Assembly (NCBI GenBank): GCA_017965425.1
Contig: JAGCPY010000032.1
Location: 1-51,060 of the forward strand
Reading direction: 5' to 3'
DNA: 51,060 nucleotides
Origin: Bacteroidaceae bacterium
GTDB lineage: Bacteria > Bacteroidota > Bacteroidia > Bacteroidales > Bacteroidaceae
The notes beneath the pieces were generated by a model. The model did no database searches. It was not told the origin of the DNA and worked only from the letters and a program-made list of their open reading frames with translations. Positions 1 through 51,060 of this stretch are shown piece after piece. The translations under genes were made by a program, and so were the position numbers. How positions within the stretch are numbered: the first letter of the stretch is position 1; each line of letters starts with the position of its first letter.

Positions 1-141
1 ATAAGAAAAAATTGTGACTTAGAGCACGTAAATGGATAGGATTGAGCGTATGTGAGCCTTGATTTCTAACTTTTCGGGGCAATTTGTTTACATTTTTATC
101 TCGACTGGCTTATAATCCCGAAAATTTTATCTAAATTTGCA

Positions 142-168
142 GCGTGTTTCTAATGAAACGCGCTTTTT
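142..168 (+). terminator. Intrinsic terminator hairpin of an upstream gene outside the window
   Basis: A 9-bp stem (GCGTGTTTC at 142-150 with GAAACGCGC at 155-163, one G-T wobble) closes a TAAT tetraloop and is followed by TTTTT. A TAAATTTGC string resembling a Bacteroidota -7 box lies at 132-140, directly before the stem, so a very short transcript starting here is also possible. No gene is visible in 1-141. Confidence 0.6.
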
Positions 169-219
169 ATTTGCTCAAATTCCCTGTCGAATCAGCACCT
201 CGAACCGGAAAAAAGGAGC

Positions 220-322
220 AAGTCTATACGTGTTTGGAGTATGCACATTAAGTGCAGACTATTTCCATAACGTATAGGGGCTGTGCTGAGCCTGACAGGG
301 ATATGGCAGGTCTGCGCTTTTT
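220..322 (+). ncRNA. Candidate structured non-coding RNA or leader with its own terminator
   Basis: Two consecutive stem-loops are visible. The first spans 224-277: CTATACGT pairs with ACGTATAG (270-277), and the interior folds again as TGCAC-ATTAA-GTGCA (242-256). The second pairs GTGCTGAGCCTG (283-294) with CAGGTCTGCGC (307-317), with one mismatch and one bulge, and is followed directly by TTTTT (318-322), as in an intrinsic terminator. I could not assign it to a known riboswitch or small RNA family. It may be a free small RNA or the attenuated leader of the interrupted gene that starts at 396. No clear promoter was found just upstream. Confidence 0.35.
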
Positions 323-395
323 CTGTGTCGCATGGGTGAGTGCGTCTTCTGCCATTGTTCAGACGAAAGTTATTCACTTAAAGACACATACAACG

Positions 396-1286
396 ATGAA
401 GATTCAACAGGTTATTTCTCAGGTTTTCTTCCTGTGTTCGCTTTTCTTGGCCACTTCTACCGCCTACGCATCCTCCAATAGCTCTGGCAGCAAACCGCAA
501 TGGGTCAGCAAGGGTGAAGAAGTCATGAACGCACAACGAACAAACTCTACCTATTACTTCAAGGTTATCAAGTCCTTCGGTTCCGACTTGTCCGCACTCC
601 GTGACAGGCGCGTCATCGCTCTGGGCGAATATATAGGACAGCGCAATCATCTCAGCGGACAGGCCACTACAGAAGTGACCAACCAGCAACAGGGTCAAGC
701 TGTGCAGTCTTCCTCAAGCTTCCGACTCAGATTCACCAACGACATCAACACGCCAGTCTTCTACGCCTAGTTGGTCGATGAGTATTGGGAACGAAGCACG
801 GGCGGCGAATACACCTACTATGCCCTCTTTGCCGTTTCCGACCGTGGCGACCAAACCGTCTTTGACCGCTTCGATGTCAGCCGCACCTATGGCACGGCCC
901 CCATCTTCATGTCCATCATCCCCGGTGTCGGCCAGCTCTACAAGGGCAGCGAAGTCAAAGGCTGGTGTATGCTGGGAGGAGCTGTCCTTGGTGTGGGAGC
1001 CATCGTCTTCTGCGAGAACGAGCGTTCCAGCTATACTGTCAAGATTAAAGAGCAACCCAAGCACGCCCAGACCTACAAGACCAAGGCCGACAACTACCAG
1101 ACCGCCCGCAACGTGGCCATCGGTGTGACGGGTGCACTTGTGGCGTGGAGCATCATCGATGCCGCCGTTGCACCAGGCGTAACACGCATCAAGGTGCGCC
1201 CTGGCGAACAACTGCACATCCAGCCAGCTGCCTTTGTGACTCCGCAGGGGACCAGCTTCGGTGCCTCCCTTTGTTATTCATTCTAA
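396..1286 (+). pseudogene. LPP20-like/membrane protein gene interrupted by an in-frame TAG
   Basis: The reading frame from the ATG at 396 encodes a signal peptide (KIQQVISQVFFLCSLFLATS...), then a region resembling LPP20-like domains (ALGEYIGQRNHLSGQ). It meets TAG at 768-770 and continues in the same frame from 771 to a TAA at 1284-1286 with no other stop. The second half holds a PGVGQLYKGSEVKG membrane hairpin like those of TM2/DUF5683-type proteins and a further hydrophobic segment (VAIGVTGALVAWSII). The intact product would be about 295 residues. A single change (CAG or AAG to TAG) explains the break, so this is a recent nonsense mutation, a sequencing error, or read-through. The ATG at 396 is preferred because a signal peptide follows at once. 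A distant relative of the domain is encoded at 36112-37983. Confidence 0.75.
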
Positions 1287-1293
1287 ATAATAA

Positions 1294-4122
1294 ATGTATA
1301 TGAAGAAGATTCTTTCGTTTACTGTATTGCTCGCATCCTGCCTGTTTGTGCTATTCGGCTGTGCCAAGGACGAGCTGGACACCACGGGCTCCATCGCCGG
1401 TGTCGTCACTGATGCCGAGACTGCTAAAGCACTCTCTGGTGCCACAGTCACCCTTTCACCATCGGGCAAAAGTTTCACCACGGGCGTAGATGGCCGCTAT
1501 GAGTTCCGTGACATCGCTATCGGCAATTACACCGTACAGGCCTCCAAGGGAGGCTATGCGCAGAACCAGAAGAGTGTGGAGGTTATGGCGGGCGAGACGT
1601 CATCGTTGGATATCCCGCTTTCTGCCGCCTCGCCAAAGTTGGAAATGAGTCAACTAACGCTTGAATTTGGTAATATGTCAACGACTTTAACTTTGGACAT
1701 TCGCAATTCGGGATCTGCCTCTTTGTCATGGCAGGTAAGTGAAGACATTAATTGGTTGACGTGCCTGCCTGCATCAGGCTCTACGCGAAGTGGCGAAACG
1801 TCTTCTGTTGTGGTGAATGTGGACAGGACGGGATTGGAAAAAGGTACATACAAACAAACGTTAGCAATTATCTCTAATGGAGGAAGTGCTGTGGTGCAAG
1901 TGTCTCTTTCTGTTTCTTCCATTGCGATTTCATATATTCCGTCTTCTTTCGATTTCGGTGCCATCACAACAGTGATTCCTTTGGTGTTGACGAACAACGG
2001 TAATGGTAGTTTGCAGTATTCCCTATACCCTTCTAATGAATGGATAAAGATGGAGAAGAACTCTGGCGTACTCACCACTTCAGAAAAGGTGATAATTTCT
2101 GTTGATCGAACAAAGAATGCAGAGGGCGACTACAAAGGATATGTCCGGCTGATAGTGGCGGATGAATCTCTGGATATACCCGTCTCTATGACTATTCCTT
2201 CAAAGGAACGACCAACGGTAAGGATGTCAAGCGTGGATCAGGTGACTCATAACAGTGCCACCTTTTCTGGTGCTTTGGTAGCGGTAGGCAGCGCAAACGT
2301 AACTCGCCACGGCTTTTGCTGGAGTACAACGGAAGATCCTGTGGCAGATGTGGCCAGGACGGCTTCGCTCGGCGATGCTTCCACGGCTAAGGACTTCACT
2401 TACAATGCAACGATGCTCGAAGCTTCCACGACTTATTTTGTCCGTGCTTTTGCAGAGAATGCAGAAGGCATCAGCTACAGCAAACAGATGAAGTTCACGA
2501 CCAAAGACCAACCACAGTCACCGTCTGTGAAAACAGGAAAAATGGTGAACATCCAGAGCAAACAGGCTGAAGTGGAAGGCGAAATCATGAGTCTCGGGAC
2601 AACAGAAGGTGTCCTTGAACACGGGCATGTATGGAGTACCAAAGAGGCACCGACCATTGACGATGCAAAGACCACTTTGGGAGTCATGAAATCTACAGGT
2701 ACGTTTACATCCACGTTGTCGAATCTCCAACCGAACACAACCTACCATGTTAGGGCCTATGCAACTAATCCGGTGGGAACGGAATATGGTGAGGACATCA
2801 CTTTTACCACATTACAGGATAAATCAGAGCTTTGGGACGGTTCCGTTGCCACGTCTTTTGCTGGCGGAATGGGCACATTGGTGGATCCGTATATCATTGC
2901 AACCCCTGCCCAGTTGGCCTATATAGAGTCGAGTGGAAAGAAGAGTGCTTATTTCAAGTTAAGGAATGACCTTGACCTAAATCATAAGGCTTGGAAACCC
3001 ATTGCGGACTTCAGTGGGCATCTCGATGGCAATGGGAAGACGATTTATCATCTGCGTATCAATCGTAATCAAGACAATGTGGGACTCATTGGGAACTTGA
3101 AGAAAGAGGGGGAAGTAAAGAACCTCACCATATCAGGCGTTTATATGGATCTTGCAGAAAATGAAAACGTAGGATCGTTGGTGGGTACTTGTTTGGGAAA
3201 TCTCAGCAATTGCCATGTCATTTTGGATGAAGATTCAAAGATTATCGGCAATAAGACCGTGGGAGGAATGATAGGCTGTTTCGGAATAGAAATGTACAAT
3301 GCTGATTTAAAACATCAGATCGTTAATTGCTCCGTAGATGCACGCACGCAGGAACTCTTGATTACGGGCATTCAATATGTCGGGGGGCTTATCGGTGGAA
3401 CAGACGTTCATTCTTCAGCAACCATCTCCATTTCTGGCTGTAAGGTAAATGCCTCTGTGGGTGGAAATGGGGATATTGGTGGCATTGCCGGTTATGTTTA
3501 CAATTATTTAGGTAAGACTATAATAGAGGAGTCTTCATACGAAGGCTCATTGATAGGTGAACAAGGCGTCGGTGGTATTATTGGGTATGCTGCAAATAAC
3601 ACTGGCGGTTGTAGTTCATACGTCATCAAGTCTTGTTATGCACGACCATCCATTACCTGTCAAAATAATGGTGGTGGATTGTTAGGAGGTACTCGCTTAG
3701 GAAGCTATGAGATTTCAGCATCATACGCTATCGCGAACTTCCAGAATGCAGGAGATACGATGGGTGGGTTAGTAGGATGGCAGGAACACATGGATTATAA
3801 TAAAACAAGTATCAACTGTTGTTATTCAGTCATGCGAGGCATGGATGGCATGGCGGGTTTCATAGGCTCGAATGCTACAGGTTCTTATGTAAACCTTTAC
3901 GATTGTTTCACCTCTTCCTCGTTCACAGCCGAATCAAGTTCCTATCTCCGAATGGATAATTGTCAAGGGAACTGTGTAGGAACTCAGCTTATGGACAACC
4001 TGTGGGATTCTGGCTCATCTCTTCTCGGCAGTTGGAACTTCTCAAAAACCTTTGAGGCAGAAGCCATAACAGCCAACGGCGTGCAACGTGTCATTTGTCC
4101 AAGACTAAGTTGGGAAGAATGA
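1294..4122 (+). CDS. Surface lipoprotein with CarboxypepD_reg-like, BACON and GLUG-type repeats
   Basis: The start could be 1294 or the ATG at 1300 (MKKILSF), which gives a standard lipoprotein signal ending in the lipobox LFGC, so the mature protein begins at Cys about residue 23. A carboxypeptidase-regulatory-like beta-sandwich follows (GSIAGVVTDAETAKALSGA, about 32-108). Next come two BACON-type segments with the motif SWLTxxPxSG-like (about 110-305), two FN3-like modules sharing HGFCWSTxxxP / HGHVWSTKEAP (about 310-505), and a long region rich in GGLIGG/GGIAGY repeats of the GLUG type (about 540-900). Such proteins are generally exported to the cell surface and bind glycans or mucin. Only 7 nt separate it from the broken gene upstream, so the two may be co-transcribed. 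The exact ligand is unknown. Confidence 0.85.
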   Translation: MYMKKILSFTVLLASCLFVLFGCAKDELDTTGSIAGVVTDAETAKALSGATVTLSPSGKSFTTGVDGRYEFRDIAIGNYTVQASKGGYAQNQKSVEVMAGETSSLDIPLSAASPKLEMSQLTLEFGNMSTTLTLDIRNSGSASLSWQVSEDINWLTCLPASGSTRSGETSSVVVNVDRTGLEKGTYKQTLAIISNGGSAVVQVSLSVSSIAISYIPSSFDFGAITTVIPLVLTNNGNGSLQYSLYPSNEWIKMEKNSGVLTTSEKVIISVDRTKNAEGDYKGYVRLIVADESLDIPVSMTIPSKERPTVRMSSVDQVTHNSATFSGALVAVGSANVTRHGFCWSTTEDPVADVARTASLGDASTAKDFTYNATMLEASTTYFVRAFAENAEGISYSKQMKFTTKDQPQSPSVKTGKMVNIQSKQAEVEGEIMSLGTTEGVLEHGHVWSTKEAPTIDDAKTTLGVMKSTGTFTSTLSNLQPNTTYHVRAYATNPVGTEYGEDITFTTLQDKSELWDGSVATSFAGGMGTLVDPYIIATPAQLAYIESSGKKSAYFKLRNDLDLNHKAWKPIADFSGHLDGNGKTIYHLRINRNQDNVGLIGNLKKEGEVKNLTISGVYMDLAENENVGSLVGTCLGNLSNCHVILDEDSKIIGNKTVGGMIGCFGIEMYNADLKHQIVNCSVDARTQELLITGIQYVGGLIGGTDVHSSATISISGCKVNASVGGNGDIGGIAGYVYNYLGKTIIEESSYEGSLIGEQGVGGIIGYAANNTGGCSSYVIKSCYARPSITCQNNGGGLLGGTRLGSYEISASYAIANFQNAGDTMGGLVGWQEHMDYNKTSINCCYSVMRGMDGMAGFIGSNATGSYVNLYDCFTSSSFTAESSSYLRMDNCQGNCVGTQLMDNLWDSGSSLLGSWNFSKTFEAEAITANGVQRVICPRLSWEE

Positions 4123-4129
4123 TTATGAT

Positions 4130-4165
4130 CCAGCGGCCAGCCATCCACGGTTGGCCGCTGGTTTT
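4130..4165 (+). terminator. Intrinsic terminator after the surface lipoprotein gene
   Basis: CCAGCGGCCA (4130-4139) pairs perfectly with TGGCCGCTGG (4152-4161), with CC/GG pairing possible inside the loop, followed by TTTT. It starts 8 nt after the stop codon. Confidence 0.8.
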
Positions 4166-4211
4166 CAGCAGGATGCCAGACAGCGACTCTGCGAATAATA
4201 GGATGCTCGAA

Positions 4212-4228
4212 TTATTGGTGTCCGCTAA
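4212..4228 (+). repeat. Solo terminal-repeat remnant matching the 42452-42578 MITE
   Basis: TTATTGGTGTCCGCTAA matches the 17-bp terminal inverted repeat of the element at 42452-42578 in 16 of 17 positions. No second end is visible nearby, so this looks like a truncated copy. The rest of 4166-4350 shows no gene or clear structure. Confidence 0.55.
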
Positions 4229-4350
4229 AAAAGCGGCCTGAAAGACCAATGAGCACATAGCCCCTCTCACTGCTGCATCTTTGAAATGCCAGTGTATAGA
4301 CAGGAAAAGTAGAGATTGTATGTAATTCTCCTCGTACACCAATATTTGTG

Positions 4351-4565
4351 AAAAATCCCTCAATCCCTCACCTTGTAAACTAATCACATGAAAATGAATA
4401 TGTTATTGGTGAGGGATTGGTGAGGTATAGGTGAGGGCTGGTGAGGGATGGTGAGGGATGGGACTATTCCCTAACCATCCCTCACCTATCCCTCACCAAT
4501 TCCTCACCTGTAAGTTCTTGATGGATAGTCGAGTAGAGAGAAAGGTGAGGGATTGAGGGATTTTT
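4351..4565. repeat. CCCTCACC long-inverted-repeat element, copy A
   Basis: The outer arms 4351-4374 and 4542-4565 (AAAAATCCCTCAATCCCTCACC plus two T) are perfectly complementary over 24 bp. Inside lie non-matching spacers and an inner imperfect inverted repeat of iterated GGTGAGGGA units (from about 4416) facing TCCCTCACC units (to about 4509). It sits between two convergent genes. Three related elements occur at 16096, 28941 and 44553. No coding potential is visible. Confidence 0.85.
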
Positions 4566-4599
4566 CACTAAAAACCATTGTATGGCGGGGAGCCTTAGG

Positions 4600-4622
4600 A
4601 TGAAGAATGAAGAATGAACAAT
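4600..4622. repeat. AATGAA-type intergenic spacer repeat
   Basis: GATGAAGAATGAAGAATGAA and similar 7-mer reiterations occur here and recur at about 5176-5215, 5455-5490, 5541-5648, 6962-7012 and 45620-45660. They are common low-complexity spacers between genes in this group of bacteria and no function is evident. Confidence 0.6.
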
Positions 4623-4732
4623 CAGCCTTTAGGTCTGTACGTTATAGGTGGAAGGTCTGTACGTTACAGGAGAATGGTGTGCAAGTTCGTGGCTTCATCG
4701 GTTTCTGCTGGCTGGAAAAAGTAGAAAGGGGG

Positions 4733-5161
4733 CTATCGACGTTGCTTGAAACGGCATTGTGGACATAGGCCCTTCAGCATGTAGCTCACAGAAGAAAGCT
4801 GGAAGCCTTCCGGCACTGGAACAACGGGCACCGCAATCGATTCCAGACAATATGTCCGGTGACACTGTTCGCAATGGAAATGCACGTGCTGGTCGTCGTC
4901 TGTGTCGTGGCTATGGCTGCGGCATAGTTCATAGTGGACTCCGTCGCTGCCGCCCTCGATGACGTGGACAAGGTGGTGGTCTCGGAACAGGGTCAGCACG
5001 CGGAAGATGCTGCTCCTGTCCATCGTGAGCAGCCGCGTCTCCAGCTCTGCGAGCGAGAGTGGACGTATGGCGGCAGCGAGTGCTCGAGCCACCAAAAGGC
5101 GGTTGGCTGTGGGGCGTATGCCGTGGCTCGAAAGGAGGTCTGTGGAGGTGTCTTCGGTCAT
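4733..5161 (-). CDS. Fur-family transcriptional regulator, probably Zur-like
   Basis: The 142-residue product has an N-terminal winged helix (SSHGIRPTANRLLVARAL; SLAELETRLLTMDRSSIFRVLTLF) and a C-terminal metal-binding part. The latter has the histidine-rich stretch HSHDTDDDQHVHFHC, the structural zinc pairs CEQC and CPQC, and a terminal basic tail, all typical of Fur/Zur/PerR proteins. Such regulators repress metal-uptake genes when loaded with metal. The Cys4 site and short length fit Zur, but the metal cannot be decided from sequence. An upstream in-frame ATG at 5191 falls inside the AATGAA spacer repeat, so MTEDTSTD at 5161 is preferred. Convergent with the lipoprotein gene. Confidence 0.88.
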   Translation of the reverse strand: MTEDTSTDLLSSHGIRPTANRLLVARALAAAIRPLSLAELETRLLTMDRSSIFRVLTLFRDHHLVHVIEGGSDGVHYELCRSHSHDTDDDQHVHFHCEQCHRTYCLESIAVPVVPVPEGFQLSSVSYMLKGLCPQCRFKQRR

Positions 5162-5225
5162 AGGAAAACCATTATCATGAATAATGAACAATGAAGGATG
5201 AAGAATGAACTCGACGCAAGCTGCC

Positions 5226-5422
5226 TTATCGCCCTGAAAGGGCAGTGAGCAGTCAGCCCAGGGCGGCGCCCTGGGTATTGAACGGCGTATAAATAGTCGC
5301 CCTAAAGGGGCAAAAGCATATCGTCATCATAATGCTTATGCCCTTACAGGGCGAATTATTGGTTCCACATTGTACCCAGGGCGATGCCCTGGGCTATGTG
5401 CTTTTTGGCCTTTCAGGCCGCT
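5226..5422. repeat. Symmetrical cluster of six GC-rich palindromes (REP/BIME-like)
   Basis: Six hairpins occur in order: GCCCTGAAAGGGC (near 5230), CCCAGGGCGGCGCCCTGGG (near 5258), GCCCTAAAGGGGC (near 5300), GCCCTTACAGGGC (near 5340), CCCAGGGCGATGCCCTGGG (near 5374) and GGCCTTTCAGGCC (near 5407). The two halves mirror each other around AAAGCAT...ATGCTT (about 5315-5338), as if two copies inserted head to head. The cluster fills the space between the regulator gene and xseB. Function unknown. Confidence 0.75.
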
Positions 5423-5585
5423 ATATACCTGTGTTAACATACTTGCGAAAGTAATGAACGATGAACGATGAAGAATGAACAATGAACTATGTGGTTTCGG
5501 GTGCAAAAGTAGGCAAAAAGGGGGGATATTCCAATCTTTTATAATGAATAATGAAAATGAACAATGAAGAATGAACATTTTTGTG

Positions 5586-5593
5586 TACTTTTG
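5586..5593 (+). promoter_or_regulatory. Bacteroidota -7 box upstream of xseB
   Basis: TACTTTTG matches TAnnTTTG and lies 46 nt before the chosen xseB start. The same 20-plus-nt context recurs upstream of ilvE at 5900. No good -33 TTTG is seen at the right distance. Confidence 0.5.
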
Positions 5594-5638
5594 TCGCCGA
5601 ATTTGGAAGAATGAACAATGAAGAACGAAGAAAGAAGA

Positions 5639-5833
5639 ATGAAGAAAGAAAAATTGACCTACGAAGAGGCCATGCAGCAGCTCGAAGCGCTGGCACGTCA
5701 GGCCGAGGATGACAAGCTGCCCATCGACCAATTGGCAGACAAACTGAAAGAGGCGCAGCAGCTCATCGACTTCTGCAAGAAGAAGCTGACAGAGGCCGAG
5801 GAGCAGGTGCAACAGCTCTTGCAGAAGCCGTGA
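5639..5833 (+). CDS. xseB: Exodeoxyribonuclease VII small subunit
   Basis: The 64-residue protein (MKKEKLTYEEAMQQLEAL...) carries the XseB pattern: TYEEAMQQLEALARQAEDDKLPIDQLADKLKEAQQLIDFCKKKL, a helical hairpin that binds the XseA large subunit. The complex degrades single-stranded DNA to oligonucleotides in the cytoplasm. An earlier in-frame ATG at 5618 lies in AATGAA-type spacer sequence, so 5639 is preferred. xseA is not in the window, so the subunits are either encoded apart or xseA lies outside. The stop codon lies inside the terminator hairpin. Confidence 0.9.
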   Translation: MKKEKLTYEEAMQQLEALARQAEDDKLPIDQLADKLKEAQQLIDFCKKKLTEAEEQVQQLLQKP

Positions 5834-5844
5834 GACGGCTTTTT
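5826..5844 (+). terminator. Terminator overlapping the xseB stop codon
   Basis: AGCCGT (5826-5831) and ACGGCT (5835-5840) form a stem over a GAG loop, followed by TTTT. The TGA stop (5831-5833) lies inside the hairpin. Confidence 0.7.
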
Positions 5845-5899
5845 GCACGTAAAAAGTGCTTTTCATTACATTTTGTTCGTGTGTATGAAAGATTTTGTG

Positions 5900-5907
5900 T
5901 ACTTTTG
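5900..5907 (+). promoter_or_regulatory. Bacteroidota -7 box upstream of ilvE
   Basis: TACTTTTG is followed by CCGCCGAATTTGA, nearly the same context as the xseB promoter. A TTTG at 5872-5875 lies 24 nt upstream, slightly farther than the usual 19-21. Confidence 0.6.
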
Positions 5908-5935
5908 CCGCCGAATTTGATAAATACACTAAGAA

Positions 5936-6964
5936 ATGAAAGAAACGGGAATAGAATGGGGAAATATCGGTTTCGGATATATCCCGACTGATTACAACGT
6001 ACGTTGCACTTATCGGAATGGCGCATGGGGCGAGATCGAAGTCACGTCGGAGACCACACTGAACCTGAGTATTGCTGCCACCTGCCTGCACTATGGTCAA
6101 GAGGCTTTTGAGGGCCTGAAAGCCTATCGTTGTCCGGACGGCAAGGTTCGTGTGTTCCGTCCGGAGGAGAATGCGGAACGCCTTCAGGCCACTTGCCGTG
6201 GTCTGGTGATGCCGGAAGTGCCGACGGAGATGTTTGTGGAGATGGTCACGAAAGTCGTTCGGCTGAACGAGCGTTTCATTCCTCCGTATGAGAGCGGTGC
6301 AACGTTGTATGTGCGTCCGTTGCTGATTGGCACGACGGCGCAGGTGGGCGTTCATCCGGCTTCGGAGTATCTGCTGGTCATCTTCGTCACGCCGGTGGGT
6401 CCGTATTTCAAAGGCGGTTTCTCGACGAACCCCTACGTGATTACGCGCGATTATGATCGTTCGGCGCCGCTGGGCACTGGCTGCTACAAGGTTGGTGGCA
6501 ACTATGCAGCCAGCTTGCGCGCGAACAAGTGGGCACATGACCAGGGCTATAGCTGCGAGTTCTATCTTGATGCAAAAGAGAAGAAGTACATCGACGAGTG
6601 TGGTGCGGCGAACTTCTTCGGCATCAAGGATAATACCTATATCACGCCTCTGAGCCACAGCATCTTGCCCAGCGTGACGAACAAGAGCTTGATGCAGCTG
6701 GCAGAGGATCTGGGCCTGAAGGTGGAACGTCGTCAGATACCCTTGGAGGAGTTGGCGACGTTCGAGGAGGCTGGTGCCTGCGGAACGGCTGCCGTCATCA
6801 GCCCTATCCAGCGCATCGACGACCCCGAAACAGGTCACAGCTATGTCTTCTCGAAGGACGGCCAGCCCGGCCCCGTCTCTTCGAAGCTCTATCAGAAGCT
6901 CGTCAACATCCAGTATGGCATCGAACCCGATGTGCACGGATGGACGAAAGTGGTCATAGAATAA
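5936..6964 (+). CDS. ilvE: Branched-chain amino acid aminotransferase
   Basis: The 342-residue protein is a fold-type IV PLP aminotransferase. LHYGQEAFEGLKAYR (about 51-65) is the substrate-binding start, TLYVRPLLIGTTAQVGV lines the active site, and Lys185 in GCYKVGGNYAASL is the expected Schiff-base lysine. EFYLDAKEKKYIDECGAANFFGI (about 208-232) binds the cofactor phosphate side. It catalyses the last step of Val, Leu and Ile synthesis and the first step of their breakdown. Length and motifs are normal for the family. It has its own promoter, and trmB follows after a 48-nt spacer-repeat gap. Confidence 0.95.
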   Translation: MKETGIEWGNIGFGYIPTDYNVRCTYRNGAWGEIEVTSETTLNLSIAATCLHYGQEAFEGLKAYRCPDGKVRVFRPEENAERLQATCRGLVMPEVPTEMFVEMVTKVVRLNERFIPPYESGATLYVRPLLIGTTAQVGVHPASEYLLVIFVTPVGPYFKGGFSTNPYVITRDYDRSAPLGTGCYKVGGNYAASLRANKWAHDQGYSCEFYLDAKEKKYIDECGAANFFGIKDNTYITPLSHSILPSVTNKSLMQLAEDLGLKVERRQIPLEELATFEEAGACGTAAVISPIQRIDDPETGHSYVFSKDGQPGPVSSKLYQKLVNIQYGIEPDVHGWTKVVIE

Positions 6965-7012
6965 TGAATAATGAACAATGGACAATGGACAATGGACAAT
7001 GACCATTGAACG
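6962..7012. repeat. AATGAACAATGGACA spacer repeat
   Basis: The gap between ilvE and trmB is made of reiterated ATGAACAATGGACAATGG units with no other feature. Confidence 0.6.
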
Positions 7013-7777
7013 ATGAGCAAAGGAAAGTTGGCCAAGTTCGCCGATCTGGCGAGCTACCCCCACGTCTTCGAGTATCCTTTTTCGGTAGTCGAAGACGTGC
7101 CTTTTGAAATGCGTGGCCGCTGGCGTGAACAGTTCTTCAAGAACGATCATCCGATTGTGCTGGAGCTGGGATGCGGGCGTGGCGAGTATGCCGTAGGCTT
7201 GGCCCGTCGCTACCCCGACCGCAACTTCATCGGGGTGGATATTAAAGGTGCCCGCATGTGGAGCGGTGCGACGGAAGCGCTGAAGGAAGGTCTGACGAAT
7301 GTGGCCTTCTTGCGCACGAACATCGAAATCATCGATCGTTTTTTTGCTCGGGGCGAGGTGGAGGAGATTTGGCTAACGTTCTCTGACCCTCAGATGAAGA
7401 AAGTAACCAAGCGTTTGACTTCGACCTATTTCCTTGAGCGCTACCGCCGCTTCCTGGTTGACGGTGGTATTGTGCACTTGAAGACAGACAGCCATTTTCT
7501 TTTCACCTATACAAAGTACGTCACAGCGGTCAATCATCTACCCGTGGAGATGTGTACGGAGGACTTGTATGGATCTCACCCGCAAGATGCCTCCTTAGAC
7601 CTTAGCATCCGTACCTACTATGAGCAGCAGTGGCTTTCTCGCGGATTGAGCATCAAGTATTTGCGTTTCCGTCTGCCCTTCGAAGGCGCGCTCGTGGAAC
7701 CCGACGTGGAGATACCCCTTGACGATTACCGCAGCTATCACCGAGAAAAACGCAGCTCGCTGACAACGGCCCGTTGA
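7013..7777 (+). CDS. trmB: tRNA (guanine-N7)-methyltransferase
   Basis: This 254-residue class I methyltransferase has the SAM-binding motif [15 protein letters not shown] (about 50-64), the acidic [10 protein letters not shown] (about 72-81), and the family signature [16 protein letters not shown] (about 121-136) in place of the proteobacterial FPDPWPKKRH. The C-terminal part DLYGS and the TYYEQQW segment also fit TrmB. It makes m7G at position 46 of tRNAs. It is convergent with the DUF3667 gene, with a 34-nt gap. Confidence 0.93.
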
Positions 7778-7811
7778 GCTATCTTCAGCGATGAGTCTTT
7801 CTGATAGGACT

Positions 7812-8834
7812 TCATGACATGTCTTTAGCTAAGTTGAAGAGAATAAGTCCCGTGAAAATGACGAGGAAGATGACCACCGAGAGTATCATGTTCAGCAGAG
7901 AAACCACCAAATAGCGCCACGTCGTTCCCCAAAGCGTATGGCCGAACAGTTGACGATAAGTGATGATGAGGACAGGAATGCTGAGCCAGTTAGGGATGGG
8001 GTATAGGCTGAATCCGTAGATGGGGACGTTGCCTACGAAAAGTGCCCAGATTGTGCTGATCAACATGATGGAACTGTCAACATACAACTGTATAAAGAAG
8101 AATTCCATGAGTGTTGTTCGGGGGCGGTGAGGCGATCGCCGGAAGCAAACTGGCAGAACAAGAATGAAGATGAGGTTGCCAAGCATGAGGGCGTAGGCGT
8201 AATTGTCCTGAATCCATTTTTCGTATGTTTCCAGGAAGTCGTTCACCGTGAACACGCTTTTGGCCACGACCAGCTCTTTGAATTCATCGTCAAGGCTGTC
8301 TTTGGCCATGTTCGTGGCGGCGCTGTCATTCTGGTTGACGCCTTTCTGGTTGACGTAAGCTTTAAACAAGCTGTCGATGGCGGTTCTTTCTGAGAAGGTT
8401 GTGTCTTTTTCGTGAATGGTTATTTGAACAGGGTCGACGTGCTGGGACTGCACACCCCTTATGCTCAGCGTAAGTCCGAAGAGGAAGCAGATGGTGATGA
8501 GGGTCAGCACGGGTGAGAAGTAGAGGCTTCGTCGTCCGTTTAGCCAGTCGAGAATCATATATCCTGGCCGCCATAGCAAGTGTTTCATTGTCCTCAAGAC
8601 CTTTGTGTTTCCCAGATTCCAAATTTCCAGGAAGCTCATCAGTATGCCTCGCTTTCCAATGCTATCAGTGTCAGGTGGCAGGCCGCATTGCGGGCAGAAG
8701 TTGCCTTTGTATTCCTCATGGCAGTAGGGGCACGAATGAGGTTCCTCGCTGCGTTGAACTGTGAAACCGTCTTCGCGTTGACGCCGGTCGAAATGCAAGA
8801 GCCATGCCTTGATTAGTCTGAACAGTTTCTTCAT
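7812..8834 (-). CDS. DUF3667 membrane protein with an N-terminal zinc ribbon
   Basis: The 340-residue protein begins MKKLFRLIKAW and has a zinc-ribbon CPYCHEEYKGNFCPQCG (about 35-51), followed by the DUF3667 core SFLEIWNLGNTKVLRTMKHLLWRPGYMILDWLNGRRSLYFSPV. Several hydrophobic segments follow, including LTLITICFLFGLTL, ALMLGNLIFILVLPV, SIMLISTIWALFVG and a C-terminal LVVSLLNMILSVVIFLVIF. The function of the family is not known. The start at 8834 is chosen because AAGGAG lies just upstream at a good distance, whereas an earlier in-frame ATG at 8858 overlaps the promoter. It is divergent from mrp. Confidence 0.85.
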   Translation of the reverse strand: MKKLFRLIKAWLLHFDRRQREDGFTVQRSEEPHSCPYCHEEYKGNFCPQCGLPPDTDSIGKRGILMSFLEIWNLGNTKVLRTMKHLLWRPGYMILDWLNGRRSLYFSPVLTLITICFLFGLTLSIRGVQSQHVDPVQITIHEKDTTFSERTAIDSLFKAYVNQKGVNQNDSAATNMAKDSLDDEFKELVVAKSVFTVNDFLETYEKWIQDNYAYALMLGNLIFILVLPVCFRRSPHRPRTTLMEFFFIQLYVDSSIMLISTIWALFVGNVPIYGFSLYPIPNWLSIPVLIITYRQLFGHTLWGTTWRYLVVSLLNMILSVVIFLVIFTGLILFNLAKDMS

Positions 8835-8855
8835 GTTTTCTCCTTTTCGAGCGTG

Positions 8856-8863
8856 CAAAGGTA
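8856..8863 (-). promoter_or_regulatory. -7 box of the DUF3667 gene
   Basis: On the minus strand TACCTTTG matches TAnnTTTG. It lies about 22 nt before the chosen start, leaving a short leader that contains the AAGGAG ribosome-binding site. Confidence 0.65.
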
Positions 8864-8905
8864 ATAAAAAACGGGGACATCTTTCTGTTTATCGTAACTT
8901 TTTGC

Positions 8906-8913
8906 TACTTTTG
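8906..8913 (+). promoter_or_regulatory. -7 box of mrp
   Basis: TACTTTTG, followed by CAGC, lies 23 nt before the mrp ATG. A weak TTTCTG is present about 18 nt upstream. It forms a divergent promoter pair with the DUF3667 gene. Confidence 0.65.
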
Positions 8914-8936
8914 CAGCAAATTTATCAAAGAACCTC

Positions 8937-10055
8937 ATGAAACAATTGTACCCCAAACTCATTCTTGATGCTTTGCAGACAGTGCGTTACCCTGGCACTG
9001 GCAAGAATATCGTGGAGATGGGAATGGTGGAGGATGACTTGCGTATCAGCGGGTTACACGTCACCTTCTCTCTTCTCTTCGACAAACCCACCAACCCTTT
9101 CCTCAAATCTCTTGTCAAGGCAGCTGAAGCAGCCATTCACGCTTATGTTGGCAAGGAGGTGGAAGTGGAAATAGCCACCCTTTGCCCTCCGTCGGCAGGC
9201 GACCAGCCAAAGGGCGAATCCGCGCCCCCCGCCGTGGGACCACGGGGAGCGAACATCATCGCTGTGTCATCTGGCAAGGGCGGGGTTGGCAAGAGCACGG
9301 TAGCCGCCAATCTGGCGATAGGTCTTGCCCGTCTCGGCTATCGCGTAGGATTGCTTGACTGCGACATCTTTGGTCCTTCCATCCCCAAAATGTTTCAGCT
9401 GGAAGGCGAACAGATCTATAGTGAGGAACGTGATGGCAAGACCCTGATTTTGCCTGCTGAGAAATATGGCATCAAGGTACTTTCTATTGGTTTCTTCGTC
9501 AATCCTGACACTCCTACGCTATGGCGAGGTGGCATGGCTTCCAATGCCTTGAAACAACTCATCGGTGAAGCCGACTGGGGTGTTTTAGACTATTTCATCC
9601 TCGATACGCCTCCGGGCACATCGGATATTCATCTCACCTTGGTGCAGACTTTGCCTATCACCGGAGCGATCATCGTCTCTACCCCGCAGCAAGTGGCGTT
9701 GGCAGATGCACGAAAAGGATTAAATATGTACACCAATGAGAAGGTGAACGTTCCCATCCTCGGCCTTGTGGAAAACATGAGTTGGTTCACGCCTGCAGAA
9801 CTGCCCGACAACCGCTACTACATCTTTGGTCGTGAGGGTGTCAGGGTGCTGGCTGAAGAAACGGGCTTTCCCCTTTTAGCTCAAATCCCCTTGGTACAAA
9901 GCGTTTGCGAAAATGGTGATGCTGGCACGCCAGCAGCCCTCGATCCAGCCTCCCCCACAGGCAATGCCTTTCTGCAACTGGCCGCCCGCGTAGTCACACA
10001 AACCGACCGCCGCAATGCTGAGCAGGCAGCGACAAGAATCGTCGAGACCCACTAA
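8937..10055 (+). CDS. apbC: Mrp/ApbC-type iron-sulfur cluster carrier ATPase
   Basis: The 372-residue protein has an N-terminal DUF59/MIP18-like domain (about 1-85) and a ParA-like P-loop ATPase with the deviant Walker A GKGGVGKS (about 113-120), the GLLDCDIFGPSIPKMF switch region, and LDTPPGTSDIHLTL (about 223-236). Such proteins hold and transfer Fe-S clusters to target apoproteins in the cytoplasm. The CxxC pair used by enterobacterial ApbC is replaced here by NMSWFTPAELPDNRYYIFG without cysteines, a form I recall as usual in Bacteroidota. The linker at about 90-105 is GC-rich and contains a CCGTGG/CCACGG palindrome. Its stop codon overlaps that of the next gene, which runs the opposite way. 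Confidence 0.93.
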   Translation: MKQLYPKLILDALQTVRYPGTGKNIVEMGMVEDDLRISGLHVTFSLLFDKPTNPFLKSLVKAAEAAIHAYVGKEVEVEIATLCPPSAGDQPKGESAPPAVGPRGANIIAVSSGKGGVGKSTVAANLAIGLARLGYRVGLLDCDIFGPSIPKMFQLEGEQIYSEERDGKTLILPAEKYGIKVLSIGFFVNPDTPTLWRGGMASNALKQLIGEADWGVLDYFILDTPPGTSDIHLTLVQTLPITGAIIVSTPQQVALADARKGLNMYTNEKVNVPILGLVENMSWFTPAELPDNRYYIFGREGVRVLAEETGFPLLAQIPLVQSVCENGDAGTPAALDPASPTGNAFLQLAARVVTQTDRRNAEQAATRIVETH

Positions 10056-10531
10056 GGATTGTTCTTCTTCAAATATTCTGCAAAGATTCGAGCCGCACTC
10101 TCCACTTTGGCTGCACACGGACGTGTCTTGTAATACTCTGCCGTTCGGGGCGAAGCCTCGTAGGTGCAGTGTGCTTTGTCGTGTCCTTTCAGCCCGAGAA
10201 TCTCAGCACAGATCAAGCTCCCATTTTCCTGTTCCGACTGTGCCAGAAGCTGTTGCACCACTTTGTAGCAGGCCGATTTGCCAGCGCGGTCACTGCCCTC
10301 GGTCTGTCCGCAATCCAATCCCACCAGCATGACAATCCCCGACACAGCACCGCACATCATGCGCAGCCGTCCCACACCGCCGCCAAAGCCAGCTGCGATG
10401 CGTTTGGCCATCGTTTCGTCAAGACCATACAGGTCTGAAAAAGCCGCCACAACACTCTGGCAGCAGCCGTAACCAGTCATGAAATTATCCACGGCACGTG
10501 TCACGCGTTCATCCAATTCTTCTTTGTTCAT
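10052..10531 (-). CDS. C_GCAxxG_C_C family redox-active protein
   Basis: The 159-residue cytoplasmic protein shows the spaced cysteine pattern of this family: GYGCCQSV (about 20-27), the central MCGAVSG (about 59-65, in the place of GCAxxG), GLDCGQ, SLICAEILG and AHCTYE. Family members are thought to bind metal or take part in redox chemistry, but the reaction is unknown. Its stop codon shares bases with that of mrp (4-nt convergent overlap). The minus-strand promoter at 10594-10601 gives a leader of about 55 nt. Confidence 0.85.
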   Translation of the reverse strand: MNKEELDERVTRAVDNFMTGYGCCQSVVAAFSDLYGLDETMAKRIAAGFGGGVGRLRMMCGAVSGIVMLVGLDCGQTEGSDRAGKSACYKVVQQLLAQSEQENGSLICAEILGLKGHDKAHCTYEASPRTAEYYKTRPCAAKVESAARIFAEYLKKNNP

Positions 10532-10593
10532 TATTTCCCGTTTCTTCAGTGTTCATCAATCGCTCGGAATGGTTCTGTGCTCAATTTTCAATG

Positions 10594-10601
10594 CAAAGGT
10601 A
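10594..10601 (-). promoter_or_regulatory. -7 box of the C_GCAxxG_C_C gene
   Basis: Minus-strand TACCTTTG, followed by CATTG, matches TAnnTTTG. No -33 TTTG is seen at the expected spacing. Confidence 0.55.
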
Positions 10602-10675
10602 TGAAATAGTATTGACTTTGGCGTAGGTTGCGGAAAAAAAACGTCTGTAAGGAATGGTAAATGGCAGAAAAGCAC

Positions 10676-10683
10676 TAACTTTG
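10676..10683 (+). promoter_or_regulatory. -7 box upstream of the GH92-BSP gene
   Basis: TAACTTTG matches TAnnTTTG and lies 28 nt before the ATG at 10712 and 52 nt before the ATG at 10736. The -33 element is unclear. Confidence 0.55.
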
Positions 10684-10711
10684 TGGCCAAAAGTGAGTAT
10701 CCGTATTTTTG

Positions 10712-13700
10712 ATGACGCTCCAACCAGTATGGAAAATGGCTAAATCGTTCTGTCTTTATTTCTTTGTGATAGCCCTTGTGGTTTTTCCTTCCAAGTCCTT
10801 TGGCCGTGAGCCAAAAAACGTTCTTCCACAACGGTCTGGCATAGATTACGTCAACCCGTTTATCGGAACGGCTGGAATGGGGCACACTTTTCCTGGTGCC
10901 AGCACTCCATTTGGAGCCGTACAGCTTAGCCCGGACACGGACACCATTCCCCACAATGTCCGCGGCCAATACCAGCCAAAAGTCTATGACTATTGTGCCG
11001 GCTATCGCTATGACGACCCCACCATTGTGGGCTTTAGCCACACGCACCTTAGCGGGACGGGTCACAGTGACCTTGGTGACATCCTGCTGATGCCGCAGAC
11101 AGGGGCTTTGCAGCTGAATCCTGGTACTTCCGATCATCCGGATGGTGGCTACCGCCAACGTTATCTTCATGAAACTGAGCAGGCCAGCCCCGGCTATTAT
11201 GAAGTCACATTGGCAGATAATGGAGTTCGAGCACAACTAACCGCCACGCAACGCGTAGGCATACACCGTTATACATTCCCTGAATCGGCAGAAAACCAAC
11301 GCCTTATCGTGGACCTGACACACGGAATCTATAACTACGAAGGCAAGGTTCTATGGTCCAGCTTGCGTGTGGAAAACGATACTCTTCTCACGGGCTACCG
11401 CATCACAGAAGGTTGGGCACGAGCTAATTACACCTATTTTGCCATCTCCCTTTCCAGACCCATCGGCGACTATGGCTATCGAGATCGTCTGAAGGAACCA
11501 TACACGGGGTTCTGGGGCAAGCTGAACCGCCATCACCATTTTCCTGAGATGGGAAGCCGCTCGTTGGTGGCCTATTTTGATTTTGATGCGCGCGTGCACG
11601 AACCTTTAATAGTAAAGGTAGCTCTTTCTGCCGTTTCCACAGAAGGAGCATTAAAGAACCTTCGTTCAGAAACTGGCGGCAAGTCTTTCGAGCAGATTTG
11701 CGCCGAGGCTCGTGAGGCTTGGCAGCGCGAACTGGCAACCATTCAAATCGAGGGTTCCGATGATCAGAAGGCGATGTTCTACACCTCGCTCTACCACACG
11801 ATGATCAATCCCTCGGTCTATTCTGACGTGGATGGCCGTTATCGAGGCGTGGATGGCGAAGTGCATGAGTATGAGGGCTTTCAGAACTACACCGTTTTCT
11901 CGCTTTGGGACACCTATCGAGCCCTGCACCCCCTGCTAGGTCTTCTAAAACCCGACCGCAATACTGATATGGTGCGTTCCATGTTGGCTCATCAACGTCA
12001 AAGCGCCCACCACATCCTGCCCGTCTGGAGCCTGATGGGCAATGAAGGTTGGTGCATGACAGGCTATCACGCTGTCAGCGTGGTGGCCGATGCTGTGGTC
12101 AAGGGCGCCTCGCTGAATCGTGAGGAAGTTCTTGACGCTTTGAAAGCCACGGCCACTTGGTCGCGCTTTCCAGGGTTGACGGAGTACATGCAACGTGGCT
12201 ATGCCCCTTTCGACCAAGATGGCACAGCGGCCTCGAACACGTTGGAATATGCTTACGATGATTTTGCCGTGTCTGCAGCCGCCCGTGCATTGGGTGACAA
12301 ACAGATGGCAGAGAAGTTTCAAGAACGTTCCCTCAATTACCGCCATACCTTTGACCCCCGGACAGGTTTTGCCACACCTCGCTACCGCGACGGACACTTC
12401 AAGGAGAATATGGATCCGTTGCAGACCTATGGCGAAGGCTTTATTGAGGGCAACTCCTGGAACTTCTCGTTCCATGTACCGCATGACGTCTCCGGACTGA
12501 TGGAAACAATGGGCGGCGAGGCGGTCTTTCTGCGGCGGTTGGATTCGCTTTTCACCATGCACCTTCCTGAAAAATACTATGAGGACAACGAAGATATCAC
12601 CCTCGACTGCCTTGTGGGTGGCTACGTTCACGGCAACGAACCCAGCCACCATGTCCCTTATTTATATGCTTGGACTTCTCAGCCCTGGAAGACGCAGGAG
12701 AGGCTCCGTACCATCATGAACCGCATGTACCGCAACGACATCCGCGGCTTGGGCGGCAACGATGATTGTGGCCAGATGTCGGCATGGTTCATCTTCTCGG
12801 CCTTGGGCTTCTATCCAGTCTGCCCGGGCACCGATCAGTATGTCATCGGAGCACCTTATATTCCCTACGCCGATGTGTCGTTGCCCAATGGCAAACACCT
12901 TATTATCAAGGCTCCGAAGGTCAGCGACCGCAACCGCTATGTGAAGCGACTGCTACTCAATGGCAGAGCCTACGACCGTCTCTTCCTAACCCATCAACAG
13001 CTCTTGGATGGCGGCACGTTGGAGTTCGAAATGGCCAGCAAACCCAACAAGCAAAGGCGTGTCCGTCCCCTATCCCAGCAAGGGGAGGGGCGACCTGAGA
13101 AGATGACAGCCAGCATGGACGGTCAGTCCTCGGGAGGGAGCGGGCTTCAAGCTTGGAACCGCCACCTGAATGCTATTGAATTCATTGACAAGGCACCTCG
13201 GAGCGAAGGTTCTGCCATCTATCACGCTTTGGTCCCAGATCCCGACAGCTACATCCGTCGCGTAGCTCGCGAAGTGATGCAGACCCTCTATTTCACGCCC
13301 ACGGACAGCATTCCGCAACTGCACCGCCTGCGTTATATTTTGAAGGACGACCCCGGCATCTCTGCCAAGGGTGGTGGCGGTGGTTATGTGGAAATCTTCT
13401 ACAGCACACGGCACGTTGAGAAGTCCTTTGCGAACCGCGACACGGCCCGTGTCGATTTCGAGACCCGCGGCGTGTTGCTGCATGAACTGACCCATGCCTT
13501 CCAATTGGAACCGCAAGGCATAGGCACCTACGGCTCCAACCCTGTTTTCTGGCAACTGATTGAGGGCATGGCCGATGCTGTTCGCGTGGCCAACGGAGGT
13601 TTCCACGGTGAGAAGGACCGCCCTCGTGGTGGCAGCTACAAGGACGGTTACCGGCACGTGGGTTATTTCTTCGACTGGCTGCGCCGCACCAAGGATCCCG

Positions 13701-13846
13701 ACTTCATCCGCAAAATCAACCGCACCTGTTTGAAAGTGGTGCCGTGGTCGTGGGATGCTGCCATGAGCCGGGTGCTGGGACGCACATGCACGGTCGATGA
13801 GCTCTGGCATGAGTACCAAGTGGCCGTGGGAGACATTCAACCTTGA
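10712..13846 (+). CDS. GH92 alpha-mannosidase fused to a BSP metallopeptidase-like domain
   Basis: A signal peptide (FCLYFFVIALVVFPSKSFG) is followed by a GH92 N-terminal sandwich (VNPFIGTAGMGHTFPGAST, about 50-68) and the GH92 catalytic domain, whose signature GNDDCGQMSAWFIFSALGFY is near residue 680. GH92 enzymes are calcium-dependent exo-acting mannosidases active on N-glycans and yeast mannan. The C-terminal 240 residues form a basic-secretory-protein (PF04450) domain with HELTHAF near 924 and a downstream GMADAVR, an HExxH zinc-site pattern. Between the domains lies a GC-rich palindromic insertion (13064-13092). The start may instead be the ATG at 10736 (MAKSF). The fusion joins glycan and possibly peptide cleavage on one exported protein. 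yicC follows after 29 nt. Confidence 0.9.
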   Translation: MTLQPVWKMAKSFCLYFFVIALVVFPSKSFGREPKNVLPQRSGIDYVNPFIGTAGMGHTFPGASTPFGAVQLSPDTDTIPHNVRGQYQPKVYDYCAGYRYDDPTIVGFSHTHLSGTGHSDLGDILLMPQTGALQLNPGTSDHPDGGYRQRYLHETEQASPGYYEVTLADNGVRAQLTATQRVGIHRYTFPESAENQRLIVDLTHGIYNYEGKVLWSSLRVENDTLLTGYRITEGWARANYTYFAISLSRPIGDYGYRDRLKEPYTGFWGKLNRHHHFPEMGSRSLVAYFDFDARVHEPLIVKVALSAVSTEGALKNLRSETGGKSFEQICAEAREAWQRELATIQIEGSDDQKAMFYTSLYHTMINPSVYSDVDGRYRGVDGEVHEYEGFQNYTVFSLWDTYRALHPLLGLLKPDRNTDMVRSMLAHQRQSAHHILPVWSLMGNEGWCMTGYHAVSVVADAVVKGASLNREEVLDALKATATWSRFPGLTEYMQRGYAPFDQDGTAASNTLEYAYDDFAVSAAARALGDKQMAEKFQERSLNYRHTFDPRTGFATPRYRDGHFKENMDPLQTYGEGFIEGNSWNFSFHVPHDVSGLMETMGGEAVFLRRLDSLFTMHLPEKYYEDNEDITLDCLVGGYVHGNEPSHHVPYLYAWTSQPWKTQERLRTIMNRMYRNDIRGLGGNDDCGQMSAWFIFSALGFYPVCPGTDQYVIGAPYIPYADVSLPNGKHLIIKAPKVSDRNRYVKRLLLNGRAYDRLFLTHQQLLDGGTLEFEMASKPNKQRRVRPLSQQGEGRPEKMTASMDGQSSGGSGLQAWNRHLNAIEFIDKAPRSEGSAIYHALVPDPDSYIRRVAREVMQTLYFTPTDSIPQLHRLRYILKDDPGISAKGGGGGYVEIFYSTRHVEKSFANRDTARVDFETRGVLLHELTHAFQLEPQGIGTYGSNPVFWQLIEGMADAVRVANGGFHGEKDRPRGGSYKDGYRHVGYFFDWLRRTKDPDFIRKINRTCLKVVPWSWDAAMSRVLGRTCTVDELWHEYQVAVGDIQP
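13064..13092. repeat. GC-rich palindrome in frame in the GH92-BSP linker
   Basis: CGTCCCCT...AGGGGAGGGGCG forms a hairpin with a loop near 13072-13080. It encodes part of the inter-domain linker without shifting the frame. See the family at 19137, 37050, 39000, 39098, 40151 and 40728. Confidence 0.5.
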
Positions 13847-13875
13847 ACCTACAATCCTAAATACTACATCTTTAT

Positions 13876-14754
13876 ATGCTTCTATCCATGACAGGCTACG
13901 GCAAAGCCTCTGCCGAATATGGCAGCAAGAAAATCACTGCCGAGATAAAATCTTTGAACAGCAAGGCTTTGGACTTGCAGACACGCATCTCGCCTATTTA
14001 TCGGGAGAAGGAGATGGAAATCCGTGCCATGATCAGCAGTACGCTGGAACGCGGCAAGGTGGACTTCTGCCTCTACATCGAACGTGACGATGCCAGTGCC
14101 GCCACACCCATCAACCGCCCCATCTTCAAGGCCTACGTGGAGCAGGTCCGCAGTCTCTCCGAGGAACTGTCTCTGCCAGATCCCGATGTGCATTGGTTCT
14201 CCACCATCCTGCGTATGCCGGATGTGATGACAAAGGTGGAGGTGGTTGAACTCACGGATGCCGAGTGGAAAGTAGCTTGTGCTGTTGTTCAGCAGTCCAT
14301 AGACCGCCTGATGGAGTTCCGTCGGCAGGAGGGAGACGCTTTGGAAAAGAAATTCTGCGAAAAGGTCGATAACATCGAGGCATTGCTGGCACAGATAGAA
14401 CCTTTCGAACAGGCCCGTGTGGAGAAAATCCGCAGCCGCATCGTGGACGGCCTGAACTCCATCCCGGAAGTGCAAGTTGACCGCAACCGCTTGGAGCAAG
14501 AGATGATCTATTACATCGAGAAACTCGACATCAACGAGGAGAAGCAACGCTTGCGCAATCATCTCAATTACTTCCGTGAGACGATGCGGAACGGTCATGG
14601 CCAGGGCAAGAAGTTGGGCTTCATTGCTCAGGAGATGGGACGCGAAATCAACACCACCGGCAGCAAGAGCAACATTGCCGAGATGCAGAATATCGTGGTG
14701 CGTATGAAGGACGAGCTTGAACAGATTAAGGAACAGGTATTAAACGTGATGTAA
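13876..14754 (+). CDS. yicC: YicC family endoribonuclease-like protein
   Basis: The 292-residue protein starts MLLSMTGYGKAS, the family N-terminal motif, and ends with the conserved GKKLGFIAQEMGREINTTGSKSN region (about 245-268). YicC proteins in E. coli and Bacillus are reported RNases acting with degradation factors. The stop at 14754 is only 1 nt from the gmk start, so yicC and gmk are surely co-transcribed, an arrangement common across bacteria. Confidence 0.93.
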   Translation: MLLSMTGYGKASAEYGSKKITAEIKSLNSKALDLQTRISPIYREKEMEIRAMISSTLERGKVDFCLYIERDDASAATPINRPIFKAYVEQVRSLSEELSLPDPDVHWFSTILRMPDVMTKVEVVELTDAEWKVACAVVQQSIDRLMEFRRQEGDALEKKFCEKVDNIEALLAQIEPFEQARVEKIRSRIVDGLNSIPEVQVDRNRLEQEMIYYIEKLDINEEKQRLRNHLNYFRETMRNGHGQGKKLGFIAQEMGREINTTGSKSNIAEMQNIVVRMKDELEQIKEQVLNVM

Positions 14755-14755
14755 T

Positions 14756-15337
14756 ATGAGCAAAGTCATCATCTTCTGTGCCCCTTCCGGCAGCGGCAAG
14801 AGCACCATCATCGGTAGCCTCATGCCTCGTGAGGAACTGCGTCTGGCGTTTTCCATCTCTGCCACCACACGTTCGCCTCGTGGTAGTGAACGTGACGGTG
14901 TTGAATACTTTTTCCTCACTCCCGAGGAGTTTCGCCGCCGCATCGCCGCCGACGAATTCGTGGAATATGAAGAGGTCTATCAAGACCGTTTCTATGGCAC
15001 GCTCAAGTCGCAAGTTGAAAAACAGCTGGCAGACGGACAGAACGTGGTCTTCGATGTGGACGTTCACGGCGGTATGCGATTGAAAGAATATTTTGGCGAC
15101 CGTGCCTTGAGCCTTTTCATTCAGCCGCCAAGCATCGAAGCCCTGCGCCAGCGACTGGAGGGCCGGGCGACAGACACGCCGGAGGTGATTCAGCAGCGTC
15201 TGGATCGTGCGGCCTACGAGCTTAGCTTTGCACCCCGCTTCGACCGCGTTGTGGTCAACGATGATTTGGAAACAGCCAAGGCAGAGGCTTATCATATCAT
15301 CCACGGTTTCATCATCGACGAACAGACGAATGCCTAA
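14756..15337 (+). CDS. gmk: Guanylate kinase
   Basis: The 193-residue enzyme has the P-loop APSGSGKST (residues 9-17), the GMP-binding SISATTRSPRGSERDGVEYFFL (about 36-57) and the lid region QQRLDRAAYELSFAPRFD. It converts GMP and ATP to GDP and ADP. It lies in the yicC-gmk-nadD run; nadD follows after 51 nt. Confidence 0.95.
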   Translation: MSKVIIFCAPSGSGKSTIIGSLMPREELRLAFSISATTRSPRGSERDGVEYFFLTPEEFRRRIAADEFVEYEEVYQDRFYGTLKSQVEKQLADGQNVVFDVDVHGGMRLKEYFGDRALSLFIQPPSIEALRQRLEGRATDTPEVIQQRLDRAAYELSFAPRFDRVVVNDDLETAKAEAYHIIHGFIIDEQTNA

Positions 15338-15388
15338 AAAGGGAAATGGCTAAAAACCAAACGGTCGATTTTTATAAGTACAGACGAC

Positions 15389-15976
15389 ATGACGACAGCT
15401 ATCTACGGCGGCAGCTTCAATCCCATTCATTTGGGACACATCACGTTGGGGCGGTGGCTGGTGAGTCACCATCTGGTGGATGAGCTGTGGTTCCTCGTTT
15501 CTCCGCAAAACCCGCTGAAGCCAGCTGCAGACCTGCTGGACGACCAGGCACGGTTGCTGTTGGCACAGCGTGCCATCGGCAAGAAAAAGAACCTGCGCGT
15601 GTCTGACTTCGAATTCCACTTGCCTCGGCCCTCCTTCATGGTTCATACGCTGGAGCAGTTGCGCAGTGCCTATCCAGAGCGTGAGTTCGTCCTCGTCATA
15701 GGCGCTGATAACTGGCAACGTTTTCCTCAATGGTATCAGGCGGAGGAAATCATGCGTCACCATCGCCTCATTATCTATCCACGTCCGGGTTATTCCGTGG
15801 ATGCAGATGCTCTTCCCGATGGCGTGACGCTCGTGAAGACGCCGTTCCTGGACATCTCTTCCACACAGATTCGCGATGCCATTGCCCACGACCCCAACTA
15901 TCATGGACAAGGGCTTGCACCTGCCGTCTGGAAGGAGGTCAAGGCGAGGGGTTACTACCTGAAAACATTTAGCTAA
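15389..15976 (+). CDS. nadD: Nicotinate-nucleotide adenylyltransferase
   Basis: This 195-residue nucleotidyltransferase has the (H/T)xGH-type site GGSFNPIHLGH (residues 7-17), LVSPQNPLK (substrate loop, about 37-45), VLVIGADNWQRFPQWY (about 102-117) and the C-terminal ISSTQIRDAI motif. It makes deamido-NAD from nicotinate mononucleotide. It ends the yicC-gmk-nadD unit. The 500 nt downstream hold only repeat copy B and its flanks. Confidence 0.95.
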   Translation: MTTAIYGGSFNPIHLGHITLGRWLVSHHLVDELWFLVSPQNPLKPAADLLDDQARLLLAQRAIGKKKNLRVSDFEFHLPRPSFMVHTLEQLRSAYPEREFVLVIGADNWQRFPQWYQAEEIMRHHRLIIYPRPGYSVDADALPDGVTLVKTPFLDISSTQIRDAIAHDPNYHGQGLAPAVWKEVKARGYYLKTFS

Positions 15977-16095
15977 CAGCATGAACGTGAACACGTTTTG
16001 TCCGGAACGTGTACACCTTCCTCTCATCAGGTGAACACCTTCTTGGCAGATTGTCCATACGCGCTCCATCACTCCCTCTATACAAGGCTTTTTTG

Positions 16096-16440
16096 TTGAA
16101 AATCCCTCAATCCCTCACCATTCAAGATAACCGGCTGAATGAAAGTCATTTACTGGTGAGGGATTGGTGAGGGATTGGTGAGGGATGGTGAGGGATATTT
16201 TTCGGAAAGTACAGAAAATCAAGATAATTAGAAGGTGGTAGCGGAAGTGAAGAGCGGAAAGTGAATTATATGAGACTGAATCCATTGTTGGGTGAAGCTG
16301 AAAGACAAGTAATCGGCTGAAATTCTTCATTTTGTGCAAATCCCTCACCATCCCTCACCAATCCCTCACCAATCCCTCACCAGTAAATGACTTTCATTCA
16401 GCTGGTTATCTTGAATGGTGAGGGATTGAGGGATTTTCAA
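16096..16440. repeat. CCCTCACC long-inverted-repeat element, copy B (101-bp arms)
   Basis: Arms 16096-16196 and 16340-16440 are complementary over 101 bp with one difference (G opposite T, which would still pair as G-U in RNA). Each arm contains TCCCTCAATCCCTCACC, a unique 40-bp spacer that is itself fully complementary between arms, and four GGTGAGGGA units. The 143-nt centre has no coding potential. GAAGGT/ACCTTC modules lie to the left at about 16000-16045. It sits between convergent nadD and lrp. Confidence 0.92.
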
Positions 16441-16476
16441 GAAAAAACGGGTGTACGGGCAGAGCTTATGCAGGGG

Positions 16477-16938
16477 TCAGAGGTAGATACCGTAGTTTTG
16501 TTTCACCTCGCTCATGACGAAAGTGCTTTCGATGGAGCCGAGGCTTTCGATGTCGCCTAACTTATTGAGTACGAACTCTTGATACTGCCTCATGTCGGCA
16601 GCACGCACCTTGAGGAGATAGTCGTAGGTGCCAGAGGTGTTGTAGCATTCTATCACTTCCGGAATGCGCATGATTCTTCTGACGAAGGCATCGGCTATTT
16701 CGTGATTGATTTGTTTCAGCTTCACCTTGCAAAAGACCAACAGTCCTTGGTTGAGCTTGTCGGGGTCGAGGACGGCCACATATTTTTTGATGTATCCTTG
16801 CCGTTCCAGACGTTTCTGTCGCTCGAAGACAGGTGTCGGGGTCAGGTGTACGACATCTGCCAGTTCTTTGGTGGTCAGTTTTGCGTTTTTCTGCAACGTT
16901 CTCAGAATCTGTAGGTCGATGGTGTCTAATGTTTCCAT
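16477..16938 (-). CDS. Lrp/AsnC family transcriptional regulator
   Basis: The 153-residue protein METLDTIDLQILRTLQKNA... has an AsnC-type helix-turn-helix (LTTKELADVVHLTPTPVFERQKRLE, about 20-45) and a C-terminal RAM ligand-binding domain (VFCKVKLKQINHEIADAFVRRI; GTYDYLLKVRAADMRQYQEFV). Such proteins are octameric regulators that respond to amino acids. Longer in-frame starts upstream pass through the promoter region, so the Met at 16938 is chosen. It is divergent from metY with closely facing promoters, which suggests it regulates metY and itself. Confidence 0.92.
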   Translation of the reverse strand: METLDTIDLQILRTLQKNAKLTTKELADVVHLTPTPVFERQKRLERQGYIKKYVAVLDPDKLNQGLLVFCKVKLKQINHEIADAFVRRIMRIPEVIECYNTSGTYDYLLKVRAADMRQYQEFVLNKLGDIESLGSIESTFVMSEVKQNYGIYL

Positions 16939-17013
16939 TGCGGTTGATAGAATAATATTCTGTAGATGCGGCGTTTTGAAGTGCCGTTTTGGACGTATTT
17001 TCTGTTTCTGCCG

Positions 17014-17045
17014 CAAAAATAGCGGTATCTTCTGAATTGAACAAA
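17014..17045 (-). promoter_or_regulatory. Promoter of the lrp-type gene
   Basis: On the minus strand a -7 TATTTTTG (17014-17021) and a -33 TTTG (17042-17045) are 20 nt apart, an ideal Bacteroidota arrangement. The leader is about 70 nt. Confidence 0.75.
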
Positions 17046-17048
17046 TAA

Positions 17049-17081
17049 TTTGGAGGATATTTCTATTTGTGCGTACCTTTG
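17049..17081 (+). promoter_or_regulatory. Promoter of metY
   Basis: A -33 TTTG (17049-17052) and a -7 TACCTTTG (17074-17081) are 21 nt apart. The -33 box is only 3 bp from the -33 box of the divergent lrp promoter. Confidence 0.8.
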
Positions 17082-17127
17082 CAGCCGAAAACAACAACAA
17101 TTACTAATTCATTATCACAAGACAACT

Positions 17128-18417
17128 ATGGCACAGAAAAAACTTCATTTCGAGACCTTGCAGCTTCATGTAGGTCAAGAACAAGCTGACCCCACGACCG
17201 ACTCGCGTGCGGTACCTATTTATCAAACCACTTCCTATGTGTTCCACAACTCGCAACATGCAGCCGACCGATTCGGGTTGCGAGATGCCGGCAACATCTA
17301 TGGCCGCTTGACCAATTCAACGCAAGCTGTCTTCGAGGATCGGGTGGCCGCCCTGGAAGGTGGCGTGGCAGGCCTGGCCGTGGCCAGTGGTGCAGCGGCA
17401 GTGACATACGCCCTGCAAAACATAGCGCAGGCAGGTGATCACATTGTGGCGGCAGACAACCTTTATGGCGGCTCTTTTAACCTGATAACACACACACTGA
17501 CAACACAAGGCATCACAAACACAATCATCAATATCAATGACTTGGCTGCGCTGGAGGCAGCCATACAACCAAACACTAAAGCTATATACGCCGAAACGTT
17601 CGGCAACCCCAACTCAGATGTGTTGGACATCGAGGCTGTTGCAGAGGTGGCTCATCGGCATCACGTGCCACTGATTATCGACAACACCTTTGGCACTCCC
17701 TACTTAATCCGCCCGATAGAACATGGGGCTGACATCGTGGTTCATTCTGCGACGAAATTCCTGGGCGGTCATGGCAGCTCTTTAGGTGGCGTGATTGTTG
17801 ACGGCGGCACGTTTGACTGGAAAGCCAATGCGGCAAAGTTTCCGACGCTGGCCAGTCCAGACCCCTCCTACCACGGCGCCGTCTTTGCCGACGTGGCGGG
17901 AGCCGCTGCCTTTGTCACCCGCATTCGTGCGGTCATCCTTCGTGACACAGGTGCCGCCATCTCACCTTTCAATGCGTGGATCCTTCTGCAAGGGCTGGAA
18001 ACCTTGAGTCTGCGTGTGGAACGTCATGTGGAGAATGCGCTGAAGGTTGTCGATTTTCTGGCGGCTCATCCGAAGGTGGCGCATGTGAACCATCCGAGTT
18101 TGCCTTCACATCCCGACCACCTGCGCTATCAGAAGTACTTCCCGAATGGTGGCGGCAGCATCTTCACGTTTGAAATCCAAGGCGGTCAGGAGGCGGCATG
18201 GAAATTCATTGACTCGCTGAGCATCTTCTCCTTGCTGGCCAACGTGGCCGATGTGAAGAGCCTTGTCATCCATCCTTACACCACCACCCATTCCCAGTTA
18301 TCGCCAGAGGAGTTGGCAGCACAGCACATCACGCCCGCGACCATTCGACTCAGTATCGGTACTGAACACATTGACGACATCCTCGACGACCTCAAACAAG
18401 CGCTCGAGAAGATTTAA
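17128..18417 (+). CDS. metY: O-acetylhomoserine sulfhydrylase
   Basis: The 429-residue protein belongs to the Cys/Met-metabolism PLP family. RAVPIYQTTSYVF (about 27-39), the YGRLTNST motif (about 58-65), NLYGGSFNL and Lys210 in VHSATKFLGGHG (the PLP-binding lysine) are all present, with the C-terminal RLSIGTEHIDDILDDL. It makes homocysteine from O-acetylhomoserine and sulfide. The start ATG at 17128 follows the promoter, and an ATG at 17050 lies inside the promoter and is not used. Divergence from an Lrp-type gene suggests amino-acid control. Confidence 0.93.
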   Translation: MAQKKLHFETLQLHVGQEQADPTTDSRAVPIYQTTSYVFHNSQHAADRFGLRDAGNIYGRLTNSTQAVFEDRVAALEGGVAGLAVASGAAAVTYALQNIAQAGDHIVAADNLYGGSFNLITHTLTTQGITNTIININDLAALEAAIQPNTKAIYAETFGNPNSDVLDIEAVAEVAHRHHVPLIIDNTFGTPYLIRPIEHGADIVVHSATKFLGGHGSSLGGVIVDGGTFDWKANAAKFPTLASPDPSYHGAVFADVAGAAAFVTRIRAVILRDTGAAISPFNAWILLQGLETLSLRVERHVENALKVVDFLAAHPKVAHVNHPSLPSHPDHLRYQKYFPNGGGSIFTFEIQGGQEAAWKFIDSLSIFSLLANVADVKSLVIHPYTTTHSQLSPEELAAQHITPATIRLSIGTEHIDDILDDLKQALEKI

Positions 18418-18452
18418 GTTGTGATTTAATCATCACTAAGTGGCCTAAAATG

Positions 18453-18483
18453 TTTGCTTCATCAGATTTTTGCCGTATCTTTG
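18453..18483 (+). promoter_or_regulatory. Promoter of the double SGNH esterase gene
   Basis: A -33 TTTG (18453-18456) and a -7 TATCTTTG (18476-18483) are 19 nt apart, 31 nt before the ATG. Confidence 0.75.
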
Positions 18484-18514
18484 CCCCCGATAAATCACGA
18501 AAGACGGCAAAAAC

Positions 18515-20236
18515 ATGAAGAAACGATTTCTCTTTCTGCTCCTGCTGGGGTTAGGTGGAAAAACTGCCTATGCCCAGCAGGACAATTTTCGTCCGATGGA
18601 CGACGTGAACAAGGTCGTGGATCTGACATTAGACAGCCTGGAGAAGGTGAAGACGGCACGCCCCGAAGCTGGCAGCAGCCGCAGGGGGACGAACCCGGTG
18701 CTGTTCCTCGTCGGAAACTCGACGATGCGTACGGGAACAAAGGGGAATGGCGACAACGGCCAATGGGGATGGGGCTTCTTTGAGCACCATTACTTCGACG
18801 AGAACCGCATTACGGTTGAAAACCAAGCCCTCGGCGGCACCAGCTCACGCACGTTCTACAATCAGTTGTGGCCCGATGTGAAGAAAGGCATTCGCGCGGG
18901 CGACTATGTGATTATCGAACTGGGGCACAACGACAACGGTCCCTTTGACAGCGGACGATGCAGAGCCTCCATTCGCGGCATCTCTGCCACAGATAGCCTT
19001 GTGGTGACGCTGAAGGAAGGTCCGAACAAGGGAAAGACAGAGACTGTCTATAGCTATGGCGAGTATATGCGTCGGTTTGTGAGGGAAACGCGAGCCTTGG
19101 GCGCTCATCCGATCTTGATGAGCCTGACACCAAGGAAAGCCCCCCTTAGCTCCCCGGCGGGGGGCAGCCCGTCTGTACCGAAAGCCTCCAAGCAGCATAC
19201 GACGCCCCCCACCGGCGGGTCACGGGGGGCTTGGCAGCCTGTGCGTGTCAACGAGACCTTTGGCCTTTGGGCCCGGCAGATTGCAGAAGAGCTGGACGTC
19301 CCATTTATAGACCTGAACGAGATTTCCGTCGGAAAATACGAGAAGATGTCTTCGTGGAAACTCAACTATCATTTCTACCTCGACAACATTCACACAAGCA
19401 AATTCGGTGCCGAGTTGAATGCCCGCAGCGCGGCGGAAGGTATTCTTGCCTGTACGCATTCAGAGGTGAAACCGCTACAGGCCATGATGGTGAATACCAG
19501 TCTGCCCACGACGGGCGTGAAGCGCGAAGAAGGCAAGCCTGTGGTGTTCATCACTGGTGACTCAACAGTGAAAAATGCCGACAAAGACAGCACGGGCATG
19601 TGGGGCTGGGGTTCACAGGCAGACCGCGTCTTTGACCCGCAGAAAATCACTTGGATTAACTGTGCACAGGCTGGACGTTCGTGCCGTACCTACCTGCGCG
19701 AAGGCCGTTGGGAGAAAGTCTATAACGACCTCCGGAAGGGCGACTTTGTGCTCATCCAGTTTGGGCATAACGACATCGGAGAACTGCATAAGGGCAAGCA
19801 CAGGGGCGAGATACCTGGAACGGCAGACACCAGTTGCGTCAGCCGGGTGGTGCTCAAAGATGAAGCCTACAATGAGGTTGTGTATTCCTTCGGATGGTAT
19901 CTGAAGAAAATGATTGACGACTGCCGTCAGAAAGGGGCGACGCCTATCTTGGTGAGTCTCACACCCCGCAATGAGTGGACAAACGGTAAGATTGAACGTC
20001 GCAACGACTCGTATGGTAAATGGTATCGTGAGGTGGCGGCTGAGACGGGGTGTACGTTTGTCGATCTTCACAATATCACGGCAGATGCGTTGGATGGAAT
20101 CGGGCAGGAAGAAGCTCGACGCTACTACAATAACGACCACACTCACACGTCGCTTGCGGGTGCTCGCCTGAACGCGCTCGGGATAGCGATAGGCTTGCGA
20201 CGTTCAGACAGTGAACTGGCTCGGTATTTGAAGTAA
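18515..20236 (+). CDS. Tandem rhamnogalacturonan acetylesterase-like SGNH protein
   Basis: A signal peptide (KKRFLFLLLLGLGGKTAYA) precedes two SGNH/GDSL hydrolase domains. Domain 1 has VGNSTM (Ser about 69), ALGGTSS, ELGHNDNG and DNIHT (about 289). Domain 2 has TGDSTVKN (about 347-354), AQAGRSC, QFGHNDIG and NDHTHT (about 540). Each domain therefore keeps the serine, the GxND block and the Asp-x-x-His pair of rhamnogalacturonan acetylesterases, which remove acetyl groups from pectin. Domain 1 carries an extra segment of about 32 residues (208-239), rich in Pro, Gly and Ser, encoded by a GC-rich palindrome at 19137-19232, just after SLTPRK. In domain 2 the same place reads SLTPRNEWTNG without an insert. 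Confidence 0.87.
   Translation: MKKRFLFLLLLGLGGKTAYAQQDNFRPMDDVNKVVDLTLDSLEKVKTARPEAGSSRRGTNPVLFLVGNSTMRTGTKGNGDNGQWGWGFFEHHYFDENRITVENQALGGTSSRTFYNQLWPDVKKGIRAGDYVIIELGHNDNGPFDSGRCRASIRGISATDSLVVTLKEGPNKGKTETVYSYGEYMRRFVRETRALGAHPILMSLTPRKAPLSSPAGGSPSVPKASKQHTTPPTGGSRGAWQPVRVNETFGLWARQIAEELDVPFIDLNEISVGKYEKMSSWKLNYHFYLDNIHTSKFGAELNARSAAEGILACTHSEVKPLQAMMVNTSLPTTGVKREEGKPVVFITGDSTVKNADKDSTGMWGWGSQADRVFDPQKITWINCAQAGRSCRTYLREGRWEKVYNDLRKGDFVLIQFGHNDIGELHKGKHRGEIPGTADTSCVSRVVLKDEAYNEVVYSFGWYLKKMIDDCRQKGATPILVSLTPRNEWTNGKIERRNDSYGKWYREVAAETGCTFVDLHNITADALDGIGQEEARRYYNNDHTHTSLAGARLNALGIAIGLRRSDSELARYLK
19137..19232. repeat. In-frame GC-rich palindromic insertion in an esterase gene
   Basis: 29-bp arms at 19137-19165 and 19204-19232 begin AAGCCCCCC and end GGGGGGCTT. 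They match except for a short diverged stretch, and each arm also has internal C-run/G-run symmetry. The 96-nt length is a multiple of three, so the reading frame is kept. Confidence 0.75.
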
Positions 20237-20308
20237 AAGCGGCCCGCTCAACGTCAGAATGAGCAGAAAAAGGCGAAAAATGAGGGTGTGAACAATAAAG
20301 AAGCCTTG

Positions 20309-20340
20309 CGCGCGTTATTATTAAAGATTAACGCGCGTTT
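20309..20340 (+). terminator. Perfect hairpin directly before ruvA
   Basis: CGCGCGTTA (20309-20317) pairs with TAACGCGCG (20329-20337), followed by TTT. It lies only 5 nt before the ruvA ATG, so it may end the esterase transcript or hold back ruvA translation. No ribosome-binding site is visible between hairpin and start. Confidence 0.65.
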
Positions 20341-20342
20341 CT

Positions 20343-20954
20343 ATGATTGAATATATCCGTGGCTCCATTGCGGAGCTTTCTCCTACTTATGCCGTGCTGG
20401 ACGCAAATGGTGTCGGCTACGGGCTGAACATCACTTTAAATACATACACGGCCATGCAGGGTTTGCAAGGCGACGTGAAGCTTTATGTCTTCGAGTCGAT
20501 TCGCGAGGATGCATACGTGTTGTGGGGCTTTGCCACAAAGGTGGAGCGTGAGCTGTTCCTGCTTCTGACGTCTGTAAGCGGCGTGGGCGGTCAAAGTGCA
20601 CGTGTCATCTTGAGTGGGATGACACCTGCTGAGTTGTGCGATGCCATCTCTCGTAGCGACGAACGGTTGCTGAAGTCGGCCAAGGGCATTGGTGGCAAGA
20701 CGGCTCAGCGCATCATCGTGGAGCTGAAGGATAAGATTGTGACCTTGGGTATTGATGCAGCTGCGGGTTCCACTTTGACTGAATCCTCGGGGGCAGTGAT
20801 GCCAAATAAGGAGGTGTTGGACGAAGCGGTGGCGGCTCTGACGATGCTCGGCTTCTCACCAGCTCCTTCGCAAAAGGCAGCCCTTGGCATTCTGCGCGCC
20901 GAGCCAGATGCAACGGTGGAAAGGGTCATAAAATTGGCATTGAAGATGTTGTAA
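20343..20954 (+). CDS. ruvA: Holliday junction branch migration protein RuvA
   Basis: The 203-residue protein begins [28 protein letters not shown] (OB-fold domain I). It has two helix-hairpin-helix motifs ([39 protein letters not shown], about 75-130) and ends with the domain [18 protein letters not shown], which contacts RuvB. It binds four-way junctions as a tetramer. sprA follows 5 nt after its stop, so the two are co-transcribed. Confidence 0.95.
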
Positions 20955-20959
20955 AGCAG

Positions 20960-23900
20960 GTGAGAACACGTTTTGCATATAGGATTCCGTTGTTGTTGTT
21001 GATTGTCTGGATGACAATCGGCAATGATCTTCTGTATGCAAAGGTTTCTACTCCCCTCCCTTCGATGGAGTGGCTGGGGAATGGGGCTCCTGCGGACTCT
21101 CTTCGTACGACTCCCCAACGTACGGCCCCCCTTACTGTTGAGGATTTGGACACGACGGCTGTTTCGTTGCCGCTTCCAGACAACCTGAAACAAGTGGCAG
21201 AGATGGACTCTCTCACCGGCAATTATCGCATCGGCATGAAGTTGGGTGCGGGTGGCTTCCTGAATACACCCATCCTGATGAATCCTGATGAATACCAGAA
21301 TTGGACTTTGCGTAAGTCGATGGGCGCCTATTACCGGCAAAAGAACCGCGAGGCTTACGAGAGTAAAGGAAAGAGTAAGTTTGACTTTACGGATATGAAC
21401 TTCGACCTTGGACCGGCGGAGAAAATCTTCGGCCCAGGTGGTGTCAGCATCAAGACGCAAGGTTCGGCAGAGTTGAAGGTCGGAGCCAACATGAAGAACG
21501 TCAAGAACCCCTCGTTGGCTGCCAGCCGCCGTAAGACCTTCGGCTTCGACTTTGATGAGAAGATCAACCTTTCGCTGACGGGTAAGGTAGGTGATAAGGT
21601 CAACATGAACATCAACTACAACACGGAAGCCACTTTCGATTTCGATGCACAGCAGATGAAGTTGAAGTATGACGGCAAGGAGGATGAGATTGTGAAGCTT
21701 GTGGAGGCAGGTAATGTCTCCATGCCGTCCAACTCCACGCTCATCCACGGTGTGAGCAGCTTGTTTGGCCTTCGTACAGACTTGCAGTTCGGTAAACTGA
21801 AGCTGCAGACGGTTGTCAGTCAGAAGAAGTCTGCTTCCAAGAGTGCCAGTTCCAAAGGTGGTGCTCAGACCACGAACTTCGAGATTTCAGCGGTTGATTA
21901 CGAAGAGAACCGCCATTTCTGGCTTTCTCATTATTTCCGTGAGAACTATGACCGATGGATGCGTACCTTGCCAACGATTGCCAGTGGCATTACGATGAAA
22001 CGTGTTGAGCTGTGGGTTACAAACAAGAACGCTTCCACTCAAAACAATCGCAACCTCATCGCTTTCACCGACTTGGGCGAAGCAAAGCATATTTGGAATA
22101 CCTCATGGAGCGGTGTGGCTGTCAACCAGCCTCAGAACCGTGCCAATGACCTTTACCAAACCATAGTCAACCAGCATCCAGAAGCTCGTGACATCAGCCA
22201 GGCCACCAACTCGCTGGATGCCATTCCTGGATTCAGAGGCGGACAGGACTATGAGAAGCTGCAATCGGCCCGCTTACTCACCAGTTCTGAGTACTCGCTC
22301 AACTCTGCACTGGGCTATGTTTCTCTGAACTTCCAATTGCAACCAGACGAAGTGCTGGCTGTGGCTTTTGAATATACTCTGAACGGGCAGACTTATCAGG
22401 TCGGTGAATTTGCCAGTGACTTGACCGACAACACCCAATGCCTTTTTGTCAAAGTGCTGAAATCTACCACCAGCTCTCCACGCATGGGAAACTGGCCGTT
22501 GATGATGAAGAATGTGTATTCGTTGGGAGCTACCTCGGTTCAGCGTGAGAAGTTCCGTCTCGACGTGAAGTATCAGAACGACACGGCCGGTGTCTATCAG
22601 ACCTACCTTCCAGACGCCGCCTTGAAAGCCACACCCTTGTTGCGTGCCATGAACCTCGACCGACTCGACAATAACAACCGAGCCAACAGCGATGGACAGT
22701 TTGACTACATCGAGGGTTATACTATTTCCAAAGGCCGAATCATTTTCCCCGTGGCTGAACCGTTCGGAGACAATCTGCGTCAGTGGATTGGTTCTGATGC
22801 CGTGGCGGACAAGTATTGCTTCGATGCTCTTTACGACAGCACCAAGACCATCGCCAAGCAGATTGCCGAACAAAACAAGTTCATGCTCGTTGGACGTTAC
22901 AAAGGAACGAGCGGCGCCGAGATTGACCTCGGAGCAACCAACATTGCACCTGGTTCAGTCGTTGTCACGGCAGGAGGCGTCACCTTGACGGAGAACGTCG
23001 ATTACCGTGTGGACTACTCGATGGGTATGGTGACGATCCTCAATCAGAGTCTTATCGATGCAGGCACGAAGATCAATGCCAGCGTGGAATCGAACGACGT
23101 CTATGGGATGCAGCGCAAGACCATGTTGGGCTTGAACTGGGACTATGAGTTCTCAAAGAATTTCGTTCTCGGCGGTACGTTCCAGTTCCTCAACGAACAA
23201 CCGCTGACGACCAAGGTCAACATGGGCAGCGAACCGCTGAAGAACACATTGTGGGGATTGCACATGGACTGGAAGAAAGAGAGCCAATGGCTGACCAATG
23301 CACTGAACGCCATTCCGTTGCTTAACTTCACCGCGCCTTCGCAAATCTCTTTTAGTGCTGACTTCGCCCAGCTCATTGCCGGACAGAACCGTAAGGTACA
23401 GGGCGGAGCTTCCTATATGGATGACTTCGAGAACACCAAGACCCGCATGAGCATTTCGACACCTACGGCTTGGATGATGTCCAGCGTGCCCACTCCTTTT
23501 GAAGGGTCGAGGCTGACCAGTGATGTGCGTTCGGGGTATCAACGTGCCTTGTTGGCTTGGTACTACATCGATCCCATCTTCACCCGTCGCAGTAGTTCGC
23601 TTACGCCGTCACACATCAAGAGCGACCTCAATCAACTTTCCAACCACTATGTCCGTGAGGTGTTTGAGCGTGATCTCTATCCTAATAAGTCTCAGAACAG
23701 CTACAGCGAAGCCGCTTCCCTGAACGTGCTCAACCTGGCATACTATCCCGATGAACGTGGAGCTTATAACCTCAACCCTGAGTTGGATGAGCGTGGACGT
23801 CTGCTCCGTCCCAAGGAGAATTGGGGAGGCATGATGCGTAAGATGGAAAATCCCGACTTCGAGGCACAGAACATTGAATATCTGGAATTCTGGATGCTCG

Positions 23901-26900
23901 ACCCCTTTATCTATACTGGCGACGATCAGAGCTATGGCGGTGAGTTGTACATTGACCTTGGTGAAGTGTCTGAAGATGTCTTGAAGGATGGCAAGAAGTT
24001 CTACGAGAGCGGCTTGCCTGTGGACGACAGTCCGACTTATTTCGAGGAAACCGTCTGGGGACGTGTGCCCACTTCTACCAGCGTCACCTACGCTTTCAAT
24101 AATGAAGGTGGCGCGCGTGCGAAGCAAGACGTCGGCCTTAATGGCCTCAATAGTACTCAGGAACGTTCTTATGCTGCCTATCAACAGTATCTCGCTGCCA
24201 TTCAGGGCAAGGTCTCTCCAGAAGTCTTCGACAGCATTGCTGCCGACCCGGCAGGAGACGACTACCACTACTACCGTGGTTCTGACTTCGACCTCAACCA
24301 TGTCAGCATCCTCGACCGTTATAAGCGTATCAATCTGCCCGAAGGCAACTCACCAGACACCGAGAACTCGCCCGAAAGCTATGAGACCGCCTACAAGACC
24401 ACGCCCGACGTGGAGGACATCAATCAGGACTATACGCTGAACGAGTACGAAAAATATTTCCGCTATCATATCAGTATCCATCCGGGTGATACCGTTGTCG
24501 GCCAGAACTTTATCGCTGACATCCGGCGCATCCGTCCCAAGTTGCGCAATGGAGAGTCGGAAAACGAACGATGGTTCCAGTTCCGTGTGCCGTTGGAGGA
24601 GTATCTGAAGGCCGAGGGCGGCATCACCGACTTCACCAGCATCCGCTTCATCCGCATGTACATGACTGGCTTCGAGAAACCGATCATTCTCCGATTCGCT
24701 ACTTTCGACCTTGTTCAGGCCGACTGGCGACAGTATGAACAGAGCCTCTACAGCGGCAAATCGCCCAGCATAACAGGAACGCTGGAGGTCAGTGCGGTCA
24801 GCATCGAGGAAAACAACGAGAAGCAACCCGTCAATTACGTACTCCCGCCGGGCGTAAGCCGTGTCACCGACCCTGCACAGACGCAGCTTGTGGAGGATAA
24901 CGAACAGGCCTTGTCGCTTATTGCCAAGAACCTGGCACCAGGTGATGCGCGTGCCGTCTTCAAGAACTGTCGCTACGACATGCGTCAGTACAAACATCTT
25001 CAGATGTTCGTCCATGCCAACGCCCTCGCAGGTGATGTCACCGACTTGCGCGACGGCGAGACGTCGGTCTTCCTGCGTGTAGGTTCCGACTACAAGAGCA
25101 ATTTCTATGAGTATGAGGTTCCGCTGAAGCTGACGCCAGAGCGTTTCCCCCTTTATGACCAGTATAACGGGGCCGATTGTCGTGCCGTGTGGCCAGAGGA
25201 GAACATGATAGACATCGACCTCAGCAAGTTCACTGCCCTGAAGAAGAACCGCAACCGCGAGAAGAGCCTTGGTAATACATCCTATAATCAGGAGTTCAGC
25301 GAATTTGACAGCGACCATCCCAGCAACCGCTTGACGGTGATGGGCAATCCGACCTTGGGCGAAGTGAAGACCATCATGATTGGTATTCGCAACAACGGAC
25401 GCACCGTCAAGAGTGTGGAGGTCTGGGCCAACGAGCTTCGTCTTCAAGAGTTTTCCAACGAAGGTGGCTGGGCAGCACAGGCAGCCTTGAACATTCAGCT
25501 TTCCGACCTCGGTTCGGTCAACGTGCAAGGGCATTATGAGAAAGCCGGCTTTGGCGGCATCGAACAAAGTGTCTCTGAACGCAGCAACGACGACACCTTC
25601 GAATATACCATTACCACCCAAATGGACCTTGGTAAACTGCTGCCGCCCAAGGCAAAAGTCAACTTCCCGTTCTACTACAGCTACGCTAAGGAAACCGTCA
25701 AGCCGAAGTACAACCCGCTCGACACCGATATGCTGCTTTCCGATGCCCTCGACGCAGCCACCACCAAGCACGAGAAAGACAGCATCACCAGTCTTACCAC
25801 CCAAAAGCAGGTGACCAAGAACCTTTCCTTCACGGGCGTCAAGGTGAACATCCAGACGAAGAAGCACCCCATGCCTTACGATCCGGCCAACTTCACCTTC
25901 AATTACAGCCACACTCATACCTATAATGTTGGCGAGACCACTGTCTATGAGCACGAGAAGTCTTGGCGTGGTGGATTGAACTACAGCTGGTCGCCCAACT
26001 GGAAGGCTTGGGAACCTTTCAAACAGCTGAAATCCAAGTCGAAGTGGCTCGACTTGTTGAAGGCACAGAACTTCAACTTTGCACCGCAGAGCCTCACGTT
26101 CAACACCGACATCGTCCGCACCTATTATGAGATTCAGGAACGCGACATGGAGAACCTGGAATCGCCCAATGCCATTCCCGTGCGTTGGACGCCCACCTTC
26201 CTCTGGAATCGAGAATTTAGTTTGCGTTGGGACTTGACCAAAGCTCTTCACTTCACTTTCCAAAGCGGCACGCACGCCGAGATCGAGGAACCTTATACGC
26301 CCGTCAACAAAGACTATTATCCAGACCGCTATTCGGCATGGAAAGACAGCGTCATCCACAGTATCAAGGGCTTCGGCACGCCACTCGATTACCAGCAGAG
26401 CGTGCAGGCCAGCTACAAGGTGCCTTTCGAGAAGATTCCTCTCACCGACTGGATTTCGGCAGATGCCAGCTATCAAGGCACATACTCGTGGAAACGCGGT
26501 GCAGAACTGGAGGATGGCGGCACCCTCGGCAACAACATCAACAACCAGCGCAGCATCAACCTCAACGGCAAGCTGAACATGGAGACCCTCTATAACCATT
26601 CAACCTTCCTCAAGGAAGCCAACAAACGTTTCTCCACTTCGACCATCAAGAGCGAAGGCCGGAAGAAAGACCAGGCCAAGAAAAAGGAGAAGGAAGCCAA
26701 GAAGAAGGAAGAAGAGGCGGCTGCCAAGAAACGTGCGGAGGCCGAGAAGAAAGCTGCCGCTGGTGACAGCACGGCGTTGAAGGCGCTCGACGATGCTTCT
26801 AAGGTCAAACCGCAAACCAACGCCAAGGGTGTCAGCGACCAGAAGGAGAAGCAAGTCAAGGGCTTTGCCGGAGAGGTGACGTTGCCCGATTCTGCCGTCA

Positions 26901-28891
26901 GCCTGAAGCATGGGCAGAAGAGCAAGCACATCCGCGTGACCGCCAAGACCGAGGACGGCAAGGCATTCGACATCAAGTACAAGGTCGTTGACGACAATAC
27001 CATCCGCATTCTGCCGTCCAAGGCCATGCTGGCTGCTGCAAAGAAAGCCGAGAAAGAGGCTGAAAAAGCCAGAAAGGAGGCCGAGAAAGCTCGTCGGCAA
27101 GCCGAGAAGAAGGCCGTGAAAGACAGCCTTCTTCTGGCCGCACGCGTGTCAGAACTCACAGCTGCCGGTGACAGCGTGTCATTGGCCCTTCGTGATTCCC
27201 TCCTGGCCGCAGCCGCCGTTCCATCTGTTCCGGCAGACAGTGCCTCAAAGGACGTGCCAGCTGCCACAGATAGCAGCACCCTTGCCACCGCCCTTGCTCC
27301 GCTGAAGCTGCGTGTCAACGTCGTCGCCAAACCCAAGCCCGAGGACCAGAAGTGGTACCAATGGGCTCAGGCTGGTGCGCGCTTTCTCATGATGTTGCGC
27401 AATGTCAGCATCAGCTACCGCAACACCTACGCCCTTGCCTTGCCCGGTTTTATGCCGAATGTGGGCGACATGCTGGGTCAGCGCAAGACTGACGGCCTCT
27501 TGTCGCCAGGCCTTGACTTCGCCTTCAGCCTCGTGGGCGACAGCTACATCGAACGAGCCAAGGCAAACAACTGGCTGCTCAACAATGACAGCGTGGCCAC
27601 GCCTGCCACCACCAATGCCATGGAAGACTTTCAGATCAAGGCCACTTTGGAGCCGTTGCCGGACTTGAAGATCGACCTTAATGCCAGCCGGACGATGAAC
27701 CGTTCCAAGAGCATACAATATATGTACTTTGGTAATCCCACGACGCAGACGGGCTCGTTCAACATGACCACCATCAGCATCCGAACCGCCTTCAAGAGCC
27801 GTGGCAATGCCGGCAACGGTTACGACAGCGAACCTTTCCGCAATTTTCAGAGCTATTTGGGCATCATGCAGCAACGCCAGGAGGCTCGTTATGCAGGCAC
27901 TCAATATCCGGCGGGCACAGGAATGTCGGGAGTGTTCAATCCCGAGAACGGAACGGTCAATCCATACAGCGCGGACGTGATGGTGCCGGCCTTCCTCGCC
28001 GCCTACACTGGTCGCCGTGCTGCCAATTCGCCGTTAGACATCTTCCCGGCTGTTACGCGGATGCTGCCCAACTGGAGCTTCAGCTACAAAGGACTCTCCA
28101 ACCTGCCTTGGGTGCGCGACCACCTGAAGAGCGTCACCCTCACCCACGGCTACAAGAGCATCTACAGCGTAGGCTCCTACAACTCCTTCGCCTCGTGGGT
28201 AGAGTACATGGGTGGCGACGACATGGGCTATGTCCAGAACACCACCACCGGCTCCTTCACACCATCGTCGATGTACGACATTTCCACTGTCAGCATCAAC
28301 GAATCGTTCTCGCCCCTCGTCGGACTGAACGTGACCATGCAGAACAACATGACACTGAAACTGGAGTACAAGAAAACGCGTGTGCTCACGTTGAGCATGA
28401 CCTCTGCCCAGATCAACGAAGCCAGCTCCGCCGACATCGTCTTTGGATGGGGCTACAAAGTCAACGACTTCAAGATCGGCAGCCTCTTTGGAAGCAAGAG
28501 TAGCAGTCAGAAAGCTTCCTCGAAGAGCAAAGGCAAGGGGGCTGCAGATAGAAACGCCACCGACGAGAAGGGAGCCAACAAGAACAACAACAAGAATGCG
28601 TCGCGCAATAGCGGCAGGAGCAACTTCGCCCATGACCTGAACCTGCGCTTCGACTTCTCTTATCGTGACCAGGATGCCATCACCCGCAACATCCAGACGT
28701 CTCTTTCCGAGGCAACCAGCGGCAACAGGGCCATCAAAGTCAGTTTTGCCGCCGACTACACGCTCAGCCGCTATGTCACCCTCTCGCTCTACTATGATCG
28801 TCAGCGCAACCAACCCCTGCTCTCGTCATCGGCCTATCCAACTATCACACAGGACTTTGGCTTCAACATGCGCTTCACGCTGACGCGTTGA
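20960..28891 (+). CDS. sprA: Cell surface protein SprA, type IX secretion translocon
   Basis: The 2643-residue protein has the features of SprA: signal peptide (RIPLLLLIVWMTIGNDLLYA), the SprA N-terminal region (YRIGMKLGAGGFLNTPI; GPAEKIFGPGGVSIKTQGSAELKVG), then long runs of outer-membrane beta strands, ending RFTLTR. SprA forms the very large outer-membrane channel of the type IX secretion system and is needed for gliding in flavobacteria. The start is GTG at 20960: the next ATG lies inside the signal peptide. A Lys/Glu/Ala-rich segment (about 1893-1935) is predicted coiled coil, and a second one with KAEKEAEKARKEAEKA lies near 2030. No other T9SS gene is in the window. Its presence fits the CTD-like tails at 45540-45636 and 46960-47094. 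Confidence 0.92.
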   Translation: MRTRFAYRIPLLLLIVWMTIGNDLLYAKVSTPLPSMEWLGNGAPADSLRTTPQRTAPLTVEDLDTTAVSLPLPDNLKQVAEMDSLTGNYRIGMKLGAGGFLNTPILMNPDEYQNWTLRKSMGAYYRQKNREAYESKGKSKFDFTDMNFDLGPAEKIFGPGGVSIKTQGSAELKVGANMKNVKNPSLAASRRKTFGFDFDEKINLSLTGKVGDKVNMNINYNTEATFDFDAQQMKLKYDGKEDEIVKLVEAGNVSMPSNSTLIHGVSSLFGLRTDLQFGKLKLQTVVSQKKSASKSASSKGGAQTTNFEISAVDYEENRHFWLSHYFRENYDRWMRTLPTIASGITMKRVELWVTNKNASTQNNRNLIAFTDLGEAKHIWNTSWSGVAVNQPQNRANDLYQTIVNQHPEARDISQATNSLDAIPGFRGGQDYEKLQSARLLTSSEYSLNSALGYVSLNFQLQPDEVLAVAFEYTLNGQTYQVGEFASDLTDNTQCLFVKVLKSTTSSPRMGNWPLMMKNVYSLGATSVQREKFRLDVKYQNDTAGVYQTYLPDAALKATPLLRAMNLDRLDNNNRANSDGQFDYIEGYTISKGRIIFPVAEPFGDNLRQWIGSDAVADKYCFDALYDSTKTIAKQIAEQNKFMLVGRYKGTSGAEIDLGATNIAPGSVVVTAGGVTLTENVDYRVDYSMGMVTILNQSLIDAGTKINASVESNDVYGMQRKTMLGLNWDYEFSKNFVLGGTFQFLNEQPLTTKVNMGSEPLKNTLWGLHMDWKKESQWLTNALNAIPLLNFTAPSQISFSADFAQLIAGQNRKVQGGASYMDDFENTKTRMSISTPTAWMMSSVPTPFEGSRLTSDVRSGYQRALLAWYYIDPIFTRRSSSLTPSHIKSDLNQLSNHYVREVFERDLYPNKSQNSYSEAASLNVLNLAYYPDERGAYNLNPELDERGRLLRPKENWGGMMRKMENPDFEAQNIEYLEFWMLDPFIYTGDDQSYGGELYIDLGEVSEDVLKDGKKFYESGLPVDDSPTYFEETVWGRVPTSTSVTYAFNNEGGARAKQDVGLNGLNSTQERSYAAYQQYLAAIQGKVSPEVFDSIAADPAGDDYHYYRGSDFDLNHVSILDRYKRINLPEGNSPDTENSPESYETAYKTTPDVEDINQDYTLNEYEKYFRYHISIHPGDTVVGQNFIADIRRIRPKLRNGESENERWFQFRVPLEEYLKAEGGITDFTSIRFIRMYMTGFEKPIILRFATFDLVQADWRQYEQSLYSGKSPSITGTLEVSAVSIEENNEKQPVNYVLPPGVSRVTDPAQTQLVEDNEQALSLIAKNLAPGDARAVFKNCRYDMRQYKHLQMFVHANALAGDVTDLRDGETSVFLRVGSDYKSNFYEYEVPLKLTPERFPLYDQYNGADCRAVWPEENMIDIDLSKFTALKKNRNREKSLGNTSYNQEFSEFDSDHPSNRLTVMGNPTLGEVKTIMIGIRNNGRTVKSVEVWANELRLQEFSNEGGWAAQAALNIQLSDLGSVNVQGHYEKAGFGGIEQSVSERSNDDTFEYTITTQMDLGKLLPPKAKVNFPFYYSYAKETVKPKYNPLDTDMLLSDALDAATTKHEKDSITSLTTQKQVTKNLSFTGVKVNIQTKKHPMPYDPANFTFNYSHTHTYNVGETTVYEHEKSWRGGLNYSWSPNWKAWEPFKQLKSKSKWLDLLKAQNFNFAPQSLTFNTDIVRTYYEIQERDMENLESPNAIPVRWTPTFLWNREFSLRWDLTKALHFTFQSGTHAEIEEPYTPVNKDYYPDRYSAWKDSVIHSIKGFGTPLDYQQSVQASYKVPFEKIPLTDWISADASYQGTYSWKRGAELEDGGTLGNNINNQRSINLNGKLNMETLYNHSTFLKEANKRFSTSTIKSEGRKKDQAKKKEKEAKKKEEEAAAKKRAEAEKKAAAGDSTALKALDDASKVKPQTNAKGVSDQKEKQVKGFAGEVTLPDSAVSLKHGQKSKHIRVTAKTEDGKAFDIKYKVVDDNTIRILPSKAMLAAAKKAEKEAEKARKEAEKARRQAEKKAVKDSLLLAARVSELTAAGDSVSLALRDSLLAAAAVPSVPADSASKDVPAATDSSTLATALAPLKLRVNVVAKPKPEDQKWYQWAQAGARFLMMLRNVSISYRNTYALALPGFMPNVGDMLGQRKTDGLLSPGLDFAFSLVGDSYIERAKANNWLLNNDSVATPATTNAMEDFQIKATLEPLPDLKIDLNASRTMNRSKSIQYMYFGNPTTQTGSFNMTTISIRTAFKSRGNAGNGYDSEPFRNFQSYLGIMQQRQEARYAGTQYPAGTGMSGVFNPENGTVNPYSADVMVPAFLAAYTGRRAANSPLDIFPAVTRMLPNWSFSYKGLSNLPWVRDHLKSVTLTHGYKSIYSVGSYNSFASWVEYMGGDDMGYVQNTTTGSFTPSSMYDISTVSINESFSPLVGLNVTMQNNMTLKLEYKKTRVLTLSMTSAQINEASSADIVFGWGYKVNDFKIGSLFGSKSSSQKASSKSKGKGAADRNATDEKGANKNNNKNASRNSGRSNFAHDLNLRFDFSYRDQDAITRNIQTSLSEATSGNRAIKVSFAADYTLSRYVTLSLYYDRQRNQPLLSSSAYPTITQDFGFNMRFTLTR

Positions 28892-28940
28892 TGCTCTTTT
28901 TATTGGAAGGGCATAACAGCCGTTACACTGCTTTTCCCAC

Positions 28941-29019
28941 AAAAAAGCCTCAATCCCTCACCTGCAATCGTTTGTAAGCCAGCTAATTGAGGCAAGAGGT
29001 GAGGGATTGAGGCTTTTTT
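28941..29019 (+). terminator. Short CCCTCACC inverted repeat (copy C), terminator-like
   Basis: AAAAAAGCCTCAATCCCTCACCT-type arms at 28941-28963 and 28997-29019 are perfectly complementary over 23 bp and end in a T7 run, so it would terminate transcription after sprA. It is the minimal form of the repeat seen at 4351, 16096 and 44553, lacking the inner GGTGAGGGA arrays. The 29021-29269 stretch that follows holds GAAGGT/ACCTTC modules (about 29085-29170) and no gene. Confidence 0.8.
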
Positions 29020-29269
29020 TGAGAAAAACACATGAGTGGAGGGGGTGGAAATTGTTGTCTGAAAGGGTGGAAAGATGGAGTGGGAGGTCTGTGCTGAAGT
29101 TCGGAAGGTGCAGACCTTCTGTTCGGAACGTATATACCTTCTGCGGTGAAGGTCTATACCTTCCCCTTCAACCCGTTGCCCGTCATGATGTGGATGGTTT
29201 CTGGGCTGAAAAGGAGGCTCGAAAGCAAAAAAGTTGCGGGTTCGTAGCGCGTAATTCAAGAATAATGCG

Positions 29270-29277
29270 TACCTTTG
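29270..29277 (+). promoter_or_regulatory. -7 box of purB
   Basis: TACCTTTG, followed by CGCCGC, lies 71 nt before the purB ATG. No good -33 element is seen. Confidence 0.55.
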
Positions 29278-29347
29278 CGCCGCTTTTCGCGAGAAACCAA
29301 CAGAAAAAAGGCTTTAAGCCCCTCACACACACATCGTTTGATTTGCT

Positions 29348-30685
29348 ATGGAATTGGACATCCTCACGGCCATTTCACCGATTGACGGTCGCTATCGTTC
29401 GAAAACAGAAACACTGGATTGCTATTTCTCTGAATTTGCGCTGATTCGTTATCGCGTCCGCGTAGAAATTGAATACTTTATCTCCTTGTGCGAGTTGCCT
29501 CTGCCGCAGCTGGCCGCCTTCCCCCGTGAAGCCTTTCCTCGTCTGCGCCGAATCTACGAGGACTTCTCTGAGCAGGATGCCGCGCGCGTCAAGGAGATTG
29601 AAAGCGTGACGAACCACGACGTGAAGGCCGTGGAGTATTTCATTAAGGAGAAAGCCGATGATCTTTCCACCTTCAAGGAATTCATCCACTTTGGCCTCAC
29701 CTCGCAGGACATCAACAACACCAGCGTGCCGTTGAGCATCAAGGAAGCGCTGTCCGATGTCTATGAACCTTTGATGGCCACGTTGCTGGCTCAGCTGCGG
29801 ACGATGGCGGAGGAATGGAAAGACATCCCCATGCTGGCCAAGACCCACGGTCAGCCAGCCTCGCCCACACGTCTGGGCAAGGAAATCATGGTCTTTGTCT
29901 ATCGTCTGGAGCGCCAGCTGGAACTTTTGCGTGCTTGTCCCCTCACGGCCAAGTTTGGCGGTGCCACCGGCAACTTCAACGCCCATCATGTCGCCTATCC
30001 CGACATCGACTGGCGTGACTTTGCCAACCGTTTTGTCTGTGAGCGTCTGGGCTTGGAGCGCGAACAGTGGACGACCCAGATTTCCAACTACGACTGTCTG
30101 GCAGCCCTCTTCGACGGCCTTCGCCGCGTGAACACCGTGCTCATCGACCTCGACCGCGACATCTGGCAGTATATCTCAATGGGCTATTTCCGTCAGCGAG
30201 TGAAGGCGGGCGAGGTGGGCTCGAGTGCGATGCCCCACAAGGTCAACCCCATCGACTTCGAGAACTCCGAAGGCAATCTGGGTATGGCCAATGCCATCTT
30301 CGGTCACCTCTCTCAGAAGTTGCCCGTGAGTCGCTTGCAACGTGACCTGACCGACAGCACCGTCCTGCGTAATGTCGGCGTGCCGCTTGGTCACACCGTG
30401 ATAGCTGTTCAGAGCACGCTCAAAGGTCTTTCCAAACTTCTCCTCAACGAAGAGGCCATCCGTCTTGACCTCCAGCAGAATTGGGCCGTCGTGGCAGAGG
30501 CCATCCAGACCATCCTCCGTCGCGAAGGCTATCCCAATCCCTACGAAGCCCTGAAGGCTCTCACCCGCACGGGAGCAGCCATCAGTTCCGAGCTCATCGC
30601 CCAGTTCATCGACACCCTCGATGTGGCAGATGCTGTCAAGGAAGAGCTCAGACAAATCACCCCAGAGAACTACACCGGGCTATGA
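29348..30685 (+). CDS. purB: Adenylosuccinate lyase
   Basis: The 445-residue enzyme starts MELDILTAISPIDGRYRSKT, typical of the long PurB type. It has FIHFGLTSQDINNTSVP (substrate site), AKTHGQPASPTRLGKE (catalytic His region) and the fumarase-superfamily signature SSAMPHKVNP (about 289-298). It works twice in purine metabolism: SAICAR to AICAR, and adenylosuccinate to AMP. It is followed 51 nt later by the pseudouridine synthase gene. Confidence 0.95.
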   Translation: MELDILTAISPIDGRYRSKTETLDCYFSEFALIRYRVRVEIEYFISLCELPLPQLAAFPREAFPRLRRIYEDFSEQDAARVKEIESVTNHDVKAVEYFIKEKADDLSTFKEFIHFGLTSQDINNTSVPLSIKEALSDVYEPLMATLLAQLRTMAEEWKDIPMLAKTHGQPASPTRLGKEIMVFVYRLERQLELLRACPLTAKFGGATGNFNAHHVAYPDIDWRDFANRFVCERLGLEREQWTTQISNYDCLAALFDGLRRVNTVLIDLDRDIWQYISMGYFRQRVKAGEVGSSAMPHKVNPIDFENSEGNLGMANAIFGHLSQKLPVSRLQRDLTDSTVLRNVGVPLGHTVIAVQSTLKGLSKLLLNEEAIRLDLQQNWAVVAEAIQTILRREGYPNPYEALKALTRTGAAISSELIAQFIDTLDVADAVKEELRQITPENYTGL

Positions 30686-30736
30686 GTTTCAAAAACCTCC
30701 TGAGCCCAATCATTTTATAATATTTTATCAACAACA

Positions 30737-32167
30737 ATGGAAAACAATGATGAAAAGTGGCGCGAGAACTTCGCCGCCAATGAGGGAAAAGACGAAAACC
30801 GTGAAGGTTTTACTCCCTCCTACAACAGAGAACAGAACCGCAGCTATGGAAACACGGGCCGCACTCCGCGCCCACGCATCCAACGCCCCGTCTATGGCAG
30901 CAATGCCGAAGGCGAACGTCGCACCTACCGTCCTCACTACGACGCCAATGGCCATGCACAGGACGACCAGCAGGAGGAAAACTCGCGCGGCTATCAGCCT
31001 CGTGGCGGCTACCAACCGCGTGAAGGTGGCTATCAGCCCCGCAACAACTATAATCGCGAAGGCGGCTACCAGCCTCGTGGCTACAACCGCGAAGGCGGCT
31101 ATCAGCCTCGTGGCGGCTATCAACCGCGCGAAGGCGGCTACCAGCCCCGCAACAACTATAATCGCGAAGGCGGTTTCCAGCCACGTGAAGGCGGCTACGG
31201 CTATCAGCGTCCCTTCCAACCCCGTGGCGGCTATGGTCAGCAGGGTGGCTATCAGCAGCGTGGCGGCTACGGCCCCCAGCGTGGTGGCTACGGTCAGCCC
31301 CGTGGAGGCTATGGTCCCCAGCGTGGTGGCTACGGCCCTCAGCGTGGCTTCGGTGGTCCTCGCCGTCAGCATTCTGCCGACTACGACCCCAATGCCAAGT
31401 ACAGCTTCAAGAAGCGCATCGAGTATTCGGAGGCACATATCGACCCTGAAGCTCCCATCCGTCTGAACAAGTTCCTGGCAAACGCCGGTATCTGCTCACG
31501 TCGCGAAGCCGACACGTTCATCGAAGCAGGTGTTGTCAGCGTCAACGGAACAGTCGTCACGGAACTTGGCACCAAGGTGAAGCGTTCTGACGAAGTCAAG
31601 TTCCACGACCAGCTCGTGCGCATCGAGAAGAAGGTCTATGTCTTGCTGAACAAGCCCAAGGACTATGTCACCACCAGCGACGACCCCCAGAACCGCAAGA
31701 CGGTCATGGATCTCGTCAAAGGTGCTTGCGACGAACGCATCTACCCCGTAGGCCGCCTCGACCGCAACACCACGGGCGTGCTCTTGCTGACAAACGACGG
31801 CGAACTGGCCTCTAAACTCACGCACCCCCAGTACCTCAAGAAAAAGATCTATCATGTTTATACCGACAAGGCAGTAACGCTGGCCGACCTTCGCCAGATT
31901 GCAGAAGGCATCCAGCTGGAAGACGGAGAGATTCGCGCAGATGCTGTCGAGTATGCTTCGCCGACCGACAAGAAGCAAGTTGGCATAGAAATCCACAGCG
32001 GTCGCAACCGCATCGTCCGACGCATCTTTGAGCACCTTGGCTATAAGGTCACAAAACTCGACCGCACCTTCTTCGCTGGCCTCACCAAGAAGAACCTCAA
32101 GCGCGGCGACTGGCGCTACCTCACCGAGAAGGAAGTGGATATGCTGCGCATGGGAGCGTTTGAGTAA
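30737..32167 (+). CDS. RluB/RsuA-type pseudouridine synthase with a long YQPRGG-repeat N-terminus
   Basis: Residues 1 to about 215 are disordered and built from near-repeats (GGYQPREGGYQPRNNYNRE; RGGYGPQRGGYGQ), rich in Arg, Gly, Tyr and Gln. An S4 RNA-binding domain (IRLNKFLANAGICSRREADTFIEAG, about 239-263) and the pseudouridine synthase domain follow, with catalytic Asp in YPVGRLDRNTTG (about 336-347) and RKTVMDLV. Such enzymes modify 23S or 16S rRNA. The tail resembles the RGG/YG-rich tails of RNA-condensing proteins. Its DNA (about 30985-31365) is a tandem repeat and probably length-variable. Confidence 0.9.
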   Translation: MENNDEKWRENFAANEGKDENREGFTPSYNREQNRSYGNTGRTPRPRIQRPVYGSNAEGERRTYRPHYDANGHAQDDQQEENSRGYQPRGGYQPREGGYQPRNNYNREGGYQPRGYNREGGYQPRGGYQPREGGYQPRNNYNREGGFQPREGGYGYQRPFQPRGGYGQQGGYQQRGGYGPQRGGYGQPRGGYGPQRGGYGPQRGFGGPRRQHSADYDPNAKYSFKKRIEYSEAHIDPEAPIRLNKFLANAGICSRREADTFIEAGVVSVNGTVVTELGTKVKRSDEVKFHDQLVRIEKKVYVLLNKPKDYVTTSDDPQNRKTVMDLVKGACDERIYPVGRLDRNTTGVLLLTNDGELASKLTHPQYLKKKIYHVYTDKAVTLADLRQIAEGIQLEDGEIRADAVEYASPTDKKQVGIEIHSGRNRIVRRIFEHLGYKVTKLDRTFFAGLTKKNLKRGDWRYLTEKEVDMLRMGAFE

Positions 32168-32186
32168 GAGCTCGCGCTGTGCGAGA

Positions 32187-32308
32187 AGTTTAAAGTTTAA
32201 GGTTTAAAGTTGAATGTAAATTCATTTGAACTTAGAAACCTTAAACTGCAAACATCGCAAAACGGCAGAGCATTTCTCCTTAAACATTAAACAATAAACA
32301 TTAAACTA
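32187..32308. repeat. TTTAAA/TTAAAC spacer repeats
   Basis: Short reiterations (AAGTTTAAAGTTTAAGGTTTAAAG at about 32187-32211 and TTAAACATTAAACAATAAACATTAAAC at about 32280-32307) occupy the gap before asnS. No promoter or gene can be assigned. Confidence 0.5.
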
Positions 32309-32310
32309 AA

Positions 32311-33750
32311 ATGCAACGTACAAAAGTCATAGATGCGCTGAAGCGGACAGACTTCGGCAGCGACATAACGGTCATGGGATGGGTGCGCTCAAAGCGTGGC
32401 TCAAAAGGGATTTTCTTTATTGCCCTCAATGATGGTTCCACCATTAAGAACATTCAGATTGTAGGCGAGGACCAGAACTTTGACGAGTCTGTCGTAAAAC
32501 TCATCACCACCGGCGCGTGCCTGAAAGTGAAAGGGGTGCTTGTCGAGAGTCCCGCTGCCGGTCAGGCCAGCGAGATTCAGGCCAGCGAGATTGAGGTTCT
32601 TGGCACGTGCGGTGCCGACTATCCCATGCAGAAGAAGGGGCAGACTTTCGAGTACATGCGCCAGCACGCACACATGCGCTTGCGTACCAATACTTTTGGT
32701 GCTGTCATGCGCATCCGTCACAACATGGCGATGGCCATCCACACCTACTTCCACGAGCATGGTTTCTTCTACTTCCACACTCCGCTCATCACGGCTTCTG
32801 ACTGTGAAGGCGCTGGCAACATGTTCCAGGTCACGACCAAGAACCTCTACGACCTGAAGAAGGACGAGAACGGCAAGATCATCTACGACGATGACTTCTT
32901 CGGCGAGCAAACCTCGCTCACCGTGAGCGGACAGCTCGAAGGTGAACTCGGTGCCACCGCACTGGGTGCCATCTACACCTTCGGTCCCACCTTCCGTGCC
33001 GAGAACAGCAACACGCCTCGCCACCTGGCCGAGTTCTGGATGATTGAGCCCGAAGTGGCTTTCCTGGATCAGGAAGAACTCATGGACCTCGAGGAAGACT
33101 TCATCAAGTACTGCGTCCGCTGGGCGCTGGATCATTGCAAGGATGACCTGGAGTTCCTCAACAACCCACGTCTCGACCCACACCTCATCGAGCGTCTCGA
33201 AGGAGTGCTCAAAGAGGAGTTCGTGCGCCTGCCCTATACCGAAGGCATCCGCATCCTGCAAGAAGCCATCAAGAACGGCAAGAAGTTCGAGTTCCCCTGC
33301 AACTGGGGCGATGACCTCGCCAGCGAGCACGAACGCTACCTCGTGGAAGAGTACTTCAAGAAGCCTGTTATCATGACCGACTATCCCACCGCCATCAAGT
33401 CCTTCTATATGAAGCAGAATGCGCCGCAGGGCGAGGGTAGCGTGGGCTATCGCGGATGCGTGGCTCCCGGTCCCACCATGCAAGGAACCGACGTCCTCTT
33501 CCCCTCCATCGGCGAGATCATCGGCGGCAGCGTCCGTGAGGAAAGCCTCGAGAAACTGCAGGGCGAGATCGACCGTCGACACATGGACACCACCCATCTG
33601 GAATGGTATCTCGATACCCGCCGCTGGGGCAGTTGTCCGCACGCTGGCTTCGGCCTCGGCTTCGAGCGACTGATTCTCTTCGTGACGGGAATGCAGAACA
33701 TTCGCGACGTCATCCCCTTCCCCCGTACACCCAAGAATGCCATGTTCTAA
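32311..33750 (+). CDS. asnS: Asparaginyl-tRNA synthetase
   Basis: This 479-residue class II synthetase has an N-terminal OB anticodon-binding domain ([23 protein letters not shown]), motif 2 ([21 protein letters not shown], about 230-250) and motif 3 ([16 protein letters not shown], about 445-460). The [13 protein letters not shown] context and length identify AsnRS rather than AspRS. Its stop codon lies in the loop of a terminator hairpin. Confidence 0.95.
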
Positions 33751-33763
33751 GCATGGCATTCTT
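33733..33763 (+). terminator. Terminator overlapping the end of asnS
   Basis: AAGAATGCCATG (33733-33744) and CATGGCATTCTT (33752-33763) form a perfect 12-bp stem. The asnS stop codon lies in the 7-nt loop. Confidence 0.75.
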
Positions 33764-33782
33764 TGCTCTTCCTTAGACAATT

Positions 33783-35600
33783 ATGGCACAGCTCTTTGTA
33801 CCAGCAAGGCTCAGAGGTCTTTTGACCTTCCTTTTCATCAGCCTCTCTGTAGCCCTTTCTGCGCAGGGCATTCAGGTCTCCGACTTCCATTTCGACGAGT
33901 TCGATTCTGCTGCCAATACGGAAGGTACGGCCTTCCCAGATCCCAACAACGGCAACAAGTGTGCCCTCATCAAGGTGCACACCACCCAGCGGGGCTTCAC
34001 CTTCGACGTCGGTGTGCTCGGCGTGGCAAAGACCGAGCCTCAGGGCGGCAGCCATCCCACGCAGATCTGGGTCTATGTGCCGCAGGGCGTGAAACGCATC
34101 AGCATCATGCACCCGCAGCTGGGTGAGCTCCTGGACTACGACCTTGGCATGACGCTGAAGTCTGCTAAGACCTACCACCTCACCCTCCAGACAGGCACCG
34201 TGCAGACCGTTGTCAACCCGACGCTGCAGAAGCAGTTTGCCGTCTTCACCCTCGTGCCTGCCAATGCCTCGTTGGAGGTCGATGGCGAGGCGTGGGAAGT
34301 GAATGCGCAGGGGCAGGCGGCCCGCATGCTGCCCTTTGGCACCTACCAGTACCGCGCCACCGCCCCGCGTTATAAAGCCTCTTCCGGCCAGTTCACCATC
34401 GGTAAGGAGAAGCACACAGAGACCATCACCCTCACGCCCAACTTCTCCACCATCACCTTCCAGGCCCCTGCCGGCGCCGAGGTATGGGTGGACGGGCAGC
34501 GTCGCGGCACGGGCACCTGCAGCATGGACCTCACCGCCGGCGAGTACCAGGTGGAATGTCGGCAGGAGAGCCACCTCGCCACCACGAAGGTCATCACCGT
34601 CGGTGCCAACCAGCCCCGCACCATCCAGCTCGATGCTCCGCGGCCTATCTACGGCCTCCTCTCTGTCAGTTCTACGCCCTTCGGTGCGAAGGTCACCGTG
34701 GATGGCAAGGCCGTCGGCGAGACGCCTCTCTCCCTCGATAATGTCCTTATCGGTCAGCGGCAGGTCGCCGTCAGCATGGATGGCTACACTTCCCCCGCTG
34801 CCAAGACGGTGTTGGTCTCGCAGGAGCAGGCTGCTGAGGTGGATTTCCAGATGGAGAAGCAGGCCGCACCTGTGGCCACTACGCCCGCTTCGCCTCAAGG
34901 CCGTGCCGGCACCCGTTCCTTCACGGTCAAAGGTGTTGCCTTCACGATGGTGGCCGTGGAGGGCGGAACGTTCACCATGGGTGCCACTTCCGAGCAGGGC
35001 GGCGATGCTCTTTACGATGAGAAACCAGCCCATCAGGTCACCCTTTCCTCTTTCTCCATCGGACAGACGGAGGTGACGCAGGCGCTGTGGCAGGCGGTGA
35101 TGGGCAGCAACCCGTCCAAATTTAAGGGGGATAACCGCCCAGTGGAGAAGGTGAGTTGGGAGGATTGCCAGGAGTTTATTCAAAAGCTGAATCAACTGAC
35201 CGGCCAGCGCTTCCGCCTTCCTACGGAGGCCGAATGGGAATATGCCGCCCGTGGCGGCAACAAGAGCAAGGGCTATAAGTACAGTGGCAGCAACGACCTT
35301 GGCAGCGTAGCGTGGTATGGTGGCAATAGCGGCCGCTCAACCCATGATGTCGCTACGAAGGCCCCGAACGAATTGGGCCTCTATGACATGAGCGGCAACG
35401 TATCCGAGTGGTGTCAGGACTGGTATGAGTATCATAAGAAGAGCCCCAGCAGCAATCCTTCCGGCCCCTCCTCGGGCGATAACCGTGTGATACGGAGTGG
35501 CAGCTGGGGCGCCTCTGCTTCGAATTGTCGTGTTGCGATACGGGACGCCTATACGCCCACGTATCGGAGCGACAACGGCGGCTTCCGCCTCGCCCTTTAG
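33783..35600 (+). CDS. Exported PEGA-repeat protein with a C-terminal FGE/SUMF1-type domain
   Basis: A signal peptide (LLTFLFISLSVALSAQG) is followed by beta-rich repeats of PEGA type (FTLVPANASLEVDGEAWE; ITFQAPAGAEVWVDGQRRGTG; LSVSSTPFGAKVTVDGKAVGETPLSL, about 155-350). A formylglycine-generating-enzyme-like domain follows from about 382 to the end (VEGGTFTMGATSEQGG; HQVTLSSFSIGQTEVTQALW; FRLPTEAEWEYAARGG; GSWGASASNCRVAIRD). The domain keeps one cysteine (about 580), but I cannot see the full catalytic pair of true sulfatase-activating enzymes. Such fusions are abundant in Bacteroidales and are likely binding rather than activating. It may share a transcript with asnS, though a terminator lies between. 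Confidence 0.85.
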   Translation: MAQLFVPARLRGLLTFLFISLSVALSAQGIQVSDFHFDEFDSAANTEGTAFPDPNNGNKCALIKVHTTQRGFTFDVGVLGVAKTEPQGGSHPTQIWVYVPQGVKRISIMHPQLGELLDYDLGMTLKSAKTYHLTLQTGTVQTVVNPTLQKQFAVFTLVPANASLEVDGEAWEVNAQGQAARMLPFGTYQYRATAPRYKASSGQFTIGKEKHTETITLTPNFSTITFQAPAGAEVWVDGQRRGTGTCSMDLTAGEYQVECRQESHLATTKVITVGANQPRTIQLDAPRPIYGLLSVSSTPFGAKVTVDGKAVGETPLSLDNVLIGQRQVAVSMDGYTSPAAKTVLVSQEQAAEVDFQMEKQAAPVATTPASPQGRAGTRSFTVKGVAFTMVAVEGGTFTMGATSEQGGDALYDEKPAHQVTLSSFSIGQTEVTQALWQAVMGSNPSKFKGDNRPVEKVSWEDCQEFIQKLNQLTGQRFRLPTEAEWEYAARGGNKSKGYKYSGSNDLGSVAWYGGNSGRSTHDVATKAPNELGLYDMSGNVSEWCQDWYEYHKKSPSSNPSGPSSGDNRVIRSGSWGASASNCRVAIRDAYTPTYRSDNGGFRLAL

Positions 35601-35654
35601 TTCCTTCCCTGCGGAAGAGCGAAGCGAAAAGCCCAAAAAGAGAAAAAAGGATTT

Positions 35655-35724
35655 GTCCCTGCCGTGTCTGTGCCGGAAAGAGGCGGCATGAAGCCGCCCA
35701 AAGAGGCACAGACGCGGCAGGGAC
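35655..35724. repeat. Nested GC-rich inverted repeat (cruciform-like)
   Basis: GTCCCTGCCGTGTCTGTGCC (35655-35674) pairs with GGCACAGACGCGGCAGGGAC (35705-35724) over 20 bp with one G-T. An inner hairpin GGCGGC-ATGAA-GCCGCC lies at 35682-35698. A third hairpin TCCGCGC-GAA-GCGCGGA lies at 35737-35753. The stretch 35601-36064 has no gene. Confidence 0.8.
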
Positions 35725-35823
35725 GCAAGGAAGAAATCCGCGCGAAGCGCGGAGAAAACGCCCTCATCCGCAGGCAAGACGCTCATCCTGCCTGCATCCT
35801 CTGCCGAAGACAGCCAAGTGAAG

Positions 35824-35890
35824 TGATCATTCGGTGATGATGGAATGATTATTCCATCATCACCGAATGATCATTCCATCATCATGGAAT
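35824..35890. repeat. Perfect 23-bp AT-rich palindrome plus partial copy
   Basis: TGATCATTCGGTGATGATGG at 35824 (continuing to 35846) is perfectly complementary to 35851-35873 around a GATT loop. The right arm overlaps a second short hairpin ATTCCAT-CATC-ATGGAAT (35873-35890). It could be an operator or a structural repeat, but no T-tract follows. Confidence 0.75.
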
Positions 35891-36064
35891 AATCAAAAGT
35901 GTTAAGAGAAATCGGCGGAAGAGTTAAGGGAAATGGTCGGTAGGCTCAAGGGAGAAGGACGAATGTGTCTTGACTTCTATGGGAAAAGATAGGTTGTTAG
36001 ATGGAAGTTTGCCAGCGTCTGTGCAAAAACAACGGGAAAATCATGTTCTTTCGGGAAAAAGACT

Positions 36065-36072
36065 TATCTTTG
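36065..36072 (+). promoter_or_regulatory. -7 box of the LPP20-like gene
   Basis: TATCTTTG, followed by CAGCC, lies 40 nt before the chosen ATG at 36112 and rules out the longer reading frame that begins at 36001. Confidence 0.65.
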
Positions 36073-36111
36073 CAGCCAGTTTGTGAAGAATACAATAGTC
36101 ACCATGTAAAT

Positions 36112-37983
36112 ATGAATACGCGCATCATAGCCTCGCTCGGGGCCTGCCTCCTTCTCTTCCTCCTGCCCCTCACCCTCTCAGCTCAGAACTGGGATGTGGT
36201 GAAGAGCAGTCCCGATTATGTCTATGGCGAGGGCGTGGGTGCCACCATCGCAGAAGCCGACCAGCGGGCACTGGCCGACCTGACGTCGAACATCTCGGTG
36301 TTCGTGCAGTCGGACTTCGAGATGACGACCACCAACCAGCAGGATGGCAGTCGGGTGTCGTCCGGCAGTTATGCCGCCAGCCGCATGAAGACCTATTCGC
36401 AGGCCACGCTGACGAATACCGAACGCATCGTGCTCTCGCCGGAACCCAATGCCCGTGTGGGACGATGGATGAAGAAGACGGAGGTCGATAAGCTCTTCCA
36501 ACTTCGCCTGGCCAAGGCACAGGACTTGGCCGCTTCCGCTCGGCGTGCCGAGGCAGCAGGCAAGGTGGACGACGCCCTGCGCTATTACTACTGGGCCTAC
36601 GCCCTCACGCAGTCGCTGCGTTACCCTTCGAAGGCTACGTTCACCGACGACGAAGGGCAGCAACACCTGCTGACGACTTGGCTGCCGCAGCAGATGCGAC
36701 AGGTGATGGACGACGTGGCGTGCCAGATGTCGCGCCGCGAAGGCGATGACATCGAGGTGGCCTTCTCCTTCCGCGGCCGCCCAGTGTCGAGCCTGGACTT
36801 CACCTACTTCGACGGTCGCGACTGGTGCCCCATCACCAGTGCCTCTGATGGTCGCGGCCTGATGGAGATGGCCGAGGGCTACAACGGGCAGACGCTACAG
36901 CTGCGCCTGGAATATGAATACCGCACGGAAGCACATATCGACCGCGAGCTGGAAGGCGTGCTGGCGGTGGTGCCCTCGCTGGCCTTCCCGAAAGCCACGA
37001 AGACCTTCAGCGCCAAGGCCACGCAGGAAGCCGCTCCCACAAGACGAGACCTCACCCCCGGCCTTTCTTCGAAAAGAGAGGGGAGTGATGGTGTCTTGAG
37101 TAACGGCGAGGGCAGCAGGACAGCCATGCCCTCGGCCCTGGCAGACGACAAGGCATACGCCAGTGTCGTGCAACGTGTGCTGACCGCCATCCGAGGCCGC
37201 AGCTATCAGTCGGTAACGGACTGCTTCACCGACGAAGGACGCGACGTGTTTCAACGTCTGGTGCAGTACGGCCAGGCCCGCCTGGTAGGTACGCCTCAGC
37301 CCGTGTTCCACCGTTCGGCCGACGGCGTGGTATGCCGTGGCGTGCAGATGTCTTTCAGCTTCGCCCGCGGTCTGCGTAAATCGTTCGTGGAAGAAGTGGT
37401 GTTCACCCTCGACACCGATGCCCGCATCAAGAATGTCAGCTTCGGCCTCGGACAGGTGGCCGAGCAGGATATCCTCTGCAAAGGCGTCTGGGACGAGAAC
37501 GTGCGGGTGGCCATCATGCAGTTTCTCGAGAACTACAAGACGGCCTACGCCCTGAAGCGACTGGACTACCTGAACACCATCTTCGACGACAACGCCGTCA
37601 TCATCACGGGCAGCGTGGCGCGCAACTCAGGTCAGCGCGGGATGCGTCTCGACACAGACTCGCGCCGTTTCACCCAGAAGGACGTGCGCTACAACCGCCA
37701 GACCAAGGAGCAGTATATGCGCAACCTGCGGCGCTGCTTCGACAGCAATGAATTCGTGAACATCCGCTTCTCCAACAATGACGTGGTGAAACTGGGCAAG
37801 GGTGGCGAGATGTACTCCATCCAAATTGAGCAGGACTACTACAGCACCACCTACGGCGACCACGGCTACCTCTTCCTGATGGTCGATTTGAACGATGCCG
37901 AGCACCCGCTCATCAAAGTGCGAACGTGGCAACCGGAGAAAGACCCGAACTTCGGACTTTACGGTCCGGGGGACTTCAAGTGA
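36112..37983 (+). CDS. LPP20-like exported protein
   Basis: The 623-residue protein has a signal peptide (IIASLGACLLLFLLPLTLSA) and an LPP20-like domain near the start (YVYGEGVGATIAEADQRALADLTSNISVFVQSDFE...). A helical stretch with YYYWAYALTQSLRYPS (about 155-175) follows, then a beta domain and a C-terminal nuclear-transport-factor-like region (MQFLENYKTAYALKRLDYLNTIFDDNAVII, about 475-505). Role unknown; related proteins are often outer-membrane or periplasmic components in Bacteroidales. A GC-rich palindrome in frame at 37050-37091 adds a Pro/Ser/Gly/Glu-rich linker (about residues 313-327). The downstream terminator is strong. Confidence 0.8.
   Translation: MNTRIIASLGACLLLFLLPLTLSAQNWDVVKSSPDYVYGEGVGATIAEADQRALADLTSNISVFVQSDFEMTTTNQQDGSRVSSGSYAASRMKTYSQATLTNTERIVLSPEPNARVGRWMKKTEVDKLFQLRLAKAQDLAASARRAEAAGKVDDALRYYYWAYALTQSLRYPSKATFTDDEGQQHLLTTWLPQQMRQVMDDVACQMSRREGDDIEVAFSFRGRPVSSLDFTYFDGRDWCPITSASDGRGLMEMAEGYNGQTLQLRLEYEYRTEAHIDRELEGVLAVVPSLAFPKATKTFSAKATQEAAPTRRDLTPGLSSKREGSDGVLSNGEGSRTAMPSALADDKAYASVVQRVLTAIRGRSYQSVTDCFTDEGRDVFQRLVQYGQARLVGTPQPVFHRSADGVVCRGVQMSFSFARGLRKSFVEEVVFTLDTDARIKNVSFGLGQVAEQDILCKGVWDENVRVAIMQFLENYKTAYALKRLDYLNTIFDDNAVIITGSVARNSGQRGMRLDTDSRRFTQKDVRYNRQTKEQYMRNLRRCFDSNEFVNIRFSNNDVVKLGKGGEMYSIQIEQDYYSTTYGDHGYLFLMVDLNDAEHPLIKVRTWQPEKDPNFGLYGPGDFK
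37050..37091. repeat. GC-rich palindrome in frame in the LPP20-like gene
   Basis: CCTCACCCCCGGCCTTTCTT...AAGAGAGGGGAGTG resembles the intergenic copy at 40151-40190 (CCTCACCCCCGACCCCTCTC). It is translated as a low-complexity linker. Confidence 0.6.
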
Positions 37984-37995
37984 GGGCGTTTTCTC

Positions 37996-38045
37996 AGCAC
38001 AAAGTCGGTGAAAGTGTGCAAGCTTTGACCGATTTTGTGCTTTTT
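37996..38045 (+). terminator. Terminator of the LPP20-like gene
   Basis: AGCACAAAGTCGGT (37996-38009) pairs with ACCGATTTTGTGCT (38028-38041), one G-T pair, and is followed by TTTT. The T-run adjoins the -33 box of the etfB promoter. Confidence 0.8.
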
Positions 38046-38047
38046 GT

Positions 38048-38078
38048 TTTGAAAAAAGAGGATAAAGCAGTACTTTTG
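38048..38078 (+). promoter_or_regulatory. Promoter of the etfB operon
   Basis: A -33 TTTG (38048-38051) and a -7 TACTTTTG (38071-38078) are 19 nt apart, 47 nt before the etfB ATG. Confidence 0.8.
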
Positions 38079-38124
38079 CACCGCTTTACATGTAGTGAAT
38101 GATAAAACGTTAAACAAAATCAAT

Positions 38125-38997
38125 ATGGCTTTGAAAATCGTTGTGCTGGCCAAGCAAGTGCCAGACACCCGTAATGTGGGCAAGGACGCGATGACAGCCG
38201 AAGGAACGGTGAATCGCGCTGCCCTGCCTGCCATTTTTAATCCAGAAGATCTGAATGCCCTGGAGCAGGCACTGCGCCTGAAGGAGCAGAACCCAGGTTC
38301 CACGGTGGGCATCCTCACGATGGGACCTCCCCGTGCCGGTGAAATCATCCGCCAAGGACTTTATCGTGGTGCTGACACTGGCTGGCTGCTGACCGACCGC
38401 CTGTTCGCAGGTGCCGACACACTCGCCACCTCCTACGCCCTGGCCACCGCCATCAAGAAGATTGGTGACGTCGATATCGTCATCGGAGGTCGTCAGGCCA
38501 TCGACGGCGACACGGCTCAGGTGGGGCCTCAGGTGGCTCAGAAACTGGGCCTGAACCAAGTAACCTATGCAGAAGAGGTGCTTTCCGTAAAAGACGGAAA
38601 GGCTACTATCAAGCGCGTCATCGACGGCGGCGTGGAGACCGTGGAGGCACCTCTGCCCGTGGTCATCACCGTCAACGGAAGCGCAGCCCCCTGCCGTCCC
38701 CAGAACGCCAAGCTGGTGATGAAGTACAAGCGCGCCACCTGCCCCATGGAACGCCCGGCCGAAGGAACGCCCTACGACCACCTCTATGAGGAGCGTCCTT
38801 ACCTGACACTCAACCAGTGGAGCGTGGCCGACGTGGAGGGCGACCCCGCTCAGTGCGGCCTTGCAGGCTCTCCCACGAAGGTGAAGGCCGTGAAGAACAT
38901 CGTCTTCCAGGCGAAGGAGTCGAAAACTTTGACGGCTTCTGACGCTGATGTCGAGGGAATGATCAAAGAATTGTTGGAAGAAAAGATCATCGGATAG
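38125..38997 (+). CDS. etfB: Electron transfer flavoprotein beta subunit
   Basis: The 290-residue protein begins MALKIVVLAKQVPDTRNVG. It has VGILTMGPPRAGEIIRQGLYRGAD, SYALATAIKKIGDVDIVIGGRQAIDGDTAQVGPQVAQKLG (the AMP/FAD site of EtfB), and VVITVNGSAAPCRPQNAKLVMKYKRA. With EtfA it carries electrons from acyl-CoA dehydrogenases. An upstream ATG at 38095 is part of the leader, and 38125 follows the promoter with a clean start. Operon order is etfB-etfA-DUF559-acyl-CoA dehydrogenase. Confidence 0.95.
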   Translation: MALKIVVLAKQVPDTRNVGKDAMTAEGTVNRAALPAIFNPEDLNALEQALRLKEQNPGSTVGILTMGPPRAGEIIRQGLYRGADTGWLLTDRLFAGADTLATSYALATAIKKIGDVDIVIGGRQAIDGDTAQVGPQVAQKLGLNQVTYAEEVLSVKDGKATIKRVIDGGVETVEAPLPVVITVNGSAAPCRPQNAKLVMKYKRATCPMERPAEGTPYDHLYEERPYLTLNQWSVADVEGDPAQCGLAGSPTKVKAVKNIVFQAKESKTLTASDADVEGMIKELLEEKIIG

Positions 38998-38999
38998 AA

Positions 39000-39040
39000 G
39001 ACCTCCCTCACCCTCCCTTGTAGGGAGGGAGTGGTCACCT
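39000..39040. repeat. GC-rich palindrome between etfB and etfA
   Basis: ACCTCCCTCACCCTCCCTTG...AGGGAGGGAGTGG forms a hairpin in the 69-nt gap and belongs to the family inserted elsewhere in frame. Confidence 0.65.
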
Positions 39041-39066
39041 TTCAAGAATAAAAAAAGAGAACGACT

Positions 39067-40149
39067 ATGCAAGATAATCAATCCGCACAAGTAAATACTC
39101 CCCTCCATACCAGGGAGGGGCATGGGGGTGGACCCGTCTGTGTCTATTGTGAGATAGAAGGCACCCTCGTACAGGAAGTATCTCAGGAGTTGCTGACCAA
39201 GGGTCGCAAACTCGCCAATGAACTGAAGGTTGAGCTCCACGCTGTCGTGGTAGGTACTGGAATAAAGGGAAAGGTCGAGGAGCAGATTCTGCCCTACGGC
39301 GTCGATAAGCTCTTCGTCTTCGACGGCGAAGGCCTCTTCCCCTACACTTCGGCTCCCCACACCGACATCCTCGTCAACCTCTTCAAGGAAGAACAGCCGC
39401 AGATCTGCCTCATGGGCGCCACGGTCATCGGTCGCGACCTCGGTCCCCGTGTCTCGTCTTCCCTCACCAGCGGCCTCACAGCCGACTGCACAGAACTGGA
39501 GATTGGCGAGTACGACGACAAGAAGAGCGGCAAGCACTATGACCAGTTGCTCTATCAGATTCGTCCCGCCTTCGGAGGTAACATCGTCGCCACCATCGTC
39601 AATCCCGACCATCGTCCCCAGATGGCTACGGTTCGTTCCGGCGTGATGCAGAAGGCCATCTACGAGGGCGCTTGCCGCAAGGAAGTTGTCTATCCCGAGG
39701 TCAGCAAGTATGTCTCTGCTGAGGCTTACGTTGTGAAAGTTCTCGACCACCATGTAGAGGCCGCCAAGCACAACCTGAAGGGCGCTCCCATCGTCGTCGC
39801 CGGCGGTTACGGTATGGGCTCGAAGGAAGGCTTCGACATGCTGTTCGAGCTGGCCAAGGTGCTGCACGGCGAGGTGGGCGGTTCACGTGCTGCCGTGGAT
39901 GCAGGCTTCTGCGACCACGACCGTCAGATTGGTCAGACGGGCGTTACCGTGCATCCGAAAGTGTATATCGCCTGTGGTATCTCCGGACAGATCCAGCACA
40001 TCGCCGGTATGCAGGACTCTGGCATCATCATCAGCGTCAACAGCGACCCCGATGCCCCCATCAACCGCATCGCCGACTACGTGATTGTTGGTACGGTGGA
40101 AGAGGTGGTGCCGAAGCTGATCAAGTACTATAAGCAGAATAGTAAGTAA
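39067..40149 (+). CDS. etfA: Electron transfer flavoprotein alpha subunit with an in-frame palindrome insert
   Basis: The 360-residue protein is a normal EtfA from VCVYCEIEGTLVQEVSQELLTKGRKLA (about residue 24) onward. The C-terminal FAD domain includes GRDLGPRVSSSL, AKVLHGEVGGSRAAVDAGF and YIACGISGQIQHIAGMQDSG (about 300-320). Its first 23 residues (MQDNQSAQVNTPLHTREGHG...) are unlike the usual short N-terminus; residues 11-23 are encoded by a GC-rich palindrome at 39098-39135. The ATG at 39067 is supported by an upstream AAAGAGAACGACT. The insert is in frame and upstream of the first beta strand, where it could be tolerated. Confidence 0.93.
   Translation: MQDNQSAQVNTPLHTREGHGGGPVCVYCEIEGTLVQEVSQELLTKGRKLANELKVELHAVVVGTGIKGKVEEQILPYGVDKLFVFDGEGLFPYTSAPHTDILVNLFKEEQPQICLMGATVIGRDLGPRVSSSLTSGLTADCTELEIGEYDDKKSGKHYDQLLYQIRPAFGGNIVATIVNPDHRPQMATVRSGVMQKAIYEGACRKEVVYPEVSKYVSAEAYVVKVLDHHVEAAKHNLKGAPIVVAGGYGMGSKEGFDMLFELAKVLHGEVGGSRAAVDAGFCDHDRQIGQTGVTVHPKVYIACGISGQIQHIAGMQDSGIIISVNSDPDAPINRIADYVIVGTVEEVVPKLIKYYKQNSK
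39098..39135. repeat. GC-rich palindrome in frame at the 5' end of etfA
   Basis: CTCCCCTCCATACCAGGGAG followed by GGGCATGGGGGTGG forms a hairpin core at 39100-39120 and is translated as TPLHTREGHGGGP. Confidence 0.75.
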
Positions 40150-40150
40150 A

Positions 40151-40190
40151 GCCTCACCCCCGACCCCTCTCCGAAAGGAGAGGGGGGTGA
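40151..40190. repeat. GC-rich palindrome between etfA and the DUF559 gene
   Basis: GCCTCACCCCCGACCCCTCT then CCGAAAGGAGAGGGGGGTGA form a hairpin (CCCCTCTCC-GAAA-GGAGAGGGG). It lies 2 nt after the etfA stop and 16 nt before the DUF559 start. Confidence 0.75.
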
Positions 40191-40205
40191 AAACTCAAAG
40201 ATAAA

Positions 40206-40585
40206 TGCCTAATGATTGGATAAAGACCTCTTCCCCAGATAGGTACGGACTGCTCAAAGAATACGCTAAGAAGAGCAGGCAGGAAATGACAGAAAGTGAA
40301 TTTATCCTGTGGAACGCTTTAAGGGATTCGAGAAATGGTCTTCGGTTCAGACGGCAACATCCAATTGGCGACTATATAGCAGACTTCGTTTGTTTGAAAA
40401 GAAAGTTGGTAATAGAGGTGGATGGTGGCTATCATGATCATCCTCAACAGCAACAGGAAGACCAATGGCGTACAGATTTTCTTGAAAAAATGGGTTACGT
40501 GGTGCTTCGCTTCAGGAACGAAGAAATAAACAATAGCCTCAATGAGGTTTTAGAGAGAATTAATGCAGTGTTAATAAACGAATAA
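40206..40585 (+). CDS. DUF559 nuclease-like protein
   Basis: The ATG at 40206 (ATGCCTAATGATTGG) begins a 126-residue protein with the DUF559 pattern: LWNALRDSRNGLRFRRQHPIGDYIADFVCLKRKLVIEVDGGYHD (about 35-78) and the C-terminal DFLEKMGYVVLRFRNEEINNSL. The acidic residues in GDYIADF (Asp57, Asp60) and IEVDG (Glu71, Asp73) resemble the active site of the Vsr/PD-(D/E)xK nuclease fold. The biological role of the family is not established. It interrupts an otherwise compact etfB-etfA-dehydrogenase operon and is more AT-rich than its neighbours. Palindromes of one family lie just upstream and inside the next gene. Confidence 0.85.
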
Positions 40586-40591
40586 TGTAAT

Positions 40592-42370
40592 ATGAATTAC
40601 TATACAGACCATCCTGAAATAGAGTTTCATCTGAGTCATCCCTTGATGAAACGGATTGTTGACCTGAAGGAAAAAGGTTATGCTGACGCAAAGGAATATT
40701 CAGCCAGCTTAACTTCATCAGAGAATCCACCCTCCTCTCCCCTCTCCTTTCGGAGAGGGGGCGGGGGTGAGGCCGCTCCCGTTGACTACGAGGATGCCAT
40801 CGAGAACTACAAGGCGATTCTCGACATCACGGGCGATGTGGCCGCTAACATCATCGGACCCAACTCCGAGAGCGTGGACCTCGAAGGACCGCACCTCGAG
40901 AACGGACGCATGATCTATGCCTCCAAGACCTTCGAGAACCTCGATGCCACCCGCAAGGCTGGTCTTTGGGGCGTCTCTATGCCTCGTCGCTACGGCGGCC
41001 TGAACCTGCCGAACCTCGTGTTCTCCATGCTCAGCGAGGTCATCTCCGCAGCCGATGCCGGCTTCCAGAACATCTGGAGCTTGCAGAGTTGTATTGATAC
41101 CCTCTATGAGTTCGGCTCTGAGGAACAGCGTCAGAAGTATATTCCCCGTGTTTGTGCTGGTGAAGGAATGTCGATGGACTTGACTGAGCCCGATGCAGGT
41201 TCCGACTTGCAGCGTGTCATGTTGAAGGCTACCTTCGACGAGAAAGAGAACTGCTGGCGTCTGAATGGCGTGAAGCGCTTCATCACCAATGGTGATAGCG
41301 ACATCCACCTTGTGCTGGCTCGTTCCGAGGACGGTACCAAAGACGGTCGCGGTCTGTCGATGTTCATCTACGACAAGCGCAATGGCGGTGTCAACGTGCG
41401 ACATATTGAGCACAAGCTGGGCATCCACGGCTCTCCCACGTGTGAATTAACCTATAAGAACGCGCGCGCGGAACTCTGCGGCAGCACACGCCTCGGCCTC
41501 ATCAAGTATGTGATGGCGCTCATGAACGGTGCCCGCCTCGGCATCGCCGCTCAGAGTGTGGGTCTCTCTCAGGAAGCTTACAACGAAGGACTTGCCTACG
41601 CTCGTGAACGTCAGCAGTTCGGCGAAAAGATTATCAACTTCCCCGCTGTCTTCGACATGCTTAGCCGCATGAAGGCCAAGCTCGATGCAGGTCGCTCGCT
41701 GCTTTATCAGACTGCTGCTTACGTGGACATCTACAAGTGCCTGGAGGACATTGAACGCGACCGCAAGCTCACGCCCGAAGAGAAGCAGGAACTGAAGAAG
41801 TACCAGCGCTTGGCAGACGCCTTCACACCGCTGGCCAAGGGCATGAACTCAGAGTATGCTAACCAGAATGCCTACGACGCCATTTCCATTCATGGTGGCA
41901 GCGGTTTCATCATGGAATACAAGAGCCAGCGCCTCTATCGCGACGCCCGCATCTTCTCGATTTACGAAGGAACCACACAGCTGCAAGTCGTCGCCGCCAT
42001 TCGCTACATCATCAACGGCACCATGCTCCAGAACATCAAGGAGATGGCAGAAGGGTTGGTGTGCAGCGATGCAGTCGCAGCATTAAAGGCTCGCGTCGAA
42101 GCTCTCATTCCCGTTTATGAGGAAGCCCTCGCGACCGTCAAGGCGCTCGACAATCAAGATGCCATCGACTTCCTCTCACGTCGTCTCTACGATATGACCT
42201 GCGAGATTGTGATGTCTCTGCTCATCATCCGCGATGCCGCCGCAGCCCCCGAGCTCTTCGAGAAGAGTGCCAACGTCTATGTTCGCATGACCGAGGAAGA
42301 TGTCATCGGCAAGGCCGCCTACATCAAGAACTTCAACGTCGAAAGTCTTGACAGCTTCCGTGCGGAGTGA
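40592..42370 (+). CDS. Acyl-CoA dehydrogenase with an in-frame palindrome insert
   Basis: The 592-residue protein has an N-terminal segment (MNYYTDHPEIEFHLSHPLMKRIVDLKEKGYADAKE) typical of Bacteroidales homologues. An insert at about 38-62 (SLTSSENPPSSPLSFRRGGG...) is encoded by a GC-rich palindrome. The standard fold follows: MDLTEPDAGSDLQRV (flavin contact), HKLGIHGSPTCEL, YARERQQFGEKIINFPAV, and FSIYEGTTQLQVVAAI (catalytic Glu about 459). A C-terminal extension (about 480-592) is as in the larger family members. It passes electrons to EtfAB. The natural substrate cannot be told from sequence. A strong terminator follows. Confidence 0.93.
   Translation: MNYYTDHPEIEFHLSHPLMKRIVDLKEKGYADAKEYSASLTSSENPPSSPLSFRRGGGGEAAPVDYEDAIENYKAILDITGDVAANIIGPNSESVDLEGPHLENGRMIYASKTFENLDATRKAGLWGVSMPRRYGGLNLPNLVFSMLSEVISAADAGFQNIWSLQSCIDTLYEFGSEEQRQKYIPRVCAGEGMSMDLTEPDAGSDLQRVMLKATFDEKENCWRLNGVKRFITNGDSDIHLVLARSEDGTKDGRGLSMFIYDKRNGGVNVRHIEHKLGIHGSPTCELTYKNARAELCGSTRLGLIKYVMALMNGARLGIAAQSVGLSQEAYNEGLAYARERQQFGEKIINFPAVFDMLSRMKAKLDAGRSLLYQTAAYVDIYKCLEDIERDRKLTPEEKQELKKYQRLADAFTPLAKGMNSEYANQNAYDAISIHGGSGFIMEYKSQRLYRDARIFSIYEGTTQLQVVAAIRYIINGTMLQNIKEMAEGLVCSDAVAALKARVEALIPVYEEALATVKALDNQDAIDFLSRRLYDMTCEIVMSLLIIRDAAAAPELFEKSANVYVRMTEEDVIGKAAYIKNFNVESLDSFRAE
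40728..40772. repeat. GC-rich palindrome in frame in the acyl-CoA dehydrogenase gene
   Basis: The core CCCCTCTCC-TTTC-GGAGAGGGG (40739-40760) lies inside a longer C-rich/G-rich pair ending GCGGGGGTGAGG. It is translated as PPSSPLSFRRGGGGEA. Confidence 0.8.
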
Positions 42371-42409
42371 TGTTTTCGCTGAGCCATCACTGAGTATCAA
42401 TCTCTGAAT

Positions 42410-42450
42410 AGACAATAGCCTTTCTGCCAGAAGCGGAAAGGCTATTGTCT
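42410..42450 (+). terminator. Terminator of the etf/acyl-CoA dehydrogenase operon
   Basis: AGACAATAGCCTTTC (42410-42424) and GAAAGGCTATTGTCT (42436-42450) form a perfect 15-bp stem around an 11-nt loop. The following sequence starts the MITE. Confidence 0.8.
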
Positions 42451-42451
42451 A

Positions 42452-42578
42452 TTATTGGTGTCCGGTAAAAACGGACTTTCAGGCCGTTCCTCCAAGCCTC
42501 CTTAAGGCGGAATCAATGATAAAACCTATATAGACGGGCTGATGAGGTATCGACTATAAGATTACCGGACACCAATAA
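42452..42578. mobile_element. MITE with perfect 17-bp terminal inverted repeats
   Basis: TTATTGGTGTCCGGTAA (42452-42468) and TTACCGGACACCAATAA (42562-42578) are perfect inverted repeats of a 127-bp element with no coding capacity. The ends resemble those of insertion sequences, so it is probably a non-autonomous derivative. A truncated copy of one end lies at 4212-4228. The 42579-42699 stretch holds nothing recognisable. Confidence 0.8.
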
Positions 42579-42699
42579 AAAAGTGATGAGAAGGAATGAA
42601 TTTGCAAGATAAAAGCTTTCGATGGTAGGGGCTGAAGACGGTATGCCGAGTTTGGGAATGCTTTCGTGGGGCGTCGTTGATAAAAGTGGGAAATTGTTT

Positions 42700-42728
42700 T
42701 TTGATTTACGGGATTATGTGTATTTTTG
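42700..42728 (+). promoter_or_regulatory. Promoter of the phosphodiesterase-like gene
   Basis: A -7 TATTTTTG (42721-42728) lies 17 nt after a TTTG (42700-42703), slightly tighter than usual, and 27 nt before the ATG. Confidence 0.6.
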
Positions 42729-42755
42729 CGGCGAAAAGATATAAAGCATGTTCTT

Positions 42756-43829
42756 ATGAGGCGTATTATTCTTTCACTTTTCCTGTTCCTTCCCTTGTTG
42801 GCTGCTGCCAAAGGTGCAAAGGACACACGGCTGATTGTCTTCACGATAGACGGCTTGCGATGGCAGGAGGTCTTTACCGGGGCTGATCCCGCGTTAGTGG
42901 GTGAACCGAAGATGGTGCGAGACACCGCTGAGTTGCGACAAGCCTTTTGGCGAACGACGCCTGAAGAACGTAGGGCCGTGCTGATGCCTTTTGTGTGGAA
43001 TTCGATTGTCAGGAATGGCGTCGTCATCGGCAACCGCAACAAGAACAGCATGATGCAAGTGGCCAACAAGACGAACATATCCTATCCTGGCTACAGCGAG
43101 ATGATGACGGGCATGGTCGATGAGGCCATCAGGAGCAACAACCCCGTCAACAACCCACATCGCAATGTCTTGGAAGCAGCCAACGAAGATGTGCGCTACA
43201 GGGGAAAGGTCATGATGTACGGTTCATGGAAGTCCACGCGCTTCGCCATCCACAATGAACAAGCGGGCATTCCTGCCAGTGTGTCCTACGAGCCTAACAT
43301 CTCTTCGAAGCAGACCTCGCATCTGCGGCTGTTGGACAGGATGCAAGCCGGTATGCCTCACTTTTGGAAGTCCGAACACTTCGATGCTTTCACCTTTGCC
43401 TACACACTGGAATTGCTGAAGACCGACCATCCGAAGGTGATGTGGGTTTCGTTTGGCGATTGTGATGAGTGGGCACACTCCAACAAGTACAATCTCTATT
43501 TGGATGCAGCCCATTACACCGATGCTTTCATCCGCGACATCTATGAGGCTTGCGAGGCCGACCCGTTCTATCGCGGCAAGACGGTCTATCTTATTACCTG
43601 CGATCACGGTCGGGGAAGCGGAGAGGCCTGGACGGGTCACGGCTCCAGCACCAAAGGTTCCGAGGCGACGTGGTTCATGATCTGGGGAAAAGGTGTGAAT
43701 GCGCTGGGTGAGACGGCTGAAAACGGTCCTTTCTACACACAACAGGTGGCAGCCACCATTGCACAGATTCTGGGCATTGACTTTATGCCCGACAATGGTG
43801 TCCGTCAGCAGCCGATTCCCTATCAGTAG
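42756..43829 (+). CDS. Exported alkaline-phosphatase-superfamily protein
   Basis: The 357-residue protein has a signal peptide (RRIILSLFLFLPLLAAAKG) and the metal-binding pattern of the alkaline phosphatase/sulfatase/phosphodiesterase superfamily: VFTIDGLRWQEVF (about 24-36), NISYPGYSEMMTG (nucleophile region, about 108-120), SFGDCDEWAHSNKY and TCDHGRGSGEAWTGHG (about 283-298). It probably hydrolyses a phosphate or sulfate ester in the periplasm. The exact substrate is unknown. The start at 42756 is preferred because an upstream in-frame start at 42726 overlaps the -7 box. It is convergent with purN, with a 6-nt gap. Confidence 0.85.
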   Translation: MRRIILSLFLFLPLLAAAKGAKDTRLIVFTIDGLRWQEVFTGADPALVGEPKMVRDTAELRQAFWRTTPEERRAVLMPFVWNSIVRNGVVIGNRNKNSMMQVANKTNISYPGYSEMMTGMVDEAIRSNNPVNNPHRNVLEAANEDVRYRGKVMMYGSWKSTRFAIHNEQAGIPASVSYEPNISSKQTSHLRLLDRMQAGMPHFWKSEHFDAFTFAYTLELLKTDHPKVMWVSFGDCDEWAHSNKYNLYLDAAHYTDAFIRDIYEACEADPFYRGKTVYLITCDHGRGSGEAWTGHGSSTKGSEATWFMIWGKGVNALGETAENGPFYTQQVAATIAQILGIDFMPDNGVRQQPIPYQ

Positions 43830-43835
43830 CTTCTG

Positions 43836-44408
43836 TCATGCTGGCATGGCATCCCAAAGCTGTTTCAGCACTTCGGGAAAATGTGCCATCTCCAAAACGT
43901 GTACCTTCTCGGCAATGGTGTCGGGGGTATCCTCTGGTGACACGGGCGTGCTGAATTGTGCAATGATTTCCCCCCCGTCGCATACGGGACTCACGTAATG
44001 GATGGTGATGCCGGTTTCGGTGTCACCATCTGCTTTTACGGCTTCGTGCACATGGTGTCCCCACATCCCTTTGCCACCGTGACGTGGCAGCAAGGCGGGA
44101 TGGATGTTGACGATGCGTTGCGGATAGGCTTCTATCAGGTAATCGGGCACTAAGGGTAAGAAGCCCGCCAAGACGATGAAATTCACGTCGTTGGAGCGCA
44201 GCAGAGGCAGCATCACGTCGGGATTGTTCAGGTCGGCTTTGGGGACGACCGTCGAAGGCACGCCTAACCACTTCGCACGTTCCAGCGCGTAGGCATCGGG
44301 GCGGTTGCTGATGACGAGGACGATGTGGTAGCGTTCAGATGTCTGGAAGTAACGGATGATGTTCTCGCAGTTGGTGCCGCTGCCAGACACGAAGATGGCA
44401 ATGTTCAT
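43836..44408 (-). CDS. purN: Phosphoribosylglycinamide formyltransferase
   Basis: The 190-residue protein MNIAIFVSGSGTNCENIIRYF has the folate-site signature NIHPALLPRHGGKGMWGHHVHEAV and the catalytic Asn-His-Asp set (NIHPALL; DGDTETGITIHYV; VCDGGEIIAQ). It transfers a formyl group to GAR in purine synthesis. A longer start at 44471 would read through the promoter, so 44408 is chosen. Confidence 0.95.
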   Translation of the reverse strand: MNIAIFVSGSGTNCENIIRYFQTSERYHIVLVISNRPDAYALERAKWLGVPSTVVPKADLNNPDVMLPLLRSNDVNFIVLAGFLPLVPDYLIEAYPQRIVNIHPALLPRHGGKGMWGHHVHEAVKADGDTETGITIHYVSPVCDGGEIIAQFSTPVSPEDTPDTIAEKVHVLEMAHFPEVLKQLWDAMPA

Positions 44409-44437
44409 GGGCGATGTGGTTGATATGTTTCTCGCCG

Positions 44438-44445
44438 CAAAGATA
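44438..44445 (-). promoter_or_regulatory. -7 box of purN
   Basis: Minus-strand TATCTTTG, followed by CGGCG, lies about 30 nt before the purN ATG. No -33 TTTG is clear. Confidence 0.6.
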
Positions 44446-44552
44446 GACATTTCGCGGGAAACTCTTGTCATCCATCCTGTTTTTTCTGCACAATCCTTTA
44501 CGGAACCTGTGCGCGTGAAGGCATCGCTCCCTCCACACTGTTTTTTACATGC

Positions 44553-44772
44553 AAATCCCTCAATCCCTCACCTTTTGAGGTATTTATTTGAGAGACAGAC
44601 GCTTGCCGGTGAGGGATTGGTGAGGGATAGGTGAGGGATGGTGAGGAATTGCGATTTTGTGGGCTTGAAAACGAAATCTCTCACCATCCCTCACCTATCC
44701 CTCACCAAAGTCTCACCAGTAAAGCGTTGTGTGATAATCCGATAGGCCCAAAGGTGAGGGATTGAGGGATTT
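44553..44772. repeat. CCCTCACC long-inverted-repeat element, copy D
   Basis: The outer arms 44553-44575 and 44750-44772 (AAATCCCTCAATCCCTCACC plus three T) are complementary over 23 bp. Inner GGTGAGGGA arrays (about 44607-44649) face TCCCTCACC arrays (about 44680-44718). It is followed by a flank shared with copy B in reverse (AAAAAGCC.TGTATAGA and GGACAATCTGCC) and by GAAGGT modules at about 44835-44880. Confidence 0.88.
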
Positions 44773-44918
44773 CTGACCAAAAAGCCATGTATAGACGCTG
44801 CGGCGAGCCTGGTCTGGACAATCTGCCTGGAAGGTGTACACCTTCTGTGGGGAAGGTCAATACCTTCCGGGCAAATCCATTGTCCGTCACCACACGTTTA
44901 TCCTGTGCCCTTAACAGG

Positions 44919-45143
44919 ATGACGAGGACTGAATTGAGGAAAACCGGTGTAGTGCTAAAGCATTATGGCCCACACAGTATCCGTCATGGGTGTGCCACAG
45001 AACTTATTAATACAGGAATCAGTCTGAAAGAGATAGCAGACCTTTTTGGACATGTGAGGCTTGATACCACGAGAATTTATGCAAAAACTAATTTGGCCTC
45101 ACTGCGTGAGGTTGCCGATTTGGAATGGGAGGATTTATTATGA
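44919..45143 (+). pseudogene. C-terminal remnant of a tyrosine recombinase (integrase)
   Basis: The frame from 44919 encodes only the catalytic end of a phage-type integrase: HYGPHSIRHGCATELINTGISLKEIADLFGHVRLDTTRIYAKTN, with the HxxR, (H)GH and terminal Tyr pattern. The N-terminal two-thirds are missing, and the reading frame upstream of 44919 runs through repeat flanks and is not coding. This is a relic of an integrated element. Confidence 0.75.
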
Positions 45144-45144
45144 C

Positions 45145-45636
45145 TATTGGGGAAGTTACGAAAAGCTATATTTCATACAGGCACTCTCTAGGAGAAAAGT
45201 ACTGAAGTGGTTAACTTTGTGTTATTATACAGAGAACAAAGAGGAGGTCTATGCGACTCCATACCTGAGTGTACGACTCAACAAAGAGCAGGATATAGAC
45301 TTGCTGACTTCGTATGCAGAAAAGTATGCACTTAAAATCATAAAACAAGACTCCTTTCTGCCTTTATGGTATGTTTTGTCTATTACTCAGAATAGTGAAA
45401 AGAGTACATTGGAATGTGCGAATGAAATATTTGAAAGTGGATGTTTTGCATCATCTGTGCTAAACTTGGCTGCTGCCAGCTCTGAAATAGCGGCTATCCG
45501 ATTTGTTACTCCAACAACAAAAAAAGATACCTCTAAGATTTACGACATCACCGGTCGCCGCCTCTCCGCACGTCCCACGAAGGGGCTGTACATCGAGGAC
45601 GGGAAGGTGAAGGTTGGAGTGAAGGATGAAGAGTGA
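45145..45636 (+). pseudogene. Mosaic remnant: S8-protease-like prodomain joined to a T9SS-like C-terminal tail
   Basis: The frame reads YYTENKEEVYATPYLSVRLNKEQ...SFLPLWYVLSITQNSEKSTLECANEIFESGCFASS, which resembles the N-terminal prodomain of Bacteroidales subtilisin-like peptidases. It then jumps directly to KIYDITGRRLSARPTKGLYIEDGKVKVG, a C-terminal tail of the kind found on exported Prevotella proteins. The catalytic domain is absent. No signal peptide or plausible start exists. It overlaps the integrase remnant at its 5' side, so the region is a pile-up of two deletions. Confidence 0.6.
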
Positions 45637-45921
45637 AGAATGAAGAATGAAAAGCGAAGAGGTCGCAAACTTTCCACCCCCTTCATTCTTCATGGTTTGG
45701 CTAAAGAGCTGATTCCGAACTCTTTTGCCATGAAAGGAACTTTTTGGTATTTCCACGTCGGCAAGCAATGGCGTCCACGGGGAGAAAGTGACCGCTGTAG
45801 GCTCGAACCAAAAGGGTAATATACTTTTCCAGCCCCTTTATTCCTTCTGATTTCGTGAAGTTGTTGATACCCAATTCATTTGGGAAGAATGCGCCATGCC
45901 TATATTTCTATGGGGCAAGCA
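45637..45921. other. Gene-poor stretch with AATGAA spacer and degraded sequence
   Basis: AATGAAGAATGAAAAGC spacer repeats at 45637-45660 are followed by about 260 nt with no intact gene. Short open stretches exist in both directions, but none can be assigned. Confidence 0.4.
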
Positions 45922-45952
45922 TTGCATCCGTCGGGGAGAAGCCGTACCTTTG
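45922..45952 (+). promoter_or_regulatory. Promoter of the DUF4886 gene
   Basis: A TTG (45922-45924) and a -7 TACCTTTG (45945-45952) are 20 nt apart, 47 nt before the ATG. Confidence 0.7.
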
Positions 45953-45999
45953 CCGCCACATTGAAAGCAATGATTGTTGATACATAACCAAAAACACTC

Positions 46000-47094
46000 A
46001 TGAGAACTCCATTATTTCTTTTACTTTCGGTGCTTGCCCTCTTTACGCATGCCTCAGCAAAAGCCGAGAATGCTTTGCTGAAGAAGCCAGGTCTGAAGGT
46101 GCTTGACATCGGTAACAGCTATACCGACGACGCAACGGCACTGCTGCCCCGAATAGCCGAGGCCAGTGGGTCGGACCTCAGCGACATGTGCCTATACAAG
46201 GCTTATAGGAGTGGCGCAAGCTTCAAGAACTGGTATGACGGATATTATGATAGAGACGACAACGACTATTCTATCAGCAAAGTGTTGGGAGGCATTGACG
46301 CAAACATAACGACAGGCTCAGGCACGGGAACGGATGGAAAGCTGTTCAGGGAGGCATTGGCGAATGAGCAATGGGACCTGATTATCATCCATCAGAATAG
46401 CACGTATGCACCCTATTATGAACAATGGAACACGGCAGAGGATGGAGGATACCTGAGGGAGCTGTTGTCCCTGTTGAAGGAGCTTCAGCCACAGGCTGCC
46501 ATAGGCTTTCTGCTGGTACACAGCTATTGGGATGGTTACAGAGGCAATAAGGAGAAGTCTTCGTTGGTGAGATGGCAACTCATTGCCAATTCCACGAGGC
46601 AACTATGTGAGAACTACGACATCAGCTTTGTCATTCCATACGGCACAGCGGTGGAGAACTTGCGCGCCAGCTCGCTGAACAACGAATATGACCTTACCTG
46701 CGACGGCACGCACTTGGGTTTTGGGTTGTGCAAATATACAGCCGCTTGCTGCTATTATGAGTGTCTGATAGCTCCACGCACGGGCATCTCGGTTCTCGAG
46801 AACACAGCCCGCTATGACGCTTCGTATGTCGAGACAAAATATCCTGCCGTCAGTGTTACCGATGAGAATGCTGCCATCGCTCAGATGGCTGCCATTCTGG
46901 CAACCGAGAACTGGTACGGATGTGAGAATCCAGAGACCACACTGTCAGGCTCAGTGCCGCCGGTGAAGTCTGGCAGGACTTTTGAATACAGCTACAGCCT
47001 TGGAGGTCTGCGCTCCAACAGACTGCACCGGGGAATAAATATCGTCCAGGACCATTCCGGCAAGATGATAAAATTGATGCAATGGAAGAATTGA
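46000..47094 (+). CDS. DUF4886 SGNH-type exported protein with a T9SS-like tail
   Basis: The 364-residue protein has a signal peptide (RTPLFLLLSVLALFTHASA) and the DUF4886 pattern LKVLDIGNSYTDDATALLPRIAE (about 31-53; the GNSYT serine is the expected nucleophile), WDLIIIHQNST and CDGTHLGFGLCKYTAACCYYE (Asp and His of an SGNH site). The last 40 residues (YSLGGLRSNRLHRGINIVQD...) look like a C-terminal sorting or anchoring tail, similar in plan to the tail at 45540-45636. It may remove acyl groups from glycans. The promoter is good and the neighbours are unrelated. Confidence 0.82.
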   Translation: MRTPLFLLLSVLALFTHASAKAENALLKKPGLKVLDIGNSYTDDATALLPRIAEASGSDLSDMCLYKAYRSGASFKNWYDGYYDRDDNDYSISKVLGGIDANITTGSGTGTDGKLFREALANEQWDLIIIHQNSTYAPYYEQWNTAEDGGYLRELLSLLKELQPQAAIGFLLVHSYWDGYRGNKEKSSLVRWQLIANSTRQLCENYDISFVIPYGTAVENLRASSLNNEYDLTCDGTHLGFGLCKYTAACCYYECLIAPRTGISVLENTARYDASYVETKYPAVSVTDENAAIAQMAAILATENWYGCENPETTLSGSVPPVKSGRTFEYSYSLGGLRSNRLHRGINIVQDHSGKMIKLMQWKN

Positions 47095-47529
47095 TATGGG
47101 AAAGCTTGCTAACTTTAACCTTTAATTTTGAGGCCATTTTGCCGTTTGCTAAGTCTGGCTGACAATAGGAGGTCATTTTAAGGCTTTGCCAATTGCTCGA
47201 AAATTGACTAAAACCAGGTTTCTTGTACCGCAGTTGTATCTCGGATTCTCTAAGTATCTGGGATTCAACGACGGTTAATAATTCAAAGTCAACTATGGAC
47301 AGCATTTCTGATTGTCAATCGTGCCAAATCCGTGATTAAGCGAGAGCAAAACAATAGTTTACTTTTGCTTTGTCGAGTGTGAACGGATTATCTAATGTTT
47401 ATGTGTCGCCAGACAGGTAATCTTTGGTTCATATTAATTCAAAAAGGTAGGGAAAAGAAAGGATGTGGTAACACTTTGAGGCAAAAAGGGGATTTCTTAG
47501 GCAACTTTTATTCTTTTTCTTCAAAAAAG
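47095..47529. other. Gene-free AT-rich stretch upstream of the Abi locus
   Basis: About 435 nt without any plausible gene or clear repeat. An isolated TACTTTTG occurs at 47360-47367 with no gene behind it. Confidence 0.4.
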
Positions 47530-47561
47530 TTTGGCTATTTCAAATAAAAGCAGTACCTTTG
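47530..47561 (+). promoter_or_regulatory. Promoter of the Abi locus
   Basis: A -33 TTTG (47530-47533) and a -7 TACCTTTG (47554-47561) are 20 nt apart, the ideal arrangement. It lies inside the longer reading frame that begins at 47531, so that start cannot be real. Confidence 0.85.
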
Positions 47562-47562
47562 T

Positions 47563-47620
47563 ACCACCAGAACCCGCCAAGCCTCTCAACGATGCTCAAA
47601 TGTGCGGGTCGTTTTGTTTT
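47563..47620 (+). ncRNA. Hairpin RNA leader of the AbiF-type gene, probably an abiF-motif RNA
   Basis: Just after the promoter, ACCCGC (47572-47577) pairs with GCGGGT (47604-47609) around a loop containing CAAGCCTCTCAACGATGCTC, followed by the T-rich tail TTTTGTTTT. The RNA would be about 50-60 nt and terminate 7 nt before the Abi start codon. A conserved RNA upstream of abiF genes is known from comparative work. The match in position and hairpin-terminator form is seen here; the family assignment is from memory and not tested. Confidence 0.6.
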
Positions 47621-47626
47621 TATACA

Positions 47627-48529
47627 ATGAGCAACAGAATCCCATTCCAAAAGCCGTACACCAGTGCGCACGACCTTGTCAGTCTCTTGCAGTCAAGAGG
47701 ATTGACAGTTACAGATACTGCCAAGGCTGAGAGTTATCTCGAATATATAGGCTATTATCGCTTGTCAGCCTATATGTATCCTTTGCTACAGATGCCAAAG
47801 GATCAACATCGCTATAAACCGAACACTACGTTCGGTCAAGTGATGATGCTCTATCGTTTCGACAAGAAACTTCGTCTGCTTATCTTCAATGAGATAGAAA
47901 AGATTGAGGTCGCAGTGCGAAGCGCAATTGTCAATATCGGTAGCGACATGATGGGCAATCCATTTTGGATGACAGATAGCAACAACTTTATCGATGCTGC
48001 AAAATTCCGTCACACAATGGACTTGATCGATGCCGAGATTCATCACTCACGCGAAGATTTTATCGTTCACTTCAAGCAGACCTATTCTGATGCATACCCT
48101 CCAGCCTGGATATTGGCTGAAGTTCTGCCCTTCGGAGTCATCACCAATATCTTCAGCAATATTAAGGTCGCACGAATCAAGAAAAGTATTGCAAGGAGAT
48201 TTGGCTTGCAAGTAGCACCTTTCGAGTCGTGGCTTACCATTGTAACTCTGACCCGCAATTCCTGTTGTCACCATGCCCGTGTTTGGAACAAGCAAAACAC
48301 AATACGTCCGATGCTTCCCAACCGTATGGCTGGCAGCTGGATAACTCTGCCCACCGATACGCTCCGAATATACTTTGACCTATGCATCATCAAGTATTTC
48401 TTGAACATCATTTCGCCGAACAACGATATGAAGGCTAAGATTGATGCTTTGCTCTCCGCTTATCCATCCATTGATACAAGTGCAATGGGCTTCCCTCACG
48501 GATGGGAGAACGAGCCGCTATGTCGATGA
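47627..48529 (+). CDS. Abi_2/AbiF-type abortive infection protein (HEPN)
   Basis: The 300-residue protein MSNRIPFQKPYTSAHDLVSLLQSRG has the Abi_2 pattern: AESYLEYIGYYRLSAYMYPL (about 35-54), FGQVMMLYRFDKKLRLLIFNEIEKIEVAVRS (about 73-103) and TLTRNSCCHHARVWN (about 209-223). RNSCCH is an RNxxxH motif of HEPN ribonucleases. Such proteins cleave RNA to stop phage growth. Many abiF genes have a leader RNA that is thought to act as antitoxin, and relatives of this family have been proposed as the ancestors of Cas13. The start at 47627 comes after the promoter and the RNA hairpin. No other defence gene is adjacent. Confidence 0.88.
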   Translation: MSNRIPFQKPYTSAHDLVSLLQSRGLTVTDTAKAESYLEYIGYYRLSAYMYPLLQMPKDQHRYKPNTTFGQVMMLYRFDKKLRLLIFNEIEKIEVAVRSAIVNIGSDMMGNPFWMTDSNNFIDAAKFRHTMDLIDAEIHHSREDFIVHFKQTYSDAYPPAWILAEVLPFGVITNIFSNIKVARIKKSIARRFGLQVAPFESWLTIVTLTRNSCCHHARVWNKQNTIRPMLPNRMAGSWITLPTDTLRIYFDLCIIKYFLNIISPNNDMKAKIDALLSAYPSIDTSAMGFPHGWENEPLCR

Positions 48530-48570
48530 TTCGCCAACTGTAAGCACATAGCAATTAGAGTAATGAGTAT

Positions 48571-49326
48571 ATGGCACAGATAGATGATTTCTTTATGCGT
48601 GAAAACAGGGTGGAAGGCATTACCGATTCTGACTATCAGAATGCACACCCTTATGTAGAAGCCGCACAGGCTTTTGCGCAAACAACTTATCAGAGTATCT
48701 ACATCATCGACTACTACAAGAAGAACTTTCTTTTTGTCTCAGACAATGCACTTTTCCTATGTGGAAGAACTGCAGAGGAGGTGAAGCAGATGGGCTACGG
48801 GTTCTATCTAAATTATGTTCCCGAAGAGGAAGTGCCAATGTTGCTGGAATTGAATCGTTCAGGTTTTCGTGCTTTCTATGACCAGCCAATAGAAAAACGC
48901 CGATTGTGTATGATGTCGTATGATTTTCATATAGAGAACGAGGGTCGTAAGAAACTAATCAATCACAAGATTACACCACTTGTCATGACTAATGACGGGC
49001 GCGTATGGTTGGCACTTTGCACAATTTCCTTATCTGCTCATAGGGATGCCGGACATATCCAAATGCGTATGCTTGGACAAAGTTACTATTGGGAATATTC
49101 TCTTGATGGTCATCGCTGGAAACAATGTGACCTCATTATTCTAAAGCCAGAGGAAAAACAAGTATTGGCCTTGGCTGCAAGAGGCAACTCTATACATGAC
49201 ATCAGCGAACAAATGTATCGTTCTGTTGATACGATTAAACTTTACCGGCGAAATCTCTTTGAGAAACTAAATGTGACGAGTATAACAGAGGCTGTTGCTT
49301 TTGCTTCCAACTACGGCCTTTTGTAA
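48571..49326 (+). CDS. LuxR-type transcriptional regulator with a PAS-like sensor
   Basis: The 251-residue protein has an N-terminal region of about 150 residues (YQSIYIIDYYKKNFLFVSDNALFLCGRTAEEVKQMG) with the look of a PAS domain. A C-terminal LuxR/GerE helix-turn-helix follows (LKPEEKQVLALAARGNSIHDISEQMYRSVDTIKLYRRNLFEKLNV, about 192-236). No receiver domain is visible, so it is not a standard response regulator. It lies directly upstream of an outer-membrane receptor gene and may control it. The gap contains a candidate operator (49356-49409). Confidence 0.85.
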   Translation: MAQIDDFFMRENRVEGITDSDYQNAHPYVEAAQAFAQTTYQSIYIIDYYKKNFLFVSDNALFLCGRTAEEVKQMGYGFYLNYVPEEEVPMLLELNRSGFRAFYDQPIEKRRLCMMSYDFHIENEGRKKLINHKITPLVMTNDGRVWLALCTISLSAHRDAGHIQMRMLGQSYYWEYSLDGHRWKQCDLIILKPEEKQVLALAARGNSIHDISEQMYRSVDTIKLYRRNLFEKLNVTSITEAVAFASNYGLL

Positions 49327-49355
49327 ACTCTTCAATTATAAAGCGTCATTCTTCT

Positions 49356-49409
49356 ACTACACAAAAGGGTAGTTGTTGCCTATAGAAAAGCAGAACTACA
49401 CTTTTGTGT
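49356..49409. promoter_or_regulatory. Inverted and direct repeats upstream of the receptor gene
   Basis: ACACAAAAG (49359-49367) and CTTTTGTGT (49401-49409) are inverted repeats, and ACTACAC occurs directly at 49356 and 49395. No T-tract follows, so an operator for the LuxR-type regulator is more likely than a terminator. A weak -7 (TATTTTG, 49434-49440) lies downstream. Confidence 0.45.
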
Positions 49410-49471
49410 TATATTGGTTGTAGTCTTTTCATTTATTTTGCAGCAAAAATCACAAATAAAATCGCAAGGAT

Positions 49472-51060
49472 ATGAAAAGACTGATTCTATTTTCCATGAT
49501 GTGTCTCGTGGTGATAGCCTCGACAGCACAAGACATCAGCGGCAGGGTGATTGACGAGCAGGCCCAGCCGATGCCATTTGTCAATGTTGTACTCGTCAAT
49601 CGTGCCGACTCCGCTTTCGTTGCAGGAGCCGTTACTAAGGATGATGGCACCTTTTCTATTACCACCGAGCGTAACGATGGTTTGCTGAAAGTGTCGAGCG
49701 TAGGATATACAATAAGGTATATAGATGCACGGCAGGGTAACATGGGCGACATTCAGATGCACCCTAACACGCAGACACTCAGTGAGGTCGTTGTGAAAGG
49801 TCATGTCCCCCAGTTCCAAATGGGCAGCGAGGGATTCGTGACAAACGTCACAAACACCCCGCTCAGCCAGATAGGTACTGCCGACGATGTGCTGAAACAC
49901 GTGCCTGGCATCATAGCCAAGGATGGAGTTTACGAAGTCTTCGGCAAAGGCTCGCCCATCATTTACATCAATGGCAGAAAGATGCGCAATAAAAAAGAAC
50001 TGGAACAATTGAAATCCACTGACATCAAGAGCGTAGAACTTATCTCCAATCCTGGTGCAAAGTATGATGCAACCGTGGGAGCCATCGTGAAGATTCAAAC
50101 CATTCGTAGGGCTGGCGATGGCTTCAGCATAGACACATGGGGGCGCTGGCGACAGGGGCACAAAGCCCAGAAGTCCGCCTCGCTTGACATGAATTATCGT
50201 CAAAATGGACTTGACATCTTTACCTCTCTATGGGTCAGCAAAGGGAAGTATCTGCAACAGTCGGCACTCACGCAAGAAGTACAGGGCGATACGCTATGGC
50301 AGCAAAAGAATGAGATGCAGACGGATATTGTCAACCGTGAATATAGCATTGAAGGCGGTTTCAACTACATGCTGAACGAGCATCACAGTTTCGGTATGAA
50401 ATACGAGGCGACATTACCATCCACTTCTGATGAAATGACCGTACTGACAAGCGATGTAATGGCAAACGGCCAATTCTACGACAAATGGAAAAACCTGACC
50501 AACAAGCAGACCAAGGGGATTGCAGGTCATAAAATGAATGCTTATTATTTAGGCAAGATTGGAAAGCTGGACGTTGACTGGAACATTGACTATCTGCACA
50601 GTGGCTACAACGAGCAAAGTAAGATTGAAGAGACTTGCCAAATACAAGACAATCGCCTGATTGATACCGAGAACAGGGTGAGAAACAATATGTTCGCAAC
50701 GAAACTCACGATGACCTATCCTCTGTTTGGCGGTTCTCTGGACTTTGGCGCAGAATACATCAATACCGACCGACAGGATGACTATGCGAATCCGCAGAAC
50801 TTTGTCGCCTCCAATTACAGCACACTGAAAGAGCAAAGCATCAGCCCCTATGTGGAGTATTCCAAGATGTTACCCAAGATTGGTATGTTGCGGGCCGGGC
50901 TTCGCTATGAACACGTGAAGTTCGACTATTATGAAAGTGACAACCTTGTGGAAGAGCAGAGCCGCAGTTATGGGAATCTCTATCCGTCCCTCTCCTTTGC
51001 TACACGTCTTGGCAAGGTACAGGCACAGATAGCCTATTCTGCCAAGACCACACGCCCCAC
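49472..51060 (+). CDS. Outer-membrane beta-barrel receptor, 3' end outside the window
   Basis: The open reading frame from the ATG at 49472 runs off the window edge, giving at least 529 residues. A signal peptide (KRLILFSMMCLVVIASTAQ) is followed by a carboxypeptidase-regulatory-like domain (DISGRVIDEQAQPMPFVNVVLVN, about 20-42). Next come a plug-like domain (ADDVLKHVPGIIAKDGVYEVFGKGSPIIYINGRKM, about 138-172; TDIKSVELISNPGAKYDATVGAIVKI) and the start of a barrel with repeated beta strands. This is the plan of the TonB-dependent-receptor-like outer membrane beta-barrel family of Bacteroidales. No SusD partner is visible in the window. AAGGA precedes the start at very short spacing. Confidence 0.88.
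   Translation, partial: MKRLILFSMMCLVVIASTAQDISGRVIDEQAQPMPFVNVVLVNRADSAFVAGAVTKDDGTFSITTERNDGLLKVSSVGYTIRYIDARQGNMGDIQMHPNTQTLSEVVVKGHVPQFQMGSEGFVTNVTNTPLSQIGTADDVLKHVPGIIAKDGVYEVFGKGSPIIYINGRKMRNKKELEQLKSTDIKSVELISNPGAKYDATVGAIVKIQTIRRAGDGFSIDTWGRWRQGHKAQKSASLDMNYRQNGLDIFTSLWVSKGKYLQQSALTQEVQGDTLWQQKNEMQTDIVNREYSIEGGFNYMLNEHHSFGMKYEATLPSTSDEMTVLTSDVMANGQFYDKWKNLTNKQTKGIAGHKMNAYYLGKIGKLDVDWNIDYLHSGYNEQSKIEETCQIQDNRLIDTENRVRNNMFATKLTMTYPLFGGSLDFGAEYINTDRQDDYANPQNFVASNYSTLKEQSISPYVEYSKMLPKIGMLRAGLRYEHVKFDYYESDNLVEEQSRSYGNLYPSLSFATRLGKVQAQIAYSAKTTRP

What the first reader, a model, noticed from the sequence alone, without database searches (positions are those of the whole stretch)
40151..40772. 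DUF559 nuclease-like gene nested in a palindrome cluster: a possible selfish module
Within about 1.8 kb there are four palindromes of one family (39000, 39098, 40151, 40728), two of them inside genes. A DUF559 gene with a Vsr-like acidic motif splits the etfA-dehydrogenase operon immediately after one palindrome. Three more family members are at 13064, 19137 and 37050. As inference: the nuclease could nick or cut DNA so that palindromes copy into new sites, with in-frame, loop-tolerant positions surviving selection. This would be comparable to Rickettsia palindromic elements, but with a candidate enzyme.
Basis: inference. Interest (0 to 1): 0.85.

Follow-up and report, generated by a model that had tools for sequence, protein, structure and literature searches.

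The report
Nuclease gene carried between inverted palindromes
A small bacterial nuclease gene (DUF559) sits between inverted copies of a short palindrome and looks like a mobile unit that lands between genes, and even in frame inside vital proteins, without destroying them.

Summary
Four palindromes at 39006-40760 are the only ones of their kind found in the window (control mean 0.2), and two bracket the DUF559 gene as a 35-nt inverted repeat, 97% complementary.

The association is general. In Bacteroidota, 93 of 113 DUF559 loci have inverted flanks, against 4 of 565 control positions. In the same genus, strict palindromes occur in 66 of 98 genomes with DUF559 and 7 of 41 without (p = 7e-8). 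RAYT transposase shows no significant link (p = 0.12). Ends and nuclease diverge together.

Relatives show empty, palindrome-pair and full states at the same junctions. DUF559 also sits in frame inside LeuRS, MetRS, MetH and UvrA. All ten loci read from three other phyla have inverted flanks or similar hairpins nearby.

Best reading: a mobile nuclease unit with REP-like ends; solo palindromes are derivatives. Mobility is inferred from comparison and well supported; that DUF559 does the moving is a further inference. Palindromes as targets rather than ends is not excluded. I found no earlier report in the open-access papers searched.

The parts
40150..40187 (+). Left palindromic end of the unit: AGCCTCACCCCCGA then hairpin CCCCTCTCC-GAAA-GGAGAGGGG
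   Evidence: a like end follows the etfA stop in L096, L097 and L101 and is absent from empty sites such as L098 and L102
40205..40585 (+). DUF559 (Vsr-like / PD-(D/E)XK) nuclease gene, 126 aa
   Evidence: Pfam E 1.3e-36; a profile of 61 sequences matches PDB 3hrl (3.8e-29) and 3r3p 'Mobile intron protein' (1.9e-7); invariant E71, D73, G74 and nearly invariant H77
40726..40774 (+). Right palindromic copy (inverted), coding ...SSPLSFRRGGGGEA in frame inside the acyl-CoA dehydrogenase; the 25-residue insert begins after 36 native codons
   Evidence: absent from L097-L104; in L097 and L101 a right end lies directly before the dehydrogenase ATG instead
39000..39036 (+). Left palindrome of a nuclease-less pair between etfB and etfA
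   Evidence: empty junction in five of seven relatives; full DUF559 unit at the same junction in L018, L020, L023, L026
39094..39136 (+). Right palindrome of the nuclease-less pair, in frame in the etfA N-terminus (MQDNQSAQVNTPLHTREGHGGG)
   Evidence: adjoining sequence resembles the right end of the full unit in L018
37041..37103 (+). Decayed relative of the palindrome inside gene 36001-37983 (coded LTPGLSSKREGS)
   Evidence: sequence; below the hairpin threshold; no ortholog aligned
38125..38997 (+). etfB (electron transfer flavoprotein), upstream host gene
   Evidence: Pfam ETF E 2e-40
39067..40149 (+). etfA, host gene upstream of the unit
   Evidence: Pfam ETF and ETF_alpha
40592..42370 (+). 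Acyl-CoA dehydrogenase, host gene downstream of the unit
   Evidence: Pfam acyl-CoA dehydrogenase domains

Best explanation
The DUF559 gene is the single gene of a roughly 0.45-0.6 kb mobile unit whose two ends are inverted REP-like palindromes: an outer stretch such as GCCTCACCCCC, then a hairpin such as CCCCTCTCC-loop-GGAGAGGGG. Supported by comparison: the unit is present or absent at the same junctions in relatives; it occurs in many unrelated gene contexts; ends and nuclease diverge together; palindrome pairs without the nuclease sit at the same junctions as full units; and it can lie in frame inside essential proteins, LeuRS for example, of which the genome shows no second copy. Inferred: the DUF559 protein, a relative of Vsr and of a homing endonuclease, recognises its own hairpin ends, nicks or cuts there or at the target, and host repair or replication then copies the unit, or only its ends, elsewhere. 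Copies that keep operon translation and reading frame survive selection; the others are lost, which leaves the palindromes at gene junctions and in permissive protein loops.
For: Inverted flanks in 93/113 loci against 4/565 controls at score 14 (102 against 19 at 12; 80 against 3 at 20), and in 17/29 loci of the phylum-wide sample against 1/145. Family hairpins 2.4-2.6 per kb within 100 bp of DUF559 against 0.00-0.05 per kb at 1-6 kb. Co-occurrence across 139 genomes of the genus: odds ratio 10, rho of copy numbers 0.52; RAYT not significant. For pairs in different contexts, DUF559 distance 0.2-0.3 goes with end similarity 0.83 and distances of 0.4 or more with 0.30-0.35; 0 of 999 permutations as high. 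Hairpin pairs are kept by C-G/T-A exchange, pyrimidine arm outside in 90 of 90 distinct hairpins. 39 contexts for 113 loci. Empty, pair and full states at etfA-ACDH and etfB-etfA. DUF559 between residues 236 and 240 of LeuRS 1h3n and 241 and 248 of MetRS 1rqg; one LeuRS match in those genomes searched. Median dN/dS 0.12 over 17 usable pairs. In G110, with 156 palindromes, 18 of the 50 sites printed are CCCCTCCCCTCGAAGGGGAGGGG in one or other orientation, a sequence also in the end of its DUF559 unit L134, on another contig. Relation to a homing endonuclease. An SOS response that depends on a DUF559 protein in Caulobacter lacking a methyltransferase (PMC12907096, passages).
Against: No activity was measured. 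Seven of 41 genomes without detected DUF559 keep palindromes (G018 33, G117 22), so something else may move or keep them; recent loss of DUF559 or MAG gaps are alternatives. 20 of 113 loci show no inverted flanks at the threshold; 11 of these 20 are in-frame copies. The co-divergence is weak over all pairs (rho 0.154), and the 15 closest pairs printed come largely from one subfamily in about three contexts. No target-site duplication was identified. In the window and L096 the right palindrome lies inside the dehydrogenase, behind native codons (36 in the window), so the unit there is not a simple cassette. At etfB-etfA the native start codon may lie between DUF559 and the right end, so a right end may be able to insert on its own. 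Copies at one site mostly group together (28 changes on the tree, minimum 19, shuffled 68), so new insertions are rare.
Confidence: 0.62

Rival explanations
1. The palindromes come first and are the targets. Palindrome pairs spread by some other means, and the DUF559 gene is a homing nuclease that cuts palindrome-bearing sites and is copied into them, so the palindromes are landing sites rather than ends of its unit.
For: The same junctions carry either a pair or a full unit. Palindromes occur without detected DUF559 in seven genomes. In the window and L096 the right palindrome is separated from DUF559 by native coding sequence. The profile of 61 DUF559 proteins matches 3r3p, 'Mobile intron protein'.
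Against: Ends and nuclease diverge together in different contexts, and the two ends of a locus match each other, as expected for a unit. Of 31 LeuRS loops read (28 of them among the loci best matched), 28 lack DUF559, and the best hairpin printed for each of these 28 is not of the CCCTCTCC type, so no palindrome-first state was seen there.
Confidence: 0.22
2. DUF559 is a repair or defence nuclease (VSP repair, restriction-like) that benefits the host, and it lies near REP-like repeats only because such repeats, spread by RAYT or another transposase, gather around dispensable genes.
For: A Caulobacter DUF559 protein is proposed to act like Vsr, on in vivo evidence (PMC12907096, passages). Purifying selection is strong. 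PADLOC gives weak hits to DpdF and a methyl-directed restriction enzyme.
Against: RAYT presence does not significantly predict the palindromes, p = 0.12, and one of the two RAYT genes of this genome lies about 0.4 kb from a different palindrome family. Inverted flanks, co-divergence and in-frame copies inside essential proteins are not expected of a plain host gene.
Confidence: 0.12
3. Some loops and gene junctions are simply permissive and collect many unrelated repeats, so DUF559 and palindromes meet there by shared tolerance.
For: Among LeuRS loops read, eight of 31 are 19-38 residues long without DUF559, some with repeat-like peptides such as IASEAKQS (a known repeat peptide only by my recollection). 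At gmk, L090 and the other loci are kept apart by well supported branches, so the site was probably hit twice.
Against: Does not explain ends matching within a locus, pyrimidine arm outside in 90 of 90 hairpins, co-divergence, or the fall of family hairpins to 0.00-0.15 per kb beyond 200 bp from the gene.
Confidence: 0.04

Closest known systems
REP elements / REPINs with their RAYT (TnpA_REP, Y1 HUH) transposase
   Same: Short palindromes, often in inverted pairs; a nuclease gene flanked by palindromes; dispersed copies without the gene. Copies inside ORFs, and GTAG REPs supplying stop codons, are known (PMC3733652, section 15 read).
   Different: The enzyme is PD-(D/E)XK/Vsr-like, not HUH/Y1. 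The palindromes do not significantly track RAYT. The nuclease unit itself occupies many sites and can be fused in frame into host proteins.
Homing endonuclease genes, EDxHD / Vsr-like family (I-Bth0305I)
   Same: Homologous nuclease domain (3r3p, E 1.9e-7; its identity with I-Bth0305I is recalled); the unit's only gene is a nuclease; insertion into conserved genes.
   Different: No intron or intein seen. Palindromic inverted ends. Many unrelated sites rather than one cognate allele.
Rickettsia palindromic elements (RPE)
   Same: In-frame palindromic inserts in protein genes; PMC3733652 equates intragenic R. conorii repeats with RPE-4 and RPE-6.
   Different: RPEs carry no gene (recalled); here a nuclease is carried between the palindromes and can itself become a domain of the host protein.
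Insertion sequences and MITEs
   Same: Terminal inverted repeats; nuclease-less pairs that look like internal-deletion derivatives.
   Different: No transposase family hit on the gene; no target-site duplication identified.
Vsr / VSP repair endonucleases with a DUF559 domain (Caulobacter VsrA)
   Same: Same domain; the SOS response of cells lacking the methyltransferase ScmA depends on it (PMC12907096, passages).
   Different: That paper treats it as a putative repair enzyme; its main text has 0 hits for 'palindrom'.

Membership tests
REP / RAYT system | Y1 (HUH) transposase gene as the cognate enzyme | tested here: not met
   The gene in the unit is PF04480. PF01797 presence does not significantly predict the palindromes: OR 1.9, p 0.12.
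REP / RAYT system | Short palindromes dispersed in the genome, often as inverted pairs | tested here: met
   Of 75 sites printed for 13 genomes (a partial listing), 38 lie within 200 bp of another; 15 of 20 adjacent pairs inverted, 3 same, 2 undecided.
REP / RAYT system | GTAG or CGTC tetranucleotide tag beside the palindrome | tested here: inconclusive
   The outer flanks are often GCCTCACCCCC-like. Some inner flanks read GAGTAGAT. No systematic test was done.
Homing endonuclease gene | Nuclease domain of a known homing family | tested here: met
   Profile match to 3r3p, 'Mobile intron protein', E 1.9e-7; PADLOC 'homing endonuclease' 4e-5 for L002 and 4.5e-4 for the window protein.
Homing endonuclease gene | Cuts the uninterrupted allele and is copied by repair | not testable with these tools
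   Needs biochemistry or crosses.
Intein or intron-borne homing gene | Protein or RNA splicing module around the nuclease | tested here: not met
   No intein domain among Pfam hits (E <= 1e-5) in 18 ORFs with DUF559 fused; no intron family at Rfam gathering scores in nine loci or the window.
Insertion sequence | Terminal inverted repeats | tested here: met
   93/113 loci against 4/565 controls.
Insertion sequence | Recognised transposase and (usually) target-site duplication | tested here: inconclusive
   No transposase family hit on the gene. No duplication noticed at etfB-etfA or etfA-ACDH, but the empty alleles are other species, so exact edges are uncertain.
Rickettsia palindromic element | In-frame palindromic insert in coding sequence, empty in relatives | tested here: met
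   ACDH insert between AKEY and APVD, absent from L097-L104, present in other forms in L095, L096, L105.
Rickettsia palindromic element | No gene of its own | tested here: not met
   DUF559 is carried between the palindromes.
VSP repair endonuclease (Vsr) | Nicks T:G mismatches in a methylated motif | not testable with these tools
   Only domain relationship is known here.

The most novel reading that the evidence does not exclude
A widespread, undescribed class of mobile element: a Vsr-type nuclease gene with palindromic inverted ends as its whole content, which can insert in frame and persist as a domain inside essential enzymes (LeuRS, MetRS, MetH) with no splicing at all, and which throws off REP-like palindromes as non-autonomous copies. 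It would be the missing enzyme for a large set of orphan bacterial palindromes, in several phyla.
Probability: 0.48. Interest if true: 0.93.

Novelty: new variant of a known kind. Interest (0 to 1): 0.85.

Why it matters
Many bacterial palindromic repeats have no known mover. A nuclease that lies between them and diverges together with them gives such repeats a candidate enzyme that can be tested directly, including through ycjD, a DUF559 gene of E. coli. If in-frame nuclease insertion into LeuRS or MetRS is real mobility, then a selfish nuclease can live inside essential proteins without intein or intron splicing, and DUF559 genes labelled as repair or hypothetical genes would need to be looked at again as possible mobile elements.

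Tried and rejected
RAYT as the mover: tested and not supported. Self-splicing intron or intein: no Rfam intron family and no intein domain in what was scanned. Palindromes at 13064 and 19137: not accepted. E. coli ycjD as an empty-site series: 3365 of 5426 genomes match, 3362 over at least 80% of the query; in the other records printed the sapF match mostly ends at or just after the gene, and a paper places eefRABCD there (PMC12817139, passages), so edges could not be read and I left it. A strict one-event cassette for the window copy was rejected because 36 native codons lie between the ACDH start and the insert with the right palindrome. 'The unit always supplies the stop and start codons' was considered and dropped: at etfB-etfA the native start may be retained. 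A filled and an empty version in one genome (G003: L141, L098) was not used as proof, because it may be strain mixture in a MAG. That Kaistella and Psychroflexus LeuRS inserts arose independently was considered and not claimed: the place of L093 on the tree is unresolved. Structure comparison was not possible. LeuRS, MetRS and MetH hosts rest on sequence comparison.

Literature: 10 full-text searches. Of the 14 papers holding 'DUF559' (listing with abstract openings) none shows a link of DUF559 to such palindromes there; one mentions 'Palindromic' only in the name CRISPR. Read further: PMC3733652 (passages, and section 15); passages only of PMC6006769, PMC12817139, PMC2267715, PMC12907096, PMC3943268, PMC10448857. 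Most subscription papers and preprints are not in this library, so prior description cannot be excluded.
Full report
1. The observation. The window (all of contig C25 of its assembly) carries etfB, etfA, a 126-aa DUF559 gene and an acyl-CoA dehydrogenase (ACDH) in one direction. A scan for pyrimidine/purine hairpins returns four sites in 51 kb, all between 39006 and 40760; 20 first-order Markov controls gave a mean of 0.2 and at most 1. Two of them belong to a 35-nt inverted repeat, 97% complementary, with DUF559 between the arms. The site at 37050 is a decayed relative; 13064 and 19137 did not pass. In the whole assembly the strict hairpin occurs five times: two here and one about 0.9 kb from the DUF559 gene on C89.

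2. Association with DUF559. I took 80 DUF559 loci from other genomes, the best 80 of 89 confirmed. Family hairpins occur at 2.4 and 2.6 per kb within 100 bp upstream and downstream of the domain, but at 0.00-0.05 per kb at 1-6 kb. In 51 of the 80, the upstream flank matches the reverse complement of the downstream flank better than all 50 shuffles. With four loci from the window's genome (the window among them) and 29 from its genus added, 113 in all (the weak match L006 and the duplicate L005 left out), 93 have such inverted flanks at score 14 or more, against 4 of 565 positions of the same geometry elsewhere in the same loci; at score 12 the figures are 102 and 19, at score 20 they are 80 and 3. 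Of the 20 below 14, eleven are in-frame copies. In a sample of 296 genomes of the phylum DUF559 is found in 129 (82 of 140 genera). Of 29 loci fetched for the best-scoring genomes, 17 have inverted flanks, against 1 of 145 controls; one of the 29, L178, seems to be the L076 locus again.

3. Across genomes. In 139 genomes of the genus, DUF559 is present in 98 and the strict palindrome in 73. The 2x2 counts are 66, 32, 7 and 34 (odds ratio 10, p = 7e-8), and copy numbers correlate (rho 0.52, p = 4e-11); for the 108 genomes at least 80% complete the odds ratio is 5.9, p = 2e-4. RAYT, the known mover of REPs, is in 36 of 139 genomes and shows no significant link (odds ratio 1.9, p = 0.12); the DUF559 link holds both with and without RAYT. 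These tests are not corrected for relatedness, many of these genomes are incomplete, and one strict pattern misses other palindrome types. Seven genomes have palindromes without detected DUF559.

4. Ends and nuclease belong together. For 85 of the 113 loci (28 dropped for lacking inverted flanks at score 14, a short domain or a stop) I compared protein distance with end similarity for 3376 pairs in different gene contexts, out of 3570. Similarity is 0.83 at distance 0.2-0.3 (23 pairs), 0.60 at 0.3-0.4 (91 pairs) and 0.30-0.35 beyond; 0 of 999 permutations reached the observed correlation, which is weak over all pairs (0.154). The 15 closest pairs printed come largely from one subfamily (AGCCCCCC-type ends), spread over about three contexts. 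Of 186 ends, 167 held a hairpin, 90 of them distinct; all 90 have the pyrimidine arm outside. The eight outer pair positions are Watson-Crick in 74-90 of 90, the ninth in 48, with C-G and T-A exchanging, e.g. 44 against 40 at one position. Stems were chosen as the best hairpin of each end, which favours pairing. In G110, with 156 palindromes, 18 of the 50 sites printed are CCCCTCCCCTCGAAGGGGAGGGG in one or other orientation (my count); the same sequence is in the end of its DUF559 unit L134 on contig C8, which is not among the printed sites.

5. Empty and filled sites. In 30 ACDH loci of the genus (fetched for 30 of 51 genomes with a match), DUF559 precedes ACDH in four (window, L096, L097, L101). 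L105 has an apparent remnant and L119 a palindrome pair without nuclease. In nine (L098, L102, L108, L114, L118, L120-L123) the etfA stop is followed within a few bases by the ACDH start. The others carry other sequence there or were cut off. At etfB-etfA, five of seven relatives are empty (16-21 bp from the etfB stop to a conserved etfA motif), L159 like the window has a palindrome pair, and L162 was not resolved. Four other genomes (L018, L020, L023, L026) have a full DUF559 unit there, and the sequence next to its right end (CAAGAAAACAATCCG in L018) resembles that of the window pair (CAAGATAATCAATCCG). The pair is therefore probably a deletion derivative, though gain of the nuclease by the pair is not excluded. 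No target duplication was identified; exact edges need closer relatives.

6. Two awkward points. In the window the right palindrome lies inside ACDH, in a 25-residue insert after 36 native codons, and L096 is similar, while in L097 and L101 a right end lies directly before the ACDH start. At etfB-etfA the native start may lie between DUF559 and the right end. Either ends can insert on their own, or the outer end next to ACDH was lost in the window lineage.

7. Inside proteins. In loci, DUF559 is in frame inside or at an end of ORFs which by Pfam family are semialdehyde dehydrogenase, phosphoglycerate mutase, guanylate kinase, GH31, ABC ATPase, isopropylmalate dehydrogenase-like, GAF, epimerase, Ham1/ITPase and RNase H proteins, and LeuRS, UvrA, MetH and MetRS. 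In Psychroflexus (L076) the LeuRS match to 1h3n (T. thermophilus, recalled) breaks between its residues 236 and 240 and resumes 160 residues later; in L082 the MetRS match breaks between 241 and 248 of 1rqg. LeuRS has one match in each of the three genomes checked, two of them with the insert, and in each of the 145 of 149 family genomes with a match. Among 31 LeuRS loops read (one locus gave none), three hold DUF559, 20 have 14-15 residues and eight have 19-38. Of 150 matches re-entered from the cut list, 42 lie in open frames of 300 aa or more. The domain stays under purifying selection: median dN/dS 0.12 over 17 of 22 hand-picked close pairs; four were saturated and one showed no change.

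8. How often it moves. The 113 loci fall into 39 contexts, 17 of them of one locus. On a 105-row tree the context labels need 28 changes (minimum 19, shuffled mean 68), so copies at one site mostly group together, by descent or by homing. At guanylate kinase, well supported branches force at least two changes (L090 apart from the others); other repeat arrivals, such as Kaistella LeuRS, are unresolved.

9. Beyond Bacteroidota. Of 38 plasmid-collection records with a DUF559 match I chose and read ten, from Cyanobacteriota, Pseudomonadota and Deinococcota. Six have inverted flanks above 100 shuffles (L166, L168, L169, L170, L172, L173); L170 and L172 are both Deinococcus hpa clusters and may not be independent. 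Eight have hairpins of the CCTCCCC/CCCTCTCC kind within 300 bp: L169, L170, L172, L173 and also L167 and L174 (both sides), L171 and L175 (downstream only); L166 and L168 have none at that threshold. L174 lies between two transhydrogenase genes. L175 is E. coli ycjD (named), matched in 3365 of 5426 complete genomes.

10. The enzyme. A profile of 61 DUF559 proteins matches PDB 3hrl (3.8e-29) and 3r3p, 'Mobile intron protein' (1.9e-7). That 3r3p is I-Bth0305I is recalled; I-Bth0305I is a homing endonuclease according to PMC3943268 (passages). The AlphaFold model has mean pLDDT 81; structure comparison was not available. In Caulobacter cells lacking the methyltransferase ScmA, the SOS response depends on a DUF559 protein (PMC12907096, passages).

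11. Conclusion. That DUF559 with its palindromic ends is a mobile unit is well supported by comparison. That DUF559 itself cuts or copies the palindromes is the most economical explanation but is inferred. The rival that palindromes are targets into which DUF559 homes is not excluded. I rate it a new variant of a known kind: it works like REP/RAYT or a homing gene; it fails REP/RAYT membership on the enzyme and RPE membership on carrying a gene, while membership among free-standing homing genes is untested rather than failed.

Noticed in passing
window 4440-4486 and 44626-44699; L012 2268-2336: A second, unrelated palindrome family (GGTGAGGGATGGTGAGGGA...) occurs twice in the window and once about 0.4 kb from a RAYT gene of the same genome, so this genome may hold a RAYT-linked family beside the DUF559-linked one.
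   Followed up: partly
LeuRS loop in L210, L211, L222, L231: The same LeuRS loop that takes DUF559 is longer in other Flavobacteriaceae, with repeat-like peptides (IASEAKQS; as a known repeat peptide recalled only) or a long imperfect hairpin, so it may be a landing place for several kinds of repeat.
   Followed up: partly
G003: L098 and L141: One assembly holds both an empty and a DUF559-filled version of the etfA-ACDH region on different contigs, which may be strain polymorphism or mixture.
   Followed up: no
E. coli sapF-fabI region, L175: The ycjD frame ends in LSPSPQPSP where a palindrome begins and, according to PMC12817139 (passages), ycjD lies where other lineages carry eefRABCD.
   Followed up: partly
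window 47573-47609: Rfam match to abiF RNA (58.5 bits), suggesting an Abi-type defence locus near the contig end.
   Followed up: no
L004 (G000 C17) and L002 (G000 C89): L004 is a DUF559 copy with an internal deletion, between palindromes and in front of a transporter-like gene; it is 82% identical over 217 nt to the L002 copy, which lies in front of fmt: two related copies in different places of one genome.
   Followed up: partly
L185, L189, L198: DUF559 appears in frame inside what look (by eye, no family search) like type I restriction HsdR subunits.
   Followed up: no
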